Both the position numbers and the translations under genes were made by a program. The notes under the pieces are model-generated. The model was not told where the DNA came from. It saw only the letters and a program-made list of their open reading frames with translations, and did no database searches. Of a stretch of DNA of 64,000 nt, positions 1 to 64,000 are shown piece by piece. The DNA comes from Nitrospira lenta. Its GTDB lineage: Bacteria; Nitrospirota; Nitrospiria; Nitrospirales; Nitrospiraceae. How positions within the stretch are numbered: the first letter of the stretch is position 1; every line of letters starts with the position of its first letter. Location: contig CAMBDY010000005.1 of the NCBI GenBank assembly GCA_945865525.1, positions 1-64,000 of the forward strand, read 5' to 3'.

Positions 1-246
1 ACGCCAGGCAAAAACGGTGAAATCCAATTAACCGACGCCCTCCGGGAGCTGGCCAGAAAGTTCCCGATGTATGCCCTAGAAATCCAGGGACAACGCTACG
101 ATGCGGGGGACAAATTGGGGTTTCTCATTGCCACCGTCGAGTTCGCGCTCAAGAATCCCTCCCTGGGACCAGACTTCGGCGAGTACCTACGGACTCGCCT
201 GACGTTTCTCAAAAAACGCGGTACGGCACGATCACGCACGGCCTAG
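1..246 (+). CDS. galU: UTP-glucose-1-phosphate uridylyltransferase, C-terminal part (truncated by window edge)
   Basis: The reading frame is open from base 1 to a TAG at 244-246 and gives about 81 residues. The segments GEIQLTDAL, YDAGDKLGFL and the following helix match the C-terminal end of GalU-type nucleotidyltransferases, which make UDP-glucose from UTP and glucose-1-phosphate in the cytoplasm. The catalytic N-terminal nucleotide-binding part lies outside the window, so activity cannot be judged. It is followed after 48 bases by lon in the same direction. The call rests on recognition of the C-terminal motifs and is fairly secure. Confidence 0.85.
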   Translation, partial: TPGKNGEIQLTDALRELARKFPMYALEIQGQRYDAGDKLGFLIATVEFALKNPSLGPDFGEYLRTRLTFLKKRGTARSRTA

Positions 247-294
247 GGGCCGCGCCGCTCCTTCACAACTGCAGACAATACTGGGGCCACACAG

Positions 295-2790
295 ATGAAC
301 GACGCGAGCGAACAAGACTTACCGCTACCCCAACACGGTGAAATCCCTGACCATCTTCCCCTGTTGCCGGTCCGGGACATCGTGGTCTTCCCTTATATGG
401 TCCTCCCCCTATTCGTCGGGCGAGAGATGTCGATCAAAGCGATTGAAGCAGCCTTAGCCGGCAACCGCATGGTCTTCCTTGCGGCGCAAAAGGCCCTGGA
501 CGTCGAGAATCCGACTGCGGACGATATCCATACCGTCGGCACGGTCGGGGTCATCATGCGGATGCTGAAGCTACCGGATGAGCGCATCAAAGTCCTCGTA
601 CAGGGGCTCGCTAAAGCCAAAATCACGGGCTACATCCAGACCGAGCCCTACTACTCCGTACGGATCAGCAAATTCCCAGACCAGAAGCCGGTCCACACCG
701 CCATCGAAACCGAAGCCGCCATGCGAACAGTGAAGGAACAGATCGAACAGCTCATGAACCTCGGAAAAGTCCTGATCCCAGAGGTGATGAGCGTCATCGA
801 AAACCTTGAAGATCCGGGCCGGCTCGCCGATATGGTGGCCTCCAATCTCGGCCTCAAGATCGAGATCACCCAGGCCGTCTTGGAAATCATCGATCCGATC
901 AAACGCCTTCGGCATGTCCGCGACATTCTCGGTAAGGAGATCGAAGTCCTCGCGATGCAGCAGAAGATTCAAGCCCAGGCCAAGGGGGAAATGGATAAGA
1001 CCCAGCGCGAATATTTCCTGCGCGAACAACTCAAAGCCATTCAAAAAGAACTGGGTGAACTTGACGAACGGGCAGAGGAAATCACCGAGTTCCGCAAGCG
1101 TATCGCTGAATTGAAAATGCCGGAGAAGGTGCTGCACGAAACTGAAAAACAGCTCAAGCGCCTGGAAAAAATGCACCCGGACACCGCCGAATCCGCAACC
1201 GTCCGGACCTACATCGAATGGATCGTGGAACTGCCCTGGTCCAAACGGTCACAAGACAACCTCGACCTCAAAATCGCCTCCAAAGTGCTCAATGAGGACC
1301 ACTACGATCTGGAGAAGGTAAAGGAGCGGATCCTTGAGTATCTGGCTGTGCGAAAGCTCAAAGAGAAAATGAAGGGCCCGATTCTCTGCTTCGTTGGACC
1401 GCCCGGCGTCGGCAAGACCTCGCTGGGGAAATCGATTGCCCGTGCGCTCGGACGCGAGTTCGTCCGCATCAGCCTCGGCGGCGTCCGCGATGAAGCCGAG
1501 ATCCGCGGCCATCGCCGTACCTACGTTGGCGCGCTGCCCGGCCGCATCATTCAAGGCATGAAGCAAGCCGGCACCAACAATCCGGTCTTCATGCTGGACG
1601 AAGTCGACAAGGTCGGTATGGATTTTCGTGGCGACCCCTCCGCCGCCCTGCTCGAAGTGCTTGATCCGGAACAGAACAACGCGTTCACGGACCATTACCT
1701 AGGGGTGCCGTTCGACCTGACCAACGTCCTCTTCATTGCCACGGCAAACCTGATCGACCCCCTCCTGCCGGCCTTGCGTGACCGGATGGAAGTGATCAGC
1801 ATTCCCGGCTATACCGAGGAAGAAAAGTTGGGCATCGCCCAGAAATACCTCATCCCTCGGCAACTGAACGAACATGGCATCACCGAGAAGCATGTCCGCA
1901 TCTCCGAACCCGCCGTGCGCCAAATCATTAGCAACTATACGCGTGAGGCCGGCGTCCGCAATCTCGAGCGCGAAATCGCCAACGTCATGCGCAAAGTCGC
2001 GAAGAAAGTGGCGGAGGGGAAAGGCATGGGATTCCCCGTCAATCCGGCTAATCTTTCCAAATATCTCGGCGTCCCCAAGTTCGTGCCGGAAGAAGAATTA
2101 CAGATAGACGAAATCGGGGTGGCCACCGGATTGGCCTGGACTGAATCAGGCGGTGACGTACTCTACATCGAAGCCACAGCCATGAAGGGTAAGGGACAAT
2201 TAACCCTCACAGGCCAATTAGGCGACGTGATGAAGGAGTCGGCACAAGCCGCCTTGAGCTATGTTCGGTCACGTGAACGTACCCTCGGCATCAATCCCGA
2301 CGTCTTCACCACACAGGATCTCCATATCCACGTGCCAGCCGGAGCCATTCCCAAAGATGGCCCCTCGGCCGGCATTACCATGGCCACGGCCATTGCCTCA
2401 ACTTTGTCGCAGATCCCGGTGCGCCGAGACCTGGCGATGACTGGCGAGATCACGCTCCGGGGTCGGGTGCTCCCCATCGGGGGATTGAAGGAAAAACTGT
2501 TGGCGGCTAAACGGGCCAAGCTCACCACCGTGATCCTGCCGAAGCGGAACAAAAAGGATCTCGATGAGATTCCCAAGCACATCCTGAAGGGCCTCCGTCT
2601 TATCTTTGCTGACACGATGGACGAGGTGATGAAGGTGGCGCTCCGACGGGGTCGAAAAACCATCAGTCCTAAGCGCAAGCTCCGCACGCCAAAGCTGTCG
2701 CAGAAGAAGCAGGCTACCCACACAAAGACCGGGCGGGCCTCTCGCTCACAGCCGGCACAGGCAACCACTAGGGCTATGACGCCCCGCTAA
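295..2790 (+). CDS. lon: ATP-dependent Lon protease (LonA type)
   Basis: This is a full-length LonA of 831 residues, the cytoplasmic AAA+ serine protease that removes damaged and regulatory proteins. The order is an N-terminal substrate-binding domain (about 20-215), a coiled-coil region, the AAA+ module with Walker A GPPGVGKT at 368-375, and the protease domain. The catalytic serine lies in KDGPSAG (Ser691) and the lysine of the dyad in [13 protein letters not shown] (about 734). The last 40 or so residues form a very basic Lys/Arg/Thr/Gln tail not needed in most Lon proteins. Because a 20S proteasome is also encoded here, the cell has at least two ATP-dependent degradation routes. thiL follows one base after the stop codon. 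Confidence 0.97.
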
Positions 2791-2791
2791 C

Positions 2792-3844
2792 ATGACGCCC
2801 ACAGCCCGTTTGAAGTCCCGCAGCCCGATTCACGAGTTCGACCTCATTCGCACGCTTCAGCAACGGCACCGTCGCACCGATCCCTCGGTAATACGAGGGA
2901 TCGGTGATGATGCGGCTGTTGTGACCTCACAAGCCAGGCGATGGAGTCTCCTGACCACCGACCTGCTGACAGAGGGCATCCACTTCGACCTCCGCACCGC
3001 CACGATGGCCGATATCGGCTTCCGCGCCGCAGTGGCCAATCTGAGCGATATCGCGGCAATGGGAGGAACGCCTCAATATCTACTCGTGTCTCTAGCTATT
3101 CCTCGCACCGGGACCAGACAGCACGTGCTGCAGTTCTACAAGGGTATGATGACCGCCTGCCGGCCCTATCACGTCACACTCATCGGTGGAGACACCTCGG
3201 CCTCAGCTAACGGATGGTTTATCGGCCTCACGCTGGTCGGAACCACCACGCCCCACAAGGCGCTGCTCCGAAGCGGCGCGCGAGCGGGAGATCTGCTCTA
3301 CCTGACTGGCACCATCGGCGATGCCGAAGCAGGATTGAGGCTCTTAAATGAACAATTCGGTAAAACACGCCCTCCCCATACGGCAAAACTCTCAGCCAGA
3401 TACCGGCAATTTCTTGTTAAACGGCACCTCCGTCCAACGGCGCGTCTCGCGGAAGGTCAATGGCTCAGCGCGCATCGCTTCGCGACCTCTGCCATTGATG
3501 TCTCGGATGGCCTATCCGGTGATCTCCGCCATATTTGCCAAGAAAGCCATGTCGGAGCAGACCTTGATGTTGGTTCGCTCCCCCTCTCATTAGCCTGCCG
3601 CGCCTATGCGGCGTCTAGACGGCTCGACCCGGTGGCCCTGGCACTGGCGGGGGGCGAAGATTACGAATTGCTCTTTACCCTGTCACCGCGCCACAGGAGC
3701 GAGGTTGAACGAGCGGCTAAGCTTCGCCAATTTTGCATAACCTGCATCGGCACCATTCGCCCGGCTCAACAGGGTATCCAGGCGATCGGCCAGGATGGAA
3801 CGAAGCGCCCGTTGCCGAATAGTAGTTACCAGCATTTCAGGTAA
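2792..3844 (+). CDS. thiL: Thiamine-monophosphate kinase
   Basis: The 350-residue product phosphorylates thiamine monophosphate to the active cofactor thiamine diphosphate, the last step of thiamine synthesis. It opens with the family hallmark EFDLIRTL and the metal/ATP-binding motif GIGDDAAVV around residues 35-43. It also has GGDTSAS near 131 and the C-terminal DVSDGLSGDL and AGGEDYELLFTL motifs. Length agrees with the PurM/ThiL family (about 320-350). The ATG lies one base after the lon stop, so translation is probably coupled. Further thiamine genes (thiS, thiG, tenI/thiE-like) lie near 13.5-15.8 kb in this window on the other strand. Confidence 0.95.
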   Translation: MTPTARLKSRSPIHEFDLIRTLQQRHRRTDPSVIRGIGDDAAVVTSQARRWSLLTTDLLTEGIHFDLRTATMADIGFRAAVANLSDIAAMGGTPQYLLVSLAIPRTGTRQHVLQFYKGMMTACRPYHVTLIGGDTSASANGWFIGLTLVGTTTPHKALLRSGARAGDLLYLTGTIGDAEAGLRLLNEQFGKTRPPHTAKLSARYRQFLVKRHLRPTARLAEGQWLSAHRFATSAIDVSDGLSGDLRHICQESHVGADLDVGSLPLSLACRAYAASRRLDPVALALAGGEDYELLFTLSPRHRSEVERAAKLRQFCITCIGTIRPAQQGIQAIGQDGTKRPLPNSSYQHFR

Positions 3845-3864
3845 CCAACTCCGCACCCACCGCT

Positions 3865-4353
3865 ATGGCCATACTCTCCGCACTCCAATCGCTCATCAAA
3901 CGGGTCTTCCAACAACACGAATCACCACAGCGCATGGCGCTGGCCTTCGCCATAGGAGTCTTCATCGCCTTCTCCCCAACCTATGGCCTCCACACCATAC
4001 TGGTCCTTTTCTGCACCTGGGCCTTCGGTCTGAACTTTCTCGCTCTCATGGTCGGCGCCTCCCTCAATAATCCCTGGACCCTCGTCCCGATCCTTATCGC
4101 CACCTATTGGGTAGGCGCGCACTTACTCAGCAGATCGGACAGCCCCGCTTTCGACTGGCAGGACCTGAGCTTTGGCGCGATCTATGAACAAGTCATGCCC
4201 TATGCCCTGCCGTTCTTTTTAGGCGGATTGGTCCTGAGTCTCCTCGGCGCCGCGCTCACCTACCCGCTCGCCCACTACTTCCTAAATAAACATCGGCGCT
4301 TGCACCCACCGGACCCCCTTGAGCCATTGCCGCCCCCTCAAGATGTACGCTAA
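3865..4353 (+). CDS. DUF2062 membrane protein
   Basis: A 162-residue integral membrane protein with the DUF2062 pattern: a short basic amphipathic N-terminus (SLIKRVFQQHESPQRMALAF), then hydrophobic segments beginning GVFIAFSPTYGLHT, with the conserved NNPWT signature after the second helix and a further helix pair before a Pro-rich tail. The biochemical role of the family is not established; members often lie near envelope or polysaccharide genes. It follows thiL by 20 bases and runs up to the HD-domain gene, so it is likely part of the lon-thiL transcription unit. Confidence 0.8.
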   Translation: MAILSALQSLIKRVFQQHESPQRMALAFAIGVFIAFSPTYGLHTILVLFCTWAFGLNFLALMVGASLNNPWTLVPILIATYWVGAHLLSRSDSPAFDWQDLSFGAIYEQVMPYALPFFLGGLVLSLLGAALTYPLAHYFLNKHRRLHPPDPLEPLPPPQDVR

Positions 4354-4363
4354 GATCGGCTCC

Positions 4364-5782
4364 ATGTCAGCCAGTCATCAAGCTACTGCCCCCTACGATG
4401 GATCGGCGCTAATCGCCGATCCAATCCACCAGTATGTCTCCTTCACCGTGCCCTTCTCCGCTGCAGATGAGCATGAACAGACGGAGAAGGACCTGATCGA
4501 CTCCCCTTGGGTCCAGCGCCTCCGCTATATCTATCAACTACAAAGCGCCCGGTGGGTCTATCCCTCTGCGGAACATACCCGCTTCGTCCATTCGATCGGC
4601 ACCATGCATGTGGCAGGCCGTTTTGCGCGTCATCTCTATCCGTTTCTCAAGAAAACGGTAAAAGATATTCCCTCCGCGAACTATATCGAAGAGTTTCTCC
4701 GCGTCACGGCCCTCGTCCACGACATCGGCCACGGCCCCTTCTGCCATTTCTTCGACGACAACTATTTACACGCCTTCGGCGCCAGCCATGAAAAAATTGG
4801 GCAGATCATCATCCGCGATCATCTGGGTCCAATCATCCGCAAAATCCGTCGCAGCCCCTCAGGCCCCTTCGACCCAGGCGAAGTGCTCAATCCCGACCAG
4901 ATTGCCCATGTGATCCTCAAGGAAAAAGGTAAAGACAACTCCCGTATGCCACGCTGGATCAATATGCTCCAGCCAGTCATTTCCGGAAGCTATACCGCGG
5001 ACAACCTCGACTATGTCCTGCGCGACTCTTATATGTGCGGGGTGGCGGTCGGACCGGTTGATCTCGCCCGGCTTATTCACTACACGATCCTCACGGACAA
5101 AGGCTTCACAATCCATAAAACCGGTCTCCCGGCCTTGCAGATGTTTCTCAACACCCGCATGTATCTCTATTCCAACGTCTACTACCACCGGACTACGCGC
5201 GCGATCGACATCCATCTCCGCGACATCTTCGGTGAGACCATGACGCTCCTCTTCCCCCACGATCCCCGCAAAAAGATGGACGCGTACCTCGCGTTGACAG
5301 ATTGGTCTCTGCTGGAGCAGGTACGGGGATGGAAGACCTCGCGCCAGGCCATCGAACGGCGTTTAGGCGCAGAATGGCAGAGGATTCTCGGACGTGACGT
5401 CAAATGGAAGATGGCCTACAGTGCAGTGCTCAAGGAAAAAAGCCAAGAGCGCGGCATGGACTTTCCTAGCCACCAACACTTCGAAGAACAGATCAAAAAA
5501 GAGTTACCGGCAAAGCTGAAAAAAACGGCGTTCCGTGTCGACATGGCTTTACTCGACCCACGGCCGGACCCGAAAGACCGACGCGGCAATCCCCTCTATG
5601 TCTACGATCCTAGCACCAAAAAAGTTTCGGCCGAACCACTCGAAGAATTTCTCGACCTGCTCCCTACCCGCCTGGTCCAATTCCGCGTCTACACCCTCGA
5701 CCATACCTGCGACGAAGCCCTTTCCCGAGCCACAGCCACCGTGCTGAACAAGACCCCGTCGAGCCTCGAATCGAACGAGTAA
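4364..5782 (+). CDS. HD-domain phosphohydrolase (dGTPase/SAMHD1-like)
   Basis: The product is about 472 residues from the ATG at 4364; the ORF is open further upstream and an ATG at 4343 that overlaps the previous stop is an alternative. It carries the HD superfamily metal site: HTRFVHS near residue 65 and VHDIGHGPFCHFFDD near residue 118, plus a later DNLDYVLRD that supplies another aspartate. This arrangement is that of HD-domain nucleotide phosphohydrolases related to dGTPases and SAMHD1, which hydrolyse (d)NTPs. The actual substrate cannot be read from sequence. The gene ends at a TAA where a palindromic intergenic repeat begins. Confidence 0.85.
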   Translation: MSASHQATAPYDGSALIADPIHQYVSFTVPFSAADEHEQTEKDLIDSPWVQRLRYIYQLQSARWVYPSAEHTRFVHSIGTMHVAGRFARHLYPFLKKTVKDIPSANYIEEFLRVTALVHDIGHGPFCHFFDDNYLHAFGASHEKIGQIIIRDHLGPIIRKIRRSPSGPFDPGEVLNPDQIAHVILKEKGKDNSRMPRWINMLQPVISGSYTADNLDYVLRDSYMCGVAVGPVDLARLIHYTILTDKGFTIHKTGLPALQMFLNTRMYLYSNVYYHRTTRAIDIHLRDIFGETMTLLFPHDPRKKMDAYLALTDWSLLEQVRGWKTSRQAIERRLGAEWQRILGRDVKWKMAYSAVLKEKSQERGMDFPSHQHFEEQIKKELPAKLKKTAFRVDMALLDPRPDPKDRRGNPLYVYDPSTKKVSAEPLEEFLDLLPTRLVQFRVYTLDHTCDEALSRATATVLNKTPSSLESNE

Positions 5783-5885
5783 TCGGCTACTGAAAAATCT
5801 TCCAGCTTCATGCTCGTATTGTTCAGGCCCTCAACGTACCCTATAGGTACGCCGCCGGCCCTCACTCGCTGCAGCCGGAAAACAC
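5780..5885 (+). repeat. Palindromic intergenic repeat, copy A
   Basis: The roughly 105-base gap after the HD gene starts with GGCTACTGAAAAATC and contains a dyad CGTACC-ctata-GGTACG at 5835-5851. It is related to copies B (25367-25466) and C (46640-46742). Its first 20 bases align with those of copy B at 14 to 15 positions, and the alignment begins at the stop codon TAA. No ORF or promoter is evident. It may act as a 3'-end RNA structure, but that is inference. Confidence 0.6.
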
Positions 5886-5904
5886 ACACGCACAGCCCGA
5901 CGCG

Positions 5905-6915
5905 CTACTGTGCGACGTGACCTGTTTCAGGAATGGATATCGTTGCCGAGATGGGAGTTGAAAGATTGATGGCGGGAACTACACCGTTCTTGAACGGTAA
6001 ATTGAGCAGCGCATAGGGATTCACACGGGCGCCGTTAAGTTTAACGCCCCAATGGAGGTGCGGGCCAGTAGCGCGACCGGTGGCGCCCACCTTGCCGATG
6101 ATTTGCCCAGCCGTGATCAGGTCTCCGTCTTTGACTACGATCTCAGACAAATGAAAGTACATTGAGTAGAAGCCCAGCCCGTGATCGAGGAAGACACCCC
6201 GACCGGAAAAAATATGATCGACGGTGATGCGGACGATTCCGTCATTCGTGGCCACCACATCCGCGCCCATCGGTGCCCCAATATCCTCTCCATTGTGCGG
6301 GTTACGCGGTTTGCCGTTCATGATCCGCACGCTACCGAAAATGCCGGTGCGCTTCCCATTCACCGGCTCTACGAAGTTGCTGTGCCAGAGTTTCAAACGT
6401 GAATTCTCCGTAAGTGCAAGTTTGACTTGCATCTGCTCGGTCTTCCAGCGCGCCACCGCCTTCTTGTCCAGATCGACCTTGTCTTTTGGGAGCGTCAAAT
6501 GCTCGACGGTAAACTTCTCTTTTGACACCAGAACATTAAAGCTCAATTGCTTCGTCTGTTCGCCCTGCTTCACTTCCACGACCAATTCATGGGTCCCAGG
6601 ATCGTCCTGCATATCGATTCCGACCAACCCGACATAGCCAGCTGGCTCCCCTGGTCTGAACTCGCGAAAGAACGGAATGGTCCGATCGAGAAAGGTCCCC
6701 GTCACTTCGGTCGCCTGCACTTCGCCCTTCACCGTGACGACCAACACCTGCCCCTGCTTGCCACTATATTGTCCATCCAAGCCCTTCACTGCAGGGGACG
6801 TATGAGGAAACAACTCGACAGGGAACACGCTAGACAACAGCACGACGGCCATAATCATCGTCCGATCCAGCCACGAGGCCCGTAGCTGTGCTGGGCTGAG
6901 AGGAATCCGCATCAT
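5905..6915 (-). CDS. Exported M23 (LytM) peptidoglycan endopeptidase
   Basis: A 336-residue protein with an N-terminal signal/anchor (hydrophobic TMIMAVVLLSSVFPV), a beta-rich middle region, and a C-terminal M23 metallopeptidase domain. The zinc-binding residues are intact: HNGEDIG near residue 207 and the HLHWG motif near 286. Family members cleave peptide cross-links in peptidoglycan in the periplasm. The start ATG overlaps the pafA stop by four bases (ATGA), so the gene is translationally coupled to the Pup ligase and is the last gene of the proteasome operon. That link between a cell-wall enzyme and pupylation is unusual and may simply be positional. Confidence 0.9.
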   Translation of the reverse strand: MMRIPLSPAQLRASWLDRTMIMAVVLLSSVFPVELFPHTSPAVKGLDGQYSGKQGQVLVVTVKGEVQATEVTGTFLDRTIPFFREFRPGEPAGYVGLVGIDMQDDPGTHELVVEVKQGEQTKQLSFNVLVSKEKFTVEHLTLPKDKVDLDKKAVARWKTEQMQVKLALTENSRLKLWHSNFVEPVNGKRTGIFGSVRIMNGKPRNPHNGEDIGAPMGADVVATNDGIVRITVDHIFSGRGVFLDHGLGFYSMYFHLSEIVVKDGDLITAGQIIGKVGATGRATGPHLHWGVKLNGARVNPYALLNLPFKNGVVPAINLSTPISATISIPETGHVAQ

Positions 6916-8306
6916 CGCTCGAGCCTCAATCCTGACACCTGAGAAACTAGCTCATCCACACGTCGGTTCACCGCGCTGAAGGGGTCCATACAGAGAATCG
7001 TTTCCTCCCAATAGCCGTTGAGCTTTAAATAGGTCCAGTCCACCGTATAGGAACGATTCTTTGCGCGGGCGAACCGGATGAAATCTCCTCGCACCTTCGC
7101 CCTCGTGGTCTGAGGTGGCGTCGACATGGCCCGTTGCACTGATTCCTCGGCTACGACCCGTTCGATCATCCCACGGGACTCCATTAAATAATACAGCCCC
7201 CGCGTCCGTTTAACATCATGATATTGCAGATCCAGTAGGAAAACCCGTGGATCGTCCCAATCGCAGGCTTTTTTGTCGACATACGACTGGATAAGATGCC
7301 GCTTGGTCACCCAGTCGATTTCGCGCACCAACTGCATCGGATCTTCATCGAGCTTATCGAGTACCAGCGCCCACCGCTTCCACACATCGTCGAGGATCGG
7401 ATCGTGCGCTTGTTGTGCCAAATATTCTTGTGCACGATCCAAGTAGACCCGCTGCACCTCCACCGCCGTCAGCTGGCGCCCATCATCCAGCCTGACCTTC
7501 TTCTTCAACGACGGATCGCGCGAAATCTCCCTAATTGCCTTCACGGAATCCTCTAATTCCATCCCTTCGACTGCGTATCCTTCCTCGATCATAGACAATA
7601 TCAACGATGCCGTACCGACCTTCAAATACGTTGCGAACTCCGACATGTTGGAATCCCCAACAATGATATGGAGCCGCCGGTACCGCTCCGCATCGGCATG
7701 AGGCTCATCCCGGGTATTGATGATGCTACGCGAGGACGTAGTCGAGGAAGACGTCCTCTCGTGAATATGTTGGGCACGCTGTGAGATGCAATACTGCGTC
7801 TTGCCAGACACTTTCAGGACTTTCCCCGCTCCGCTATAGATCTGGCGTGTGACGAAAAATGGAATCAGCTGCTCCGTAACTTTCCAGAAATCGACATCAC
7901 GGCGCATCAGAAAATTTTCATGACAACCATAGGTATTCCCTAGCGAATCCGTGTTGTTCTTGAAAATATAGATTTCCCCGGACAGGCCATCTGCCCGCAA
8001 CCGTTCTTCCGCCGCAGGCAGACAGGCTTCCAGAAGCCGTTCGCCGGCTTTATCGTGGATGACAAGATCAAGAATGTTGTCGCACTCGGGGGTGGAATAC
8101 TCAGGGTGGCAACCAGTGTCTTGATAGAAGCGTGCGCCGTTTGCGAGAAAGGCATTAGAAGGCCAGCTGTTAGGGATGAGGCCTTCGAAGATACAACCCA
8201 GCACCCGCTCCATCGGCAGGTACACGCCCCCCTTCGGAGAGAAGATGAGCCCGTACTCATTTTCCAAACCGAAGATCCGTTGCTTCAGAGGACCGGCTTG
8301 TAACAT
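6912..8306 (-). CDS. pafA: Pup-protein ligase PafA
   Basis: The 464-residue product belongs to the glutamine-synthetase-like carboxylate-amine ligases. PafA activates the C-terminal glutamate of Pup with ATP and joins it to lysine side chains of target proteins. It starts with the family signature QRIFGLENEYGLIF and has YQDTGCHPEYSTPECD around residues 62-77, which includes the catalytic aspartate region. NNTDSLGNTYGCHENFL and NSRDEPHADAERYRRLH follow. Length matches PafA and differs from the longer Dop at 10072-11553. No convincing ribosome binding site precedes the ATG. It is separated from prcA by a 220-base gap. The cognate Pup is encoded at 50921-51118. Confidence 0.94.
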   Translation of the reverse strand: MLQAGPLKQRIFGLENEYGLIFSPKGGVYLPMERVLGCIFEGLIPNSWPSNAFLANGARFYQDTGCHPEYSTPECDNILDLVIHDKAGERLLEACLPAAEERLRADGLSGEIYIFKNNTDSLGNTYGCHENFLMRRDVDFWKVTEQLIPFFVTRQIYSGAGKVLKVSGKTQYCISQRAQHIHERTSSSTTSSRSIINTRDEPHADAERYRRLHIIVGDSNMSEFATYLKVGTASLILSMIEEGYAVEGMELEDSVKAIREISRDPSLKKKVRLDDGRQLTAVEVQRVYLDRAQEYLAQQAHDPILDDVWKRWALVLDKLDEDPMQLVREIDWVTKRHLIQSYVDKKACDWDDPRVFLLDLQYHDVKRTRGLYYLMESRGMIERVVAEESVQRAMSTPPQTTRAKVRGDFIRFARAKNRSYTVDWTYLKLNGYWEETILCMDPFSAVNRRVDELVSQVSGLRLER

Positions 8307-8527
8307 GGGTGTATCGACAGAATACCAGTCACCCCTACCTTCTTCAAGAGACGGATCAGTATCCGGAGATGCGGGCGGTCTGGTTTCTCTGATCTCTCAG
8401 GATGGTTGAGGGAAACCATTGCGAAGCGAGCTGAAAAAGCGCGAAACGTCGCACCCGTCAGAGCAGTTTTTCTGATCTATCACCAGCCTGGATTACCCCA
8501 GTAGACCAAGGAGACCACAGGGACAAG
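8307..8527 (-). other. Non-coding gap between prcA and pafA
   Basis: This 221-base interval inside the proteasome operon has no ORF with a credible start and ribosome binding site. On the minus strand the frame of pafA stays open for about 35 codons upstream but lacks any ATG, GTG or TTG. It contains CAGAAAAACTGC and GCGCTTTTTCAG facing each other across about 24 bases, an imperfect inverted repeat that may be a decayed copy of the local repeat family or an RNA hairpin. Actinobacterial operons carry pup between dop and prcB; no pup or UBact is found in this cluster. Confidence 0.4.
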
Positions 8528-9214
8528 TTAAAGCGCGAGAAGAGACGTGGTGTCAGCAGTCGACAAACGGCGAAATCTTCGGCCTTCGCGGGTGCGATCG
8601 AGTGTCGCGACTTCCAGGCTCTCCGGCGAGAGTTTCTGGCTACGAACTTGCTCGAGCGAGGCGATGCAGAGCGAAAGCGTCGTTCGCAGGTCAGATGGTT
8701 TCGTCAAGCCCTTCTCTTTTAACAGAGCCTGGATGACCTCAGACTTACCCCCAATGACTGCAAAAGTACGCTCATCGATGATGCTCCCGTCAAAGGAAAT
8801 ACGATACATCTCGTTGGCATGGCCGTTGTGCCCAACTTGCACAACCAGGATTTCCACCTCCAACGGCTTCTGCTCCTGACTGAAAATGGTACCCACGCTT
8901 TGCGAATAGCCGTTCGCCAAGGAACGAGCCGTTACATCTTCCCGGCTGTACATAAAGCCCTTAAGATCTGCATGTCTGATACCAGCCTTCCGAAGATTTT
9001 CAAACTCGCTGTACTTACCGGCGCCGGCGAAGGCGATGCTGTCGTAGATCTCGGAAATTTTATACAGAGACGCACTAGGGTTCTCCGCGACCAGAAGAAT
9101 CCCGTCCACATATTCGATGGCAATGATGGAACGGCCTTTGGCGATACCTTTTTTGGCATACTCCGCCTTGTCCTGCATCATCTGCTCGGGTGAAACGTAA
9201 TAGGGCAATGGCAT
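8528..9214 (-). CDS. prcA: 20S proteasome alpha subunit
   Basis: A 228-residue alpha-type proteasome subunit, forming the outer rings that gate the 20S chamber. It shows the alpha-type N-terminus (YYVSPEQMMQDKAEYAKKGIAKGRSIIAIEY) instead of a processed threonine, with the later SVGTIFSQEQKPLEVEIL strand typical of bacterial PrcA. A strong ribosome binding site (AAGGAGAG) lies 6-7 bases before the ATG. It follows prcB by two bases, so alpha and beta are produced together. The C-terminal tail is short and ends in Leu-Leu-Ala-Leu. Confidence 0.93.
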   Translation of the reverse strand: MPLPYYVSPEQMMQDKAEYAKKGIAKGRSIIAIEYVDGILLVAENPSASLYKISEIYDSIAFAGAGKYSEFENLRKAGIRHADLKGFMYSREDVTARSLANGYSQSVGTIFSQEQKPLEVEILVVQVGHNGHANEMYRISFDGSIIDERTFAVIGGKSEVIQALLKEKGLTKPSDLRTTLSLCIASLEQVRSQKLSPESLEVATLDRTREGRRFRRLSTADTTSLLAL

Positions 9215-9216
9215 AG

Positions 9217-10044
9217 TTAGCTCTCCTTGGACCGGCGAGTTGCAAGCAGCCCGTCATAAATGCTGCGAATCTGCAGTTCGGACACGTCGGTGATGCCACG
9301 CCCATCCACAATCTTGGCCGTGGGATAAATGCCCCGCACGAGATCCGGTCCCCCAGTGCCAATATCGTCGTCGGCCGCATTGTACAAAGCCAGCAGAGCT
9401 AGCTTCAGGGCCTCTGGCTCAGCTAAGCCCTTGAGAAAATGCTCCCGCATCGTATTGCGTGCATCCTTCCCACCGGACCCGATAGCATGGTAGTCCGACT
9501 CTTCATACCGACCACCGGAAAGATCGTACTTGAAAATGCGCCCTTCGGTCCGTTTGACATCGTAGCCGACATAGAGCGGCATGACGACCAACCCTTGAAA
9601 GACCATGGGCAAATTAGCCTTAACCATCTGTCCAAGTTTATTAGCCTTCCCTTCACAAGAAAGTTGCACACCTTCCAACTTCTCGTAATGTTCCAGCTCA
9701 ACTTGGAATAGCTTCGCCATCTCGATACAGGGCCCCGCCGCACCAGCAATCGCCATCGCGGAATAATCGTCGATCTTAAACACTTTCTCAATCCGGCGCT
9801 CAGCAATTTGAAACCCTTCCGTCGCCCGTCGATCTCCGGCAATCACCACCCCCTGCTGATACTTGATTGCCAGCACCGTGGTGGCATGAGGCACACTCAT
9901 CGAGCCGGCTCCGCGCACCGGCTCGCCAGCCCCCTGCGCCTGCACGAAGCCATTCAGGCCTGTCGGCGTCAGCGCTGGATGGTGCTGCGTTAAAAAGTTG
10001 AAGAAGCTCGAATCGTCGTGATTGGGAAGAAATGGTAATTTCAT
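9217..10044 (-). CDS. prcB: 20S proteasome beta subunit (precursor with propeptide)
   Basis: The 275-residue product is the catalytic beta subunit. Residues 1-54 form a propeptide ending PHA, and the mature protein starts at Thr55 (TTVLAIKY). Counting from that threonine, Asp17 (in VVIAGD) and Lys33 (in RRIEK) occupy the canonical N-terminal nucleophile hydrolase positions, so the active site is complete. Autocatalytic removal of the propeptide during assembly is expected from the family. It lies 27 bases after dop and two bases before prcA. Confidence 0.95.
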   Translation of the reverse strand: MKLPFLPNHDDSSFFNFLTQHHPALTPTGLNGFVQAQGAGEPVRGAGSMSVPHATTVLAIKYQQGVVIAGDRRATEGFQIAERRIEKVFKIDDYSAMAIAGAAGPCIEMAKLFQVELEHYEKLEGVQLSCEGKANKLGQMVKANLPMVFQGLVVMPLYVGYDVKRTEGRIFKYDLSGGRYEESDYHAIGSGGKDARNTMREHFLKGLAEPEALKLALLALYNAADDDIGTGGPDLVRGIYPTAKIVDGRGITDVSELQIRSIYDGLLATRRSKES

Positions 10045-10071
10045 AATGTGCCCTACCAGGCTCCTTATTCG

Positions 10072-11553
10072 TCAGGCCTTGAGCCTCTCCAGCAATGCAT
10101 CGACGGTCTCGGCCTGGTCCAGCAAGTCGCTTGTCAGCGAAGCCGTCCCTCGCAGCGGGTCCATCAAGGGTACCCGTTTGATCTGATTATTGCCGACATC
10201 GAAGAGCACTGAGGTCCAGCTAACCCCGTAGAGCGACTTGGCAAACTGGCTGATGCAGCGTCCGCGGAAGTAGGCGCGCGTCCCGGAAGGGGGAGTGAAC
10301 TCCGCCCGCGCAACCTCGACCTCATGCACGACACGCTCCATCAGGTGGCTACGTTCAAGCGTAAAGTAGAGGCCCTTGTCTGGACGGACATCGTGGTACT
10401 GAAGATCCATCAGCCGGACGCGCGGATCATTCCATCCACACCCCTTCCGCTCCATATAGGATTCCATCATCTGGCGCTTAGCCACCCAATCCAGCTCGCG
10501 CACCAAAAGCCTGGGATCCTGCTCGAGCTTATCCAGCACCTCTTCCCAGCGGACAAGAATATCTTTCGTGACCTGCGAGATCTCATGACAGGCATAGTAT
10601 CCCATGGCGGCCTTCAAATAGGCTCGCTGAATAGCCACCGCCGTCATCGAGCGGCCCCCTGACAACTTAAGTGACGCTTTCATGCTCAGATCACGCGAGA
10701 CATCCTTGATGCCACGAACTGGGTCCTCCAACTCGATCTGTGGGATCTCGACGCCTGCATCCAGCAATTCCAGCAGGATGGCCAACGTACCCACCTTGAG
10801 GTAAGTTGGCAGCTCCGCCATATTGGCATCCCCGGCAATCACGTGGAGCCGCCGATACTGAGCATGTTCCGCATGGGGCTCATCCCGTGAATTCACGATG
10901 GGGCGGTGGACCATCGTATTAAGATCCACCAGACACTCGAAAAAATCCGCGCGCTGCGAAATTTGAAAATCTACTGGATTAGCCTGATTCTCCGCCCCAA
11001 CCTTCCCTGCCCCGGCGAAAATAGGCCTCGTGACCAAAAATGGCGCCACCGCTTTGACGATCCGGTCAAAGGGCACTGTGCGGGACATGAGATAGCTTTC
11101 GTGGTAGCCGTAACTGTTTCCCTTGCCGTCAGAATTGTTTTTGTACAAGACGAATGAATCACGCCCAGTCGCGTGTGCCATCTGCTCAAGACATTGGGCC
11201 AGGATATGGACGCCGGTCCGTTCGAAGGCGACGATCTCTCGAGGGCTGGTGCATTCTGGCGTGGAATATTCGGGATGGGCTCCATCGACGTAGAGGCGGC
11301 CTCCATTGGCCAGCACTTTATTTAACTGGCGATTGTAATCGGGACTGGGTCGCTCCCGTTCCCCCGGAACTTCGAATCCCCTCGCATCGAGCAGGGGGTT
11401 CTCATTTTCATAGTCCCAGACTGCCAGAGGCGCAGGCAGCCCAGAGTAGTGGGCGATGACGGCGATGGAATTGGCAACTGGGTCTGCGGCGGAAGAGTCG
11501 CGTGAGGCGATACCAAACTCTGTCTCTGTGCCCAATACGCGGGAAGTCGTCAA
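10072..11553 (-). CDS. dop: Depupylase/Pup deamidase Dop
   Basis: A 493-residue paralogue of PafA with the Dop hallmark VLGTETEFGIASRD near the N-terminus, DGAHPEYSTPECTSP, NNSDGKGNSYGYHESYL and NSRDEPHAEHAQYRRLH. Dop removes Pup from substrates, and deamidates Pup that ends in glutamine. Because the Pup in this genome ends in glutamate, only the depupylase role seems needed. The likely start is a TTG at 11553 preceded by AGGA and a 12-base dyad GTAGG-tt-CCTAC; no in-frame ATG lies nearby. It follows the ATPase gene by 29 bases. Confidence 0.93.
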   Translation of the reverse strand: MTTSRVLGTETEFGIASRDSSAADPVANSIAVIAHYSGLPAPLAVWDYENENPLLDARGFEVPGERERPSPDYNRQLNKVLANGGRLYVDGAHPEYSTPECTSPREIVAFERTGVHILAQCLEQMAHATGRDSFVLYKNNSDGKGNSYGYHESYLMSRTVPFDRIVKAVAPFLVTRPIFAGAGKVGAENQANPVDFQISQRADFFECLVDLNTMVHRPIVNSRDEPHAEHAQYRRLHVIAGDANMAELPTYLKVGTLAILLELLDAGVEIPQIELEDPVRGIKDVSRDLSMKASLKLSGGRSMTAVAIQRAYLKAAMGYYACHEISQVTKDILVRWEEVLDKLEQDPRLLVRELDWVAKRQMMESYMERKGCGWNDPRVRLMDLQYHDVRPDKGLYFTLERSHLMERVVHEVEVARAEFTPPSGTRAYFRGRCISQFAKSLYGVSWTSVLFDVGNNQIKRVPLMDPLRGTASLTSDLLDQAETVDALLERLKA

Positions 11554-11582
11554 CGAGGTAGGTTCCTACATAAATCTAACAT

Positions 11583-13352
11583 TTAGAGATAATGCCCTGT
11601 TGTCACGGTTTCGATCTGATGCGACTCGCCTAGCCCGCCGCTGATCGTCCTAAGATGCACGATCTTTTCACCCTTCTTCCCGGAGACCTTCGCCCAGTCG
11701 TCCGGATTGGTCGTATTGGGTAGGTCTTCATGTTCCTTGAACTCTTCCCGAATAGCGCGGATCAAGTCCTCGGACCGGAGGCCGCGCCCTTCCTTCGCAA
11801 TCACCCGCTTCACGGCAAACTTCTTCGCGCGAGACACGATCCCTTCGATCAGCGCTCCGCTCGCAAAATCCTTGAAATAGAGCACTTCTTTTTCACCATT
11901 CGCATAGGTGACTTCGATAAACTTATTCTCTTCTGAAGAAGCATACATCGCCTCGACCGTCAGATCGATCATCTGCACGACTAAGGCCTTGGCATCTCCG
12001 CCATGGCACTTCAAGTCGTCTACAGCAAAAGGGATATCGATACTCAGATACTTCGAGAAAATATCCTTGGCTGCCACCGCATCTGGACGCCCCACCCTCA
12101 CCTTCACATCCAACCGACCAGCACGAAGGACTGCCGGATCGATGAGATCCTGACGGTTGCTGGCACCGATTACGATCACGTTACGAAGCCGCTCCATGCC
12201 GTCAATTTCCGAGAGAAACTGCGGCACGATTGTTGACTCAATATCGGAGGAGATCCCTGTACCTCTTGTCCGGAAAAGGGCATCCATTTCATCGAAGAAG
12301 ACGATAACGGGATTGCCGTCCGCCGCCCGCTCCTTCGCTTTCTTGAACACTTCACGGACTTGGCGCTCAGACTCTCCGACATACTTATTGAGCAACTCCG
12401 GCCCCTTCACGTGCAAAAAATAGCTCCGCACTTCCTTGCCAGTAAGATGTCCAAGCTTCTTCGCGATCGAATTCGCCACGGCCTTGGCAATCAAAGTTTT
12501 CCCGCAGCCAGGCGGGCCATAGAGCAGGACCCCCTTGGGAGCGCTCAGCTTGTACTCTGAAAAAATGGTCGGGTGCAGAAACGGCAACTCCACTGCATCC
12601 CGGACCTGCTCCAACTCGCGCTGCAGGCCTCCGATATGCGCATAGTCAACATCGGGGACTTCCTCCAGCACCAACTCTTCCGCCTCGGATTTAGGAAGCT
12701 TTTCAATGACATAGCCGGAGCGAGGATCATAAAGGAGATGGTCTCCGACGCTCAATCGTTCTCCCAGCAACGGATCGCCCAGCTCGACCACCTTTTCCTC
12801 ATCAAAGTGCAACGTGATCAGCGCACGATTGCCTTCTAGCACATCCTTGAGCCGCACGACTTCGCCTTGGATATTGAAACCCTTCACCTCAATGACATTC
12901 AATGCTTCGTTTAGGACCACTTCCTGCCCCTTGCGCAGCAATGTACTGTTGATCGAGGGATGCAGGCTGACCTTCATCTTCCTGCCTGACACATAGACAT
13001 TGCCGGTTTCGTCGGCATTGAGGCTGCAAAAGATGGCGTAGGTCGAGGGAGGCGCAGTGAGTTTTTCAACTTCTCCGCGCAGCGTTTCAATCTGCGCTTT
13101 CGCTTCCTGAAGCGCGGTGACGAGCTTGTCGTTCTGTTTGGTGGCTTGGTCGAACTGGTAGCGAGATTGATAGAGCCGACGGATCTCTTCTTCCATCGAC
13201 TGGACCTGCACGCGAAGTTTTTCCACCTCGCGAACCTGTTCGTCGTTGTATGGGGCCACGTCCGCTTCTCCCTCAGTCAACCGCTTGGTAATCTGCGTGA
13301 CGGGATCTCGGAGAGACCGGAATCGAGAGGAACTTCTCTTCTTCTCAGCCAT
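11583..13352 (-). CDS. arc: Proteasome-associated AAA+ ATPase ARC/Mpa
   Basis: About 589 residues from the ATG at 13352 (the ORF track extends to a TTG four codons upstream). It has an N-terminal coiled coil (about 35-95) that in Mpa captures Pup, tandem OB-fold domains, then an AAA+ module with Walker A GPPGCGKT near 277 and Walker B VIVFFDEMDALF near 348. The protein ends in GHYL. This matches the C-terminal GQYL motif of Mpa, whose penultimate tyrosine docks on the 20S alpha ring. It is the first gene of the proteasome operon and has its own promoter about 60-85 bases upstream. Confidence 0.94.
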   Translation of the reverse strand: MAEKKRSSSRFRSLRDPVTQITKRLTEGEADVAPYNDEQVREVEKLRVQVQSMEEEIRRLYQSRYQFDQATKQNDKLVTALQEAKAQIETLRGEVEKLTAPPSTYAIFCSLNADETGNVYVSGRKMKVSLHPSINSTLLRKGQEVVLNEALNVIEVKGFNIQGEVVRLKDVLEGNRALITLHFDEEKVVELGDPLLGERLSVGDHLLYDPRSGYVIEKLPKSEAEELVLEEVPDVDYAHIGGLQRELEQVRDAVELPFLHPTIFSEYKLSAPKGVLLYGPPGCGKTLIAKAVANSIAKKLGHLTGKEVRSYFLHVKGPELLNKYVGESERQVREVFKKAKERAADGNPVIVFFDEMDALFRTRGTGISSDIESTIVPQFLSEIDGMERLRNVIVIGASNRQDLIDPAVLRAGRLDVKVRVGRPDAVAAKDIFSKYLSIDIPFAVDDLKCHGGDAKALVVQMIDLTVEAMYASSEENKFIEVTYANGEKEVLYFKDFASGALIEGIVSRAKKFAVKRVIAKEGRGLRSEDLIRAIREEFKEHEDLPNTTNPDDWAKVSGKKGEKIVHLRTISGGLGESHQIETVTTGHYL

Positions 13353-13408
13353 GACGCCACTCAATGAAGCTCAGAATCTTTGCTCGAACGAGAAGTTCCT
13401 AGAAATGG

Positions 13409-13437
13409 ATTCTAGCACCCGTTCTAGAGGTGGTCAA
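13409..13437 (-). promoter_or_regulatory. Sigma70-type promoter of the proteasome operon
   Basis: On the minus strand TTGACC (13437-13432) and TAGAAT (13414-13409) are separated by exactly 17 bases, five-of-six matches each to the -35 and -10 consensus. Transcription would start near 13402, about 50 bases before the ARC ATG. It lies in the 100-base gap after the tenI/thiE-like stop codon, so the proteasome genes need not depend on the thiamine operon. Confidence 0.6.
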
Positions 13438-13464
13438 CCGGACGACAGTAGGCTGCAACATGCG

Positions 13465-14100
13465 TCATTTTTCGCTCATCACCGCATCGACCAACTCACG
13501 TACCGCCGACTCCACATCGTCTGCGCTAAGAATCGCCGTGATCACCGCCGCACCGAACGCCCCAGCCTGCCGCATCTCACGTGCGCGCGCTGCCGTGACT
13601 CCACCAATCCCCACAATCGGAATGCGGACAGCCCGACAGGCCTTTTCAAGCGTCTGAAGACCAAGGGGTGTACCAAACGCCTGCTTGGAGGGGGTCTCAT
13701 AAATCGGACCAAGAATCACATAATCTGCTCCCTGCGACTCAGCCCGCACCGCTTCCTCCACGCTATGTACAGAAATACCCAAAAGACGATTTGTTCCCAG
13801 CAACCGCCGTGCCACAGAAACAGCGAGACTATTACTACGCAAATGGGTGCCGACACCGTCCAGAGCCAAAGCGATATCAACCCGATCGTTGATAAGGAAT
13901 TGCGATCCGTCGGAATTCGTCAGGGCCTGCACTTCCCGTGCAAGCGTGACAAGGTCCCTAGCCGAGAGATCGCGTTCACGAAGCTGAATGGCAGGGGCTG
14001 CGACTGAGAGGACGCGCTGGAGCAAAACAACGAGAGACCGCCTCTTCGTCTGATGGCGATCCGTGACAAGCAGAAGGCGGCTCGAAAGTGTCAACATCAA
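13465..14100 (-). CDS. Thiamine phosphate synthase family protein, TenI (thiazole tautomerase)-like
   Basis: The 211-residue TIM-barrel protein has the ThiE/TenI core: LLLVTDR, AIQLRERDLSARDL, FLINDRVDIALA and a phosphate-binding IVGIGGVT. Two motifs point to TenI rather than ThiE: LGISVHSVEEA, which holds the histidine used by TenI thiazole tautomerase, and GPIYETPSK, where ThiE usually has a P-T-P/S-T-K type loop. The ThiE G-V/I-H-L-G-Q-x-D segment is replaced by GTHLRSNSL. TenI speeds aromatisation of the thiazole made by ThiG, and thiS-thiG lie just upstream. A bifunctional or true ThiE role cannot be excluded, and would be needed if no other thiE exists. Confidence 0.8.
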   Translation of the reverse strand: MMLTLSSRLLLVTDRHQTKRRSLVVLLQRVLSVAAPAIQLRERDLSARDLVTLAREVQALTNSDGSQFLINDRVDIALALDGVGTHLRSNSLAVSVARRLLGTNRLLGISVHSVEEAVRAESQGADYVILGPIYETPSKQAFGTPLGLQTLEKACRAVRIPIVGIGGVTAARAREMRQAGAFGAAVITAILSADDVESAVRELVDAVMSEK

Positions 14101-14240
14101 CAGGACAATGAGACAAAAGTGCTAAGCCTTGAGTGCTGAGTGGGACGCTCAAAACGGCTAGCCCACGCGGTTGTCGGGAAAACTGACACTCCACAAGCGT
14201 CCGGTAATGGGACGTTTGGTAATTAACCTTCTAATTTATC

Positions 14241-14628
14241 CTAATTTTTAGGGGATGTTTTATCCATTGCTATTGATATCTGGTCTGGATATTTCCACAT
14301 CGCACCAGTCAACATATCTACAATCCCAAAATCAATCACTGAGCCAATTACACCTGCCAATTGAGTAGTGGAAACAATTCGGGTTGTTTTAAAGTCGTAT
14401 CCATCGGCGGTGCAATTAGCAACTAAATCACCAGCGCCTTTCGAGACTTGCAATAAATTACTTCTGCCAGTGACAGTCCCAAGGGTAGCACCATCTTTAT
14501 TGACTACAAGGCATTTAGTCTCTATTGGGTCAATAGTAAATGAAATAACCCGAGTAGTTCCTTGCGTAATAGATGCACATCCGCTTATTAAAAATGCTAT
14601 TGAGGAAACTAATATTAGATTTTTTCAT
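14241..14628 (-). pseudogene. Frameshifted small lipoprotein gene in an AT-rich islet
   Basis: A ribosome binding site AGGAG precedes ATG at 14628, but the start frame is closed quickly. Removing one A from the A6 run directly after the ATG joins the start to the long downstream frame. It then reads MKNLILVSSIAFLISGCAS, a clean signal peptide with lipobox LISGC, followed by about 110 residues ending at 14241. The mature part (SITQGTTRVISF..., TVTGRSNLLQVSKGAGDLVANC, GVIGSVIDFGIVDMLTGAMWKYPD) resembles small lipoproteins of unknown function common in Proteobacteria. The region is visibly AT-richer than its surroundings and splits thiG from the tenI/thiE-like gene, suggesting recent gain. The defect could be a sequencing error, true loss, or slippage-controlled expression. 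Confidence 0.8.
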
Positions 14629-14742
14629 TAGTTCACTCCTGGAATTTTATTATTTATTTCCATTGGAGCACTTTTAAAGATTACAAAATAGGTCCGCCAC
14701 TAAAGAGAGTCTTTCCATCCCGCTCTTTTTTGGAGCATCCTC

Positions 14743-15516
14743 CTAGAGCATCCCTTCGATCGGGCTACTCGCCGTGGCATAGAGTTTTCTCGGGATACGC
14801 CCAGCTGTATAGGCCAGCCGCCCGGCGTAGACCCCGTATTTCATCGCCTCGGCCATAGCAATGGGATCTTTGGCCCCGGCGATAGCAGTGTTCATGAGAA
14901 CCGCGTTCGCTCCTAATTCCATCGCAAAGGCTGCATCGGAAGCGGTCCCGACGCCTGCATCCACGATGATCGGCACCTTGATCATTTCCATAATGATCTT
15001 GAGGTTATAGGGATTGCGAATGCCGAGGCCTGACCCGATTGGCGCCGCTAAGGGCATGACGGCAGGACAACCAACGTCCACCAGTTTCTGCGCCACGATG
15101 GGATCATCATTCGTATAGGGGAAAACAATAAACCCTTCTTTGACTAAAATTCTTGCCGCTTCGATCAAGCCCGCTGTATCGGGGAACAGAGTCCGCTCGT
15201 CGCCAAGCACTTCTAGCTTGATCAAATCAGACACGCCTGCAGCTCTGGCCAAGCGGGCATAACGCAGCGCATCTTCGACGTTGTAACAGCCGGCCGTGTT
15301 GGGCAGGATGGTGTACTTCTTCGGGTCAAGATAATCGAGCAAGTTCTCTTTGGAGCGATCGGTGATATTCACGCGTCGCACCGCCACCGTCACCACATCG
15401 GCGCCGGAGGCCTCAATCGCCTTCTTGGTTTCAGCAAAGTCCTTATACTTTCCGGTCCCCACCCAAAGCCGAGACTGAAACTCACGACCGGCAATGATTA
15501 ACGGATCATTCTGCAT
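14743..15516 (-). CDS. thiG: Thiazole synthase
   Basis: The 257-residue TIM-barrel protein makes the thiazole phosphate of thiamine from deoxyxylulose-5-phosphate, dehydroglycine and ThiS thiocarboxylate. Diagnostic segments are [52 protein letters not shown] and [12 protein letters not shown]. The ATG overlaps the end of thiS by 11 bases, indicating coupled translation with its sulfur donor. Downstream of the stop lies the AT-rich islet. All core family motifs are present and length is normal. Confidence 0.96.
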
Positions 15517-15766
15517 TCACAAAGCCCCTCTCCGTGACTTGAGTCTCCGTAGGCGCGCCGCCACCGATGAAACTTAAAATCTCCAATCGATCACCCTCGT
15601 GAAGACTTCGACCATTAAAATCTTTGCGATCCAAGATTTCCAAATTCAATTCCACCGCCACGCGCTCAGCCTTGATAGCAAGATCCCTCAGCAAGTCCCC
15701 GACCGTAGCATCTGCCCGACAATCCCGTGTTTCGCCGTTTACTTGAATTTGAATCGTCGCTGCCAT
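15506..15766 (-). CDS. thiS: Sulfur carrier protein ThiS with C-terminal extension
   Basis: The product from the ATG at 15766 is 86 residues (the ORF track begins at an upstream TTG). The first 70 form a ubiquitin-like Thi[29 protein letters not shown] and [11 protein letters not shown]. ThiS normally ends at this Gly-Gly, whose carboxylate is adenylated and turned into a thiocarboxylate. Here a further 16 residues, [16 protein letters not shown], follow, and the stop codon lies inside thiG. Either the tail is removed by a protease, as in the JAMM-processed ThiS-like protein QbsE, or it reflects a split ThiS-ThiG fusion. thiF is not in the window. Confidence 0.88.
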
Positions 15767-15873
15767 CACCAATCATCCTAGGGGACCAGAAATCTGGTTG
15801 TCAACAAATCCGATTTTACTCCGCCCCTTGCCTCCGCCACCATGACCACGTCACAATCATCTCACCACCGCCT

Positions 15874-16374
15874 ATGATGTCTACCCCGCACCAGAACCAG
15901 CAGATCGCCGCCATCTTTCGGTCTATGGCGGAACGGTTAGCATCGCAACGGGCGAACCCCTATCGGGTCAGAGCCTATCGGAGGGCAGCCGACACCATCG
16001 ACGCCTTGGAGGAAGACATTGCAGCAGTCGCCTCCCGGCAGGCGCTGGAAGATCTTGATGGAGTAGGTCAGGACCTAGCCGGCAAGATTGAAGAATTTCT
16101 CAACACTGGCAGGCTCCAGGCTTATGAAGCCTTAAGAACGCCGCTCCCGGAATCCGTGAAGGCCTGGACCCAGCTCCCTGGACTGTCCGAATCCCTCGTG
16201 GCCTACCTCTACACGCGCCTCAACATTACGACCTTGCCCGATCTGGAAAGGCTCGTACGATCACACCTGCTGCGCACCGCACCAGGGTTTTCAGGATCGG
16301 AAGAACGGCTACTGGAGGCAATTACCGCCTCGCAACAGCAGATTCCTCTTACGACGCCCGAGGAAGCTCCTTAA
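15874..16374 (+). CDS. Stand-alone helix-hairpin-helix (PolX N-terminal-like) protein
   Basis: The protein has about 166 residues from the double ATG at 15874. It resembles the N-terminal 8-kDa and HhH part of family X DNA polymerases: NQQIAAIFRSMAERLASQ, then NPYRVRAYRRAADTI, and an HhH turn LDGVGQDLAGKIEEFL, followed by a second HhH-like LPGLSESLVAYLYTRL. The nucleotidyltransferase domain is missing, so it is probably a DNA-binding or DNA-end-binding protein. It is transcribed divergently from thiS and its 3' end overlaps that of ctpA by 26 bases on the opposite strand. Confidence 0.8.
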   Translation: MMSTPHQNQQIAAIFRSMAERLASQRANPYRVRAYRRAADTIDALEEDIAAVASRQALEDLDGVGQDLAGKIEEFLNTGRLQAYEALRTPLPESVKAWTQLPGLSESLVAYLYTRLNITTLPDLERLVRSHLLRTAPGFSGSEERLLEAITASQQQIPLTTPEEAP

Positions 16375-17689
16375 AGATCTTCCAGGTCTTCAACATCTCC
16401 ACCGCTTTTTGTAGCTGGACGTCCTGCTCAATCAGGGGATCGCCCACGGTATCAACGGGAGCAAGCTGAGGCAGCGCGCCGCTCTTCGACTGGCCCGCGT
16501 CTTGGCCCTTGGCAGCCTCAGCCGGCTGCTCTTTCCCCGGCACGAGAACAGACTTGGCCGGCTTCGGCTCCCCATCCTTCGTAACAGTCACAGGCGGTTG
16601 GGCCTTCACGACAATATCCGGCGTGATGCCAGTCGATTGGATCGAGCGCCCTTTCGGAGTGTAGTACTTCGCCGTCGTCAAGCGGAGGCCGGACCCATCC
16701 CCCAACGGAAGAATCGTTTGCACCGATCCCTTGCCGAACGACGTCGTGCCGACAATCACTGCCCGCCCATAATCTTGTAGCGCACCAGCCACGATCTCGG
16801 AGGCGCTGGCCGACCCTTCATTGATCAGAATGATCATGGGCGAATCGTCCATCGAATCTTTCCCCTTGGCAATCCATTCGTCCTTTTTGCTCTCGCGTCC
16901 CTTAGTGTAAACCACAAGCTTGCCAGCTGGGAGAAACTGCTCGGAGACCTCGACCGACGCAGTCAGTAGCCCGCCTGGATTGTTACGGAGGTCCAGGATC
17001 GTGGCCTGAAGCTTCAGATCCTTAAACTGCTTAAGGACCTTGCTCAAATCCCGTCCGGTCGATTTCTGAAACTGCGTCAGCCGAACGTAGCCGATATTGT
17101 CCAGCACCTTCGACTTCACACTTTCAATCTTAATGGTGTCGCGGACTAGCGTAAATTGGAGCAGATCTGGCGTCCCTTCACGCTGAATCGTCAAATTCAC
17201 TTTCGAACCCTTAAGACCGCGCATCTTCTGAACCGCATCCATCAACGTCAAGTCTTTAGTTGTTTCGTCGTTGATTTTGGTAATGAAGTCGCCAGCCTTG
17301 ATCCCGGCCTGGTAGGCCGGCGTACCCTCAATGGGCGCGATCACCGCCAAGTGGTTTTCCTTGACACCGATCTGGATGCCGACGCCTCCGAATTCCCCAT
17401 TCGTCTCCACCTGCATTTCCTTAAACATGTCTGGCGTCATGTAGGCCGAATGAGGATCGAGAGTGGAAAGCATTCCTCGGATGGCCCCCTGGACCAAGTC
17501 CTTCACCTTCGTTTCATCGACATAGCTCTTTTGAACCTGGGTCAGCACCTCAGAAAATGTTTTCAGCTCTTCATAGGTTTCCGTGGCATGGCCGGTCCGC
17601 TCCCAGCCCTTACCAAACATCACGCCCAGGACCAATGCCACGACCACCGGACCAACTATCCAGAAACGTTTCCGAGGATACTGTTCCAT
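16349..17689 (-). CDS. ctpA: C-terminal processing peptidase (S41 family)
   Basis: About 446 residues from the ATG at 17689, chosen because the longer ORF would run into envC and because MEQYPRKRFW followed by a hydrophobic stretch forms a signal anchor. A PDZ domain (FGGVGIQIG...VAPIEGTPAYQAGIKAGDFI) precedes the protease core. The catalytic serine is in NEGSASASEIV (near 296) and lysine in SFGKGSVQ (near 320). CtpA enzymes act in the periplasm; in other Gram-negatives they limit peptidoglycan hydrolases. Its place directly after envC fits such a role in cell-wall remodelling. Confidence 0.93.
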   Translation of the reverse strand: MEQYPRKRFWIVGPVVVALVLGVMFGKGWERTGHATETYEELKTFSEVLTQVQKSYVDETKVKDLVQGAIRGMLSTLDPHSAYMTPDMFKEMQVETNGEFGGVGIQIGVKENHLAVIAPIEGTPAYQAGIKAGDFITKINDETTKDLTLMDAVQKMRGLKGSKVNLTIQREGTPDLLQFTLVRDTIKIESVKSKVLDNIGYVRLTQFQKSTGRDLSKVLKQFKDLKLQATILDLRNNPGGLLTASVEVSEQFLPAGKLVVYTKGRESKKDEWIAKGKDSMDDSPMIILINEGSASASEIVAGALQDYGRAVIVGTTSFGKGSVQTILPLGDGSGLRLTTAKYYTPKGRSIQSTGITPDIVVKAQPPVTVTKDGEPKPAKSVLVPGKEQPAEAAKGQDAGQSKSGALPQLAPVDTVGDPLIEQDVQLQKAVEMLKTWKIFKELPRAS

Positions 17690-17718
17690 AATAATAACGT
17701 CCTTCCCTCTTCCGTTCT

Positions 17719-18906
17719 CTATCGCCTTGCCAACCATTGGAGAGGATCCAGCGGCTCGGCCCCCTCTCGCAACTCAAAGTATAGAGTATTTTCACCCGTC
17801 ATGCCCGTATCGCCCGTTTCGCCGATGGACTGCCCGGCGCCCACCAGCGCCCCCACCGCTACAAGGATCTTCGAGGCATGGGCATAGAGCGAAAAGAACC
17901 CATTTACATGATCAATGATTATAACGAGTCCGTAGCCTTTCAGCCAGTCTGCATAAACGACAGACCCAGGCATCACCGCATGGATGGCGCTCCCCTCGAC
18001 CGCCTTGATCTCAATGCCCCTGCGTTGCACAAAGGTATTGAACGTCGGATGTTTCTGGCGCCCAAAAAAGGAAATGACTTTCCCGTCTGCCGGCCAGGGT
18101 AAGCCCCCTTTTACACCCCGCGTGGCAAGCTCCCCGGCGGGAGGACGGACCGCGGTCGCGCGACGGCGAGTCTCCAGCTCACGCAGCAGACTGTCGATAC
18201 GAGAGGCAGACCGTTCCAATTCCTGGAGGGCATGTTCGTAGGATTCTTTTTGCTGAGTGATCTTGGTTAAGTAGATGTGCTTTTCTTTCTTGACGGACTT
18301 GATCTCTCCCAAATGCTTTTCGGTGCTTTCCTTGTACGAGAACATCCCAATCCGCGCTTCTTCTCTCTGCCGCTCCACCTGCTCCATCCTGGCCATATCG
18401 CCCTTGAACGTGCCCATGAGGAGATAGTCACGCTCGGAGACAGCTGAGAGATATTGAAGTCTACGTTGAAAATCTCCATAGGAATCAGAAGCGAGCAAGG
18501 TCTTCCAATAGCCAAAGCGCCCTTCTATATATTGAACCCGCAACCGCGCCAGAATCGCATCCTGCCGCTCCCGCACACTGATCCCCAAACCGGCGAGCTG
18601 CGCATTAATAGATTCGATTTCCTGATCCTTCTTCCGTAACTTCCGACTGATCTCCTGATGCGCCTGTTTGTACTGAAGGAACCGTTCATCGAGGGCCTGG
18701 ATCCCCTGCAAGAGCGACTCGCGTTTCTTCTCCGCTTCATCGGCCTGCTTGCGCTTCTTTTCAATCTTGTTCTTGAGTTGCTCGAAGGCCTTCCGCTCTT
18801 TCTCAATCTTGTCAGTGATCGGATCGGCCCCTGCTGACATCGGCCAGAAGAGCACCAGGAGCCCACAGGCCAGCACTCCGACCCTCAACCAGACCTGACA
18901 AGTCAT
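17719..18906 (-). CDS. envC: EnvC-like murein hydrolase activator with degenerate LytM domain
   Basis: A 395-residue exported protein from the ATG at 18906, which overlaps the ftsX stop (ATGA). It has a signal peptide ending near SAGA, long coiled coil (about 30-240), and a C-terminal LytM domain. The zinc motifs are lost: HxGxD is RRGIEI and the H-x-H motif reads LYFELREG. This is the pattern of EnvC, which does not cut peptidoglycan but activates amidases at the septum under FtsEX control. Placement right after ftsE-ftsX supports this. Confidence 0.92.
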   Translation of the reverse strand: MTCQVWLRVGVLACGLLVLFWPMSAGADPITDKIEKERKAFEQLKNKIEKKRKQADEAEKKRESLLQGIQALDERFLQYKQAHQEISRKLRKKDQEIESINAQLAGLGISVRERQDAILARLRVQYIEGRFGYWKTLLASDSYGDFQRRLQYLSAVSERDYLLMGTFKGDMARMEQVERQREEARIGMFSYKESTEKHLGEIKSVKKEKHIYLTKITQQKESYEHALQELERSASRIDSLLRELETRRRATAVRPPAGELATRGVKGGLPWPADGKVISFFGRQKHPTFNTFVQRRGIEIKAVEGSAIHAVMPGSVVYADWLKGYGLVIIIDHVNGFFSLYAHASKILVAVGALVGAGQSIGETGDTGMTGENTLYFELREGAEPLDPLQWLARR

Positions 18907-19802
18907 GCCTTGGCCTCGCCAAAACGCCTGATCGACACAAAGCTCCCGGCGACCCCAAGCCCCATGCCCACCGCAATCAAGGCTAGGCAAACTGACGGGG
19001 AAAAGAAGGTAATGAGGTTCTCAAATCCGGCAAATCGCCCCGTCGTGGGCATTTCCTGCCGAAACAATTCATACATCAACTTGAGCATGCCTAGGGAGAG
19101 CGTACTGCCCAACGCGCCGAGTACCGCGCCCTCTAGCAAATAGGGGATGCGAATGAAGCTCGCCGTGGCCCCAATGAGACGCAGAATGGCAATCTCATCC
19201 CGCCGGGCAAACAAGGTAAGGCGAATGGTATTGGCAATAATGGTCACCGCCGCGGCTGAGAGGATAACACCAATGCCGACGGCAACCAACTCAATCGACC
19301 GAATCACTGTAGCCAGCGCGTCGATCCAATCCTGGCTATAGTCAACCTTGGCGACACCGGTGATCCGGCTCACCCGTTCCGCCCACCGTTTAACCAAATC
19401 CGAGGAACGGAAGGATGGGCGAAGTGCAACCACGAAAGAGGCTGGTAAAGGATTCTGGCCCAGCCCCTCAAGCAAATGAGACTCCGAAGGAAACTGCGCC
19501 TTAAACTCTCCCAGTGCCTGCTCTTTGGAGATAAACAGTAGTGAGGCCACGGCATGGTCGCCCCGCAACTGCTGCTCCATCTTCGCAATCGAATCGACGG
19601 CGAGCCGATCATCCAAGTACACCATGATCTTAATATCATCCTGGAGCCATCCTGCTGCTGCCCGCAAATTGACATAAAGGAGCAAGAAAATTCCGACACA
19701 GGCCAGCGTAAAGGCGGTGGTCAAGATCGCCACCACCGTCGTCATCCGGTTGGTCCACATATTCACCCAGGACTCTCTCAGGAGATAGAACAGCATCTTC
19801 AT
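18903..19802 (-). CDS. ftsX: Cell-division ABC transporter permease FtsX
   Basis: The 299-residue membrane protein has the FtsX layout: a cytoplasmic N-terminus (YLLRESWVNMWTNRMTT), TM1, a periplasmic domain of about 120 residues that contacts EnvC in the family, and three C-terminal transmembrane segments, with the ARRDEIAILRLIGAT coupling segment before the last pair. It overlaps ftsE and envC by four bases each, so the three proteins are translated in concert. FtsX transmits ATP hydrolysis by FtsE to periplasmic amidase activation. Confidence 0.94.
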   Translation of the reverse strand: MKMLFYLLRESWVNMWTNRMTTVVAILTTAFTLACVGIFLLLYVNLRAAAGWLQDDIKIMVYLDDRLAVDSIAKMEQQLRGDHAVASLLFISKEQALGEFKAQFPSESHLLEGLGQNPLPASFVVALRPSFRSSDLVKRWAERVSRITGVAKVDYSQDWIDALATVIRSIELVAVGIGVILSAAAVTIIANTIRLTLFARRDEIAILRLIGATASFIRIPYLLEGAVLGALGSTLSLGMLKLMYELFRQEMPTTGRFAGFENLITFFSPSVCLALIAVGMGLGVAGSFVSIRRFGEAKA

Positions 19803-20467
19803 ACTGGCACCCCCTGCTCCGGTAGCAAACGGCCCTCCGACAGGGTAAGCACCCGCCGATTCGCCTGTGCCATGACGAAAGGATCATGCGTCGCCACGAC
19901 AACCGTCGTGCCACACGCATTAATGGTTTTGAATAGCTCGATGATCTCAACGGTCAGAGCCGGATCTAAATTACCGGTTGGCTCATCGGCCAGTAAGAGA
20001 ACTGGACCATTCACGATCGCGCGGGCGATACAAACTCGTTGCTGCTCGCCCGTGGAAAGGCCGGCAGGGAACTGGGCCCGCTTATGCTCGACCCCGACCG
20101 CTCGTAAGGCCTCCGTCACTTTCCGGCTAATGTCGTTGGCAGACACTCCTTGCACCAGCAAAGGCAGCGCCACATTATCAAAGACGGATTTCTTCGGTAA
20201 AAGCTGAAAGTCTTGGAACACGGTTCCTACCTTGCGGCGCAAATAGGGAATATTGGACTGCTTCAGCGCCGTCACATTTTTCTGATGGACGAACACCTGC
20301 CCCTCATCCGGCCGCTCCGCCCCAATGAGTAGCCGCAAGAGGGTCGACTTACCCGCTCCGCTGGGCCCCATGAGCAAGGCGAATTCCCCTTTGGCGATCT
20401 CGAGGGTAATGTCGGAGAGCGCCGACCGCTGATCATACCGTTTCGACACGTGGATTAATTCAATCAT
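19799..20467 (-). CDS. ftsE: Cell-division ATP-binding protein FtsE
   Basis: A 222-residue ABC ATPase with Walker A GPSGAGKST near residue 36, the signature LSTGEQQR, Walker B VLLLADEPTGNLD and a switch histidine in VVATHD. It starts MIELIHVSKRYD, the usual FtsE opening. It heads the ftsE-ftsX-envC-ctpA operon, whose products tie cytokinesis to septal peptidoglycan splitting. The decayed yraN gene lies eight bases upstream. Confidence 0.95.
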   Translation of the reverse strand: MIELIHVSKRYDQRSALSDITLEIAKGEFALLMGPSGAGKSTLLRLLIGAERPDEGQVFVHQKNVTALKQSNIPYLRRKVGTVFQDFQLLPKKSVFDNVALPLLVQGVSANDISRKVTEALRAVGVEHKRAQFPAGLSTGEQQRVCIARAIVNGPVLLLADEPTGNLDPALTVEIIELFKTINACGTTVVVATHDPFVMAQANRRVLTLSEGRLLPEQGVPV

Positions 20468-20474
20468 TGTCCCT

Positions 20475-20750
20475 TTACCAGCGGAGATCGTTCTCCGCTA
20501 CTTCGCGCGCGTTCTGAATATGCTGGAACGGGGAAGTGCCGGCATGTCGTCCTCTCAGCAAGACAACATCAAATCGGCAGAGCCGATCCTGAAGATGATG
20601 CTGGGCCACATACTGCACCGCCAACTCAATCAACCTCTCCTGCTTCCACAGGTTGCGTACCAACCTTTAATACCCCTTACGGCACAAATACTACTCTCAC
20701 GCCATCTCACCTTCTTGACCAAAGAGCTTCCTAGAATCGAGGTTTATCAC
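20475..20750 (-). pseudogene. yraN: Decayed yraN (UPF0102) with internal deletion
   Basis: The GTG at 20750 overlaps the rnhB stop, where yraN usually sits. One continuous frame runs to 20475. The first part reads SRKLFGQEGEMA, then TGA, E, TAG, YLCRKGY, TAA, RLVRNL, matching the N-terminus of YraN (F-G-x-x-G-E-x-A...Y-L...G-Y) interrupted by three stop codons. It then jumps directly to WKQERLIELA...CRFDVV...HIQNA, the C-terminal part. The central GEIDL...VEVKTR nuclease-like core is deleted. No functional product is expected. The ORF track shows only the last 62 codons. Confidence 0.85.
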
Positions 20751-21409
20751 AGTGCTGCCCTTGGAGATTCGCCTAAGCCGCCTACAAGCTGGGCGATTGG
20801 AGCAAACGTGCGCCGATGGATCGCGCAGGGGCCATGTTGCGCAAGCCGCTGCAAATGCTCTTCGGTTCCATAGCCCTTATGGGAAAGAAAATTATACAGA
20901 GGATAGATCTGATGGTACGCAGCCATCATGCGATCACGTGTCACTTTGGCGATGATCGACGCAGCTGCTATCGAGATAGACAGAGTATCGCCCTTGATGA
21001 TCGAGTATGAGGGGATAGCAAGATTCGGCAAGGTGACGGCATCGATCAAGAGGCAATCAGCCGGAGGGTTCAGCGAGCCCAGCGCGCGACGCATGGCCAA
21101 ACGAGTCGCTTCGAGAATGTTGAGGAGGTCAATCTCCTGCTCCGTGGCGACCCCCACACCGATACCGCGAGCCCGCTCAACGATAATTCCGTAGAGCCGC
21201 GCGCGCTCAAACTCGGAAACTTGTTTCGAATCGTTGACTCCGGCCAAGCGGCAACGAGAAGGCAAAACCACCACCGCCGCAACGACCGGGCCCGCTAGGG
21301 GCCCCCGCCCGGCTTCATCCAGACCGGCGATGCAGCGATAGCCACGCCGCCGAGCTTCCAATTCAAATTCGTCAGTCGGTCCCACGATGTGGCCCCGCGA
21401 TGCGTCCAT
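20747..21409 (-). CDS. rnhB: Ribonuclease HII
   Basis: A 220-residue RNase HII, which nicks at ribonucleotides in DNA and degrades RNA-DNA hybrids. The catalytic acidic residues are present: Asp-Glu in GLDEAGRGPLAGP, Asp in LLIDAVTLP, and the later SIIAKVTRDRMM helix. HKGYGTEEHLQRL is also conserved. It follows rplS in the widespread rpsP-rimM-trmD-rplS-rnhB order, with 36 bases between the two genes, and its stop overlaps the relic yraN start. Confidence 0.95.
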   Translation of the reverse strand: MDASRGHIVGPTDEFELEARRRGYRCIAGLDEAGRGPLAGPVVAAVVVLPSRCRLAGVNDSKQVSEFERARLYGIIVERARGIGVGVATEQEIDLLNILEATRLAMRRALGSLNPPADCLLIDAVTLPNLAIPSYSIIKGDTLSISIAAASIIAKVTRDRMMAAYHQIYPLYNFLSHKGYGTEEHLQRLAQHGPCAIHRRTFAPIAQLVGGLGESPRAAL

Positions 21410-21445
21410 TGACTGGGCACCCCTCGACGGAACCAGGATAAACGA

Positions 21446-21868
21446 CTAGGCCTTCGGAGCCGCAGCAACTTCTGCCGGGGATTCAACCTTCGGCGCAACC
21501 CCTGCCTTCCCCTTCTGGCTGGCGACAAACTCCCGATCTTCAACCTTGGCAAACTTGCCCTTCTTCCCACGAAGATAATAGAGCTTGGCCCGACGCACCT
21601 TGCCCTGGCGCATGACCTCGACGCGCGTGACGATTGGCGAATGGATCGGAAAAATTCGTTCCACACCGACGCCGTAGGAGACCTTACGCACCGTAAAGGT
21701 CTCGGTATTCAGCAACCCTTTACGGGCGATCACCGCACCTTCGAATACCTGAATCCGCTCTTTTTCGCCCTCAACCACTTTGACATGCACGCGAACCGTG
21801 TCGCCAATTTCAAAAGTAGGCGCCGCCGGCTTGGTGAAAGACTGCTGTATCCGCTCTAAGCGATTCAT
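21446..21868 (-). CDS. rplS: 50S ribosomal protein L19
   Basis: From the ATG at 21868 (overlapping the trmD stop by four bases) the product is 140 residues. It contains the L19 core: [68 protein letters not shown]. About 25 extra C-terminal residues rich in Ala, Pro, Lys and Val extend beyond the usual end of about 115 residues. L19 sits at the interface between ribosomal subunits. Confidence 0.96.
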
Positions 21869-22656
21869 GAAACTACCCCTTCCTCCCCACATCGAACAGG
21901 CGTGCCAGCCACGCCTTCACGAGTAAGTTCGTCTAGCAATTGTTGATCTTCGAGACTCAAGACCCGATCCCGCAACAGATCCGGCCGTCTCTGATACGTA
22001 CTTCGCAAGGACTCCTTCCGACGCCATAACCGAATGACCTCATGATGCCCCGAAAGCAACACTTCCGGCACAGGCATCCCTCGAACCTCCGCGGGCCTCG
22101 TGTAATGGGGGTATTCGAGCAATGAATCCGTAAACGATTCTTCCTCAATCGACTCCGGATCGCCTAATACACCGGGGACCAGACGGGCCGCGGCATCAAT
22201 AAGCACCAGCGCCGGCAACTCGCCTCCAGTGAGCACATAATCCCCGACGGAAACTTCTTCCGGCTGCAAAGCCAGCCGCACACGCTCATCGACGCCTTCG
22301 TAATGGCCGCAAAGAATGATCAGTCGGCGAGTGTCCGCCGCCAGATTCTGCGCATAGGCCTGCGTGAACAAGCGACCGTGCGGAGACGGAAACAGCAAGC
22401 GAATCTCTTCACCGACCATGGCATACTCGGCCTGAATCTGTTCCACTGCGCGCAGGATCGGTTCCGCCTTCATCACCATCCCAGCCCCACCACCGTAGGG
22501 CACGTCGTCCGCCACCCGGTGGCGATCAAGCGTATAATCGCGCAAACTCCGCACCTGCACGTGCAAAAGTCCTTTTTCCTGTGCCCGCTTGAGAATGCTT
22601 TGCGCGAGCACTGGCGCCACCATATCGGGAAACAGAGTCAAGATGTCACAACGCAT
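21865..22656 (-). CDS. trmD: tRNA (guanine-N1)-methyltransferase
   Basis: About 263 residues from the ATG at 22656 ([12 protein letters not shown]), which overlaps the rimM stop by 11 bases. TrmD puts the m1G37 methyl group on tRNAs and prevents +1 frameshifting. The SPOUT knot motifs [15 protein letters not shown] and [20 protein letters not shown] are intact, as is the C-terminal part with [12 protein letters not shown] and [15 protein letters not shown] tail of about 20 residues follows the conserved end. Confidence 0.96.
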
Positions 22657-23182
22657 AGCGGGCCTCAACCAAATCGTCGATCCCACGAACCAGCATGCGG
22701 TGACGCACCAGATCCACCGACGTCACAAAGCTCTTTGCAGCCGGAATAAGGACTTCCTCCGTCCCCTTGCGAACAACAAAGACGTGATTGTCTGGTATCT
22801 CCAAGACCGCCTCCACCACGCCGACCTCGTCGCCCCGCTCGTTCTCGACCGTCATCCCGATGAGGTCGCACTCAAAATAAACGCCCGCAGGCAGCGTCGA
22901 CGCTGGAGAGCGGGGCACTTGGATGAATCCCCCGCGCAATGCCACGGCTTCTTCCGGTGTCGTCACACCGACAAAACTCATAATGTAGGTCGAGCCAGCA
23001 CACCGGACATGTGCCACCGTCTTCTCGACCACCTGTCCCGTCGGCGCCACTACCTGCACCTGCTTCAGATGATCCAACCGGCCAGGCACATCACTCAACA
23101 ATCGTACCTTGAACTCCCCGCGCACACCAAAGTGGCGCTCGATCTTGCCGATCGTCACAAGATCTGCTAGCGCCGTGGTCAC
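22646..23182 (-). CDS. rimM: 16S rRNA processing protein RimM
   Basis: A 178-residue ribosome maturation factor beginning with a GTG. The N-terminal RimM domain shows VTIGKIERHFGVRGEFKVRLL and a C-terminal PRC barrel with YFECDLIGMTVENERGDEVG. RimM assists assembly of the 30S head with S19. It starts four bases after the rpsP stop and ends inside trmD, so the genes form one tightly packed unit. Confidence 0.93.
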   Translation of the reverse strand: MTTALADLVTIGKIERHFGVRGEFKVRLLSDVPGRLDHLKQVQVVAPTGQVVEKTVAHVRCAGSTYIMSFVGVTTPEEAVALRGGFIQVPRSPASTLPAGVYFECDLIGMTVENERGDEVGVVEAVLEIPDNHVFVVRKGTEEVLIPAAKSFVTSVDLVRHRMLVRGIDDLVEARYAL

Positions 23183-23185
23183 GTA

Positions 23186-23479
23186 TTACGCGCCCTTCTT
23201 CGCGGTTTTTCCTGCGGATTTTTCTGCTTCAAACGTCTTCCAGACGCCACAACGACGGAGCAACGTCTTGACCGTGACGGTCGGCTGCGCGCCCTGGCGC
23301 AACCAGCTTAACACGCGGTCCTGCTTCAACTCTGGTAGACCCGCTTCCTTCAAAGGATCAAAGATCCCCAAAATTTCCAGGAACCGCCCATCGCGCGGCT
23401 TCCGTGAATCCGCTGCGACAACGCGATACAGCGGTCGTTTATGTCGTCCCGTTCTCGTTAATCTCAAATGAACAGCCAC
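23186..23479 (-). CDS. rpsP: 30S ribosomal protein S16
   Basis: The product is 97 residues from the GTG at 23479, preferred over the upstream ORF start because AAGGAGGAG lies 5-6 bases before it and the protein then opens with the family sequence AVHLRLTRTGRHKRPLYRVV. DGRFLEILGIFDP is also typical, and the Lys/Ala-rich tail ends in KKGA. It follows ffh by about 47 bases. Confidence 0.94.
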   Translation of the reverse strand: MAVHLRLTRTGRHKRPLYRVVAADSRKPRDGRFLEILGIFDPLKEAGLPELKQDRVLSWLRQGAQPTVTVKTLLRRCGVWKTFEAEKSAGKTAKKGA

Positions 23480-23526
23480 TAGACTCCTCCTTCTATACAA
23501 CGCACGGTGATGATGACTAGCAACCC

Positions 23527-24873
23527 TTACATGGATCGTAGAAGTTGCGCCAACTGTCGGCGGCCTCCCGACCCTGCCATAACCTTGGCGATTTTTCTCG
23601 CCGAGAGAAACTGCTTAATCAACCGATTCACTTCTTCGACCTTCGTTCCGCTGCCTCGGGCAATCCGCTTTTTCCGGCTTCCGTTGATGAGCGTATGATC
23701 ACACCGCTCGCGCACCGTCATCGAGTCAATCATCGCCGTGACCCGCTTCATCTCGCGCTCCGGCAGCTGCCCGTCCATCGCCCCCTTGAGCTTCTGGCCG
23801 CCCGGCAGCATCCCTAAAATCTGGTCTAGCGAACCTAGGCGACTGACTTGACTCAGCTGGGCGCGGAAGTCTTCCAGCGTGAACGTCGCGCTGGTCAGCC
23901 TCTTCTGCGTATCCGCCGCCTGCTCAATCGTAAAGGTCTCTTGGGCCTTTTCAATCAGCGAGAGCACGTCGCCCATCCCCAGGATACGCGAAGCCATCCG
24001 ATCGGGATGAAACAGCTCCAGCGCGTCCAACTTCTCGCCCACGCCCAAAAACTTGATCGGCTTCCCGGTCACTGCCCGGATCGACAACACCGCCCCGCCC
24101 CGGGCATCGCCTTCCACCTTAGTCAGGATAATGCCGGTCAGGCCAATCCGTCGATCGAACAGGCTGGCCATCGTGACCGCATCCTGGCCCGTCATCGCAT
24201 CAGCCACCAAGAGCACTTCGTGCGGCTGCACAGATGCATGCACCGCCACCAGTTCTCCCATCAATTCATCGTCGATGTGGAGACGCCCTCCGGTATCCAG
24301 GACGACGAGATCATACCCCTGCTCTCGTCCCCGTTCCACGCCGGCCTGGCAAATGCCAATAACATCCACATGGGAAGCCTGGGCCGAGTCGACTCGATGC
24401 ACGTCGATCCCAAGATCGCGCCCCAGACTCGCCAACTGATCGCCGGCTGCTGGCCGCCGAGGATCTGCCGCAACCAGAAGCACCCGCTTCCCCTGCGCCT
24501 TAAAATACCGCCCTAGCTTACCGCAGGTCGTGGTCTTCCCGGCTCCTTGCAACCCGACCATCATCACGACAGTGGGAGGATGCGAGGCCAAAGCCAACCC
24601 GGCCCGCTCGCGGCCCATCATCTCACAGAGCTCGTCCCAAACAACCTTGACCACTTGATGGCCAGGGCTCAAACTCTGAAGAACTTCCTGCCCCACTGCC
24701 TTGACCCGAACCCGCTCGATGAAATCCTTAACGATCTTGAAGTTTACGTCGGCTTCAAGCAGCGCCAAACGAACTTCCTTCAAAGCTTCCGCGATGTTCT
24801 GTTCTGTCAGAACGCCAGAACCACGCAGTTTCTTGAAAATCTTCTCGAACTTTTCGCTGAGAGAATCGAGCAT
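23527..24873 (-). CDS. ffh: Signal recognition particle protein Ffh
   Basis: About 448 residues from the ATG at 24873 (MLDSLSEKFEKIFKKL), which gives the normal N domain. The GTPase domain carries GLQGAGKTTTCGKL near 105, DTGGRLHIDDELM (the usual DTAGR reads DTGGR), and TKVEGDARGGAVLS. The Met-rich M domain with RMASRILGMGD and SGTKVEEVNRLIKQF binds 4.5S RNA. With FtsY, Ffh targets nascent membrane proteins. It heads the ribosomal cluster. Confidence 0.96.
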   Translation of the reverse strand: MLDSLSEKFEKIFKKLRGSGVLTEQNIAEALKEVRLALLEADVNFKIVKDFIERVRVKAVGQEVLQSLSPGHQVVKVVWDELCEMMGRERAGLALASHPPTVVMMVGLQGAGKTTTCGKLGRYFKAQGKRVLLVAADPRRPAAGDQLASLGRDLGIDVHRVDSAQASHVDVIGICQAGVERGREQGYDLVVLDTGGRLHIDDELMGELVAVHASVQPHEVLLVADAMTGQDAVTMASLFDRRIGLTGIILTKVEGDARGGAVLSIRAVTGKPIKFLGVGEKLDALELFHPDRMASRILGMGDVLSLIEKAQETFTIEQAADTQKRLTSATFTLEDFRAQLSQVSRLGSLDQILGMLPGGQKLKGAMDGQLPEREMKRVTAMIDSMTVRERCDHTLINGSRKKRIARGSGTKVEEVNRLIKQFLSARKIAKVMAGSGGRRQLAQLLRSM

Positions 24874-25032
24874 ACCGCCACAGAGCAAAAAGCGATGGGA
24901 ACCCCCTAGTTCGAGGTCTCCGATCACCTCAAAAATTCTAGCAAAAGACCACCGGGCACTTTAAAGGACTAAATAGGACGAAGTCAAGGGAGAGAGGCCT
25001 TGGGGGTGAGTAGTATTAGCCCTTATAATTCA

Positions 25033-25061
25033 TTGACATACCCAGGATTTTTCGCTATGGT
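25033..25061 (+). promoter_or_regulatory. Sigma70-type promoter upstream of DUF4321 gene
   Basis: TTGACA (25033-25038) and TATGGT (25056-25061) are spaced by 17 bases on the plus strand. The predicted transcription start lies near 25068, about 40 bases before the GTG start of the small membrane protein. A separate TATAAT at 25024-25029 has no good -35 partner. Confidence 0.55.
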
Positions 25062-25108
25062 CAGGCCACTGTAACATGACACGATACGCGGATTGATAAG
25101 GTGGTGGT

Positions 25109-25369
25109 GTGAAAAAATCACCTGTGCTTTTACTGGTATTTCTACTCATCAGCGGACTGCTAGGCGGCGTCTTAGGGGAAATCCTCCGGATCATGGCCCC
25201 ACAGGGCATGATTCAGACCATTTTCTCGAGCAATTTTAGCCCAGGCATCAGTCCACCACTGACGATCGATCTAGTCCTCATCAAGTTCACGTTTGGCCTA
25301 GCCCTAAAAATCAACCTACTCAGCCTCCTCGGGATGTTCCTCGGAATCTACCTGTACAAAAACGTCTAG
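25109..25369 (+). CDS. DUF4321 small membrane protein
   Basis: An 86-residue protein starting with GTG, with two hydrophobic segments: an N-terminal one (LLLVFLLISGLLGGVLGEIL) and a C-terminal one (INLLSLLGMFLGIYL). The intervening loop carries FSPGISPPLTIDLVLIKFTFG. The pattern matches DUF4321, an uncharacterised family. It is a single gene convergent with uvrB; its TAG stop is the first three bases of repeat copy B. Confidence 0.7.
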   Translation: MKKSPVLLLVFLLISGLLGGVLGEILRIMAPQGMIQTIFSSNFSPGISPPLTIDLVLIKFTFGLALKINLLSLLGMFLGIYLYKNV

Positions 25370-25466
25370 CAGGTTGCTGAAAAATCCCGTCAAACGGCTC
25401 ACCTCTTTGCCCTAACGTACAGGCTGTTGAGGCTCCTTGCCGGAGCAATCGTTTCATGGCCTGCTA
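25367..25466. repeat. Palindromic intergenic repeat, copy B
   Basis: The whole gap between the convergent DUF4321 and uvrB genes is this element. It starts TAGCAGGTTGCTGAAAAATC and ends GGCCTGCTA, giving a perfect 7-base terminal inverted repeat TAGCAGG/CCTGCTA. The outer three bases at each end are the TAG stop codons of the two genes. The TGCTGAAAAATC block is shared with copy A. It could act as a bidirectional 3'-end structure. Confidence 0.65.
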
Positions 25467-27467
25467 AACATCCGATTTCAGCGCTAGCTCTCTCAACTTC
25501 ATTGCGCGAATCTTATTACGGAGCGTGGCGGCCCGCTCAAAATCCAACTGCTTGGCCGCGGCCTTCATGTCCGACTCCAGCCGCTTGATGACCTGCGCAG
25601 TGGCTTCCTCGACTCCATCGACAGCCGGCGACTCCGCCACCAAACCCAGCTGCACTGTGTTCGATTGCGCCGGAGCATAGTCGAGGGATCGCACATCCTT
25701 CGTGATGCTCGTGGGCACGATGCCGTGCTTGGTATTGTAGTCTGCCTGAATCGTGCGCCGGCGCCCTGTCTCATCGATCGCCATTTGCATCGACGCCGTA
25801 ACGGCATCCCCGTACAAAATCACGTGGCCCCGCAGATTTCTCGCGGCCCGCCCAGCAGTTTGGATCAATGATCGATAGGATCGCAGATACCCCTCCTTGT
25901 CCGCATCGAGAATCGCTACCAGCGTGACCTCCGGGAGATCCAATCCTTCACGTAAAAGATTAATCCCTACCAACACATCGAACACCCCGTGTCGTAGATC
26001 GCGGATGATTTCAGCCCGCTCTAACGTTTTAATGTCGGAATGCAGATAGCGCACCTTGACCCCGAGATCGTGGTAGTACTCACTCAAATCCTCCGACATG
26101 CGCTTGGTCAGAGTAGTAATCAACACCCGCCCGCCCTGCGCCACTTCACTCCGCACTTCGCCCAGGAGATCGTCAACCTGGCCCTTGGCTGATCGCACCT
26201 CAATGACCGGATCCATCAGGCCAGTCGGGCGGATAATCTGTTCAACAACCTCTCCCGTCGTATGACCCAGCTCATAGGGACCCGGCGTCGCAGACACGTA
26301 CACCGCTTGGGCAAGACAACGTTCGAACTCGGCAAACTTGAGTGGCCGGTTGTCAATCGCCGACGGCAATCGAAATCCATACTCGACCAACGTCCGCTTC
26401 CGCGAATAGTCTCCCTCGTACATCCCGCCGATCTGGGGAACCGTCGCATGGGATTCGTCCACGATCAGCAAAAAATCTTTTGGAAAATAGTCGATAAGCG
26501 TTGGGGGCTGTTGGCCTGGCGCGCGGCCACTGAGATGTCGTGAATAATTCTCGATGCCGTGGCAGTAACCCATCGCCCGGATCATTTCTAAATCGAACTT
26601 AACGCGTTGCCCAATTCGCTGAGCCTCTACGAGGTGATTCTGTTTCTTGAAATAGGCGACGCGCTCATCCAGCTCTTCTTCGATACCGGTGATCGCTCGT
26701 TCATACCGATCCGGCGTAATGAGATAGTGCGTATTGGGATAGATTGCGACTTTCGGTAGCTTTCCGAGCGACTTCCCCGTGAGCGGGTCGATTTCGTGAA
26801 TGGTATCGACCACGTCCCCGAACAGCTCGACCCGGACAGAGACTGCGTCATTCGATGCTGGAAAAATCTCGATGACGTCGCCGCGAGCCCGGAAGGTGCC
26901 ACGATGAAAATCCACATCGCTGCGGACATATTGAATCTCAACCAGTTTGGCCAGAATCTTCTCCCGCCTCACCTCCATCCCCTCTTCGAGGAAGATGACC
27001 ATCTCGTAATAGACCTCCGGCGACCCTAGGCCGTAGATGCAGGAGACCGATGAGACGATCAGTACATCATTCCGCTGAAGCAGCGCAGACGTCGCCGCAT
27101 GCCGCATCTGATCGATCACATCGTTGACGGAAGCATCCTTGGCGATATAGGTGTTGCTTTGCGGAATGTAGGCTTCCGGCTGGTAATAATCGTAGTAGCT
27201 GACGAAATACTCCACCGCATTGTGGGGGAAGAACTGTTTAAACTCTTGATAGAGCTGACCGGCCAGCGTCTTATTATGAACCAGCACCAAGGTAGGCTTC
27301 TGCACCTGCGCGACCACGTTGGCCATGGTAAAGGTTTTGCCGGACCCGGTGACGCCCAGCAACGTTTGATGTTTTTGGCCCGCCGTAATCCCAGCCACCA
27401 GCTTGTCAATGGCCTGGCCTTGATCTCCGCAGGGCTTGAATGGGGCTTCGAGTTGAAACGGCGGCAT
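25464..27467 (-). CDS. uvrB: UvrABC excision nuclease subunit B
   Basis: A complete 667-residue UvrB, the helicase-like subunit that verifies DNA lesions after UvrA loading. Walker A GVTGSGKT lies near 39, the DNA-clamping beta hairpin is in [12 protein letters not shown], and later helicase motifs include [16 protein letters not shown] and TAGRAARN. The C-terminal UVR motif ([22 protein letters not shown]) that binds UvrC is present. It stands alone, with uvrA encoded at 34174-36966 on the other strand. Confidence 0.97.
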
Positions 27468-27555
27468 GGAACGACCTTTCAGCCCTTATCATACCATCGA
27501 ACTCGCGTGGCGCAGAGCGCATATGAGCCAGAAAGTGACTGGCCCTCAACGCACC

Positions 27556-27577
27556 ACCGGCCCCTTTCGGGGCCGGT
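27556..27577 (-). terminator. Strong hairpin downstream of the DEAD-box helicase gene
   Basis: A perfect 9-bp inverted repeat, ACCGGCCCC-TTTC-GGGGCCGGT, lies 15 bases after the helicase stop codon and about 90 bases before uvrB. There is no T-run on either side, so it may stabilise the mRNA end or work with Rho rather than as a classic intrinsic terminator. Confidence 0.55.
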
Positions 27578-27591
27578 AGCCGCTAAGTGTC

Positions 27592-28932
27592 TTAGTAACG
27601 TGAATGCCTTCTCGCGCCGACCGGGGCTCCCGGTCTATGGGCTGCGCCACGGTTCTCACCTCCAAAGGATCGGTGGCCATCTGGCGCCGATCTTCGGCGA
27701 GGCCGCGCGCGAGGATCCTGATAGTCGCTCGCCGGCATAGGAGCCGGAGTAGGAAGCGCGGCCAGCACAGGAAGTGCGAGCTTCATCGTCTCGATTTTCA
27801 ACTGTCTTACCATACGAAGATACTCTCGCTCTTCGGACTGGGAGAGAATCAGAAAGGTCGATCCTTCCTTCTCTGCGCGACCGGTCCGACCAGTCCGGTG
27901 GACATACGAATTCGGATTAGTCGGCAACTCGTAATGAATCACCTGAACCACATCCTGAATATCGAGACCTCTGGCTGCCACATCGGTCGCCACGAGGGAG
28001 CGGATCTTGCCGGCCCGAAAGGCACCAAGCGTCCGTTCCCGCTGCGCCTGGCTATGGTTGCCGGTCAAGGAGCCGATCGAAGCCGGTTCCCCACCCAAAT
28101 GGGCTGCCAAACGCCGCACCTTATACTTTTGATCACAGAACACCATCGACCGCTCCCCACCCTTCAACGCATGGAGCAGGGTATGCACGAGCTGGGTGCG
28201 CACCTGGTCTCCTGGGACGACATAGTAGGCATGCACAATCGTCGTCGGGCTATTGATGCCAGGATCAACCGCGATGCGCGCAGGATTGCGCTGCATGCTC
28301 TGCGCGAGCGTCTGAATATCCCCCGAAAAGGTTGCGGAGAACAACAACGTCTGGCGCTCAGCCGGAAGAAGACGGATGATCCGCTGGATGTCACGAAGGA
28401 ATCCGCGGTCCAACATCTGATCGGCTTCATCCATTACGAAAAAATTCACACCCCCCAACTTCAAGTGACCGGAACCGGCCAAGTCGAGCAACCGGCCCGG
28501 CGTGCCAACCACCACCAAGGGAGGCCGTTGCAACGCGCGGTACTGCCGCGCAATCGGCGTGCCACCGTAGACTGACAAGGAGGACACGGACGCCGGCGCA
28601 TACTTGCGTAGCTCCATTTCAATCTGAAGCGCCAATTCGCGCGTGGGCGCCAGCACGAGAAACTTCGGACCGGCCAAATGGGACGGGCCACCAGACTTGG
28701 CATAGGGGCCAGGCGCGGGGGCAGAGGCCTCCCGCCGCATGACCTGTTCGATAATTGGGAGCAGAAACGCTAGGGTTTTGCCGCTCCCGGTTTTGGCCTG
28801 CGCCATAATATCCCGGCCCTCCAGCGCGACGGGAATGGCTGCCTGCTGCACCGGCGTCGGTGTCGTCAGGCCAGCCTGTATCAGGCGTTGGGCAAGAGAG
28901 GGCTGTAGATTCATATCAGCAAACGTAGACAT
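27592..28932 (-). CDS. DEAD-box RNA helicase (RhlE type)
   Basis: About 446 residues from the ATG at 28932, selected for its AAGGAG site and the family opening FADMNLQPSLAQRL. Helicase motifs are complete: Q motif PTPVQQAAIP, AKTGSGKT, PTRELALQ, VMDEADQML, SATFS, and HRTGRTGRAEKEG. The tail after residue 390 is rich in Arg, Pro, Gly and Ser, as in RhlE-like proteins that use a basic tail for RNA contact. An RRM RNA-binding protein is encoded just upstream on the same strand. Confidence 0.92.
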   Translation of the reverse strand: MSTFADMNLQPSLAQRLIQAGLTTPTPVQQAAIPVALEGRDIMAQAKTGSGKTLAFLLPIIEQVMRREASAPAPGPYAKSGGPSHLAGPKFLVLAPTRELALQIEMELRKYAPASVSSLSVYGGTPIARQYRALQRPPLVVVGTPGRLLDLAGSGHLKLGGVNFFVMDEADQMLDRGFLRDIQRIIRLLPAERQTLLFSATFSGDIQTLAQSMQRNPARIAVDPGINSPTTIVHAYYVVPGDQVRTQLVHTLLHALKGGERSMVFCDQKYKVRRLAAHLGGEPASIGSLTGNHSQAQRERTLGAFRAGKIRSLVATDVAARGLDIQDVVQVIHYELPTNPNSYVHRTGRTGRAEKEGSTFLILSQSEEREYLRMVRQLKIETMKLALPVLAALPTPAPMPASDYQDPRARPRRRSAPDGHRSFGGENRGAAHRPGAPVGARRHSRY

Positions 28933-29035
28933 AGAACTCCTTGTACAGGGCAAACTTCCTGGGACTGCACGGTCCGACCTCGTCAGAGGGCCGGGAAACG
29001 CATCGAAGTGATGGGCAATTCTAGGAAGGAAATAG

Positions 29036-29060
29036 CGGGGCTGCCGGATAGGCAGCCCCG
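29036..29060 (-). terminator. Hairpin between the RRM gene and the DEAD-box helicase gene
   Basis: CGGGGCTGCC-GGATA-GGCAGCCCCG is a perfect 10-bp stem located about 22 bases after the RRM stop codon. On the minus strand it is followed by CTATTTCCTT, a weak T-rich run. It likely ends or attenuates the abundant RRM transcript before the helicase gene. Confidence 0.65.
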
Positions 29061-29082
29061 ACGTGAGAACTACTTGCTAGGA

Positions 29083-29376
29083 TTAGTACCGATCGCCGCC
29101 GCGGCCACCGCCCCCGCCAGTGCGGGGCTCCTGCGGACGCGCTTCGTTGACGGTCAACGTGCGACCACCCAACTCAGTGCCGTTCAGCGCAGTGATCGCT
29201 GATTGCGCTTCCGAATCCGCGGACATTTCCACGAATCCGAACCCGCGGGACTGGCCGGTGAACTTATCCGTGATGATTCTGGATGAGGTCACTGCTCCGT
29301 GCACAGCAAATAAATCGCTCAGCTGTTGTTCAGTTGTTGAATAAGGCAAACCACCGACGTAAATCTTAGAACCCAT
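29083..29376 (-). CDS. RRM-type RNA-binding protein with glycine-rich tail
   Basis: A 97-residue single RRM: RNP2 is IYVGGL (residues 5-10) and RNP1 is RGFGFVEM (about 44-51). The tail EPRTGGGGGRGGDRY is glycine-rich. Such proteins are frequent in cyanobacteria and some Gram-negatives, where they are often cold-induced RNA chaperones. A strong AGGAGGAG site precedes the ATG, consistent with high expression. It lies upstream of an RNA helicase gene. The 263 bases upstream (29377-29639) hold no ORF and probably a long leader. Confidence 0.92.
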   Translation of the reverse strand: MGSKIYVGGLPYSTTEQQLSDLFAVHGAVTSSRIITDKFTGQSRGFGFVEMSADSEAQSAITALNGTELGGRTLTVNEARPQEPRTGGGGGRGGDRY

Positions 29377-29639
29377 TGGGCTCCTCCTTTGAAAATATGT
29401 GTTGTCTTGGACTGGAGATCAAAGTGAGGAAGGAATGGGCCGAAGACGCAAAGACCATGGCGCTCAAGGCTGGCTTCCGATCAAATTCCCACACAAAACC
29501 AAAACAACATCTGTCTGAGGCCTTGTCACTCTCTGCAGCATCACCACCAGGCCCTTCGCGATGACACACTCACGCCACTATACTCCTCGGGCTTCACAAA
29601 TACAAGCGGTGCGGCACCTGCGCGAAACGAGGTTGCTCG

Positions 29640-30440
29640 CTAATAGGCCGCAGGGGCAGATAACGGCCGCTGTGAAAACAGGGGAATCGCATGCAAGTTG
29701 TCAAAATGTAAGGAGTTTTGTCCTCGAATCAGGAGCCCGACTTGCCCGATCGCCAATGACTGATCTTCAGCTGTCACGACGAACTTTCCGTCAAAAAATG
29801 TTTCGATAAAATCCTTGCTGATAATCGTATTGCGCTGAATCCGCAATGTATGCCAGGGTGTCGCCTTGGGCAGAATCGGCGCCTGCGCAAGCCTCAGCTC
29901 CTTGCCATCGACCACTCGACTGATGTCCAGCGTCTTGGCCGCAAGATTGACCACCACGGCATAGAAGTGCGTGGCATCCCTCACCCCGAACACCACCCCA
30001 CCCACTCCTGCTGCGGCATCGAGAGGAAATCGCATCCGAACCGACACATCTGGATATTCATACTGAAACCCGTTGGCAACGATCAACCGGTAACAGGTCG
30101 TGGCCTGGCAGGATGAATTCACGGCCAGAAGGTTAGCTCCCGAGGGGGCCTCACGATCGCCCTTGACCATCCAATCGGCGGCCGGCCCCTCGCCGAACCC
30201 CAGCATCGAGAATCCGATCGGCGCCTCGTCGGACTTTTGCTGGTCGAAGGTCCAGCGATTGAACAGTCCGTCTCGGGCCTGATCTTTCAAGTTCGCTTCT
30301 TTTTCCGCATAGCTCTCGAGTTGGATGGCCTGAGACCCCTCGACAGTCAGGCCCCACTCACCAGCAATCACCACCAGCACGCCTAACAGGAAGACCCTGC
30401 CGCTCCACCAGGACTGATTACGAATACCACGCGTTTTCAC
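29640..30440 (-). CDS. Secreted protein with LamG/DUF1080-like beta-sandwich domain
   Basis: A 266-residue protein starting with GTG at 30440 behind GAGGGA. The N-terminus has an Arg-rich start and a hydrophobic segment (VFLLGVLVVIAGEWGL), so it is exported. The mature part resembles the concanavalin-like fold of the DUF1080/LamG families: WTFDQQ, VSVRMRFPLDAA, GVVFGVRDATHFYAVVV, WHTLRIQR, FFDGKFVVTAED, GQVGLLIRGQNSLHFDNL. It probably binds a carbohydrate or other ligand in the periplasm or on the surface; no catalytic residues were identified. Confidence 0.7.
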   Translation of the reverse strand: MKTRGIRNQSWWSGRVFLLGVLVVIAGEWGLTVEGSQAIQLESYAEKEANLKDQARDGLFNRWTFDQQKSDEAPIGFSMLGFGEGPAADWMVKGDREAPSGANLLAVNSSCQATTCYRLIVANGFQYEYPDVSVRMRFPLDAAAGVGGVVFGVRDATHFYAVVVNLAAKTLDISRVVDGKELRLAQAPILPKATPWHTLRIQRNTIISKDFIETFFDGKFVVTAEDQSLAIGQVGLLIRGQNSLHFDNLHAIPLFSQRPLSAPAAY

Positions 30441-30461
30441 GTCGATTCCCTCAATTACTGC

Positions 30462-30716
30462 TTACGGCAAGGGCCGTTTCTTCAGAGCCAGAATATCCTG
30501 CTGGAATCGGTCTCGCGCCGCAGCGATCGTCTTCCGCCGCTGCCATCGATCCCAAGTCCACCAACGAAGGCGACTGCGAAACGGGACCACCGGCGGTGAC
30601 ACACTGCCCTCGGGCGCATGCTGAAAATCATAGCCCCGGCGCGACTCGCGATTCTCAAAGAATCGACGGTAGAGATGATCGTATAATCCTTTGCCTGAGT
30701 CCCCTGCGGCCACCAC
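30462..30716 (-). CDS. Hypothetical small protein
   Basis: An 84-residue reading frame starting at one of two adjacent GTG codons (30716 or 30713) behind GGGAGG, ending 21 bases before the LamG-like gene. The sequence is soluble and Arg/Trp-rich (FRSRLRWWTWDRWQRRK, then AARDRFQQDILALKKRP). No family is recognised. A competing ORF in another frame (MWWPQG...) has poorer composition. Spacing to the next gene supports coding, but evidence is limited. The 180 bases upstream contain nothing recognisable. Confidence 0.4.
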   Translation of the reverse strand: MVAAGDSGKGLYDHLYRRFFENRESRRGYDFQHAPEGSVSPPVVPFRSRLRWWTWDRWQRRKTIAAARDRFQQDILALKKRPLP

Positions 30717-30898
30717 ATCCTCCCGACAATACGCTCAATGCCCTCACTCTCCGCTATCGAATCCTGCTCGGTCTAACACAGACAGACCCACGACCTACCA
30801 GCTTGCTCGCCTTGCGCTCCGGGACCGCTGCTCGCTTCGGCCGTAATACCTCGGTGCGCTGCCCAAAGAGACGGGCTACAGCGCACCCACGCGAACAA

Positions 30899-31321
30899 TT
30901 AGGGGATCTCGTCAAGAATATTGGATTGGATCGATGGCAGAGGCGCCACTTGACGTGGCGGACCTGGAAGAACGAGCGGTGAACCTCCCTGGTTGCCGCC
31001 CTGAATTAATCCGATCGAGAGTTGCGGCCCCAGGGTGGTCACCGCCCCGCTCCAAGCTTGGCCGGTCGTGGGATTCCGAAAGCTATACGATTGAAAATTA
31101 CTTCCGGGATTGTAGAGAAATCCCTGCGTACCCTGATTATCAAGATAAAGATTGCCCGGGCCGGGCAAATTAAACAAGGGTGCAACCCCTCCGTCAAATG
31201 AGCGAACACTGGAAATCGATTGCCCCCAGGCCTGCGAGTCTAGAGACAACAGCCCCCAGGGCAACAGCGCTAGCGCACAGAACACCGCAGGCAGCACTGC
31301 CACGGTTAACATGAATTGCAT
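30899..31321 (-). CDS. Hypothetical exported protein, Gly/Pro/Asn-rich
   Basis: From the ATG at 31321 the product is 140 residues: a signal peptide (MLTVAVLPAVFCALALLPWGLL, cleavage likely near AWG), then a low-complexity region rich in Gly, Asn, Pro, Gln and Ser (NLPGPGNLYLDNQGTQGFLY, GLIQGGNQGG). The ORF track starts at 31372, but that would overlap the tolC promoter elements. No known family. It is divergent from the tolC-like gene and could be a surface or periplasmic partner. Confidence 0.55.
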   Translation of the reverse strand: MQFMLTVAVLPAVFCALALLPWGLLSLDSQAWGQSISSVRSFDGGVAPLFNLPGPGNLYLDNQGTQGFLYNPGSNFQSYSFRNPTTGQAWSGAVTTLGPQLSIGLIQGGNQGGSPLVLPGPPRQVAPLPSIQSNILDEIP

Positions 31322-31339
31322 GCCCAGATGGATCTGGGC
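31322..31339. promoter_or_regulatory. 18-bp perfect palindrome beside the tolC promoter
   Basis: GCCCAGAT-GG-ATCTGGGC is a perfect dyad with a 2-base centre, immediately next to the start of the minus-strand exported protein and about 20 bases upstream of the tolC -35 element. Position and symmetry suggest a repressor operator or a leader hairpin. No regulator gene lies next to it. Confidence 0.4.
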
Positions 31340-31357
31340 CCTCACCGAACTTAGCGC

Positions 31358-31386
31358 ATGACAAAGTCCCATAAAATGACTATAAT
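31358..31386 (+). promoter_or_regulatory. Sigma70-type promoter of the tolC-like gene
   Basis: ATGACA (31358-31363) and TATAAT (31381-31386) with 17-base spacing on the plus strand, in an AT-rich patch. Transcription would begin near 31393, about 30 bases before the ATG at 31423. Confidence 0.6.
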
Positions 31387-31422
31387 ATAGTTTGATATTT
31401 TTTGTCGAGCGAAAAGGGGCCT

Positions 31423-32988
31423 ATGGATTGGCATGCAAGAACAGATGGAGGGTGGCGCGCATGCTGTCATGCCATCAGCCTGAGCCTGATCCTGGTGCCT
31501 GGACTCAGTTGGAGTCTGGAGCTGGGCAACGCCCCTCCCGCAGAACGACGGGAAAGCATCTCACTCGCCGACGCAGCACTGCAAGCACTGAAACATAATC
31601 TGGACATCAACATTAGCCGCCAGACGAAGGAGACCCGGCAGGCCGACATCACCGTCGAACAGGCCAAATTCGATCCGACCCTCAGCGTCAACGGTCAATA
31701 CAACCGAACGGTGAACCCGCTCAACCGACCGGTATTCGGCGGAACCACCGGCAACTTGGGTGACATTGCAACCTTCGATCAACGGAACCACTCTGTCACG
31801 GTCGATGCAACAACCAATTTGCTCACTGGCGGCAACGTCGACCTCAACTACAGTCCCTCACGGACAACGGTAAATCAAAATATGGCCGGGGGCTTTCTCT
31901 ACAACCCTGCGTACACCGGCGGCCTCGCACTGACGCTCACGCAGCCCCTACTCCGCAACGCCGGCGTTGACGTCACCAAGACCTTCATCCTCGTCGCCCA
32001 GAACAATGCCGTCGTTGAGGAACATATCTTTCGCGATCGCGTTCTCACCGTGCTCGCCACAGTGGAGCAAACCTATTGGGAAGTCGTCTTTGCCAATGAG
32101 AACCTGAAAGTGGCGGAGGCAGCCCTGAAGGCTGCGCAGGAACTCCTCGCCAGCAACCGCGCCAAAGCGAAGGCCGGCATCATGTCGATTGTCGATGTCC
32201 TCCAAGCCGAAGCGGCAGTCGCCTCACGGGTCGAGCAGGTCCTGATTGCTGATAAAACGATTCGAGACCAGGAGGATCAGTTGCGCCGCCTGCTTAATCC
32301 AGCGGAGGAAGACCTGCGGCAGGACTTGCGGTTGACCCCGCTCGACCAACCGGTCGTGACCCTCGAACCTCTCAGCCTGCAGGAAGCCATCGACACGGCT
32401 ATCGCGCAACGGCCTGAAATCGTCCAGGCAAAAAAGAACATGGAGTCGAGCGATCTCAACACCAAGTTCGCCAAAAACCAGATCCTCCCGACTCTTTCGT
32501 TCCAAGGCACGATGGGCATGGCAGGACTTGGGAAAGACTATGCCGAATCCGTGAATAGAAACCTCAACGGCGATTACTACAATTACGGCGCGGGCCTCGT
32601 GTTGAGCTACCCGCTCGGCAATCGCTCAGCCTGGAGCACTTACAGCAAGCGGCAGCTGGAGGGCAAGAACGCCGAAGCCTCGCTCGTGAGTGTGCGACAG
32701 CAGATTATCGTGGGTGTGCGCGAAGCCGTCCGCCGCGTCCAGACGGATTTCAAACGAATCGAGACCACCCGATCGGCTCGAATCATGGCGGAGAAACAGT
32801 TGCAAGCAGAGCAAGAGCGGCTGAAGGTGGGATTGAGCACGACTCGTTTCGTCCTCGACTTCCAACGCGACCTTGCGACGGCTCAAGGGAATGAATTGCG
32901 CGCCACGGTCGACTACAACAAAGCGCTCTCCAACCTCGCGCGGCAAAAAGCCTCCACTCTTGACCGCTACAACTTCCAACTGAACTGA
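31423..32988 (+). CDS. TolC-family outer membrane efflux protein
   Basis: About 521 residues from the ATG at 31423 (the ORF track starts at an upstream TTG). A signal peptide (CHAISLSLILVPGLSWSLELG) precedes two outer-membrane efflux repeats rich in long helices: ISLADAALQALKHNLDI, LTLTQPLLRNAG, VEQTYWEVVFANENLKVAEAAL, then LSLQEAIDTAIAQRPEI and LVLSYPLGNR. TolC homologues trimerise into an outer-membrane channel for export. No membrane-fusion or pump gene follows; the next genes are a CPBP protein and a small membrane protein, so its partner must be elsewhere. Confidence 0.92.
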   Translation: MDWHARTDGGWRACCHAISLSLILVPGLSWSLELGNAPPAERRESISLADAALQALKHNLDINISRQTKETRQADITVEQAKFDPTLSVNGQYNRTVNPLNRPVFGGTTGNLGDIATFDQRNHSVTVDATTNLLTGGNVDLNYSPSRTTVNQNMAGGFLYNPAYTGGLALTLTQPLLRNAGVDVTKTFILVAQNNAVVEEHIFRDRVLTVLATVEQTYWEVVFANENLKVAEAALKAAQELLASNRAKAKAGIMSIVDVLQAEAAVASRVEQVLIADKTIRDQEDQLRRLLNPAEEDLRQDLRLTPLDQPVVTLEPLSLQEAIDTAIAQRPEIVQAKKNMESSDLNTKFAKNQILPTLSFQGTMGMAGLGKDYAESVNRNLNGDYYNYGAGLVLSYPLGNRSAWSTYSKRQLEGKNAEASLVSVRQQIIVGVREAVRRVQTDFKRIETTRSARIMAEKQLQAEQERLKVGLSTTRFVLDFQRDLATAQGNELRATVDYNKALSNLARQKASTLDRYNFQLN

Positions 32989-32996
32989 CGGCCTCC

Positions 32997-33713
32997 ATGA
33001 TGGAGCCCGATCCGGGTGCTCACGCAACACCGACACAAGCAACGGAACGGGGAGCAGCCCTCGCGCTCCTCCCTCTCGCTGCGACGCTCGTTTTCTATGC
33101 CCTCCCCGCCTCACGCCAAGAACAGCAGCTCATCCAATTCGCGCCACAGATCCTCGCCTATCTAGCCTTAGGCCTTTGGACTATGCGGAACCGCGACATC
33201 GCGCCGCGACTTGGGCTAAAAAAACGAAACATCTGGGAGAGCCTCTGTTGGGGGCTCTCAACAGGCCTGCTACTCGGCTGCCTGAATAGCGTCGCGATTT
33301 TTTCAGCTTATCCGTCTCTTGGGTACGATATTAGCTTCCTGATATCGACGCCCCACGCCCAAGTCCCCCTCTTCATCATGGCCCCCTGGGCCATCTGTCT
33401 CATCGCACTTTTTGTGGAACTAAACTTTCGTGGCTTCCTCTTAGGACGTCTGGCTGTGCTTGAGTCGAGGCTGAGAAGAGCCGACCTCGCCTCTCGCCGA
33501 TCGCCCCTCGCCCTGTTGACCAGCGCCCTGGTATTTGCATTCGACCCCTTCATGGTCAATACTTTTCAGGACCTCCATTGGATCGCCCTCTGGGACGGTC
33601 TCATCTGGGGCATCATCTGGCTGAGAACCAACAACCTCTATGCCACAATCGTGGCCCATGCCGTAGAAGTGCTGGTGCTGTACAGTGCGGCACGATACAC
33701 ATTGATGCCTTAG
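32997..33713 (+). CDS. CPBP (Abi/CAAX protease-like) intramembrane protein
   Basis: A 238-residue polytopic membrane protein with about six hydrophobic segments. The CPBP family motif EExxxR appears as VELNFRGFL, so the first glutamate is replaced by valine, while the second glutamate and arginine remain. The second motif lies in ALVFAFDPFMVN and the last in TIVAHAVEVL. CPBP proteins include prenyl-protein proteases and immunity proteins; loss of one motif residue makes catalysis uncertain. It starts eight bases after tolC and is probably cotranscribed. Confidence 0.75.
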   Translation: MMEPDPGAHATPTQATERGAALALLPLAATLVFYALPASRQEQQLIQFAPQILAYLALGLWTMRNRDIAPRLGLKKRNIWESLCWGLSTGLLLGCLNSVAIFSAYPSLGYDISFLISTPHAQVPLFIMAPWAICLIALFVELNFRGFLLGRLAVLESRLRRADLASRRSPLALLTSALVFAFDPFMVNTFQDLHWIALWDGLIWGIIWLRTNNLYATIVAHAVEVLVLYSAARYTLMP

Positions 33714-33746
33714 AAAAATCCAGTTCCCTCAGCAAGGAGCAACTCA

Positions 33747-34085
33747 ATGGGTGAATTCGGTAAATATGCGCTCTACTTTCTTCTCGGCGGAACCATCGTC
33801 AGCGTCTCCACCTACCTTGGCTCTCAAGGCCGTTCGTTCCTCGCCGCCTTTGCCAGCACCTTCCCTGCCATCACAGGGGCGACATTCATTCTCATCTATC
33901 TAAACGGGGGCAACGAATCGTTAGTGGGCTACGCGAAGGACCTCGTGTGGTTTGTGCCGCCCTGGATCGTCTACGTCGTGACCATGATCTATGGCGTGCC
34001 GCGAATCGGCTTCTGGCCTGCCATGGCCCTCTCCATGACGCTCTACTTCGGCTGTGTCGGGCTGGTCAAGCTGGTAATTCGATAA
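33747..34085 (+). CDS. Small polytopic membrane protein (possibly DUF3147/GlpM-like)
   Basis: A 112-residue protein with four predicted membrane segments: YALYFLLGGTIVSVSTYLG, FLAAFASTFPAITGATFILIY, FVPPWIVYVVTMIYG and FWPAMALSMTLYFGCVGLV. Size and topology recall DUF3147/GlpM membrane proteins, but I cannot confirm the family. AAGGAG lies eight bases before the ATG. It follows the CPBP gene by 33 bases, so the three plus-strand genes may be one operon. Confidence 0.65.
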   Translation: MGEFGKYALYFLLGGTIVSVSTYLGSQGRSFLAAFASTFPAITGATFILIYLNGGNESLVGYAKDLVWFVPPWIVYVVTMIYGVPRIGFWPAMALSMTLYFGCVGLVKLVIR

Positions 34086-34173
34086 CTGCCACGCCCCTCT
34101 TTCTCGATCAGTCCTTGAACCCCTGCTGGGGGATTGTTACGATGGTAAGATTTTCAGGGCCGCACAACAATCT

Positions 34174-36966
34174 ATGGCAAGTACTCGACAGCCTCTCGTT
34201 CCTTCGCAAGACCTGATCGTCGAAGGGGCGCGCCAAAACAACCTCAAGAACATCTCGCTCCGCATCCCCCACAATCAGGTCACGGCCATCACAGGGGTAT
34301 CGGGGTCGGGAAAATCCTCACTCGCCTTTGAGACCTTGTTCGCCGAAGGCCAATGGCGCTATGTAGAATCGCTCTCCATCTATGCCCGCATGTTCCTCGA
34401 TAAGGTCAACCGCCCCGACGTCGACCGGATCATCAACGTCCGCCCCGCCATTGCCATCGAGCAGAAGAACCCCATCCGCACCGCCCGCTCGACCGTCGGG
34501 ACCACAACCGAAATTGCCGACCTCCTGCGACTCCTCTTCGCCAAGGTGGGCCATCCCGTCTGTCCTGATTGCGGGATTAAAGCACGCAGCTTTCATCCGA
34601 GCAGCGTCGTAGATGACCTCCTGAGCCAGTGTCCCGATGCGCGGGCGATGATCCTCTTTCCGGTCAAAGCCCCAGCGCCAAAACAGGACCAGGCCTTTTT
34701 CCAATCACTCTTGCTGCGCGGCTTCACCAGACTGCAATGTGACCAGGAGATCCTCGATCTTCACCAAGACCACAACCTGCCTAAGACCAGGCCGGACCAC
34801 CTCCATGTAGTCCTCGACCGGCTGGTGATCCGGGAAGAGAGCCGATCCCGCCTCGTCGAAGCAATCGAAACCGCGTTGCGCGAAGGCGAAGGGCTCTGCC
34901 GCGTAGAGGTCATCGACCAGGGTACCAGGACCTACAGCACGGACTTCCGCTGCCAACCCTGCGGCAGAACGTTCGAACCGATTCGCCCAGTCCTCTTTTC
35001 CTTTAACCATCCGCTCGGCGCCTGTCCCGAGTGCAAAGGATTCGGTAATATTCTCCGCTACGACCCTGACCTCGTCATTCCCGACCACAGCAAGTCGCTA
35101 GCACAAGGCGCCATCGATCCCTGGAGCAAGCCCAGCGGCGATTGGTGGCAGAAGCAAATGTTGCTCTCCATGAAGCGGCGAGGGGTCAATCTCTCGGCCC
35201 CCTACAAGGATCTCTCACCGGAGATTCAGCAGATCCTCTGGCAGGGAGCAGGCAAGATGGAGGGGGTACAGCAGTTCTTCGACTACCTGGAGGGGAAGCG
35301 CTACAAACTGCATGTGCGTGTCATGCTCAGCCGCTACCGCACGCCGGTCTCCTGCCCGAACTGCGCGGGGTCCCGCCTCAGACCTGCCGCGCGTTACGTG
35401 AAGATTGCGGGCCAAGACATCCATGAGCTGTCCTCACTCACGATTGAAGAGGTCGCAGCCTGGCTGGCAGCCCTCCCCCTCTCGCCCTATGAAGAACAGA
35501 TCGCCCAAGACATCCTCAAACAGCTAATAGCCAAGCTCAACTTTCTCCTCCGTGTAGGCCTCAGCTATCTAACCCTCTCCCGCCAGACCCGCACCCTCTC
35601 GGGAGGCGAGGCCCAGCGGGCTGCCTTAGCTAATCAACTCGGTGCACGATTGGTCGGCACCCTCTACGTCCTCGACGAACCGACCATCGGCCTCCACCCT
35701 CGCGACACCGCTACGCTCGCCGGTATCCTGCGAGAGCTGGCAGTCCAAGGCAACACCGTCGTCGTCGTCGAACATGATCGTCAAATGATGCTAGCCTCCG
35801 ACTATCTCATCGAGCTAGGCCCCCTGTCGGGAGAAAAGGGCGGCGAGGTGATCTGCGCTGCACCGCGCGAGGAATTCATCGTAGACCAACGGGCGATCAC
35901 GGCTCGCTATCTGCGCGGCGAAGACGAAATTGCCACACCCCGCTCTCGACGGAAGGGCAATGGGAAGTTCCTGATCATCGCTGGGGCTTGCGAGAACAAC
36001 CTCAAAGATCTGTTCGTCCGTATTCCCCTCGGCATGTTGGTCTGCGTCACCGGCGTCTCCGGTTCCGGCAAGAGCACCCTAGTCGAAGACACGCTCTATC
36101 GCGCCATCGCCCGCGCCTTTCGGATCGAATCCCTGCCCATAGGCAAATTTCGCGCGATTAAAGGGATCGAGCATCTGAGTGACATCAAACTCATCGACCA
36201 GGAGCCCATCGGTCGCACGCCCCGCTCGAATCCGGTTACCTACCTGAAAGCCTTCGATGACGTGCGCACCCTCTTCGCCTCTGAGCGAGAATCGCTCAGA
36301 GGCGGGCTGACACCCGGTCATTTTTCCTTCAATACCGCCGGGGGCCGCTGCGATAAATGCGAAGGGAGCGGCGTAGAAAAACTGGAAATGTATTTCTTCG
36401 AGGATATCTATGCCACCTGCGAAGCCTGCGACGGGAAACGATTCAAACCACAGATCCTCTCCATTCGCTATCGCGGGAAAACGATCCATGACGTCTTGCA
36501 GATGACGGCAGAAGACGCGCTCGAATTTTTCAGCGGGTCCCCAAAGCTGACAGAAAAACTCCTCCTGCTCACCTCCATCGGACTCGGCTATCTCCGGCTC
36601 GGCCAAGCCGCGACAACCCTCTCAGGTGGCGAAGCCCAGCGACTGAAGATCGCAGCCGAGCTCAAGGGCACCTCCACAAAAAATGGGCTTTACATCATGG
36701 ATGAACCGACCACGGGCCTGCATGTCGAGGACATCAAAAAGCTCCTGGCAATGTTGCAGAAGCTCGTGAACAGCGGCAACACCGTGGTGGTGGTGGAGCA
36801 CAACCTAGACGTGATCAAGAGCGCCGATTGGATTATCGACTTAGGGCCGGAAGGAGGATCGGCCGGAGGGCAGATTGTGGCCGAGGGAAGACCCGAACAG
36901 ATCGCAAAAGTCGCCGCCTCCCATACGGGGAGATTTCTCGCCCCCCTGCTTAGCGGTGATCCATAA
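34174..36966 (+). CDS. uvrA: UvrABC excision nuclease subunit A
   Basis: The 930-residue protein is a tandem ABC ATPase that scans DNA for damage and loads UvrB. The first Walker A is GVSGSGKSS (near 41) and the second GVSGSGKST (near 629). Signature LSGGEAQR occurs twice, with Walker B VLDEPTIGLHPRD and IMDEPTTGLHVED. Zinc-finger cysteine pairs are CPDC, CQPC...CPEC, CPNC and CDKC...CEAC. Length is near normal for UvrA (about 940). The gene stands alone; uvrB is 7 kb away. Confidence 0.96.
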   Translation: MASTRQPLVPSQDLIVEGARQNNLKNISLRIPHNQVTAITGVSGSGKSSLAFETLFAEGQWRYVESLSIYARMFLDKVNRPDVDRIINVRPAIAIEQKNPIRTARSTVGTTTEIADLLRLLFAKVGHPVCPDCGIKARSFHPSSVVDDLLSQCPDARAMILFPVKAPAPKQDQAFFQSLLLRGFTRLQCDQEILDLHQDHNLPKTRPDHLHVVLDRLVIREESRSRLVEAIETALREGEGLCRVEVIDQGTRTYSTDFRCQPCGRTFEPIRPVLFSFNHPLGACPECKGFGNILRYDPDLVIPDHSKSLAQGAIDPWSKPSGDWWQKQMLLSMKRRGVNLSAPYKDLSPEIQQILWQGAGKMEGVQQFFDYLEGKRYKLHVRVMLSRYRTPVSCPNCAGSRLRPAARYVKIAGQDIHELSSLTIEEVAAWLAALPLSPYEEQIAQDILKQLIAKLNFLLRVGLSYLTLSRQTRTLSGGEAQRAALANQLGARLVGTLYVLDEPTIGLHPRDTATLAGILRELAVQGNTVVVVEHDRQMMLASDYLIELGPLSGEKGGEVICAAPREEFIVDQRAITARYLRGEDEIATPRSRRKGNGKFLIIAGACENNLKDLFVRIPLGMLVCVTGVSGSGKSTLVEDTLYRAIARAFRIESLPIGKFRAIKGIEHLSDIKLIDQEPIGRTPRSNPVTYLKAFDDVRTLFASERESLRGGLTPGHFSFNTAGGRCDKCEGSGVEKLEMYFFEDIYATCEACDGKRFKPQILSIRYRGKTIHDVLQMTAEDALEFFSGSPKLTEKLLLLTSIGLGYLRLGQAATTLSGGEAQRLKIAAELKGTSTKNGLYIMDEPTTGLHVEDIKKLLAMLQKLVNSGNTVVVVEHNLDVIKSADWIIDLGPEGGSAGGQIVAEGRPEQIAKVAASHTGRFLAPLLSGDP

Positions 36967-37048
36967 ACAAGACGCCACGGCCGCACAAAGGTAACTCCGC
37001 GCTCACGGTTTAGTCTGTTTCCTGCTGGCGCGATTTTAGGGGATACAA

Positions 37049-37609
37049 CTAATTCAGGGAGGGGTCTAAGGGCATGTCCGAATACAAACGATAGTCGTCA
37101 CCGAGCGCGCTCACGATGTCAGCCCAGACCCGCGTGGGATCCTTGTCGAAGACGACGTTGGAGTCCGCCGGAATAGTCAACCAGGAACCGGTCTTCATTT
37201 CAGATTCCAATTGCCCGGGCCCCCAGCCAGAATAGCCAAGATAGGCGCGAAACGCATCGCGCCCTGCGCTAGAAGTCAAAATACGATCGACCAGTCCCGC
37301 ATCTCCTCCGAGGGAAATCCCGTCGAACACATAATGGGAATTCTCAGGCAATTGATCTAACCGATACAGCATCATGACCTGATTCGTCTGCACTGGCCCT
37401 CCGGAAAAGAGGACATGCTGCTGGCCTTCCAAAATTGGCACTTGCGGCAAGGCTTCCGAGACTGACATGGCCGTCGGGCGATTGACCACGACGCCCAGCG
37501 CGCCCTCCGCCCCGTGCTCACAGAGCAACACCACTGTCTGCCGAAAGTTCGGATCGCGCAAAGACGGCGCTGCAATGAGGAAGATGCCTTTTCCAAGTGG
37601 AGCTTTCAT
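37049..37609 (-). CDS. YqgE/AlgH family protein (DUF179)
   Basis: About 186 residues from the ATG at 37609, chosen because AGGA sits eight bases before it; an ATG six bases upstream is also possible. Typical segments are GKGIFLIAAPSLRDPNFRQTVVLLCEH, GALGVVVNRPT, LFSGGPVQ and AYLGYSGWGPGQLESE. The family is widespread but of unclear function, sometimes called a putative transcriptional regulator on weak evidence. No other gene shares its transcript unambiguously. Confidence 0.9.
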   Translation of the reverse strand: MKAPLGKGIFLIAAPSLRDPNFRQTVVLLCEHGAEGALGVVVNRPTAMSVSEALPQVPILEGQQHVLFSGGPVQTNQVMMLYRLDQLPENSHYVFDGISLGGDAGLVDRILTSSAGRDAFRAYLGYSGWGPGQLESEMKTGSWLTIPADSNVVFDKDPTRVWADIVSALGDDYRLYSDMPLDPSLN

Positions 37610-37791
37610 GCCCATAATCCTACCGTGCGAACCTGTGGGGTGCAAGCACCCCCCAATGGGTCTTCCACGCGTGCTCGTCTTTGTTGCCCTGAAAATGCCC
37701 TAAGGAGACCCCCACTGCGCACATCTAACGAGGGCCTAGTGAGGCCGCGCGTAACACGAACACCAGAAATTTACCGACCATCCCTTCCCTA

Positions 37792-38580
37792 TTAGCGGTA
37801 AAGAGATTCGCGCCGATCACGAAGCAGATCGTTGTACGGGGTGAGGGCTTTGTTCCGCGCGTCGGCAGGATCGATTGCAACAATATATAGTTCGTCCTGA
37901 TCGCGCGGCGCACGATGCAGAATCGCCCCATTAGGAGCGACCACTTCGCTATTGCCGATAAAGGTCAGCCGATCTTTACCTCCCCGTGCTTCGCTGCCAA
38001 TCCGGTTGCTCGTAATCGCGAACACGCGATTTTCCCGGCACCGAACCGGCATAGAATCAGGGCAATCCGGCAATACCAAATTTGAGGGATGACAAATGAT
38101 CTCCGCTCCCTTAAGCGCCAGGGTACGAGCGGCTTCCGGATAATACCAATCGAAACAGATCATCACACCGATCTTGGCCGGTCCAATATCCCAGACCGGG
38201 AACCCCGTGTCGCCCGGCGTAAAGAATAGCGTTTCTTCGAAAAACAGATGGGTCTTGCGATAACAGCCGATGAATCCGGATGGGCCAACGACCACGGCGG
38301 AGTTATAGCAGACAGATCCGGCCCGCTCAGGAAGACCGGCGACAATCACCATCTTGCGACGCTTGGCCAGATCAATCAGCCGTTGCGTGGTCGGTCCATC
38401 CGACACGGACTCCGACAGAGCGAGCACTTCCTGCTGCGAGGTGAACTGATACCCGGAGGCACACAGCTCCGGCAGGACGATCAAGTCGGCATCCGCTCCA
38501 TCAAGCGCCTGCGCAATCGTATCCAGATTGCGCGACACCTCGCCGAACTGTGGCGTAAATTGAAAATACCCGACTCGCAT
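37792..38580 (-). CDS. Nitrilase-superfamily carbon-nitrogen hydrolase
   Basis: A 262-residue amidase-type hydrolase with an intact catalytic triad: Glu38 in VLPELCASGY, Lys109 in YRKTHLF, and Cys142 in MICFDWYYPE. FDWYYPEAARTLALKGAEIICHPSN is typical for omega-amidase or N-carbamoylputrescine amidase-like branches. The natural substrate cannot be deduced. It ends near yqgE (same strand, 180 bases away) and starts upstream of a CT-rich imperfect hairpin (38590-38690) that separates it from smbP. Confidence 0.9.
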   Translation of the reverse strand: MRVGYFQFTPQFGEVSRNLDTIAQALDGADADLIVLPELCASGYQFTSQQEVLALSESVSDGPTTQRLIDLAKRRKMVIVAGLPERAGSVCYNSAVVVGPSGFIGCYRKTHLFFEETLFFTPGDTGFPVWDIGPAKIGVMICFDWYYPEAARTLALKGAEIICHPSNLVLPDCPDSMPVRCRENRVFAITSNRIGSEARGGKDRLTFIGNSEVVAPNGAILHRAPRDQDELYIVAIDPADARNKALTPYNDLLRDRRESLYR

Positions 38581-38687
38581 AGATTAAAGAGCTAACGGCC
38601 TGAGGCAAGGGGTCAGAGGGGAAACAAGGAGCAAGAGACAAGGGTCGCATATCCGCTCACCCCTCGCCTCTTGCCTCTCGCCTACAA

Positions 38688-39035
38688 TTATTTCACTTCT
38701 GACAAATGGGTGACTGCGCCCTCGGCATGCTGAGTGGCCACATCTGCGTGACCGGCCTTGCCATGGACCACGGCTTCCTTGAGATGCTTGATGCCTTCGT
38801 CCAGATGCGGATTCTTCAGGCCGGCCGCTTCTGCATGCTTGAGAGCCCCCTCGGCATGCTTCACCAAGATATCGGCATGGCCCTGCTTGCCATGGGCAAC
38901 TGCTTCCTTGGCATGTTCAACCGCCTCACTAACATGCTTGTCACCGGCAATAGCAAACCCACTGAACAGCGGGAAGCCAGCAAACACGGCAACCGCCACT
39001 ACGGCCAGTGCTTCACGATGGATTCTCATTTTCAT
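38688..39035 (-). CDS. smbP: SmbP-like His-rich small metal-binding protein
   Basis: A 115-residue exported protein: signal peptide (ALAVVAVAVFAGFPLFSGFAIA, cleavage near IAG), then repeated amphipathic helices with regularly spaced histidines: VSEAVEHAKEAVAHGKQGHA, VKHAEGALKHAEAAG, IKHLKEAVVHGKAGHADVAT. This is the architecture of SmbP from Nitrosomonas europaea, a periplasmic protein that binds several copper or other divalent ions. Nitrifiers carry heavy copper/iron loads, so a metal-buffering role is plausible. GAGGGGG precedes the ATG and an extended -10 promoter lies about 45 bases upstream. Confidence 0.88.
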   Translation of the reverse strand: MKMRIHREALAVVAVAVFAGFPLFSGFAIAGDKHVSEAVEHAKEAVAHGKQGHADILVKHAEGALKHAEAAGLKNPHLDEGIKHLKEAVVHGKAGHADVATQHAEGAVTHLSEVK

Positions 39036-39076
39036 GGATTCCCCCTCAAAAGTTAAGGTTTATTCGACAGACACAA

Positions 39077-39085
39077 ATTATAGCA
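39077..39085 (-). promoter_or_regulatory. Extended -10 promoter of smbP
   Basis: On the minus strand TGCTATAAT forms an extended -10 (TGnTATAAT) about 42 bases before the smbP ATG. A -35 box is weak (TGGTTG at 16 bases), as often seen with extended -10 promoters. This suggests strong constitutive transcription. Confidence 0.5.
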
Positions 39086-39127
39086 TAACCATCAATACAA
39101 CCACCTTACATAGCCCATTTTTAGCTG

Positions 39128-40006
39128 TCAAGAAGACCGCACTTGTGGGTCCACGTTCAGGATATGCTGCAATCCCTTAGCGTCTTTTTCTACTGGACAG
39201 GCAAAGTCCCGGCTCCACTCCCACCAGGAGCCAGGATAGTTGCGAACCTTCCGGTAACCGGCCAGCTTGAGAACAAAATAGAGCCAGGCCGACCTGACGC
39301 CACCGGTGCAATAACAGATAATTTCTTGATCCGGTGTGAGCCCCTTATCGGCCAGACTCTCCGTAATCACCACCAGATCTTTCAGCGTGGCATTCGGCTG
39401 AAGAAATCCCGCCCAGGCCAGATGAATCGCACTGGGAATATGTCCAGGCCGCGGAATGCCCGAGACCTCTTTGCCGAGATATTCCTCAAGGCTACGCGCA
39501 TCCAAAATCACGGTGGCGGGAGACGGCTGCTTGACGAGCTGTTTCACCTCGTCTTTGTTGGCAATCACGGCCGCCACCGGCTTGACCGTAAAGGTTCCGG
39601 GCTTGGGTGTCACGCAACCATGTTCGAACGGCCGTTTCTCCTGTACCCACTTGACCCATCCCCCGTCGAGGATGCGCAGCTTCGTATGGCCAAAATATTC
39701 CAACATCCAGAACATGCGACCTTCGTCGCCCCAGTTATCGAAGGGATTGGAATAGATCACCACATCGCTGTCCTGACTAATGCCCAAAGCACGGATTGTC
39801 TGTTCCATCCGCCCGCGATCGGGATTCAGCAGGCCCTTCGGGACGGCCTTGGGGTCACTGTACTCATGCCACGTCGAATGCACCGCTCCAGGAATATGCC
39901 CGCCGAACTCGTAGGTGGCCCGTCCGCGCACGTCCAGAATGACTAGGCCTGGCTGCCCTAAGCTCTGTTGAAGGGTTTCGGTATCGATCAACAACGGGTG
40001 TGTCAT
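39128..40006 (-). CDS. Two-domain rhodanese sulfurtransferase
   Basis: The 292-residue protein has two rhodanese domains. The N-terminal one (VILDVRGRATYEFGGHIPGAVH) lacks an active cysteine, having IYSNPFDNW at that position. The C-terminal one carries Cys233 in CYCTGGVRS, the catalytic loop, which accepts sulfane sulfur to form a persulfide. The CTGGVRS loop and WYWEWS-like end (SWWEWSRD) are typical of thiosulfate or 3-mercaptopyruvate sulfurtransferases. No signal peptide, so cytoplasmic. It follows the pentaheme cytochrome by about 30 bases and may be cotranscribed. Confidence 0.92.
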   Translation of the reverse strand: MTHPLLIDTETLQQSLGQPGLVILDVRGRATYEFGGHIPGAVHSTWHEYSDPKAVPKGLLNPDRGRMEQTIRALGISQDSDVVIYSNPFDNWGDEGRMFWMLEYFGHTKLRILDGGWVKWVQEKRPFEHGCVTPKPGTFTVKPVAAVIANKDEVKQLVKQPSPATVILDARSLEEYLGKEVSGIPRPGHIPSAIHLAWAGFLQPNATLKDLVVITESLADKGLTPDQEIICYCTGGVRSAWLYFVLKLAGYRKVRNYPGSWWEWSRDFACPVEKDAKGLQHILNVDPQVRSS

Positions 40007-40037
40007 ATCATTCCTTTGTAGCTTGAACTGTCAACGA

Positions 40038-41324
40038 TCAGCCCGCAGCGCCGGCCTTACAACTTGTCCCCTCTGGCTGGCGGCTCAGAGTCGCTGACTG
40101 CTCGCTCTCACTTAGTGCCGCGGCGAGATCGCCGGACAGCGGGAACTCCCGCTCGTACACGACGAATCGGTAGGGATCATTTCCTGTCAGCCCATACTGG
40201 GTCTGCAACATCTCATGTTGCTTGTCGGTCAGAATGTGGTACTGCACCCGCGCCTTAACTTTCAGACCCTCTGCCTGAGCTGGGAGCTGGTAGGTAAACT
40301 GATATTCCCGGCTAGCCAAAGGCAAGAGGCGGTTATCATACAACTCCACAATAGCCGGCTGCCACATGATCCAGCGACCTATCGTGGAGGTCTGATGATC
40401 CAGCACATGCCCGCCTCGATCCTCTACGAAAAACTCTACCGTGAAATACCGGTCCGGATCGCCCGTCGGAATCTTATGGCCCGCTCCGGCATTGATGACT
40501 GTGAGAGTAAAACTCACTCGCTCGCCCGGCTTCGGCGAGACGGTATCGGCCTTTACCTGGACCCCCACTGCCCGTTTCACCATATCCGGGTCGTGCCCAC
40601 CGCGCCAGAGATGCTGCCGCCCCCGCCGAATTGGACCATTCGTCGCCACCGGCCGATCGATTTCAGGCATGTGGCAACTCTGGCAAATGAACCCCCGCTC
40701 CTTCATGAAAAACTTGCCTTCGTACTCCGAATAGGTCCCGCAGGGCCCCACATTGTAGAACTGAGCAGGACCGGACACCACATTATGGCAACGCTGACAA
40801 ACCTGCGTAGTGCGAAAGTTCGGATCGAACTTGATCGGATGCGGTGCGGCGGAGTCTTCATACGGTCCATAGACGACTCCATCTCGCACATGACAGGCTG
40901 CGCAAGTCACAGACTCTTTTTGATACTCGGGGTCGTAGTGGGGATTGGGCTTCTGCACCGCCTTCTCGACGCGCCCCCGGGGAATCTCCCCCACCAACGT
41001 CGGCTGCTGGTTTTCCAGCGGGGCATGGCAGTTCAGACAGACCCAGATATTGTTATCCTTTTTCCAATAGGCTTGGAAGAACGGATCCTCATAGGCATGG
41101 GCATGGATACTCGTCTTCCATTCGTCGTAGATCTCGCGATGACATTGGCCACAGGACTCAGCTTTCAGACTCGTCAGGCCTTCCGGGATTTTCTGAAACG
41201 GAATCGCATGGGCATAATCGGACCGCAACCCAAAAATCACAACTGGCTTAACCTCGGTGTAATAAAGATAGACGAGCAGACCCGCCAACGCAGAACCAAG
41301 CAGAATCTTAAGAAAGGTTTTCAT
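40038..41324 (-). CDS. Membrane-anchored pentaheme c-type cytochrome (paralogue 1)
   Basis: A 428-residue protein with an N-terminal membrane anchor (FLKILLGSALAGLLVYLYY) and five CXXCH heme sites: CGQCH (58), CLNCH, CAACH, CQRCH, CQSCH. The first is followed by REIYDEWKTSIHAHA, a pattern seen in cytochrome c554-like multiheme proteins. After the heme domain comes a beta-rich C-terminal domain with AGAGHKIPTGDPDRYF. Two similar proteins are encoded at 55552-56787 and 56810-58117. A periplasmic electron-transfer role is likely. Its ATG overlaps the HDAC-like stop by four bases. Confidence 0.9.
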   Translation of the reverse strand: MKTFLKILLGSALAGLLVYLYYTEVKPVVIFGLRSDYAHAIPFQKIPEGLTSLKAESCGQCHREIYDEWKTSIHAHAYEDPFFQAYWKKDNNIWVCLNCHAPLENQQPTLVGEIPRGRVEKAVQKPNPHYDPEYQKESVTCAACHVRDGVVYGPYEDSAAPHPIKFDPNFRTTQVCQRCHNVVSGPAQFYNVGPCGTYSEYEGKFFMKERGFICQSCHMPEIDRPVATNGPIRRGRQHLWRGGHDPDMVKRAVGVQVKADTVSPKPGERVSFTLTVINAGAGHKIPTGDPDRYFTVEFFVEDRGGHVLDHQTSTIGRWIMWQPAIVELYDNRLLPLASREYQFTYQLPAQAEGLKVKARVQYHILTDKQHEMLQTQYGLTGNDPYRFVVYEREFPLSGDLAAALSESEQSATLSRQPEGTSCKAGAAG

Positions 41325-42265
41325 GCGGTTACGAGAGCCTGAATATGTCGATCCACCGACGCAGCCAAGGATGTCAGATGATACCCGCCTTCGAGCGATG
41401 AAAGAATCCGGCCGTTCGCATGCCGTTTAGCGATACCAGCTATGATGTCGGTAAGGTCCCCGTAGCCCTCTTCTGTCAGCCCCATGCTCGCAAGAGGATC
41501 GTCCCGATGCGCATCGAACCCGGCTGAAATGAGCACGAACTCCGGCTTGAACGCATCAGCTGCCGGGACCAGCGTTTTCTGAAAGACGGCGCGGTATGCC
41601 TCATCGCCCTCCCCCGCCTCCATCGGGACATTGATCGTGAACCCCTCCCCGGCCCCTCGGCCTCGCTCCGTCGCACGGCCCGTACCGGGATAGTGGGGAA
41701 ATTGCTGGGTACTGAAGAACAAAACCGACGGGTCCTCTTCAAAACTATGCTGCGTCCCGTTCCCGTGATGCACGTCCCAATCAACGATCAAAACCCGGCT
41801 GAGCCTATAGCGCTTCTGTGCGTAGCGCGCGGCAATCGCCACATTATTGAAAAGACAGAAGCCCATTGCCTGCCCCGCCTCTGCATGGTGCCCCGGCGGC
41901 CTCACCGCACAAAACACATGATCTACCACTTGAGACATGATCGCATCGACCCCAGCCAAGGCGCCTCCGGCTGCCAGATAGGCAGCAGTTAGGGAACCGG
42001 GGGACATGGACGTATCAGGATCGAGCGAGAGCCGCCCCGTTACTGGAGCATGGGTTTTCAGCATCTCAAGATAGGGCGCCTCATGGATCTGCCTAATCCA
42101 TTCGTCCTCCGCTTTTCGGGGTTGAATCCTGGTCAACCGAGCCGCCGTTCCGCTCTGTTCGAGTTGCTGCATGATCGCGCGGAGCCGATTGGGCGACTCA
42201 GGATGCCCTGCGCCCATATCATGGCCAAGATAGCGTGGATCGTAGACGAGTCCGGTGCTGCCCAT
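41321..42265 (-). CDS. Histone-deacetylase-fold hydrolase (AcuC/HDAC family)
   Basis: The 314-residue arginase/deacetylase-fold enzyme has all zinc-site motifs: RPPGHHAE, DWDVHHGNGTQHSF, ISAGFDAHRDDPLA, and the catalytic tyrosine in LEGGYHL. Bacterial members deacetylate polyamines, acetyl-lysine proteins or other amides. No signal peptide is seen. Its stop overlaps the start of a pentaheme cytochrome gene (ATGA), which is odd for enzymes in different compartments. The substrate is unknown. Confidence 0.93.
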   Translation of the reverse strand: MGSTGLVYDPRYLGHDMGAGHPESPNRLRAIMQQLEQSGTAARLTRIQPRKAEDEWIRQIHEAPYLEMLKTHAPVTGRLSLDPDTSMSPGSLTAAYLAAGGALAGVDAIMSQVVDHVFCAVRPPGHHAEAGQAMGFCLFNNVAIAARYAQKRYRLSRVLIVDWDVHHGNGTQHSFEEDPSVLFFSTQQFPHYPGTGRATERGRGAGEGFTINVPMEAGEGDEAYRAVFQKTLVPAADAFKPEFVLISAGFDAHRDDPLASMGLTEEGYGDLTDIIAGIAKRHANGRILSSLEGGYHLTSLAASVDRHIQALVTA

Positions 42266-42414
42266 GACAAAGTCCAGTGAGCTGTGATGAATGAGGGGCT
42301 CCTACTCATTACCCTTTATACACCACCGATTACACTGTAGAGCTTATCACGCAGGAAAGCCTATAGACAATGCGCGTTCGCCGCTGCTATCGTCACATGG
42401 ACTTGGAGGAAGCC

Positions 42415-42732
42415 ATGGCGAATCGCCGCATCGAGCCGCTCAAAAAGATCTTGGAAATCGATCCGACCGACGAAGTCGCCTGGTTCGGCTTGGGAAAGGC
42501 CTATATGGACGATATGAACTTCGAAGAAGCGGCCAAAGCCCTACAGCAATGTGTCACGGTTAAGCCCACCTACTCAGCCGCCTATTATGCCCTAGCTCAA
42601 TCGCTGCAGAAACTGGATCGAATCGACGAATGCCGGACCGTTTGCACCACCGGCATCAACGTCTCCACAAAAAACGGCGACATGATGGTCACAAAGAGTC
42701 TGGAATCGCTCAACGGCTCACTGCCCGCCTAA
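42415..42732 (+). CDS. Small tetratricopeptide-repeat protein
   Basis: About 105 residues from the ATG at 42415, which has GGAGG six bases upstream. Two to three TPR motifs are visible: VAWFGLGKAYMDDMNFEEAAKAL, YSAAYYALAQSLQKLDRIDECRTVC and a final helix. It is probably a cytoplasmic scaffold protein. It is divergent from the HDAC-like gene, and its 3' end overlaps a minus-strand gene by four bases. Confidence 0.8.
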   Translation: MANRRIEPLKKILEIDPTDEVAWFGLGKAYMDDMNFEEAAKALQQCVTVKPTYSAAYYALAQSLQKLDRIDECRTVCTTGINVSTKNGDMMVTKSLESLNGSLPA

Positions 42733-43064
42733 GTTGGTTCCGCCCGTTCGTCATCATCATTGTCAGATATTAGGCCGAGGGCTTCCGGCTCGTGCTTAAA
42801 AATTTCCTCGTACACTTCGTCCAACCAGCGGCTCGCGTAGTCCAGGATCTCCCGGACTAACGGTTCCGGCTGGCCCGTCCGTTTGATCGTCCACTGGCAA
42901 ACATATTCCAGCAGCACCTCCCGCTCAAACCGCTTCGACGATTGCGTCGCGAGCGTCGTCATTTCACCAAAACCGGTCATGAGGATATCAGCCACCGTGT
43001 CTCGCCCGTACGACGTGCTAGCTGTGACATATTGAATGGCCCGATTGAGTTCTTGGCCGGTCAT
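42729..43064 (-). CDS. Hypothetical acidic protein
   Basis: A 111-residue soluble protein with no recognised domain. It is largely helical (NRAIQYVTASTSYGRDTVADILM; REVLLEYVCQWTIKRTGQPEP; ILDYASRWLDEVYEEIFK) and ends in an acidic tail (SDNDDDERAEPT). The frame has normal codon use and a conventional ATG. It is convergent with the TPR gene and divergent from pepF. Function unknown. Confidence 0.6.
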   Translation of the reverse strand: MTGQELNRAIQYVTASTSYGRDTVADILMTGFGEMTTLATQSSKRFEREVLLEYVCQWTIKRTGQPEPLVREILDYASRWLDEVYEEIFKHEPEALGLISDNDDDERAEPT

Positions 43065-43218
43065 GAAATCTCCGTTGCGCTTGGCTCATCATACCGCGAT
43101 GCCGCCACAGATGGAAGATTCTAGCCGCCAGAAAATCCCACCGACTGCATGCGTGAGAATGGTATGCTTACCAGTTATCAGCCTCACCATGTGAGGCGAG
43201 ATGAAGGAGACATTATCT

Positions 43219-45042
43219 ATGCCAGCGAAGACCAGCCTGAAAAAGTCGACTACGCGTAAGGCCACTTCCCCGAAGCAGCAGACAGCCACCTATGCCGAGC
43301 GCTGGGACCTCTCCCACCTGGCAGAGGATCCGGTCAAACATTTTGAAACCCTGCTGGCAAAAATTGAATCCCAGGTGGCAGCATTCGAAGCGGCGCGAGC
43401 CCAATGCAGTGCCACCATGGAGACAGCCGTCTTCCGGCCCCTCCTGACGCTCAGTGAACACATCGCCGTGGCCTCTTCTAAGCTCAGCGCCTACGCCTAC
43501 CTGTGGTTCTCAGAAAACACAAAAGACCTCGCCGCCCGCTCGTTTAAGGACAAGGTCGAGGAGCGGCTCACAGCGCTCCAAAACCGCCTGGTATTTTTTG
43601 ACCTCTGGTGGCAGAGCGTCGATGAGGGCAACGCCCGTCGGCTTATGGCCAGAACCGGCACGCTCCGGTACCACCTTGAAACCATTCGCCGGGTCACGCC
43701 TCACACTCTGTCAGAACCGGAAGAAAAAATCGTCAACATCAAGAACATCACGGGACGTAACGCAATTCAGTTGCTGTACGACGTCGTGACCAACGCCTTC
43801 ACGTTTACCCTCACCATCAATGGCACACGGAAGACAATGACGCGTGAAGAGCTGACGTCCTTTCTCCGCCATGCGCAAGGACGCATGCGTGAAGCCGCCT
43901 ATCGAGAGCTCTACCGTGTCTATGCCAATCAGCACGATCTACTGGGCGAAATCTACAAGACCCTGGTCAACGACTGGAAGGCGGAGAATCTTCAACTGCG
44001 CCACTTCACCAGTCCAATTGCCACCCGCAACCTAAGCAACGACATTCCCGATGAAGCCGTAGCTTCACTCCTCAAGGTCTGTCAAAAGAATGCCGGCATC
44101 TTCCAGCGCTACTTCCGCATCAAGGCGCGCCTCTGCAAGATCAGGCCAATGACCCGCTATGATATCTATGCACCCCATCGCACGGAACAGAAATCCTACC
44201 GCTATCAGGATGCCATCAACATGGTGCTGGCGGCCTATCGAGGATTCTCTCCCCAATTAGCCGACTTGGCGGAACGAGTCGTGCATGAACGCCATATCGA
44301 CGCGCGCACGCGTCCCGGAAAAATCGGAGGCGCCTATTGCTACAGCGTCGTCCCCAACATGACCCCCTACGTACTCTTAAACTTCACCGGCGAGGCACGT
44401 GATATCGCCACGATGGCCCATGAGCTCGGCCATGCCGTCCATGGCATGCTGGCGCAGCAGCATTCTATGTTTACCTTCCATTCCACCCTCCCGCTGGCGG
44501 AAACGGCTTCGGTGTTCGGGGAACGCATCCTGTCCGATGCCCTTATGAACGAGGAACGGGACAAGAAGGTGAGGCAGGGACTCCTGCTCAACCAGCTGGA
44601 TGATATCTACGCTACAGTCCTGCGGCAGGCCTATTTCGTCCGATTCGAGAATCAAGCCCATGAGATGATCGCCCAAGGCGCAACCGTGAAGGATCTGGCT
44701 AAGACCTATCTAGCAGAGGTGCGGCAGCAGTTTGGGAAAGGCATCAAGGTCCCGGAAGAGTTTCAATGGGAATGGCTGACTATTCCCCACATCTTTGCCA
44801 GCCCCTTCTATTGCTACGCCTACAGCTTCGGGAACTTACTGGTCCTCGCACTGTACCAGATGTATCAGAAAGAAGGGGCCTCGTTCGTGCCCAAATATCT
44901 GGAGCTGCTCAGCACCGGTGGATCAGAGTCACCGCAAACGATTCTTAGTAAGATCGGAGTCGATATGGCCTCTGAAGATTTCTGGCAATCGGGCTTCGAC
45001 ACGATCAGCGGGATGGTCGATCAGCTGGAGCAAACGCTGTAG
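43219..45042 (+). CDS. pepF: Oligoendopeptidase F (M3 metallopeptidase)
   Basis: About 607 residues from the ATG at 43219; AAGGAG lies 10 bases upstream, which favours it over the ATG at 43201. It has the PepF N-terminal domain (WDLSHLAEDP), then the M3 catalytic core with the zinc motif MAHELGHAVHG and downstream glutamate in LPLAETASVFGE. GGAYCYSVV and IPHIFASPFYCYAYSFG are also typical. The enzyme cleaves short cytoplasmic peptides and could finish off products of Lon and the proteasome. The N-terminus is basic (KTSLKKSTTRKATSPK). Confidence 0.95.
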   Translation: MPAKTSLKKSTTRKATSPKQQTATYAERWDLSHLAEDPVKHFETLLAKIESQVAAFEAARAQCSATMETAVFRPLLTLSEHIAVASSKLSAYAYLWFSENTKDLAARSFKDKVEERLTALQNRLVFFDLWWQSVDEGNARRLMARTGTLRYHLETIRRVTPHTLSEPEEKIVNIKNITGRNAIQLLYDVVTNAFTFTLTINGTRKTMTREELTSFLRHAQGRMREAAYRELYRVYANQHDLLGEIYKTLVNDWKAENLQLRHFTSPIATRNLSNDIPDEAVASLLKVCQKNAGIFQRYFRIKARLCKIRPMTRYDIYAPHRTEQKSYRYQDAINMVLAAYRGFSPQLADLAERVVHERHIDARTRPGKIGGAYCYSVVPNMTPYVLLNFTGEARDIATMAHELGHAVHGMLAQQHSMFTFHSTLPLAETASVFGERILSDALMNEERDKKVRQGLLLNQLDDIYATVLRQAYFVRFENQAHEMIAQGATVKDLAKTYLAEVRQQFGKGIKVPEEFQWEWLTIPHIFASPFYCYAYSFGNLLVLALYQMYQKEGASFVPKYLELLSTGGSESPQTILSKIGVDMASEDFWQSGFDTISGMVDQLEQTL

Positions 45043-45127
45043 ACGGGTGCGCTCGTCCTGCTCCAGACCCGCAAGCTATCGACGCGCTGTTGAATTGAGC
45101 TGACTTTCCGAAACCTAGGAAGCCGAG

Positions 45128-45784
45128 CTACTGGGCCGACCCGGCCTTGAATCTACGCGCAACTTCAGCCACGCGCAGCCCTAAGGCTTTCGCTTCGGCC
45201 AGTTCCTTGTTATCGATCCCAGGGCTATCGCCTTCCGTGGTGGCAGACGCGCCAAAGGCGCCACCGCCGCCGACGACGATCATCTGATTCCCTAACATCG
45301 CAGCTAGGATCGTCAGCATCGTCACTTCCTTGCCACCCGCAATCTGAGCGCCAGTCACAAAAGCTGCGCCAACCTTGTTCTTCATCTTAAATTCAGGAAA
45401 CACGCCAAACTTGAACTGCCAGTTATCGAAGAAAGTCTTCACCTCGCCCGACATATTCGACCAATAGACCGGCGAACCGACCACGACGGCATCAGCGGAG
45501 AACAGATCCTCCGCCGTCACCTGGCCGACCCGTTTCAGCAGCACTTCTACGCCAGGCACGCTTTTCGCCCCCTCTACCACCGCTTCAGCCATGCGCTCGG
45601 TATTACCGGACAACGAATGGTAGGTGACCAAGATCTTTACCAGTTGAGCCGGCTCGTCGGCAAAGGTTTCGCCGGAGCCCATATTCAGGATCAAAAGCAG
45701 GGTACAGAGGAAGAGCACGCCAATAGATCGGAGTCGTAAAGTGGAGATGTGAGCAGATAACATCGACTCACTGGGAGCAGGCAT
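45128..45784 (-). CDS. Exported flavodoxin-fold (WrbA-like) protein
   Basis: About 218 residues from the ATG at 45784 (or 45763). The N-terminus holds a signal peptide (LRLRSIGVLFLCTLLLILNM, cleavage near TFA), unusual for this fold. The mature part is flavodoxin-like: ILVTYHSLSGNTERMAE forms the FMN phosphate loop, then VVVGSPVYWSNMSGEVKTFFD and AFVTGAQIAGGKEVTMLTIL with GGGGAFGA. WrbA relatives reduce quinones with NAD(P)H, which is absent from the periplasm, so the electron donor must differ or export is mispredicted. It follows a zinc-ribbon gene by about 24 bases. Confidence 0.82.
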   Translation of the reverse strand: MPAPSESMLSAHISTLRLRSIGVLFLCTLLLILNMGSGETFADEPAQLVKILVTYHSLSGNTERMAEAVVEGAKSVPGVEVLLKRVGQVTAEDLFSADAVVVGSPVYWSNMSGEVKTFFDNWQFKFGVFPEFKMKNKVGAAFVTGAQIAGGKEVTMLTILAAMLGNQMIVVGGGGAFGASATTEGDSPGIDNKELAEAKALGLRVAEVARRFKAGSAQ

Positions 45785-45807
45785 CAACGCACAGAGGTGA
45801 CTAGGAT

Positions 45808-45993
45808 TCAACGACGGACGATTTCCTCTTCCATACGCTCTTCGACAGAAACATCCGTAAGGGCTCCGCGGTAATCGCACTTGTGGCAACGGACGCGCCA
45901 GGCTTCGATCCACTTTTCCTGTACATAGGACTGCCGGCACGTTGGACAGACAAACACACCTTTGACGTAATGGACTTTTCTCGTCTCTTTCAT
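45808..45993 (-). CDS. Small zinc-ribbon protein
   Basis: A 61-residue protein from the ATG at 45993, preceded by AGGGGGAG. Two CXXC pairs (CPTC and CHKC, 22 residues apart) form a zinc ribbon: GVFVCPTCRQSYVQEKW and WRVRCHKCDYRG. The tail is acidic/basic (SVEERMEEEIVRR). The ORF track includes an unlikely 29-residue extension. Function unknown; it lies just upstream of the exported flavodoxin gene. Confidence 0.7.
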   Translation of the reverse strand: MKETRKVHYVKGVFVCPTCRQSYVQEKWIEAWRVRCHKCDYRGALTDVSVEERMEEEIVRR

Positions 45994-46135
45994 AACTCCC
46001 CCTTGCGTAAGCTGGCCGAGGATCGCATAGACAACAATGTGATTGCAAGACACCCTACCGACTAGCGCCAATGGCCTCATGCTACCGTACGGCTCTCAGC
46101 TTGACTCATCTGGAACTGGCCGATAGGATGCCGCC

Positions 46136-46603
46136 ATGCAACAATACCGCGCAGTCCTCCTCATCCTATTCATCCTGCTCTTCCTCCCTGATGCCTCACA
46201 AGCTGAGACCGACCAGGGTCCGGCAGGCCTGATCACGATTACCCTTCCAGGCGGCGCCATCATTCATGCAGAGCTCGCCGATACGCCCCAGAAACGCGCA
46301 GAGGGATTAATGTATCGCACACATCTGGGCTCCGACCGAGGGATGCTCTTCACGTTCCTCGAAGCGCAGGCCTGGACCTTCTGGATGAAAAACACCAAGA
46401 TCCCCCTCGACATCATCTGGCTGAATGAAAAAAAACAGATCATCCATATCGAGCCGAACGTTCCGGTCTGCACGAACCAAGATGACAGTTGCCCTCAGTA
46501 CAGGCCGAATCACGACGCCCTCTATGTCCTGGAACTCGCGGGAGGCAGAGCAGAGAGCTTGAAGTTGCAGCGGGACTCGAAACTTCAATTTCGAGTCCCC
46601 TAA
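46136..46603 (+). CDS. Exported DUF192 protein
   Basis: A 155-residue protein with signal peptide (VLLILFILLFLPDASQA) followed by the DUF192 domain: ITLPGGAIIHAELADTPQKRAEGLMYR, GMLFTFLEAQAWTFWMKNTKIPLDIIWL and LELAGGRAES. The family has a compact beta fold of unknown function and is widespread. Two cysteines lie in VCTNQDDSCPQY and could form a disulfide. It stands alone before repeat copy C. Confidence 0.9.
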   Translation: MQQYRAVLLILFILLFLPDASQAETDQGPAGLITITLPGGAIIHAELADTPQKRAEGLMYRTHLGSDRGMLFTFLEAQAWTFWMKNTKIPLDIIWLNEKKQIIHIEPNVPVCTNQDDSCPQYRPNHDALYVLELAGGRAESLKLQRDSKLQFRVP

Positions 46604-46639
46604 TAGACTAGGCTCACGCAGGATACCCCAAAAGTCTAC

Positions 46640-46742
46640 CGAGCAAGGCTGTAATCAATGAACGCACTGGAGGCGTAGCCTCTAGGCTACGCTGAAGATG
46701 TTTGTGAGGCGAGAACCCCGCTAGAGCAGCAGCGCCCTGCTA
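46640..46742 (-). repeat. Palindromic intergenic repeat, copy C
   Basis: Read on the minus strand the element begins with the relA stop codon, TAGCAGGGCGCTGCTG, matching the start of copy B (TAGCAGG). It contains an 8-bp dyad GCGTAGCC-tcta-GGCTACGC (46673-46692), the counterpart of the dyad in copy A with different base pairs but the same symmetry. It fills the gap between DUF192 and relA. Confidence 0.6.
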
Positions 46743-48920
46743 AGACCGTTCCTGCCAGGCCCGCATCCGCCGTGCCGTGATCACTCCCTCGACCCGTTCG
46801 ACGGCTTTCAACACCTGATCAAGATGCTGCGTACCCGATACGTCGACGACGAAATCAAGGACAGATTTCTGATCCTCCCGTGTCGTAATCTCGGCGCGGC
46901 TAATGTTAGCATGGCACGCTGCAATCGCAGAGGACACATTCGCCAGCACACCAGTCTTATCAATAGCCACAATCGATATTTTGACCGAGTGCGTACCGGG
47001 CGTAGCGACATCCCATTCGACCTCTACCAACCGTTCTTTATCATAGTCCAGCGCCACCAAATTTGGACAATCGACAGCATGGATCGTCAGCCCGCGCCCG
47101 CGCGTGATATAGCCGAGAATGCGATCGCCCGGCACAGGGTGACAACAGCGCGACAACTGCATGAGTAGGTCGCGCGATCCCTTAACAAGAACACCGATAC
47201 CATCGCTCTTCCCGCCCACCACTTTCTGCACGGCTGGGCGCTCCTGAACTGACTCCTGCTTTCCGGATGGGGAAGCCGTAAGCTTATCAACGACCTGTGA
47301 TGTGGCCACGCTGCCGAAACCTACGGCTGCGATTAATTCCTCGGTGTTGGCGAATCCCGATTGACGAGCCACCACCAACAGCTCCGCCGACTTAAATATT
47401 TGAGCCGACACCATGCTATGACGGCGGAACTCAGACTCCAACAACCGACGTCCGATCTCGACGCTCCGCTTCTGTTCTTCAAGCTTAATCCAATGTTTAA
47501 TTTTTGTCTTCGCGCGTGAGGTGCTAACAAAATTCAGCCAGTCCTTGTGCGGCGTTTGCGTGGGCGATGTGAGGATTTCGACCGTATCGCCACTGGCTAG
47601 TTCATGCTTGAGCGGCACAATCTTCCCGTCCACCTTAGCCCCGACGCAATGGTCTCCCACCTCGGTATGAATCGCAAAGGCAAAATCAACGGGAGTCGAT
47701 CCTTTCGGCAACTCCTTGACGATCCCTTTGGGGGTGAAAACATACACCACATCGTGGAAGAGATCGAGCTTCACCGAGTCCATGAACTGGCGATTATCCG
47801 CCAAATTCTCATGCCACTCGACGAACTGATTGAGCCAGCCGAACGCCTTACTGTCACGCTCTGCAACCTGCCCCTGCTCCTTGTACTTCCAGTGCGCCGC
47901 AATGCCGTACTCAGCGATACGATGCATCTCCTCGGTGCGGATCTGGAACTCGACGTGCTCCCCCTTCGGCCCCACTACTGTCGTGTGAAGCGACTGGTAG
48001 AGATTGGACTTTGGAATTGCAATGTAATCTTTGAAGCGACCTGGGACGGGCCGCCAAAGGGAATGGATCACGCCCAGTACGGCGTAGCAGTTCATCTTGA
48101 GGCCCGTCACGATCCGTAGCGCCGTCAAATCATAGACCTCTTCAAACGTAATCGACTGCTTGTTCATCTTTTGGTAGATGCCATAGAGATGCTTGGGGCG
48201 CCCGCAGACTGCTCCGGCTAGCCCGTGCTCCTGTATGGCCGTGTGCACGAGTTGGCTGACTTCATCAATGTACTGCTGCCGATCCTCATCTCGTTTCGCC
48301 ACGCGGATACGCAACATCTCATAGATATCCGGCTTGAGATGCTTCAGGCAGAGGTCTTCCAGCTCATTCTTGACCCACCCGATCCCGAGACGATTCGCTA
48401 GCGGCGCATAGATCTCCAGCGTCTCCTGGCCAATCTCTTGACGCTTGGCCGCACCAAGATGTTCCAATGTGCGCATGTTGTGGAGCCGGTCAGCGAGCTT
48501 GATGAGAACAACCCGGATATCGTCCGCCATCGAGAGCAGCATCTTACGGAAATTCTCCGCCTGCCTCTCTTCGTAGCTCCGAAACGTGATCTTACCGATC
48601 TTGGTTACCCCATCGACCAGATGGAGCACATCCTTGCCGAACTCTTTTTCAAGTTCGTCGGCCGTAGCAACCGTATCTTCCAACGTATCGTGCAGCAGGC
48701 CCGCAACGATGGCGGTCACATCCGTTTTAAGCGAGGTGAGGACTCCGGCGACCGCAATAGGATGTTGCAGGTAGGGTTCTCCGGACAGGCGCCGCTGCCC
48801 TTCATGCGCTTTCGCAGAGAATTCATAGGCCTTGCGGACTAGCCCAAGATCGGCATCGGCAGCATAGCTTTTGATCCGATCCAGCAGCTGGTCAAGATCT
48901 GTGACAGTTTCGTGCACCAT
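46740..48920 (-). CDS. relA: Bifunctional (p)ppGpp synthetase/hydrolase (RelA/SpoT)
   Basis: A 726-residue long RSH enzyme. The hydrolase HD domain is intact (AHEGQRRLSGEPYLQHP, GLLHDTLEDT). The synthetase domain follows with YDLTALRIV and HTTVVGPKGEHVEFQIRT, then TGS (VYVFTPKGIVKELPKG) and C-terminal ACT (VKISIVAIDKTGVLANV). It therefore should both make and degrade the stringent-response alarmone (p)ppGpp. It ends within repeat copy C, and recJ ends seven bases upstream of its start codon, so the two are cotranscribed. Confidence 0.95.
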   Translation of the reverse strand: MVHETVTDLDQLLDRIKSYAADADLGLVRKAYEFSAKAHEGQRRLSGEPYLQHPIAVAGVLTSLKTDVTAIVAGLLHDTLEDTVATADELEKEFGKDVLHLVDGVTKIGKITFRSYEERQAENFRKMLLSMADDIRVVLIKLADRLHNMRTLEHLGAAKRQEIGQETLEIYAPLANRLGIGWVKNELEDLCLKHLKPDIYEMLRIRVAKRDEDRQQYIDEVSQLVHTAIQEHGLAGAVCGRPKHLYGIYQKMNKQSITFEEVYDLTALRIVTGLKMNCYAVLGVIHSLWRPVPGRFKDYIAIPKSNLYQSLHTTVVGPKGEHVEFQIRTEEMHRIAEYGIAAHWKYKEQGQVAERDSKAFGWLNQFVEWHENLADNRQFMDSVKLDLFHDVVYVFTPKGIVKELPKGSTPVDFAFAIHTEVGDHCVGAKVDGKIVPLKHELASGDTVEILTSPTQTPHKDWLNFVSTSRAKTKIKHWIKLEEQKRSVEIGRRLLESEFRRHSMVSAQIFKSAELLVVARQSGFANTEELIAAVGFGSVATSQVVDKLTASPSGKQESVQERPAVQKVVGGKSDGIGVLVKGSRDLLMQLSRCCHPVPGDRILGYITRGRGLTIHAVDCPNLVALDYDKERLVEVEWDVATPGTHSVKISIVAIDKTGVLANVSSAIAACHANISRAEITTREDQKSVLDFVVDVSGTQHLDQVLKAVERVEGVITARRMRAWQERS

Positions 48921-48927
48921 AGCTCAC

Positions 48928-50625
48928 TCACCCCATCACACTCGGACGGACATCACGAATACGGAGCTGAATCCTGTCACGGCCGTTCCAATGGTTCAGC
49001 TCAGGCGTAAAAGCTAGATCCACCGGCGTGCGGGACGGAATACCCCGCTCCAACAAAGACTTCATCCCGAACGCAATACTATCAAACGGCTCCGAAGAGC
49101 CTTGCCGTACGGTCATTTTTAGATGCTTCTCGCCAACCGTGCGGGACTCCATCACTTCGAGGCGGGTCACGGCAAACGTGGGTTCCGGATTGCCAGCCCC
49201 AAACGGATGCAGCGAAGAGATTTCCTGGAGCAACTTCAGATTCACTTCGTCCAGCCGCACCTCGGCATCGACATTTAACGTTGGTACCTTGGCCCCCTCA
49301 TGGGTCCAGCCTGCGACTACACCGGAAAATTTAGTGCGGAACTCGTCGATCCGAGATTCGCGAATCGTCACTCCAGCAGCGCTAGGATGCCCACCGAACG
49401 CCTCCAGCATCTCCCGGCAAGATGCCAAGCCTTGATAGAGGTCAAATCCGCCGGTCGTCCGCGCCGAGCCTTTGGCAGTGCCCTGCTCGTTGATCGCCAT
49501 AACAATCGCGGGGCGCTGAAACCGATCGACCAACCGAGCGGCAACAATCCCAACCACTCCAAGATGCCAGTTCCTGGAAGCCAAGACCAATGCGGGCGGC
49601 AGCTCTTTGTCCTTCAGCAACGCCAGCGCCTCGTCCATGATACCCACTTCGATCCGTTGCCGTTCCCGATTTAGTTGTTCCAACCGGTCTGCCAACTGCT
49701 GCGCCTCAAGCGGATTGTCGGTCGTCAACAACCGCACTCCCAACATGGCATCGTCCAATCGCCCGGCTGCATTGATACGGGGGGCGAGCTTGAAGGCGAT
49801 CGTTTCCGCCGTGCACTCACGGGTTACCCCCGCTACCTGCTTCAAGGCCTGCACGCCGCAGCGCGCGCCACCGGACAACTTGACCAGCCCTTCACGTACA
49901 AAATTTCGATTCTCATCATGCAACGGTACCACGTCAGCCACCGTCGCGAGGGCCACAAGATCGAGCAACGACTCCAACGGTACCCCTGCCACCCCGTAAC
50001 GCGACTGGTACGCCTGCGCTACCTTGTAGGCCAACGCCGCAGAGCAGAGCCCGCGGAACGGATAGAGAGCTCCGACGCGATGGGGATTGAGCACCGCCAC
50101 AGCCGGCGGCATCGCCTCGTCGCTCTGGTGATGGTCGGTCACCACCACATCCATGCCCAGCTTGGCCGCCAAGGCAATTTCTTTATGAGAGGTCGTGCCG
50201 CAATCGGAAGTCACCAGCAGCGCGATCCCGTCGTCATGCAACCGCTGCACAGCACTGAGATTGAGTCCATACCCTTCACGAAAACGATGGGGCACATAGG
50301 CGCGCACGTTGGCACCCAACCCGCCGAAAAACAACAGGTAGACACTCGTCGCCGTAATCCCGTCGACATCGTAATCACCGTAAAAACAGATCGGCTCCCG
50401 CGTCATAACCGCGCGATGTAACCGCTCGACCGCCTGCTCCATATCCGGGATTAAAAATGGATCGTGCGGCGACCGCAGCGACATCCAGGACGTGGCTTCA
50501 TCCGGCGTCGTCACGCCACGGGCCAAAAAAAGCGAAGCGGTAGCAGGAGAAATCGAAAGGGCCTGGACCAACGATGCCCGTTGAGAGAGGTTGATGTCAC
50601 GAAAGACCCAGAGCTTCGATTTCAT
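48928..50625 (-). CDS. recJ: Single-stranded-DNA exonuclease RecJ
   Basis: The 565-residue 5'-3' exonuclease has the DHH phosphoesterase motifs CFYGDYDVDGITATSVYLLF (motif I), LLVTSDCGTTSHKEI, VVTDHHQSDE (motif III) and the DHHA1 RFQRPAIVMAI...GSARTTGGFDL with GGHPSAAGVTI. It acts in mismatch repair and recombination. Just downstream lies relA; upstream is a 295-base gap before pup. RecJ probably has its own promoter in 50626-50890, but no clear box was identified there. Confidence 0.94.
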   Translation of the reverse strand: MKSKLWVFRDINLSQRASLVQALSISPATASLFLARGVTTPDEATSWMSLRSPHDPFLIPDMEQAVERLHRAVMTREPICFYGDYDVDGITATSVYLLFFGGLGANVRAYVPHRFREGYGLNLSAVQRLHDDGIALLVTSDCGTTSHKEIALAAKLGMDVVVTDHHQSDEAMPPAVAVLNPHRVGALYPFRGLCSAALAYKVAQAYQSRYGVAGVPLESLLDLVALATVADVVPLHDENRNFVREGLVKLSGGARCGVQALKQVAGVTRECTAETIAFKLAPRINAAGRLDDAMLGVRLLTTDNPLEAQQLADRLEQLNRERQRIEVGIMDEALALLKDKELPPALVLASRNWHLGVVGIVAARLVDRFQRPAIVMAINEQGTAKGSARTTGGFDLYQGLASCREMLEAFGGHPSAAGVTIRESRIDEFRTKFSGVVAGWTHEGAKVPTLNVDAEVRLDEVNLKLLQEISSLHPFGAGNPEPTFAVTRLEVMESRTVGEKHLKMTVRQGSSEPFDSIAFGMKSLLERGIPSRTPVDLAFTPELNHWNGRDRIQLRIRDVRPSVMG

Positions 50626-50890
50626 GAAAGTGCCTCGAATGGTTCTGAGCCTCGAAAGAAGCTAACTAGATGAGAATTAAAGGGATACTAGCGGCTCGTT
50701 GCGACGTTGTCAAACCAGCGAGTGCGCCACCACATCCGGCAAACTCAGCACGATGAACGAGGAACGCTGAAGTCAAAGCAGTGCCCCTGTTCAGCGCTCA
50801 TCGCTCGCCGTTCAGCGATGTTTCATCGAGCCCACGCTTGGAGCATCTTACAAAACATCGACGTGCGAGATAAGGAGAGGGAGAGAAGGA

Positions 50891-50938
50891 CAAAAAAAAG
50901 GGGGGGGGAGTAGCCCCGAGCTACTCCCCCCCTTTTTG
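50891..50938 (-). terminator. Intrinsic terminator formed partly by pup codons
   Basis: On the minus strand GGGGGGGAGTAG (50932-50921) pairs with CTACTCCCCCCC(CC) across a CTCGGGG loop, followed by T8. The 5' arm is the last two Gly codons, the Glu codon and the stop of pup, and AAAAA before it can pair with the start of the T run. The 12-bp GC-rich stem plus T8 is a textbook intrinsic terminator. Confidence 0.85.
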
Positions 50939-51118
50939 CACGTAGTTCTTGACGAATTCTTCTGCGTTTTTTTCGAGGACGTTGTCAATTTCATCGACCA
51001 GCTTGTCGATGTCTTCTTTCATCTTCTTGCCGGCTTCGACGACCTTCGGGTTGGCCTTAACCTCGCCTTTCCCCGGGGGCTCCCGCTTGGGCTCTTGCTT
51101 GCGCTCCTGTTTTTCCAT
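50921..51118 (-). CDS. pup: Prokaryotic ubiquitin-like protein Pup
   Basis: A 65-residue, disordered, Lys/Glu-rich protein with the C-terminal Pup signature IDKLVDEIDNVLEKNAEEF followed by VKNYVQKGGE. This matches actinobacterial Pup (D-E-I-D-x-V-L-E-x-N-A-E-x-F-V-x-x-Y-V-Q-K-G-G-Q/E). The terminal residue is already glutamate, so Dop deamidation is not needed before PafA ligation. The N-terminal half is rich in Lys, Glu, Pro and Gln. GGGAGG lies seven bases before the ATG. A possible promoter (TTGACG at 51210) is weak at -10. The gene is about 38 kb from the proteasome operon, alone between hppA and recJ. Confidence 0.95.
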   Translation of the reverse strand: MEKQERKQEPKREPPGKGEVKANPKVVEAGKKMKEDIDKLVDEIDNVLEKNAEEFVKNYVQKGGE

Positions 51119-51243
51119 CCGAGCACCTCCCGTACAACTGGGGAACTCTCGTGGACCAGCACAACGTGATCCCTGCTATCACCTTACTCTAGGGCCATTT
51201 CAGCCGTCAAGCCAAGCAAAGAAACATGACGCGTCGCTCGTAT

Positions 51244-51302
51244 CTCATCATTCGTAGGCGAACGGCTCCCCTCGCTTGTGCGTACGCTCTACGCTTGATG
51301 AG
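51244..51302. repeat. Long inverted repeat between hppA and pup
   Basis: CTCATCATTCGTAGGCG (51244-51260) and CGCTCTACGCTTGATGAG (51285-51302) are imperfect reverse complements around a 24-base loop. It lies immediately after the hppA stop codon, so it may terminate or stabilise the hppA transcript, and separates it from pup. No T run follows. Confidence 0.5.
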
Positions 51303-51310
51303 CGACACTA

Positions 51311-53362
51311 TTACACGAGCAGGGATACAATCAGCAACGCCACAATGTTGATCACCTTGATCATTGGATTAATCGCCGGGCCGGCCGTATCCTTGTAGGG
51401 ATCGCCAACCGTGTCGCCCGTGACAGCCGCCTTGTGTGTATCCGTTCCCTTCATGCCCTGCTCTTCAATATACTTCTTGGCATTGTCCCAAGCCCCGCCG
51501 CCACTCGTCATCGAGATGGCCACGAATAGACCGGTGACAATGCTACCGACCAGCATGCCGCCTAAGGCCTGCGGTCCCAGGACCACGCCGACCAAAATCG
51601 GGGAGATGACCGGAATCAGTCCAGGCACCATCATCTTCTTGATCGCCGCCTGAGTCACGATATCCACACAGGTTCCGTATTCCGGCTTACCGGTGCCCTC
51701 CATAATTCCCTTAATCGTCCGGAACTGCCGACGCACTTCTTCCACCACAAGACCTGCTGCTTCTCCCACGGCCTTCATACAGAGGGCCCCGAAAATGAAG
51801 GGCAGCATGCCCCCCAAAAACAGTCCGACCAGGACCGAAGGATTAGAAAGATCAAAGGTGCTCGCCCCACTCCCTTTGGCTACTTCACGCGCATATTCAG
51901 CGAACAACACCACTGCCGCAAGACCAGCCGATCCGATTGCATAGCCCTTCGTCACAGCTTTGGTCGTATTGCCAACCGCATCCAAGGGATCGGTGATGTC
52001 TCGCACCTCTTTGCCGAGGTGCGCCATCTCGGCAATGCCGCCTGCATTGTCAGTGATTGGACCAAAGGCATCGATCGCCACCACGATTCCAGCCATCGAC
52101 AGCATCGAGACTGCCGCAGTAGCTACGCCGTATAAGCCACCTAACGCCGCACCGCCACACAGCCAATAGCTTGTCAGAATGGCCGCGCCGATCACCACCA
52201 CCGGCAAGGCTGTCGCCTCCATCCCCACCGCCAGCCCTGCGATGATATTCGTCGCATGACCCGTTTCACTAGCTTTAGCAATCGCCTTTACCGGCAGATA
52301 GCTCTTTGACGTGTAGTAATCTGTGATAAAAACAAGTGCGAGGGTCACGGCCAAGCCGATCAACGCAGCGAGGTAGTAGCTCATCCCGCTCACACCGCCC
52401 ACCCCCTCCATAATTGAGGTTGTCACAGGATAGAACACCACTGCTGCAATGCCACCCGCTACAAACAGCCCCTTGTAGAGCGCCGTCATGATCCCACCGC
52501 CCTTGCTCACCTTCACAAAGAGAATACCAATGATCGTCGCAAAGATCGTGACGCCGCCTAACGCCAGCGGATAGAGAATCGGCGCGCTGACCCCCTTGAA
52601 CAGAGTGAAGGCCAAGACCATCGCCGCCACCGTCGTCACCGCATAAGTCTCAAAGAGGTCCGCTGCCATACCAGCGCAGTCGCCGACATTGTCGCCCACG
52701 TTATCTGCGATGACTGCCGGGTTGCGTGGGTCGTCTTCCGGAATCCCGGCTTCAACTTTCCCGACAAGGTCCGCGCCAACGTCCGCCGCTTTCGTATAAA
52801 TACCACCGCCCACTCGGGCAAAGACCGAAATCAAACTGCCGCCGAATCCAAGACTCAGCAGGGCATGGATCGCTTTTTCCTGCCCTGCAATCTGCGACGC
52901 CACCACATAGAACGTTGTAATGGCCAGCAACCCTAAACCGATCAACAAGAGCCCCGTCACTGCACCGCCACGGAACGCCACGGTCAAGGCCGCATTCATG
53001 CCATTATGCGCAGCCTGGGCCGTCCGCACGTTCGCCCGTACCGCAATGACCATGCCCACATAGCCGGCTAGAGACGACGCGCTAGCCCCGATCAAAAATC
53101 CGATCGCGGTCAGTAATCCGAATTTATCGGAAAACGTCCCCGCACCCCACAACAGAGCAAACAATACAGCTGCGACAACGCCGACGGTCCGATACTGGCG
53201 ATTCAGATAGGCGCTCGCGCCTTCTTGAATGGCCTTGGCAATTTCTTGCATCTTCGGATTCCCAGCATCCAGCCTAAAGACCCACATGGCCAAATAGAGG
53301 CCATAAGCAATGCCAGTCACCGCCGATACCAACGCAAACATAATGATGGATGAGTCGCTCAC
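51311..53362 (-). CDS. hppA: Membrane H+-translocating pyrophosphatase (K+-independent type)
   Basis: A 683-residue protein with about 16 hydrophobic segments that couples pyrophosphate hydrolysis to proton pumping. Catalytic loops are intact: [38 protein letters not shown], and DNAGGIAEM. The subclass motif [12 protein letters not shown] has Lys where K+-dependent enzymes have Ala, pointing to the K+-independent H+-pump class. It starts with GTG behind AGGAGG and has a promoter about 140 bases upstream. In energy-limited nitrifiers it may recover energy from biosynthetic PPi. Confidence 0.95.
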
Positions 53363-53794
53363 AATGGTCTCCTCCTATTAGGGGTGTTGGGGGACACCCA
53401 TTTCCCCTGGTCTCCATCCACCACGATGACGTGTTCGATGGGAAACAACGAAGTGGTAGAAAATCGATCAGTGCAGCCAAACTGAGTGAAAAGTCGCGCC
53501 ATTCTATACAGACATGAGAAGGGGATCAAGCGCGAAAAATGTAGTGGCTAAATGATCTTCTATGCTTGCTCAATACCCAATAGCCCTCATCGCTCGGAAT
53601 GAGGAATATCGCTATCTGCGGGATAGACTTTCTGAAGAACAACCTTTCCGAGGAACGTTTGACGCCTCACCTTGCGTCCAGACTGACGCAGATGGGAAAC
53701 CTTCAACAAGAATATAGATTTTCTCACCAGACTTCTTTCCCTGTCACCTATCCTTGGCTCAACCAAGAGGATCCTACCCCTCTATCTCTCTAAA
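53363..53794. other. 432-base intergenic region upstream of hppA
   Basis: The gap between hppA and the symporter gene contains the hppA leader (about 140 bases) and promoter. A small hairpin GGGTGT-CCCCCA-ACACCC lies in the leader about 20-40 bases before the start codon. A 64-codon plus-strand ORF (53599-53793) has no ribosome binding site and an implausible composition, so it is not called. The remainder shows nothing recognisable. Confidence 0.5.
53501..53529 (-). promoter_or_regulatory. Sigma70-type promoter of hppA
   Basis: On the minus strand TTGATC (53529-53524) and TAGAAT (53506-53501) are 17 bases apart. The -10 is identical to that of the proteasome operon promoter. Transcription would begin near 53494, giving a leader of about 130 bases. 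Confidence 0.55.
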
Positions 53795-55078
53795 TCAACG
53801 GCCTCGATCAAGGAGGATTGCAACGAGCATGTCGCTCATGACGTTTAGGCCAGACCGGGCTCGTGCAATGATCCAATCCACGGTCATGATGATGGGAATG
53901 GCTGCGACAATGATGGGGGCCGGCAGACCCGCAGCGGAAAGGACCAGCGGCAGTACGATCAGCCCTGCTTCAGGAATACCGGCTACGCCAGCCCCTGCAA
54001 TAATCGAGGCGACAACGATCAGTAGCTGATTCGCCATCTGCAAGTCGAAACCAAGCGCTTGGGCAAGAAAGAGCGCGGCCATCGCTTCGTAGAGAGTAAC
54101 GCCATCGTTATTAAGGTTCGTACCGATACAGGCGGCAAGGCGCGCCGATTGGGGCGAGACGTGCATGCGGTCGAGGCACCGGAGCGTGACCGGGACGGTA
54201 GCGAGACTGCTGTTGCAGGACATAGCGGTCATAATCGCGTCGGCCCCCTGCCCCAGATAGACCTTGGGCGACTTCTTCCCCACCAGCCAGGCGACGAGTG
54301 GATAGTAGACGAGACCATGGATGGCGAGCCCTGCAAGCATCGCAGCGAGAAAAATCCAGAGAACGAAGAAGACGCCGATGCCAGACTTACCGACAACCTG
54401 TGCGACAACACCAAAAACAGCGAGCGGCACAGCAAGGATGATCCATCCAAGGATCTGCACCAGCCAGCCATAGACTCGCTCGATCGCCCGTGCGAAGGCA
54501 TGGACTGCCCTGCCCTCGTCATCTGCATGACTCCGTAGGCGGCGCAGCGTCATGCCCAGGGCCAGCGCAAGCAAGACGACGCCGATGATATTGTTACTGG
54601 AAAAGGGTGCCATGATGGTGCGGGGAATATAAGAGGCGAGGTATTCGAGCGGGCTCTGCGCGCCAGCCTGCACCGTCGCGAGCTGGTCTCCTGATGGCTT
54701 CGCACTCGGCGCATAATGCAACAACTCGTCAACGTGGCCGACCCAGGCCAGGCCAGGCTGCCAGGTGTTCATCAGCAGGAGCCCAATCATCATGGCAACG
54801 GAGACGTTGACGAAGCAGATGATGAGTAGCTTACTCACCTGGCGAAACGGGAGGCTGGCGCGAATGAGCGCATCGAGAATCGCGAAGAAAATGAGGGGAA
54901 TGGCGAGAGTCTTGAGCAGGGTGACGACGTACAAGCCGAGCTTACCCAGCTGCTCGTTACGCAGACCGCCCCAATAGGGCTCCTGCCCAAAAATCGTTCC
55001 TAGTAGCGCGCCACAAGCGACGGCGATGAGCACTTGCGTATAAAGCGGGAGAGAAATCCTGCGCGGTATTGTTTGCAT
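53795..55078 (-). CDS. Dicarboxylate/amino acid:cation symporter (DAACS family)
   Basis: About 427 residues from the ATG at 55078 (the ORF track adds an unlikely 37-residue leader). Multiple transmembrane segments and the GltPh/DctA hallmarks are present: the serine-rich reentrant loop MSCNSSLATVPVTL, the NNDGVTLYEAMAALF segment on TM7 and the second hairpin AGVAGIPEAGLIVLPLVL, then VDWIIARARSGLNVMSD. These proteins import C4-dicarboxylates or acidic amino acids with Na+ or H+. Because the loop reads TNLNNDGV, not TNMDGT, substrate choice is uncertain. Confidence 0.93.
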   Translation of the reverse strand: MQTIPRRISLPLYTQVLIAVACGALLGTIFGQEPYWGGLRNEQLGKLGLYVVTLLKTLAIPLIFFAILDALIRASLPFRQVSKLLIICFVNVSVAMMIGLLLMNTWQPGLAWVGHVDELLHYAPSAKPSGDQLATVQAGAQSPLEYLASYIPRTIMAPFSSNNIIGVVLLALALGMTLRRLRSHADDEGRAVHAFARAIERVYGWLVQILGWIILAVPLAVFGVVAQVVGKSGIGVFFVLWIFLAAMLAGLAIHGLVYYPLVAWLVGKKSPKVYLGQGADAIMTAMSCNSSLATVPVTLRCLDRMHVSPQSARLAACIGTNLNNDGVTLYEAMAALFLAQALGFDLQMANQLLIVVASIIAGAGVAGIPEAGLIVLPLVLSAAGLPAPIIVAAIPIIMTVDWIIARARSGLNVMSDMLVAILLDRGR

Positions 55079-55266
55079 GGTGGTCTCGTGTGACCGAGGC
55101 ACAATATCCGTTTCCCCACAGGAAAGCATCTTTGGGCTGTGAAAGGTGAGGAATAAAACGTCGTTCGGCACGACGAAACTAAGCCGCAACCGTCGTCAGC
55201 GGCGTGGCAGCTCCTGTTTGCGGATCAAAAAGAGAGTTGCTATAGTCCGCGCAGGTGGAGGACCCT

Positions 55267-55521
55267 ATGGGAATGGAACCGAACTACATCGTCATTGATG
55301 GACAGACGTTCAGCAAGGCGAAGCTGCCACTGGACAACCACATCTATAAAAACTGTGTGATCGACGACTGTGACATCTATTTCAGCGGGGGGCAGTACGA
55401 GCTACTCGATACCCACATCACCAATTCCCGCCTCATCCTCAACCACCCAGCCAAAAACATGTACAACGCCGTACAGATTTTTAAGATGAAGTCGCCCGGG
55501 TCACAAATTATTTTCGAGTGA
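55267..55521 (+). CDS. Hypothetical small protein with beta-helix-like repeats
   Basis: About 84 residues from the ATG at 55267, placed five bases after GGAGG. The sequence has short strand-turn units such as YKNCVIDDCDIYFSGG, YELLDTHITNSRLIL, resembling a few turns of a pentapeptide-like beta helix. No enzyme motifs, no signal peptide. It is a single gene convergent with the cytochrome block. Function unknown. Confidence 0.65.
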   Translation: MGMEPNYIVIDGQTFSKAKLPLDNHIYKNCVIDDCDIYFSGGQYELLDTHITNSRLILNHPAKNMYNAVQIFKMKSPGSQIIFE

Positions 55522-55551
55522 TCGGATGGCCGTTTACTCCTAGCCACTCGT

Positions 55552-56787
55552 CTATTTCACTGAAATATTCTCTGCGAACTTAACGATCTCGATCGACTGG
55601 AAGACTGGGTCTTGCGAGCCTTTGGAGGACTCCGCTTCGACTCGCTGCAGAAAGGAGGGGGATCCTGTGATCGGCGCGTAGCTGAGAACGACTTCGACGT
55701 CGAAGGTCTTGGTGTCTTTCGGCGTCGGAAACGTGAAGGTCTCGAGACGAAGCTCTTCTGGCTTCAAGACCGTATCTTCAAGAACTTTAACCGCCTCGAA
55801 GTCGAAGCTGGTCTTCTGCCCCTTAGCATCTTGATAAACCCGTCCATAGACCCGCTTGTCGGTAAAAACGGTCTTCAGGTTTTTGCCTTTAATATCCAGA
55901 TCCAGCGCCACGCTCGCCCAAGCCGGATGGGTGGTCGGCAAGCTGTGTGGCACGAGACTCTGCACCTTTACTGTCACGATGGTCTTGTCACCTTCGATCT
56001 TAGTCTGCACGGCCAGCTTGGCCGCTTCTTGGCGGAGCTTACCGATCCGTCCGGGGAAGGTATGGTTCGCAGTTTTCCGCTTCTTCTCCCCGTTGGCCGA
56101 CTCCCCGACCTGCGCGGGCATATGGCAGCTCTGGCATTCCTTGCCCGATTTTACCGTCTTACTCTGATCCCAGTTGCCCAACAGGTCGTTGCTCTTGCCT
56201 AAATTGGCAGCCGATGGAACAGACTGATGGCAGTTGAGGCAGAGATCGGATTTCTGAAACAGCGCCAGCTCCATCGACTGGTGCGCCAAGTTTGGTACGA
56301 AATCCTTATAGGGACCGTAGAGTATCTTGCTTCCGAGATCATACTTAGGCTCTGGCGGCTGCTTGGTCCGATCGACCTGTTTGATCAAGTGGCATTGCAC
56401 GCAGCCTACCCCATCCAGCGAGGGATCGCCGGCCTTGGTCTGATCAATGAAAAGCTGAACCTGTTCGGGAAATTCGCGTACATGCGGCGCATGGCAGCGG
56501 AAGCAGAGCGCCTTATCTTTTCCTGCCGGGGACGCCAAGAATGCATCGAGCGAGGCGCGGAAAGCCGGGGAATGAATAGACTTTGACAACGGCGAGGTTT
56601 CCCATTCTTCAAACACACGCTCATGGCAGCGCTTGCACTTACTGGAGCTGGGAAACGCCTTTTCACGGGTTGGCTTGGCAACCTCTTGCGCATAGAGGAC
56701 ATAATTGAGCCACTGCGAAAGGCACAACACCGCCAGGATCACTGCGCCGATTCGAAGTTTTACCCCCATCGAACTTTGTCCTACCAT
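55552..56787 (-). CDS. Membrane-anchored pentaheme c-type cytochrome (paralogue 2)
   Basis: A 411-residue protein (start 56787 or 56769) with an N-terminal anchor/signal (GAVILAVLCLSQWLNYVLY) and five CXXCH motifs: CKRCH, CFRCH, CVQCH, CLNCH, CQSCH. The first heme is followed by ERVFEEWETSPLSKS, similar to paralogue 1. The C-terminal beta domain contains LVPHSLPTTHPAW. It follows another pentaheme gene by 22 bases and is presumably cotranscribed. Periplasmic electron transfer is the likely role. Confidence 0.9.
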   Translation of the reverse strand: MVGQSSMGVKLRIGAVILAVLCLSQWLNYVLYAQEVAKPTREKAFPSSSKCKRCHERVFEEWETSPLSKSIHSPAFRASLDAFLASPAGKDKALCFRCHAPHVREFPEQVQLFIDQTKAGDPSLDGVGCVQCHLIKQVDRTKQPPEPKYDLGSKILYGPYKDFVPNLAHQSMELALFQKSDLCLNCHQSVPSAANLGKSNDLLGNWDQSKTVKSGKECQSCHMPAQVGESANGEKKRKTANHTFPGRIGKLRQEAAKLAVQTKIEGDKTIVTVKVQSLVPHSLPTTHPAWASVALDLDIKGKNLKTVFTDKRVYGRVYQDAKGQKTSFDFEAVKVLEDTVLKPEELRLETFTFPTPKDTKTFDVEVVLSYAPITGSPSFLQRVEAESSKGSQDPVFQSIEIVKFAENISVK

Positions 56788-56809
56788 GCGACCCTTCTAC
56801 GTCAACGCC

Positions 56810-58117
56810 TCAAAGTGTTTTGGCTCGGTACGTCAGTAACCGTGGTTGCGTATATTCATCAAAAATCTTCTGCGCGCCCTCTCGCTCTTTGTCGGTTGCC
56901 AAGGTTGCGAGATACTTCTTCTTAAGCGCGGGATCCGGCGTCGGGATCAACGCATAGTTCAAGACCGCTTCAATCAAGGTGGCCGTCGTACCAGCCGGGA
57001 GCGCCAGAGAAAATGGTACTTTTCGCGTATGGCCTCCCTTGATGAAGGGGTCGGGAATGGGACCGCGGAGAATCTTGTCGTAGGGTAACCCGAACTGCTT
57101 GGTCTCTTCCTTCAGCACCTTGCCCTGTGCATCCTTGGCGGTCAGAACAAGATAGAACTGCTTGAGCACCGGATCACCGTCTGGAAAACTGTGCGGGAGG
57201 CTGCCTATTTTCACCAGCGCCATCCCCTCCACCGCAGAGGCAGACTTAATGGTCTCGAGGTCCACGCGGGGCATCCATTCAGCCTGGAGATTGCGATTCT
57301 TGATGAGGGTACCGGGAATCACTACGCCGTGGAACCCATGGCGGCCGATTGCACGAGTCATGGATCCGTGCCGCGAGGTCGAACTGCCGGTGGACGGCTC
57401 CATATGACAGTCCTGGCAGACCGTCCCCTGCAAGATCTCTCCGGCCAGATCCCTCTGCGTCACATCCTTCACCTTATCGAAGTGACAGGAGGCGCAATAG
57501 TTCGCGCCACGATACAGATCGGACTGCATCGCAGGATGAACGAGGTTTTCCTCCGGGTCCGCATAGGGGCCATACATCATCTTACCCGGCTCAATCTTGA
57601 ACGACGGAGGAGAGTTCTTGGTCTCCACCACCTGGTTGATCAAGTGGCAGGAGGCGCATCCGATACCCTCTACTTGCGGCTTCCCGGCCAGCACCTGAGC
57701 CACAATCTTCTCGGTGTGTTGCGGAAAAATGGTGGTCGAGGGCACATGACAGGAAAGACAGCGGCGGCGCTCGTCGGTAGTCGGACTGGTCTGAAGCCAT
57801 ACGCCCAACACCGTGCGAAAGACTGGCGACTCCAGCGAACTGCCATGCAAAAGGGCCGAATCAACCCGGCCAAATACCTTGAGAGCTGGCGTCTGCTCGC
57901 CCGCACCCTTCCACTCTTCATAATGCCGGTCGTGGCATTGTTTGCAGTCTTCCGAGCGGATAAAGATCCTTTCGATTTCCTCCACCCAATCCGCTGGCGC
58001 CTTGAGGTCTGACTTCTGGGCAACGGCAGAACCCTGAGACAGGCCAATGACTCCAGCAAGGGACAGAAGGGCCAGCCCTAAGACTATTCGCTGTGCAAAG
58101 CCGCTGCGTCGTACCAT
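56810..58117 (-). CDS. Pentaheme c-type cytochrome (paralogue 3)
   Basis: About 435 residues from the ATG at 58117, which has GGAG seven bases upstream. A signal peptide (QRIVLGLALLSLAGVIGLSQG, cleavage near AVA) is followed by five CXXCH: CKQCH, CLSCH, CASCH, CASCH, CQDCH. The C-terminal beta domain has GSLPHSFPDGDPVLKQF. Together with paralogue 2 and the PDZ protein it forms a three-gene unit. The arrangement suggests two cytochromes passing electrons to one another or to a common partner. Confidence 0.9.
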   Translation of the reverse strand: MVRRSGFAQRIVLGLALLSLAGVIGLSQGSAVAQKSDLKAPADWVEEIERIFIRSEDCKQCHDRHYEEWKGAGEQTPALKVFGRVDSALLHGSSLESPVFRTVLGVWLQTSPTTDERRRCLSCHVPSTTIFPQHTEKIVAQVLAGKPQVEGIGCASCHLINQVVETKNSPPSFKIEPGKMMYGPYADPEENLVHPAMQSDLYRGANYCASCHFDKVKDVTQRDLAGEILQGTVCQDCHMEPSTGSSTSRHGSMTRAIGRHGFHGVVIPGTLIKNRNLQAEWMPRVDLETIKSASAVEGMALVKIGSLPHSFPDGDPVLKQFYLVLTAKDAQGKVLKEETKQFGLPYDKILRGPIPDPFIKGGHTRKVPFSLALPAGTTATLIEAVLNYALIPTPDPALKKKYLATLATDKEREGAQKIFDEYTQPRLLTYRAKTL

Positions 58118-58119
58118 GC

Positions 58120-58593
58120 TTACTCCCGTCTGCATCCGACGAAATGAAAATTTACACCCCACCCGACCGGGTCGCCGGAATCAGCCGGCTCATAGGTGCC
58201 AACTGTGAAGTTACATTCTTTCATCCGGTGTTTGATCGCTTTCCCAAAGTCGAGCATGTTTTTGATCTCAATCTTGTCGATTTCCTTAATGACGGATCTG
58301 ACCTTGATCCCGGCATAGTCGGCGCGCGAGTTTCCGATCACTTCAAAGACAGCGACGCCCTGCGCCCGCTCTAGCTTCAATTCTCGTTTAGTCTCCTCGT
58401 CCACATCTCCGACGATCACGCCAAAATCTTCCCCCAACTTCGCGGCTTCTTCGACAGTCATGAGCGCCGGTTCAACGGCGAACGCAAGCCCACTCAACAG
58501 GCCCACGCTGAGTCCAAGAGACACAAGAAAAGCCCTTCCACTCGGAAGGGTTTTTGCACGAGGGCTTACTGAGCCAACACAAACATCCTCCAA
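58120..58593 (-). CDS. Exported PDZ-domain protein
   Basis: The ORF is 157 codons from a TTG at 58593; a GTG at 58524 behind GGAAGGG is an alternative. The N-terminal hydrophobic stretch (FLVSLGLSVGLLSGLAFA) is a signal peptide, followed by a PDZ-like fold: AQGVAVFEVIGNSRADYAGIKVRSVIKEIDKIEIKNMLDF. The C-terminus has two cysteines (MKECNFTVGTY, VGCRRE). No protease domain is present, so it is probably an adaptor for the cytochromes encoded directly downstream. A terminator-like hairpin sits inside its 5' region, leaving the start codon uncertain. Confidence 0.75.
   Translation of the reverse strand: MEDVCVGSVSPRAKTLPSGRAFLVSLGLSVGLLSGLAFAVEPALMTVEEAAKLGEDFGVIVGDVDEETKRELKLERAQGVAVFEVIGNSRADYAGIKVRSVIKEIDKIEIKNMLDFGKAIKHRMKECNFTVGTYEPADSGDPVGWGVNFHFVGCRRE
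58528..58555. promoter_or_regulatory. Terminator/attenuator-like hairpin at the start of the PDZ-cytochrome operon
   Basis: CCCTTCC-ACTC-GGAAGGG is a perfect 7-bp stem flanked by AAAAG and TTTTT, terminator-like on both strands. On the minus strand the 3' arm GGAAGGG lies eight bases before a GTG that could start the PDZ protein. A tiny leader ORF (ATG TTT GTG TTG GCT CAG TAA) precedes it. Confidence 0.45.
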
Positions 58594-58793
58594 CGTGCGA
58601 GCCTTTCTATATCACTCGAACTGTCATTCCACCCAAGAAGCTTAGCAAACTTTGGAGACACCATCCCGCAGGATACTCAAACAGCGCTTGAGCAAGGCCG
58701 CGGGTGAATCGAACCCAGTAGTGTACCCTCAGGGGCACGTTGACGATTTCGATGAGCAGAGAGCGAAGCTGACAGACGGTGTCCGTATCCTGT

Positions 58794-59618
58794 CTAGAGC
58801 TTCGCGACCAGGTCAATGGCCAACTGAAACCACGGGGCCACAGCTTTTTGCCCGTTTCGTTCTTTGCTCTCGCCGTTCCACACGGCAAAAGACACGGTTT
58901 GCACTCGGCCTGGAATCAACTTGGCTTCATTCTCTTGCTCTTCGCTCACCAGGGGTCGGCGCATGACGACATGCCAGACTCCGTCTTTCCACACAGCCTT
59001 GCCCTGAACACGCCCCTGCTTTTCTTTGGTCGTCAAGGTGCTGAAGCCCCCACCGATAAGGTCTTCGACTGACGAGACTCGGCGCGGAATAACTTCAAAC
59101 GTCCGCACGCCTTCACGAGATTTCTCGGAGGCTCGGGCAGCCCGGCGATCGATATCGCTCTGCCAGTCAGCTTTCCAATGCCAAATATTAATGTAGTGGT
59201 CGAGTTGGCCCATGCAGAAAAATGCGGGAGCATCGCCGAGCGGCAACCCAATTGCCACACCATCGCGAAAGGTCCCTGGCGTCAAACGGTCATTCTTCGT
59301 ATTGTCCTGCCATTCCAGCAGAAATGCGATCTCGATGCCGTTATGGAGTGACCGCACTGTCAACGCCTGCGCCGTCGGGGCAGACCAGACAGGTCTGGTA
59401 ATGACCTGACCGCTCAAGGGAAGGGTCATCGGCGCCACGGCGGCCCAGGCGGCATCCTCCGGCCCGGCAGGCAGTTCTCCTTCAACGAGCCGCGCGCGAA
59501 TGATTATCCCCTCGGAACTAACGAGAGGCACGCCGAAACCGACGAAAATTCCAGCCACGACCAGGATGAATAGGAGCAACAGTACTGGGCGAGAATCCAT
59601 CTTCGTCGTACGCACCAT
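58794..59618 (-). CDS. Ethylbenzene-dehydrogenase-type heme-binding subunit (NxrC-like)
   Basis: A 274-residue exported protein: signal/anchor (VLLLLFILVVAGIFVGFGV) then a beta-sandwich like the gamma subunits of ethylbenzene dehydrogenase and related DMSO-reductase-family enzymes, which bind one heme b by Met and Lys. Candidate ligands are Met136 in AFFCMGQLDHY and Lys258 in ERNGQKAVAPWF. Other matches are WSAPTAQALTVRSLHNG, IAFLLEWQDNTKN and GVAIGLPLG. In Nitrospira, such proteins are proposed NxrC subunits of nitrite oxidoreductase. No catalytic alpha or beta subunit lies in this window, so the partner is not proven. Confidence 0.82.
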   Translation of the reverse strand: MVRTTKMDSRPVLLLLFILVVAGIFVGFGVPLVSSEGIIIRARLVEGELPAGPEDAAWAAVAPMTLPLSGQVITRPVWSAPTAQALTVRSLHNGIEIAFLLEWQDNTKNDRLTPGTFRDGVAIGLPLGDAPAFFCMGQLDHYINIWHWKADWQSDIDRRAARASEKSREGVRTFEVIPRRVSSVEDLIGGGFSTLTTKEKQGRVQGKAVWKDGVWHVVMRRPLVSEEQENEAKLIPGRVQTVSFAVWNGESKERNGQKAVAPWFQLAIDLVAKL

Positions 59619-59709
59619 GCAAAGTCCTCGAGTGATCGCACGAGTACATCGTGGCAGACTTAGAATAACACAAATCTCGGACGAGATTTATTCGACTACA
59701 TGCGGATGG

Positions 59710-60963
59710 CTACCAGAGTTTCACGCGACGAATTTTGTTTTCGGCACGCTCGCAGATATAGAGATAGCCCTGAGAATCCAACGAGAGCCCGACGGGCGAG
59801 TTCACGACAGCCTCGATACCGAGCAGTCCGTCGCCATGCTTCAGAGTTCCGGACGATTCCTTCGCCACGAACCGCGCCGCGCCGCACCCCCCCATATTCT
59901 TGTCTTCGTACCCGCTGTCCCCGTTGCCCGCGACCGTCGTGATCACACCGGTGGCGGCGTCCACTTTGCGCACGCGATGGTTCATCGTGTCGGAGATGTA
60001 GAGATTGTCCTGCTGATCAATCACCACGGCTTCTGGCGCATGGAGCATGGCCCTGATCGCCGGCTTGTCGTCACCATCATATCCATACCGGCAAACGCCT
60101 GCCACAGTCGAAATGATACCGGTCGTATGGTCGATGCTGCGAACACGGTTGCTCCCCTTGTCGACGAAAATAATATCACCCTTCCCGTTGACTGTGAGCC
60201 CGACGACATCGTAGATACGAGCCTCCAACGCGGGTTTGCCATCGTCAAGGTACATGGACATATCCAAGCCATCCGAACAGACCGGCATAAGCCAGCCATG
60301 GTCGTCGCTGAAGTCGATACCGATGGCGTCACCCGAGAGCACAACCAGATTCCGCGCTACGAGGGGCTGCTCACGGGCTTCATCTTCGGCGCTCCAGGCC
60401 CCGGCCACCGTCGTAACCATGCCGGTCGTGGGATCATAGCGGCGAATCCGGTGCGCCTGAGTATCGGCAATGTACATGACGTCGTTGGGATCAAAGGCAA
60501 TGGCGGCCGGCCAGGTAAGATTGGTCTCCAACGCCAGACCATCGCCATTGAAGCCATGCTGGCCGGTGCCGATGACCGTGGTGATGATGCCGGTCTCATG
60601 ATCGACTTTCCGGATACGATTACTACCGGAATCGCAGATATAGAGGTCGTTGTGGGAATCAAACGCCACATCAAGCGGCAAATAGAGTCCCGCCTCCCCG
60701 CAGAGGCCTTCGTCCCCGCTGTAGCAGGTTTCACCGATACCGGAAAAATTATGGAGAGTGGCCTCCTTGAGGCTCACCCGTCTGATGCGATCGGACCCGG
60801 ATTCGGCAAAGTAGAACCAAGTCTCGTCCTTATCCAACGCGGCGTGATGGGGCAAGGGAGTCCCAGCCTTGACCGCCCGTTTTCCATCGCCGGTGCTCCG
60901 AGCCTTGCCATTGCCTGCGAAGGTTTCAATATAGCCGACTGCAAGCTGGAGTTCGGTTTCCAT
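59710..60963 (-). CDS. NHL-repeat beta-propeller protein
   Basis: The 417-residue protein comprises about six NHL repeats: VAFDSHNDLYICDSGSNRIRKVD, IAFDPNDVMYIADTQAHRIRRYD, LTVNGKGDIIFVDKGSNRVRSID, VVIDQQDNLYISDTMNHRVRKVD and LSLDSQGYLYICERAENKIRRV. Each ends in a glycine-rich turn such as ITTVAGNG. No signal peptide is evident, suggesting a cytoplasmic scaffold or sensor, unless exported otherwise. It lies between the NxrC-like gene and tatA on the same strand. Confidence 0.9.
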   Translation of the reverse strand: METELQLAVGYIETFAGNGKARSTGDGKRAVKAGTPLPHHAALDKDETWFYFAESGSDRIRRVSLKEATLHNFSGIGETCYSGDEGLCGEAGLYLPLDVAFDSHNDLYICDSGSNRIRKVDHETGIITTVIGTGQHGFNGDGLALETNLTWPAAIAFDPNDVMYIADTQAHRIRRYDPTTGMVTTVAGAWSAEDEAREQPLVARNLVVLSGDAIGIDFSDDHGWLMPVCSDGLDMSMYLDDGKPALEARIYDVVGLTVNGKGDIIFVDKGSNRVRSIDHTTGIISTVAGVCRYGYDGDDKPAIRAMLHAPEAVVIDQQDNLYISDTMNHRVRKVDAATGVITTVAGNGDSGYEDKNMGGCGAARFVAKESSGTLKHGDGLLGIEAVVNSPVGLSLDSQGYLYICERAENKIRRVKLW

Positions 60964-60989
60964 AGATCTATCGCCTTAATCCCGGCTGA

Positions 60990-61280
60990 TTAGCCGCGTA
61001 AAACTGATTGAACGGTCTCGACTGGCTGCGCCACTGTCGCGGTAGCGTGCATGGTCGATTCGGCAATCGCTGGTTGCGGCGCCGTGGCGGTCTGCTGCTG
61101 AGACGCTTGAGCGGCCTGGGCTTCCGCTTCAATCAGATCCGCCTCATGGACGGACTTCTTGAAGCCCTTGATCGCCTTGCCAATCCCCTCGCCCAACTGC
61201 GGCAACTTGCCCGCACCGAAAATGATCAGGACAATGAAAAGGATCAGGATCAACTCCATAAAACCAAAACTCCCAAACAT
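60990..61280 (-). CDS. tatA: Twin-arginine translocase subunit TatA
   Basis: A 96-residue TatA/E protein: short N-terminal membrane helix ([15 protein letters not shown]), then the [23 protein letters not shown] hinge and amphipathic helix, and an Ala/Gln/Thr-rich tail. TatA subunits form the pore-like assemblies that export folded cofactor proteins. TatC is not in the window. Its presence next to exported redox subunits fits a dedicated Tat component for their export. Confidence 0.93.
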
Positions 61281-61308
61281 AGTGTGTTCCTCCGCCTAAA
61301 TGGGTAAC

Positions 61309-62115
61309 TTAGGATGTGGTCTCTTTGGTCCGCTTGGAAAACCGTTCCTTCAACCGCTTCCTAGCCTGTTCAGCCTGTTCGAACATCTTGGCCTTGTCGT
61401 ATACGTTGATCAAATTGTAGTAGGCCAGTGGCTCCTCGGGATTCTGCTCGACGGCATCTTCCATAACCTTGATGGCGAGGTCCATCTTCTTGTGATTCAT
61501 CGCCAGCTCCATCAGCTTGAAACTACCCTCCAGATGCTTCGGGTCCAATTCGAGCGTGCGAACGTAGCACTGGAAGGCCATGTCCATAGTGTTGTAGTCC
61601 GAGACCTCGGGATTGTCGAGCTCCACATAGACACCAGCCAAATTATACCAAGCTATGGGATCCTCGGGTGTGATCTCCACAAGGCGCTCGTAATAATTCT
61701 TGGCTTCCATGAACCTCTTTTTTTCGGCATAGACCCGCCCGAGATTGAACAGCGCCAGAACATCGTGTGGGAAGACCTCGAGCGCATGCTTAAACTCGGT
61801 TTCCGCTTCGTCCGCCATAGCCTTCGTCGCGTAGATCGTACCCAGATTCGAATAGTACATCGCCAGCGATCGATTCATTTCTACGCGGAGGCCCTCCGCC
61901 ATCTCAATCGACTTCTTGACCTCGACAAGCGCATCGTCCATCCGGCCCTTGCTGAAATACAACTCGCCCAACCGGCAGCGGGCCTGAAAGTCGTCGGGCT
62001 CAACCGCCAAGAGTTTTTCGATCTCGGCAATTTCCTCCTCCGGATTCAACGGTTGATCGTCAGGATCGACGATGGCCTGGCTTTGTTCGGAAACAGAAGA
62101 CGTTGGTTCATTCAT
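61309..62115 (-). CDS. Tetratricopeptide-repeat protein
   Basis: The 268-residue product has about six TPR motifs, for example ARCRLGELYFSKGRMDDALVEVK, YYSNLGTIYATKAMADEAETEFK, ALFNLGRVYAEKKRFMEAKNYYE, AWYNLAGVYVELDNPEV and AYYNLINVYDKAKMFEQAEQARK. The first 35 residues are acidic. No signal peptide is seen. Likely a scaffold for assembly of the neighbouring redox or export components. Spacing of about 28 bases to tatA and 26 to the upstream membrane gene suggests one operon. Confidence 0.9.
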   Translation of the reverse strand: MNEPTSSVSEQSQAIVDPDDQPLNPEEEIAEIEKLLAVEPDDFQARCRLGELYFSKGRMDDALVEVKKSIEMAEGLRVEMNRSLAMYYSNLGTIYATKAMADEAETEFKHALEVFPHDVLALFNLGRVYAEKKRFMEAKNYYERLVEITPEDPIAWYNLAGVYVELDNPEVSDYNTMDMAFQCYVRTLELDPKHLEGSFKLMELAMNHKKMDLAIKVMEDAVEQNPEEPLAYYNLINVYDKAKMFEQAEQARKRLKERFSKRTKETTS

Positions 62116-62141
62116 ACAATTCCCTGTAGTGAAAAGGTTCG

Positions 62142-63257
62142 TTAGGCATGTCCGCTCGCCAATGAATCCGGCACGCCGATCGCCGGTACCGAATCAGCCG
62201 CGTCACGCCGATGCCGGTCCATGGTTAAGAGCATGAGGCCAAATACCACCATAAGTGTCAAATTCGAGACGATCAGCGTATAGCCCGCAATAAACATCAG
62301 TCCGATTCCATAGCCGGCCAGCCGCCCCATCGTTAGCAGCTTAATCACCGTATAGGCCCAGCACAACAAACCCGTCATGTAGAACGCAAAGGGAAGGAAG
62401 AACGTGTAGCCCATGCCGAACTGAAAGATCCATCCGATGCCGGCTGCCGCACTACGAATGTTGTTGGCCATCCCCGGGTCATACTGCTTGAGTAGGTAAT
62501 CCAGAAACAACATCATCGTAAAAATGGACCCGGCAGTCATCCAAAACCAGATGGCGCGACGGCGCTGCCGCTGATTGCGGGTCCGAAAGGAGACGCCACG
62601 CCCATACGCCCAAAACACCAGAATACTGGACAAGACCATCAAGGCTTCGCCCACGCGAATAGCCTCGTAGACCAACGGCGGCGCCATCACGGTCCCGGTG
62701 AAGCTATAGATCGTGGACACGATCTGGTAATAGAACCAGCCCCCGATTCCTAGGAGATAGGTGAGCCCCATCGCCCGATGCGACCATGCGGGATGGGTCG
62801 AAAGATACTCCGTCATCAGACAGGCTATCGCGATTAGAGCGACGAAGTTATAAATGGCTGCCCCCAACGTGGGCATGACAGTGGGAGGAATCAATAAAAA
62901 TCCCCCCGTGAGAAGCAGTAGAAGCGCCACGGAGGGAACAATAATCCGGTTCGAGCCCACGAGCCCGCGCTCGGTCATTCGATTGACGGCGGCCACGGCT
63001 AACGCGAGGAACAACAGAATCGCCACGGTATTGAGCGCCCACTGTCCAATCCCTGTCAGGGCCGTGAAGGTGGGAATAATCCACTCATGCTCCTGTGCCA
63101 GTTTGCTCAGATGCATGCCCAATCGCGACACGAGCCGATAGATGACCAACTCCAAAAAGGAGACGAGCAGAACAAGCTTGATTGTGTACTGGAACAACAA
63201 CGATTGGTCGTTGATCCGTCCCGTCATCCGGTCAATCATGGAATGCGCGGCACTCAT
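62142..63257 (-). CDS. Polytopic membrane protein of unknown function
   Basis: A 371-residue protein with about nine to ten transmembrane helices (for example LLVSFLELVIYRLV, ALNTVAILLFLALAVAAV, IIVPSVALLLLLTGGFLLI, YTFFLPFAFYMTGLLCW, and GIGLMFIAGYTLIVSNLTLM) joined by short basic loops (FRTRNQRQRRRAIWF). No cofactor or transport signature was recognised. It is probably cotranscribed with the downstream TPR, tatA, NHL and NxrC-like genes, hinting at a role in the same membrane complex. Confidence 0.8.
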   Translation of the reverse strand: MSAAHSMIDRMTGRINDQSLLFQYTIKLVLLVSFLELVIYRLVSRLGMHLSKLAQEHEWIIPTFTALTGIGQWALNTVAILLFLALAVAAVNRMTERGLVGSNRIIVPSVALLLLLTGGFLLIPPTVMPTLGAAIYNFVALIAIACLMTEYLSTHPAWSHRAMGLTYLLGIGGWFYYQIVSTIYSFTGTVMAPPLVYEAIRVGEALMVLSSILVFWAYGRGVSFRTRNQRQRRRAIWFWMTAGSIFTMMLFLDYLLKQYDPGMANNIRSAAAGIGWIFQFGMGYTFFLPFAFYMTGLLCWAYTVIKLLTMGRLAGYGIGLMFIAGYTLIVSNLTLMVVFGLMLLTMDRHRRDAADSVPAIGVPDSLASGHA

Positions 63258-63329
63258 ACTATCGATCCTTATGGGAGGTGCGAACTATGCTGTACCAAAA
63301 CAGGGCCACCGTCGTGCAACGTCGGCGTA

Positions 63330-64000
63330 TCACGATCGCACCGGCTGCGGCACGTCTACTTCTTGAGCCTTGGCCCTCGCGATGTACAGCAACCCATCCG
63401 CCATGGAATAGTTGAACGGCAGCTCGCACACAACCTCACTGACTTTTTCGTAGACATGCTGATAGAGGGCTTCTGATTCATTGGGCGTCATGCCTTCTGA
63501 CACTTCATAGAAAAAGCCCAGACTCAAGTCCTCCGCCGACGGACGCATAATGCGCCGGATGCCGTAGCTACCGGGGTCACTCATGATCGGCGCTTCTTTT
63601 TCCAAATCGAAAAGGCAGGGCTGACAGGAGAAGCCATAGGAGTTATGCAGCGACTCGTTCTCGACGATAAAATTCATCGTTTCACGTGCTTCTTCTTCCT
63701 TCTCAGTTGGGAACCCCACGATGATGTAACAGTGGACGGCGATCCCCAGATCAACGCAGTCGGCGGCGATACGCCGCACCCACTCCTGCTTGATCCCCTT
63801 CTTCATGAAATCCATCACCCGCTGGTTGAAGGACTCTAAGCCAAAGACAATCTTGAGACAGCCAGCATCCCGCATCGAGGCTAGGAGTTCCCGCGTCAGG
63901 TGCTTCTCGAAGCGCATCTCGCAAGTCCACTGGATGTCCAGCTTCTTGTCGATGATCTGCTGGCACAACCGCTTGGTCGGCGAAAGGGCAAAACATTCGT
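63330..64000 (-). CDS. Radical-SAM domain protein, C-terminal part (truncated by window edge)
   Basis: The frame runs off the end of the window; about 222 residues are visible. They match the second half of a radical SAM barrel: IQWTCEMRFEKHLTRELLASMRDAGCLKIVFGLESFNQRVM, KKGIKQEWVRRIAADCVDLGIAVHCYIIVGFPTEKEEEA, typical of B12-dependent or MiaB-like radical-SAM proteins. The CxxxCxxC cluster would lie beyond the edge. The tail after residue 150 includes DLEKEAPIM and a helical segment. Enzyme function cannot be assigned. Confidence 0.85.
   Translation of the reverse strand, partial: ECFALSPTKRLCQQIIDKKLDIQWTCEMRFEKHLTRELLASMRDAGCLKIVFGLESFNQRVMDFMKKGIKQEWVRRIAADCVDLGIAVHCYIIVGFPTEKEEEARETMNFIVENESLHNSYGFSCQPCLFDLEKEAPIMSDPGSYGIRRIMRPSAEDLSLGFFYEVSEGMTPNESEALYQHVYEKVSEVVCELPFNYSMADGLLYIARAKAQEVDVPQPVRS

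Follow-up and report, generated by a model that had tools for sequence, protein, structure and literature searches.

We found that the spacer between the thiamine genes thiG and thiE of a Nitrospira genome holds a lipoprotein gene of foreign composition whose reading frame is broken directly behind the start codon. Probably, this is a horizontally acquired gene that came to lie in a repeat-prone spacer, where a frameshift inactivated it very recently. The analysis covered a window of 64,000 nucleotides from Nitrospira lenta (contig CAMBDY010000005.1, positions 1 to 64,000 of the forward strand), to which all coordinates refer.

Open reading frames and profile matches give the order thiS, thiG, thiE on the minus strand. 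All three are intact: thiS (15506–15772) scored over the cut-off of TIGR01683, thiG (14743–15516) matched PF05690 (E 1.4e-112), and the gene for a thiE-type thiamine phosphate synthase (13465–14100) matched PF02581 (E 2.3e-53) and scored over the cut-off of TIGR00693. The end of thiG (14743) and the start of thiE (14100) are 642 bases apart. Within this gap, positions 14166–14715 have a GC content of 38.7%, against a window mean of 56.0%; the lowest value for 550 bp elsewhere in the window is 47.6%. The AT-rich islet proposed by a sequence-only reading of this DNA is thus real, but the limits it had been given, 14101–14742, are slightly wide, since 14117–14159 and 14714–14742 are native Nitrospira spacer. 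The same reading had the islet splitting a thiamine operon. The insert does sit in the thiG–thiE spacer, but none of the thiamine genes is broken by it, and the spacer is already 25 to 374 bp long in 22 relatives.

On the minus strand, a Shine–Dalgarno-like AGGAGT (14635–14640) stands six bases ahead of an ATG (14628–14626), the would-be start of the lipoprotein, which is followed directly by a run of six A (14625–14620) where the ATG frame and the lipoprotein frame diverge. The ATG frame as present (14530–14628) has 32 codons and a stop (14532–14530), and does not contain a lipobox. The lipoprotein frame (14241–14618), delimited from open reading frames, homologues and alignments, has 125 codons and a stop, with the lipobox LISGC. 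It starts LILVSSIAFLISGCASITQGT and is open from 14618 to 14244, with its stop at 14243–14241. The frame is without a start of its own: it has no ATG, GTG or TTG between the upstream stop and the lipobox cysteine, its codon overlapping the ATG is TGA, and the first standard start within it is a TTG at 14453. The earlier proposal of a lipoprotein frame ending at 14241 and broken at the A6 tract after the ATG is borne out in each of these particulars. In the close homologues whose upstream sequence we read, the start is in frame and the signal peptide ends with a GCAS lipobox. As such an in-frame start is absent here, the gene, as it reads in this assembly, is described as a broken member of its family and not as a working one. 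A weak sigma-70-like promoter match (14649–14678, minus strand, 9/12) is at chance level, with 2 such matches found against 1.5 expected; a terminator scan came out empty, and no stable RNA structure was found downstream (z -1.33).

A search for the lipoprotein's family, suggested together with that proposal, did find homologues. The closest one found is from the lake bacterium Polynucleobacter (L004; 73% amino-acid identity) and the next, at 42–47% identity, are mostly from Burkholderiales. Nine homologues share 26 invariant columns, of which the window copy retains 25; in the remaining one, it has Arg in place of Gln. The lack of a start codon would suit an open frame arising by chance in AT-rich spacer, but such an origin is refuted by the 73% identity and by the retained invariant residues, and we give it practically no credence. 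With the Burkholderiales members (for example those of Polynucleobacter sp. 30F-ANTBAC, Limnobacter and Comamonadaceae), the window copy has in common the lipobox GCASITQGT, two further cysteines, the GY and TGAxxKY motifs, the motif order and the length; in contrast to them, it has no in-frame start and lies in a Nitrospira-like genome. The window lipoprotein also matched the profile phrog_6823 (E 6.5e-5; residues 2–113 of 125 against profile positions 5–127 of 139), a family annotated in PHROGs as of unknown function, which was likewise matched by all seven GCASITQGT family members tested (best 1.2e-17). No Pfam or NCBIfam family matches the window lipoprotein, and no relative of it was found among solved structures. 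The modelled structure (moderate confidence, mean pLDDT 71.6) consists mostly of strands, and nothing in the PDB matched it at E 0.001 or better. An intact protein would be secreted and anchored by lipid, and would consist mainly of beta strands. Another contig of the host genome carries a native Nitrospira member of the same broad family (G000:C3:114341-114673, L106; match 1.2e-13), an intact lipoprotein of 210 aa with the lipobox sequence GCASIMHG. It shares the lipobox and the family match with the window lipoprotein, but is intact, distant in sequence and, having an extension at its C-terminus, longer by about 80 residues.

We compared the lipoprotein frame with the Polynucleobacter gene at the nucleotide level. 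Differences at codon positions 1, 2 and 3 number 29, 20 and 67, and dN is 0.22 against a dS of 1.64, a ratio of 0.14 that reflects mostly the period before the frame break. The third-position bias and the low ratio indicate that the frame evolved as a protein until recently. GC at third codon positions is 0.29 in the lipoprotein frame, compared with 0.57–0.68 in its neighbours and 0.23 in the Polynucleobacter gene. In addition, the gene is absent from the locus in all 22 relatives of the same genus in which thiG and thiE are readable there, and nowhere in the relatives does a homologue exceed 33% identity. Taken with the single lesion in an otherwise conserved gene, these results support well the earlier suggestion of a gene that was acquired recently and is already in decay. 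The transfer was presumably into Nitrospira. Since dS is near saturation, the donor would be only a relative of Polynucleobacter; moreover, Polynucleobacter itself may also have been a recipient, as a homologue of at least 47% is present in only 2 of 151 of its genomes. On these comparisons, the donor is better called a low-GC relative of such bacteria than Polynucleobacter itself.

The thiG–thiE gap of the relatives often holds a Nitrospira inverted-repeat element with the ends GGATGCTCAAAACG and CGTTTTCAGCATCC. In the window, the left remnant of this element (14117–14159), which has AGTGCTGAG-type repeats and the end motif GGACGCTCAAAACGGCT, aligns with the spacers of L022, L023 and L024; the motif occurs only once in the host genome. 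On the right, what remains of the repeat-bearing spacer, CCATCCCGCTCTTTTTTGGAGCATCC (14714–14742), reaches the thiG stop and aligns with the spacers of L023 and L024, not of L022. When the local alignments of the remnants were scored against 300 shuffles of the relative's spacer, none of the 300 was as good. With native remnants on both sides, the foreign segment would extend over about 14160–14713 (approximate borders, ~39% GC). We found no target-site duplication or terminal inverted repeat at the borders of the insert, no direct repeat across them (the longest border-to-border repeat is a 9-base inverted match) and no mobility gene within it. It is conceivable that the spacer is an insertion hot spot, where foreign genes land on the element and where the lipoprotein is kept off but revertible by the A6 tract; we regard this combination as highly improbable.

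The element itself, which is dispersed in the genus, is ~121 bp long and has GGATGCTNAAAACG ends on both strands, commonly 107 bases apart from start to start. Its exact end motif occurs in all 31 other same-genus genomes searched, in 1 to 20 copies each (reversed control, 0 or 1), and the host genome has no exact copy of the element end and one variant end. In the relatives L020, L024, L027 and L039, the thiG–thiE spacer is filled with arrays of a seven-base repeat (AGTGCTG, AGTCCTG) and with inverted copies of these. A literature search for such inverted-repeat elements in Nitrospira returned nothing relevant.

We considered whether the gene might be intact in the cell, the A6 reading being an error of assembly or consensus, or the state of a minority within a mixed population. 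Indel errors fall in homopolymers; the gene has a well-formed start site, all of the sequence past the A-run is conserved, and the host genome (1.80 Mb) is assembled in 39 contigs. However, ~52 kb of the window is collinear with a relative, G001, and in this part we saw no second frameshift within a convincing gene; the split matches examined, near 29470 and 55260, lie outside plausible genes. Errors are thus not frequent in the sequence as a whole, and one real lesion is more likely than an error. We therefore rate error or mixture as unlikely, though far from negligible, and regard the broken state as probably fixed in the population.

A real frame break could also be leaky, if RNA-polymerase slippage on the A-run allowed some full-length lipoprotein to be made. 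The lesion does lie in an A-run adjoining the start, and transcription slippage in A/T runs has been measured in bacteria, where it rises exponentially with run length (PMC5574713). The run is, however, short, and a one-base deletion (or a two-base insertion) would be needed to restore the frame. In the E. coli study of transcription errors, less than 1% of deletions began in homopolymer runs and no case of an error restoring a reading frame was found (PMC5574713), which makes leaky expression of this kind quite improbable. The sequence-only reading had offered, as its other option, a phase-variable surface lipoprotein controlled by replication slippage. The position of the tract right behind the start codon and the surface-type product would suit such a switch. 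However, a tract of six is short and common, the window having 26 A/T runs of exactly six, and the closest homologue starts ATGAATAAAACT, so the tract is not conserved. Nothing else hints at a switch; phase variation of the lipoprotein is unlikely, to the point that we give it hardly any weight.

Recent inactivation of an acquired gene thus remains the preferred reading. A lipoprotein gene of a mainly Burkholderiales family would have been gained by a small-genome Nitrospira-like bacterium on a segment of ~550 bp. The segment would have entered the thiG–thiE spacer, often element-filled in the genus, and displaced the middle of the inverted-repeat element. A very recent frame change in the A6 tract just past the start codon would then have abolished the function of the lipoprotein, and translation from the ATG would now yield only a 32-residue peptide without a lipobox.

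We also searched viruses, phages and plasmids for relatives. Viral contigs had none, either by protein query or by alignment, and neither had phage records. Plasmids gave three distant matches to the protein (29–34%) and nothing of note to the islet DNA. One of the three, from Azospirillum, is close to a lysozyme gene, and phage carriage of the distant relatives is therefore possible. A 21-base match of 14191–14211 to several Nitrospira genomes, apparently coding there as judged by eye, was set aside as chance.

A published parallel comes from the Great Lakes Nitrospira. Their genomes have a median size of 1.83 Mb and fewer pseudogenes than reference genomes, and include two genes related to photolyases whose best hits are in Betaproteobacteria (PMC9239080). 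The likeness lies in a reduced genome of similar size and in genes with betaproteobacterial best hits; in contrast to the lipoprotein gene, which is broken, the photolyase-related genes were reported as adaptations (PMC9239080). The host genome has only one DNA_photolyase match, so it need not belong to the Great Lakes population and may represent another one.

In this nitrifier of reduced genome size, the locus offers a small, well-bounded case of a gene gained and quickly lost again, that is, of ordinary genome evolution. It also carries two cautions: an annotation pipeline would miss the lipoprotein gene or misplace its start at the TTG at 14453, and the lipoprotein is not to be taken for a phase-variable antigen. 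Elsewhere in the window, we noted that the spacer at 29300–29640, upstream of the start of an RNA-binding-type protein (MGSKIYVGGLPYSTTEQQL), is near-identical to G001 over more than 200 bases; this spacer is possibly a regulatory leader.

Follow-up and report, generated by a model that had tools for sequence, protein, structure and literature searches.

The window analyzed here, a 64,000-nucleotide stretch of a Nitrospira lenta genome, encompasses two separate parts of a Pup system, in which Pup, a small and largely disordered bacterial tag, marks proteins for destruction (Table 1). The first part is the operon ARC-dop-prcB-prcA-pafA (13364-6912), flanked by thiE. All five products (PafA, Dop, ARC, PrcB, and PrcA) score above the respective NCBIfam equivalog cut-offs, and the D..HPEY region is preserved in the alignments of PafA with 4b0t and of Dop with 4b0r. 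Below, type 1 denotes the operon and enzymes of the Pup system, and type 2 those of the UBact system; every type-1 ARC homolog read carries the GHY(L/F) tail. We take the D..HPEY motif of PafA and Dop, the PrcB threonine, and the ARC GHYL to be catalytic and docking positions.

The second part is the pup gene itself, 37.6 kb from ARC and about 39 kb from dop, between hppA and recJ, all three genes being on the minus strand. An Rfam scan of window positions 46-54 kb yielded no match, and no tRNA was found in the window.

Table 1 Features of the split Pup system, with the UBact gene of the same genome. Positions refer to the window unless a contig is given.
Feature	Position	Strand	Evidence
pafA, Pup ligase	6912..8306	-	TIGR03686 561 bits (cut-off 551); FYQDTGCHPEY (catalytic Asp region) aligns to 4b0t
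prcA, 20S alpha	8528..9214	-	TIGR03691 299 bits
prcB, 20S beta	9217..10044	-	TIGR03690 297 bits; propeptide and Thr1 (HA|TTVL)
Closed dop-prcB junction, 27 bp	10045..10071	-	pup slot in other Nitrospirota orders
dop	10072..11553	-	TIGR03688 546 bits; aligns to Dop 4b0r, LYVDxAHPEY conserved
ARC/Mpa proteasomal ATPase	11583..13364	-	TIGR03689 737 bits; C-terminus GHYL
Predicted proteasome operon promoter	13409..13437	-	TTGACC-17-TAGAAT; sequence match only
thiE	13465..14100	-	Pfam TMP-TENI; flank common to moved and unmoved operons (synteny)
relA/spoT-type gene, 3' of recJ	46740..48920	-	Syntenic among relatives; named by its sequence
recJ, downstream neighbor	48928..50625	-	Syntenic among relatives; name from first-pass annotation
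Predicted recJ promoter	50685..50713	-	TTGACA-17-TAGTAT; 3' of pup terminator
Terminator-like hairpin	50902..50932	-	14 bp stem, then T8; overlaps pup 3' end
pup	50921..51118	-	65 aa, ATG start, C-terminus GGE; Pfam Pup and TIGR03687 matches; dN/dS 0.019
Ribosome-binding site	51124..51131	-	GGGAGGTG; conserved in alignment
Predicted pup promoter	51181..51210	-	TTGACG-18-TAAGGT, about 62 nt 5' of ATG; conserved pattern
hppA, upstream neighbor	51311..53362	-	Syntenic among relatives; name from first-pass annotation
UBact	C10:9563-9724		NF033388 80.1 bits (cut-off 35)

Identity and predicted transcription signals of the free-standing pup

The pup open reading frame, whose product ends in ...VDEIDNVLEKNAEEFVKNYVQKGGE, matches the Pfam Pup family (PF05639; 75.8 bits, E 5e-21, cut-off 27) and TIGR03687 (60.9 bits, cut-off 41.45) and shows no match to the UBact model NF033388. 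Its C-terminus, GGE, has the two glycines followed by Glu or Gln expected of Pup, and residues 28-65 align without gaps to the M. tuberculosis Pup chains from solved structures. A PF05639 scan of the whole genome (1.8 Mb, 39 contigs) returned this single match. Chance falls far short as an explanation of the gene: in total, 441 related loci were found, and the median dN/dS across 80 Nitrospira pup copies is 0.019, so that the gene is under strong purifying selection. Judging from sequence, it is the single functional-looking Pup gene of the genome. The first-pass annotation, which had described a true Pup gene terminating in Glu, placed exactly at these coordinates between hppA and recJ, about 38 kb from an otherwise complete ARC-dop-prcB-prcA-pafA set, is borne out in all these respects.

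The terminal Glu, on which that annotation also laid weight, is present but inessential to the arrangement: Pup ends in GGQ rather than GGE in 7 of 120 relatives (L100, L102, L108, L109, L122, L125, and L127), among moved and unmoved pup genes alike, which suggests that the terminal residue switched more than once. At L106 (G179), a divergent Pup that scores 43 bits carries a short insertion, ends in ...FVKNNVQKGGE, and occupies the usual hppA-recJ site.

The gene is bracketed by apparent signals of its own. The predicted promoter stands out as a conserved block amid variable intergenic DNA in an alignment of 78 sequences; the strict form of the pattern occurs in 78 of 79 Nitrospira loci, in 6 of 22 other loci of the order, and in none of 16 loci with an operon-borne pup. 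At the other end, the last pup codons (GGG GGG GAG) and the stop codon TAG make up the 5' arm of the hairpin, which folds at -31 kcal/mol (z -4.1). Similar hairpins were detected in a subset of Nitrospira, with only about a third of the copies folding clearly better than shuffled sequences; they were scored by folding against shuffles, given that a search confined to strict stems without bulges overlooked most hairpins. Translation and transcription of pup would thus end over the same bases in the predicted terminator.

With an apparent promoter and terminator of its own, pup looks like a single-gene transcription unit, and its separate transcription is likely. The earlier proposal that Pup supply can be regulated apart from the protease gains support to this extent, separate regulation as such being plausible. 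It is hardly credible that the open reading frame is spurious or a decaying relic: it is short and distant from the proteasome operon, but this is outweighed by the low dN/dS in the 80 copies, the conserved promoter and ribosome-binding site, and the lack of any other Pup in the genome.

Position of pup across the phylum

According to the literature, a PafA-family gene invariably adjoins Pup (PMC2588565), and the Pup system is rigidly conserved in its gene order (PMC3511204). In the window, the neighbors of pup are hppA and recJ instead; adjacency to a PafA-family gene is a gene-order rule, not a functional one. The split extends beyond this bacterium and is fixed throughout the order. The arrangement hppA-pup-recJ-relA recurs in all 80 of the closest named Nitrospira loci, including that of Nitrospira moscoviensis (L077), as far as the contigs extend. 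A further sample comprised 40 regions, 23 from the same order and 17 from other orders or classes of the phylum. At each of the 23 own-order loci, pup lies in the hppA/recJ/relA neighborhood, with relA present in all and hppA or recJ lacking nearby in a few. At each of the 17 others, it lies directly before prcB inside the ARC-dop-prcB-prcA-pafA operon; at two of these loci, Pup lay beyond the reach of tblastn owing to its divergence and was identified by reading the gap between dop and prcB. The operon-borne pup is adjoined by dop in 16 of the 17 cases, the dop of G185 (L120) being on a different contig.

The operons themselves show the complementary pattern, with dop and prcB abutting without pup in 20 of 20 own-order operons read. 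When pup and dop are on one contig, the two are at least 40 kb apart in each of the 41 own-order genomes and no more than 1.6 kb apart in each of the 19 genomes outside the order, and none of the genomes in the phylum sample contains two Pup matches. The simplest reading of these gene orders is a single relocation of pup at the base of the order, which may have proceeded via duplication and loss or via excision and insertion.

Several assemblies lack a detectable pup. In the close relative G001, the contig is intact across the site, hppA and recJ being 335 bp apart (C31:34160-34494; L174, L178), pup is absent, and the only ligases are type 2. We considered a joint loss of pup and the type-1 operon in this genome. 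The operon block was not found in G001, contig ends included, but contig C31 begins within the homolog of the gene at window positions 16.3-17.7 kb, so that loss of the operon is indistinguishable from an assembly gap, and the joint loss was not adopted. In G181, G259, G011, and G006, the missing pup is accounted for by contigs that break off, flanks that are absent, or Ns. Breaks or Ns between hppA and recJ (L172 and L176 of G006; G011) are perhaps caused by the hairpin and the G/C runs.

A second modifier system in the same cell

The genome also encodes, on contig C10 (6379-13172; L091, L002), a complete ARC2-dop2-UBact-prcB2-prcA2-pafA2 operon. The enzymes of this operon fall under the Pup-system equivalog cut-offs, and gene for gene, the enzymes and subunits of the two systems are 30-39% identical over the aligned parts, with 33% identity between the ligases PafA and PafA2. 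The modifiers, which share 25% identity, differ at the C-terminus (AERYRQRTGQ in UBact versus FVKNYVQKGGE in Pup). UBact lies within the type-2 operon in all 11 loci read, and the UBact operon is likewise complete in all ten loci read beyond the present genome. Among the 296 genomes of the phylum sample, Pup was detected in 140, UBact in 103, and both in 100, leaving 3 genomes with UBact but without detected Pup. In Pup-only genomes (for example, those behind L145, L150, L151, and L160), a type-1 operon is present and the ligase family is represented by just two genes.

The end of UBact is RTGQ here and RTGE in the near relative G001. The UBact-operon ATPases (L091:11412-13172, L132-L141) lack the GHY(L/F) tail and have variable C-termini; their docking to the cognate proteasome may differ from that in type 1.

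The contrast drawn previously from the window alone, Pup and not UBact, thus applies to the window gene but does not extend to the cell as a whole. The search with both models that had been proposed as a check returned one Pup locus only, along with the UBact gene on C10. Although a second, better pup or a UBact gene elsewhere in the genome had been named as grounds for rejection, the Pup assignment stands despite the presence of UBact, because UBact is encoded in a separate operon together with a dop, a pafA, a proteasome, and an ATPase that belong to it.

The coexistence of two systems raises the question of which enzymes Pup serves. From gene neighborhood and phyletic pattern, we infer that the ligase partner of Pup is the type-1 enzyme and not its type-2 counterpart, given that type-1 operons elsewhere contain pup, UBact is consistently found in type-2 operons (11/11), and Pup-only genomes are type 1. 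A Pup shared by the PafA and PafA2 ligase systems, or one that switched to the type-2 enzymes, could be imagined for homologous ligases (33% identity) housed in one cell with a free-standing pup bound to neither operon. We nevertheless consider this improbable, because the type-2 operon has its own modifier in each of the 11 loci read, the C-termini of the two modifiers differ as indicated above, and the Pup-only genomes that were read carry the type-1 operon. Slightly less probable still is a proteasome-independent role of the moved Pup, such that the operon and pup no longer form one system. Pupylation without proteasome subunits is known in some actinobacteria (PMC3511204), and the operon linkage is lost here, but the operon retains prcA and prcB with Thr1, the GHY(L/F) tail is conserved in every type-1 ARC homolog read, and the C-terminal half of Pup is that of M. 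tuberculosis Pup.

We therefore favor, with a probability of roughly 0.85, the reading that the window gene is the sole functional pup, displaced from a Pup-proteasome operon that is intact in all other respects and serving ordinary pupylation alongside a separate UBact-proteasome. The sequences show that, in an ancestor of the Nitrospira order, pup left the dop-prcB slot, that the slot closed, and that pup became established between hppA and recJ as what looks like a single-gene unit, for which promoter, ribosome-binding site, and terminator are all predicted. The Glu-ending Pup would be charged directly by the window PafA and ligated to lysines, Dop would take it off again, and ARC, via its GHYL tail, would thread pupylated proteins into the PrcBA core, while a separate UBact-proteasome is encoded in the same cell. 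Pup could thus be produced at its own rate, independent of the enzymes. Whether the more general picture applies, in which pup moved once across the order, acquired its own regulation, and was kept, with two insulated systems supplied differently, Pup from a free-standing gene and UBact from within its operon, we regard as evenly poised.

Comparison with known systems

We found no description of a relocated pup or of Pup-UBact coexistence in Nitrospira in the open-licence literature, and as far as that literature shows, the moved location has so far gone unremarked. The uniform departure of a whole order from the pup gene-order rule suggests that the modifier and the enzymes can be expressed separately. 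Because Pup and UBact proteasomes regularly occur together, the role of each system, and how the two are kept apart, can be tested in cultivable Nitrospira.

Dop and PafA are reported to be conserved throughout Nitrospirae (PMC7947786), and two systems per genome are not new in the phylum, since in Leptospirillum ferrooxidans the whole system is reported to be present twice, with the terminal GGE absent from one of the copies (PMC3511204, Figure 2 legend). As here, these are two diverged whole systems in one Nitrospirae genome, but they are reported as identical in gene context, and a relocation of pup is not described there. The UBact system (NF033388), present in the same genome, has a homologous layout of dop, pafA, proteasome, and ATPase but a different modifier, encoded within the operon, and an ATPase without the GHYL tail. 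In the actinobacterial Pup system (Mycobacterium tuberculosis; PMC3511204, PMC8223512), the C-terminal half of Pup is nearly identical to that of the window Pup, although the mycobacterial protein ends in Gln and the window protein in Glu; the M. tuberculosis pup is located directly 5' of prcB, after dop, whereas the window pup lies at a distance of about 38 kb, under its own apparent promoter. In the other orders of Nitrospirota (L114-L129, L131), the genes of the operon likewise run ARC-dop-prcB-prcA-pafA, and thiE usually flanks them, but pup is retained directly before prcB, the position from which it has moved out in the Nitrospira order.
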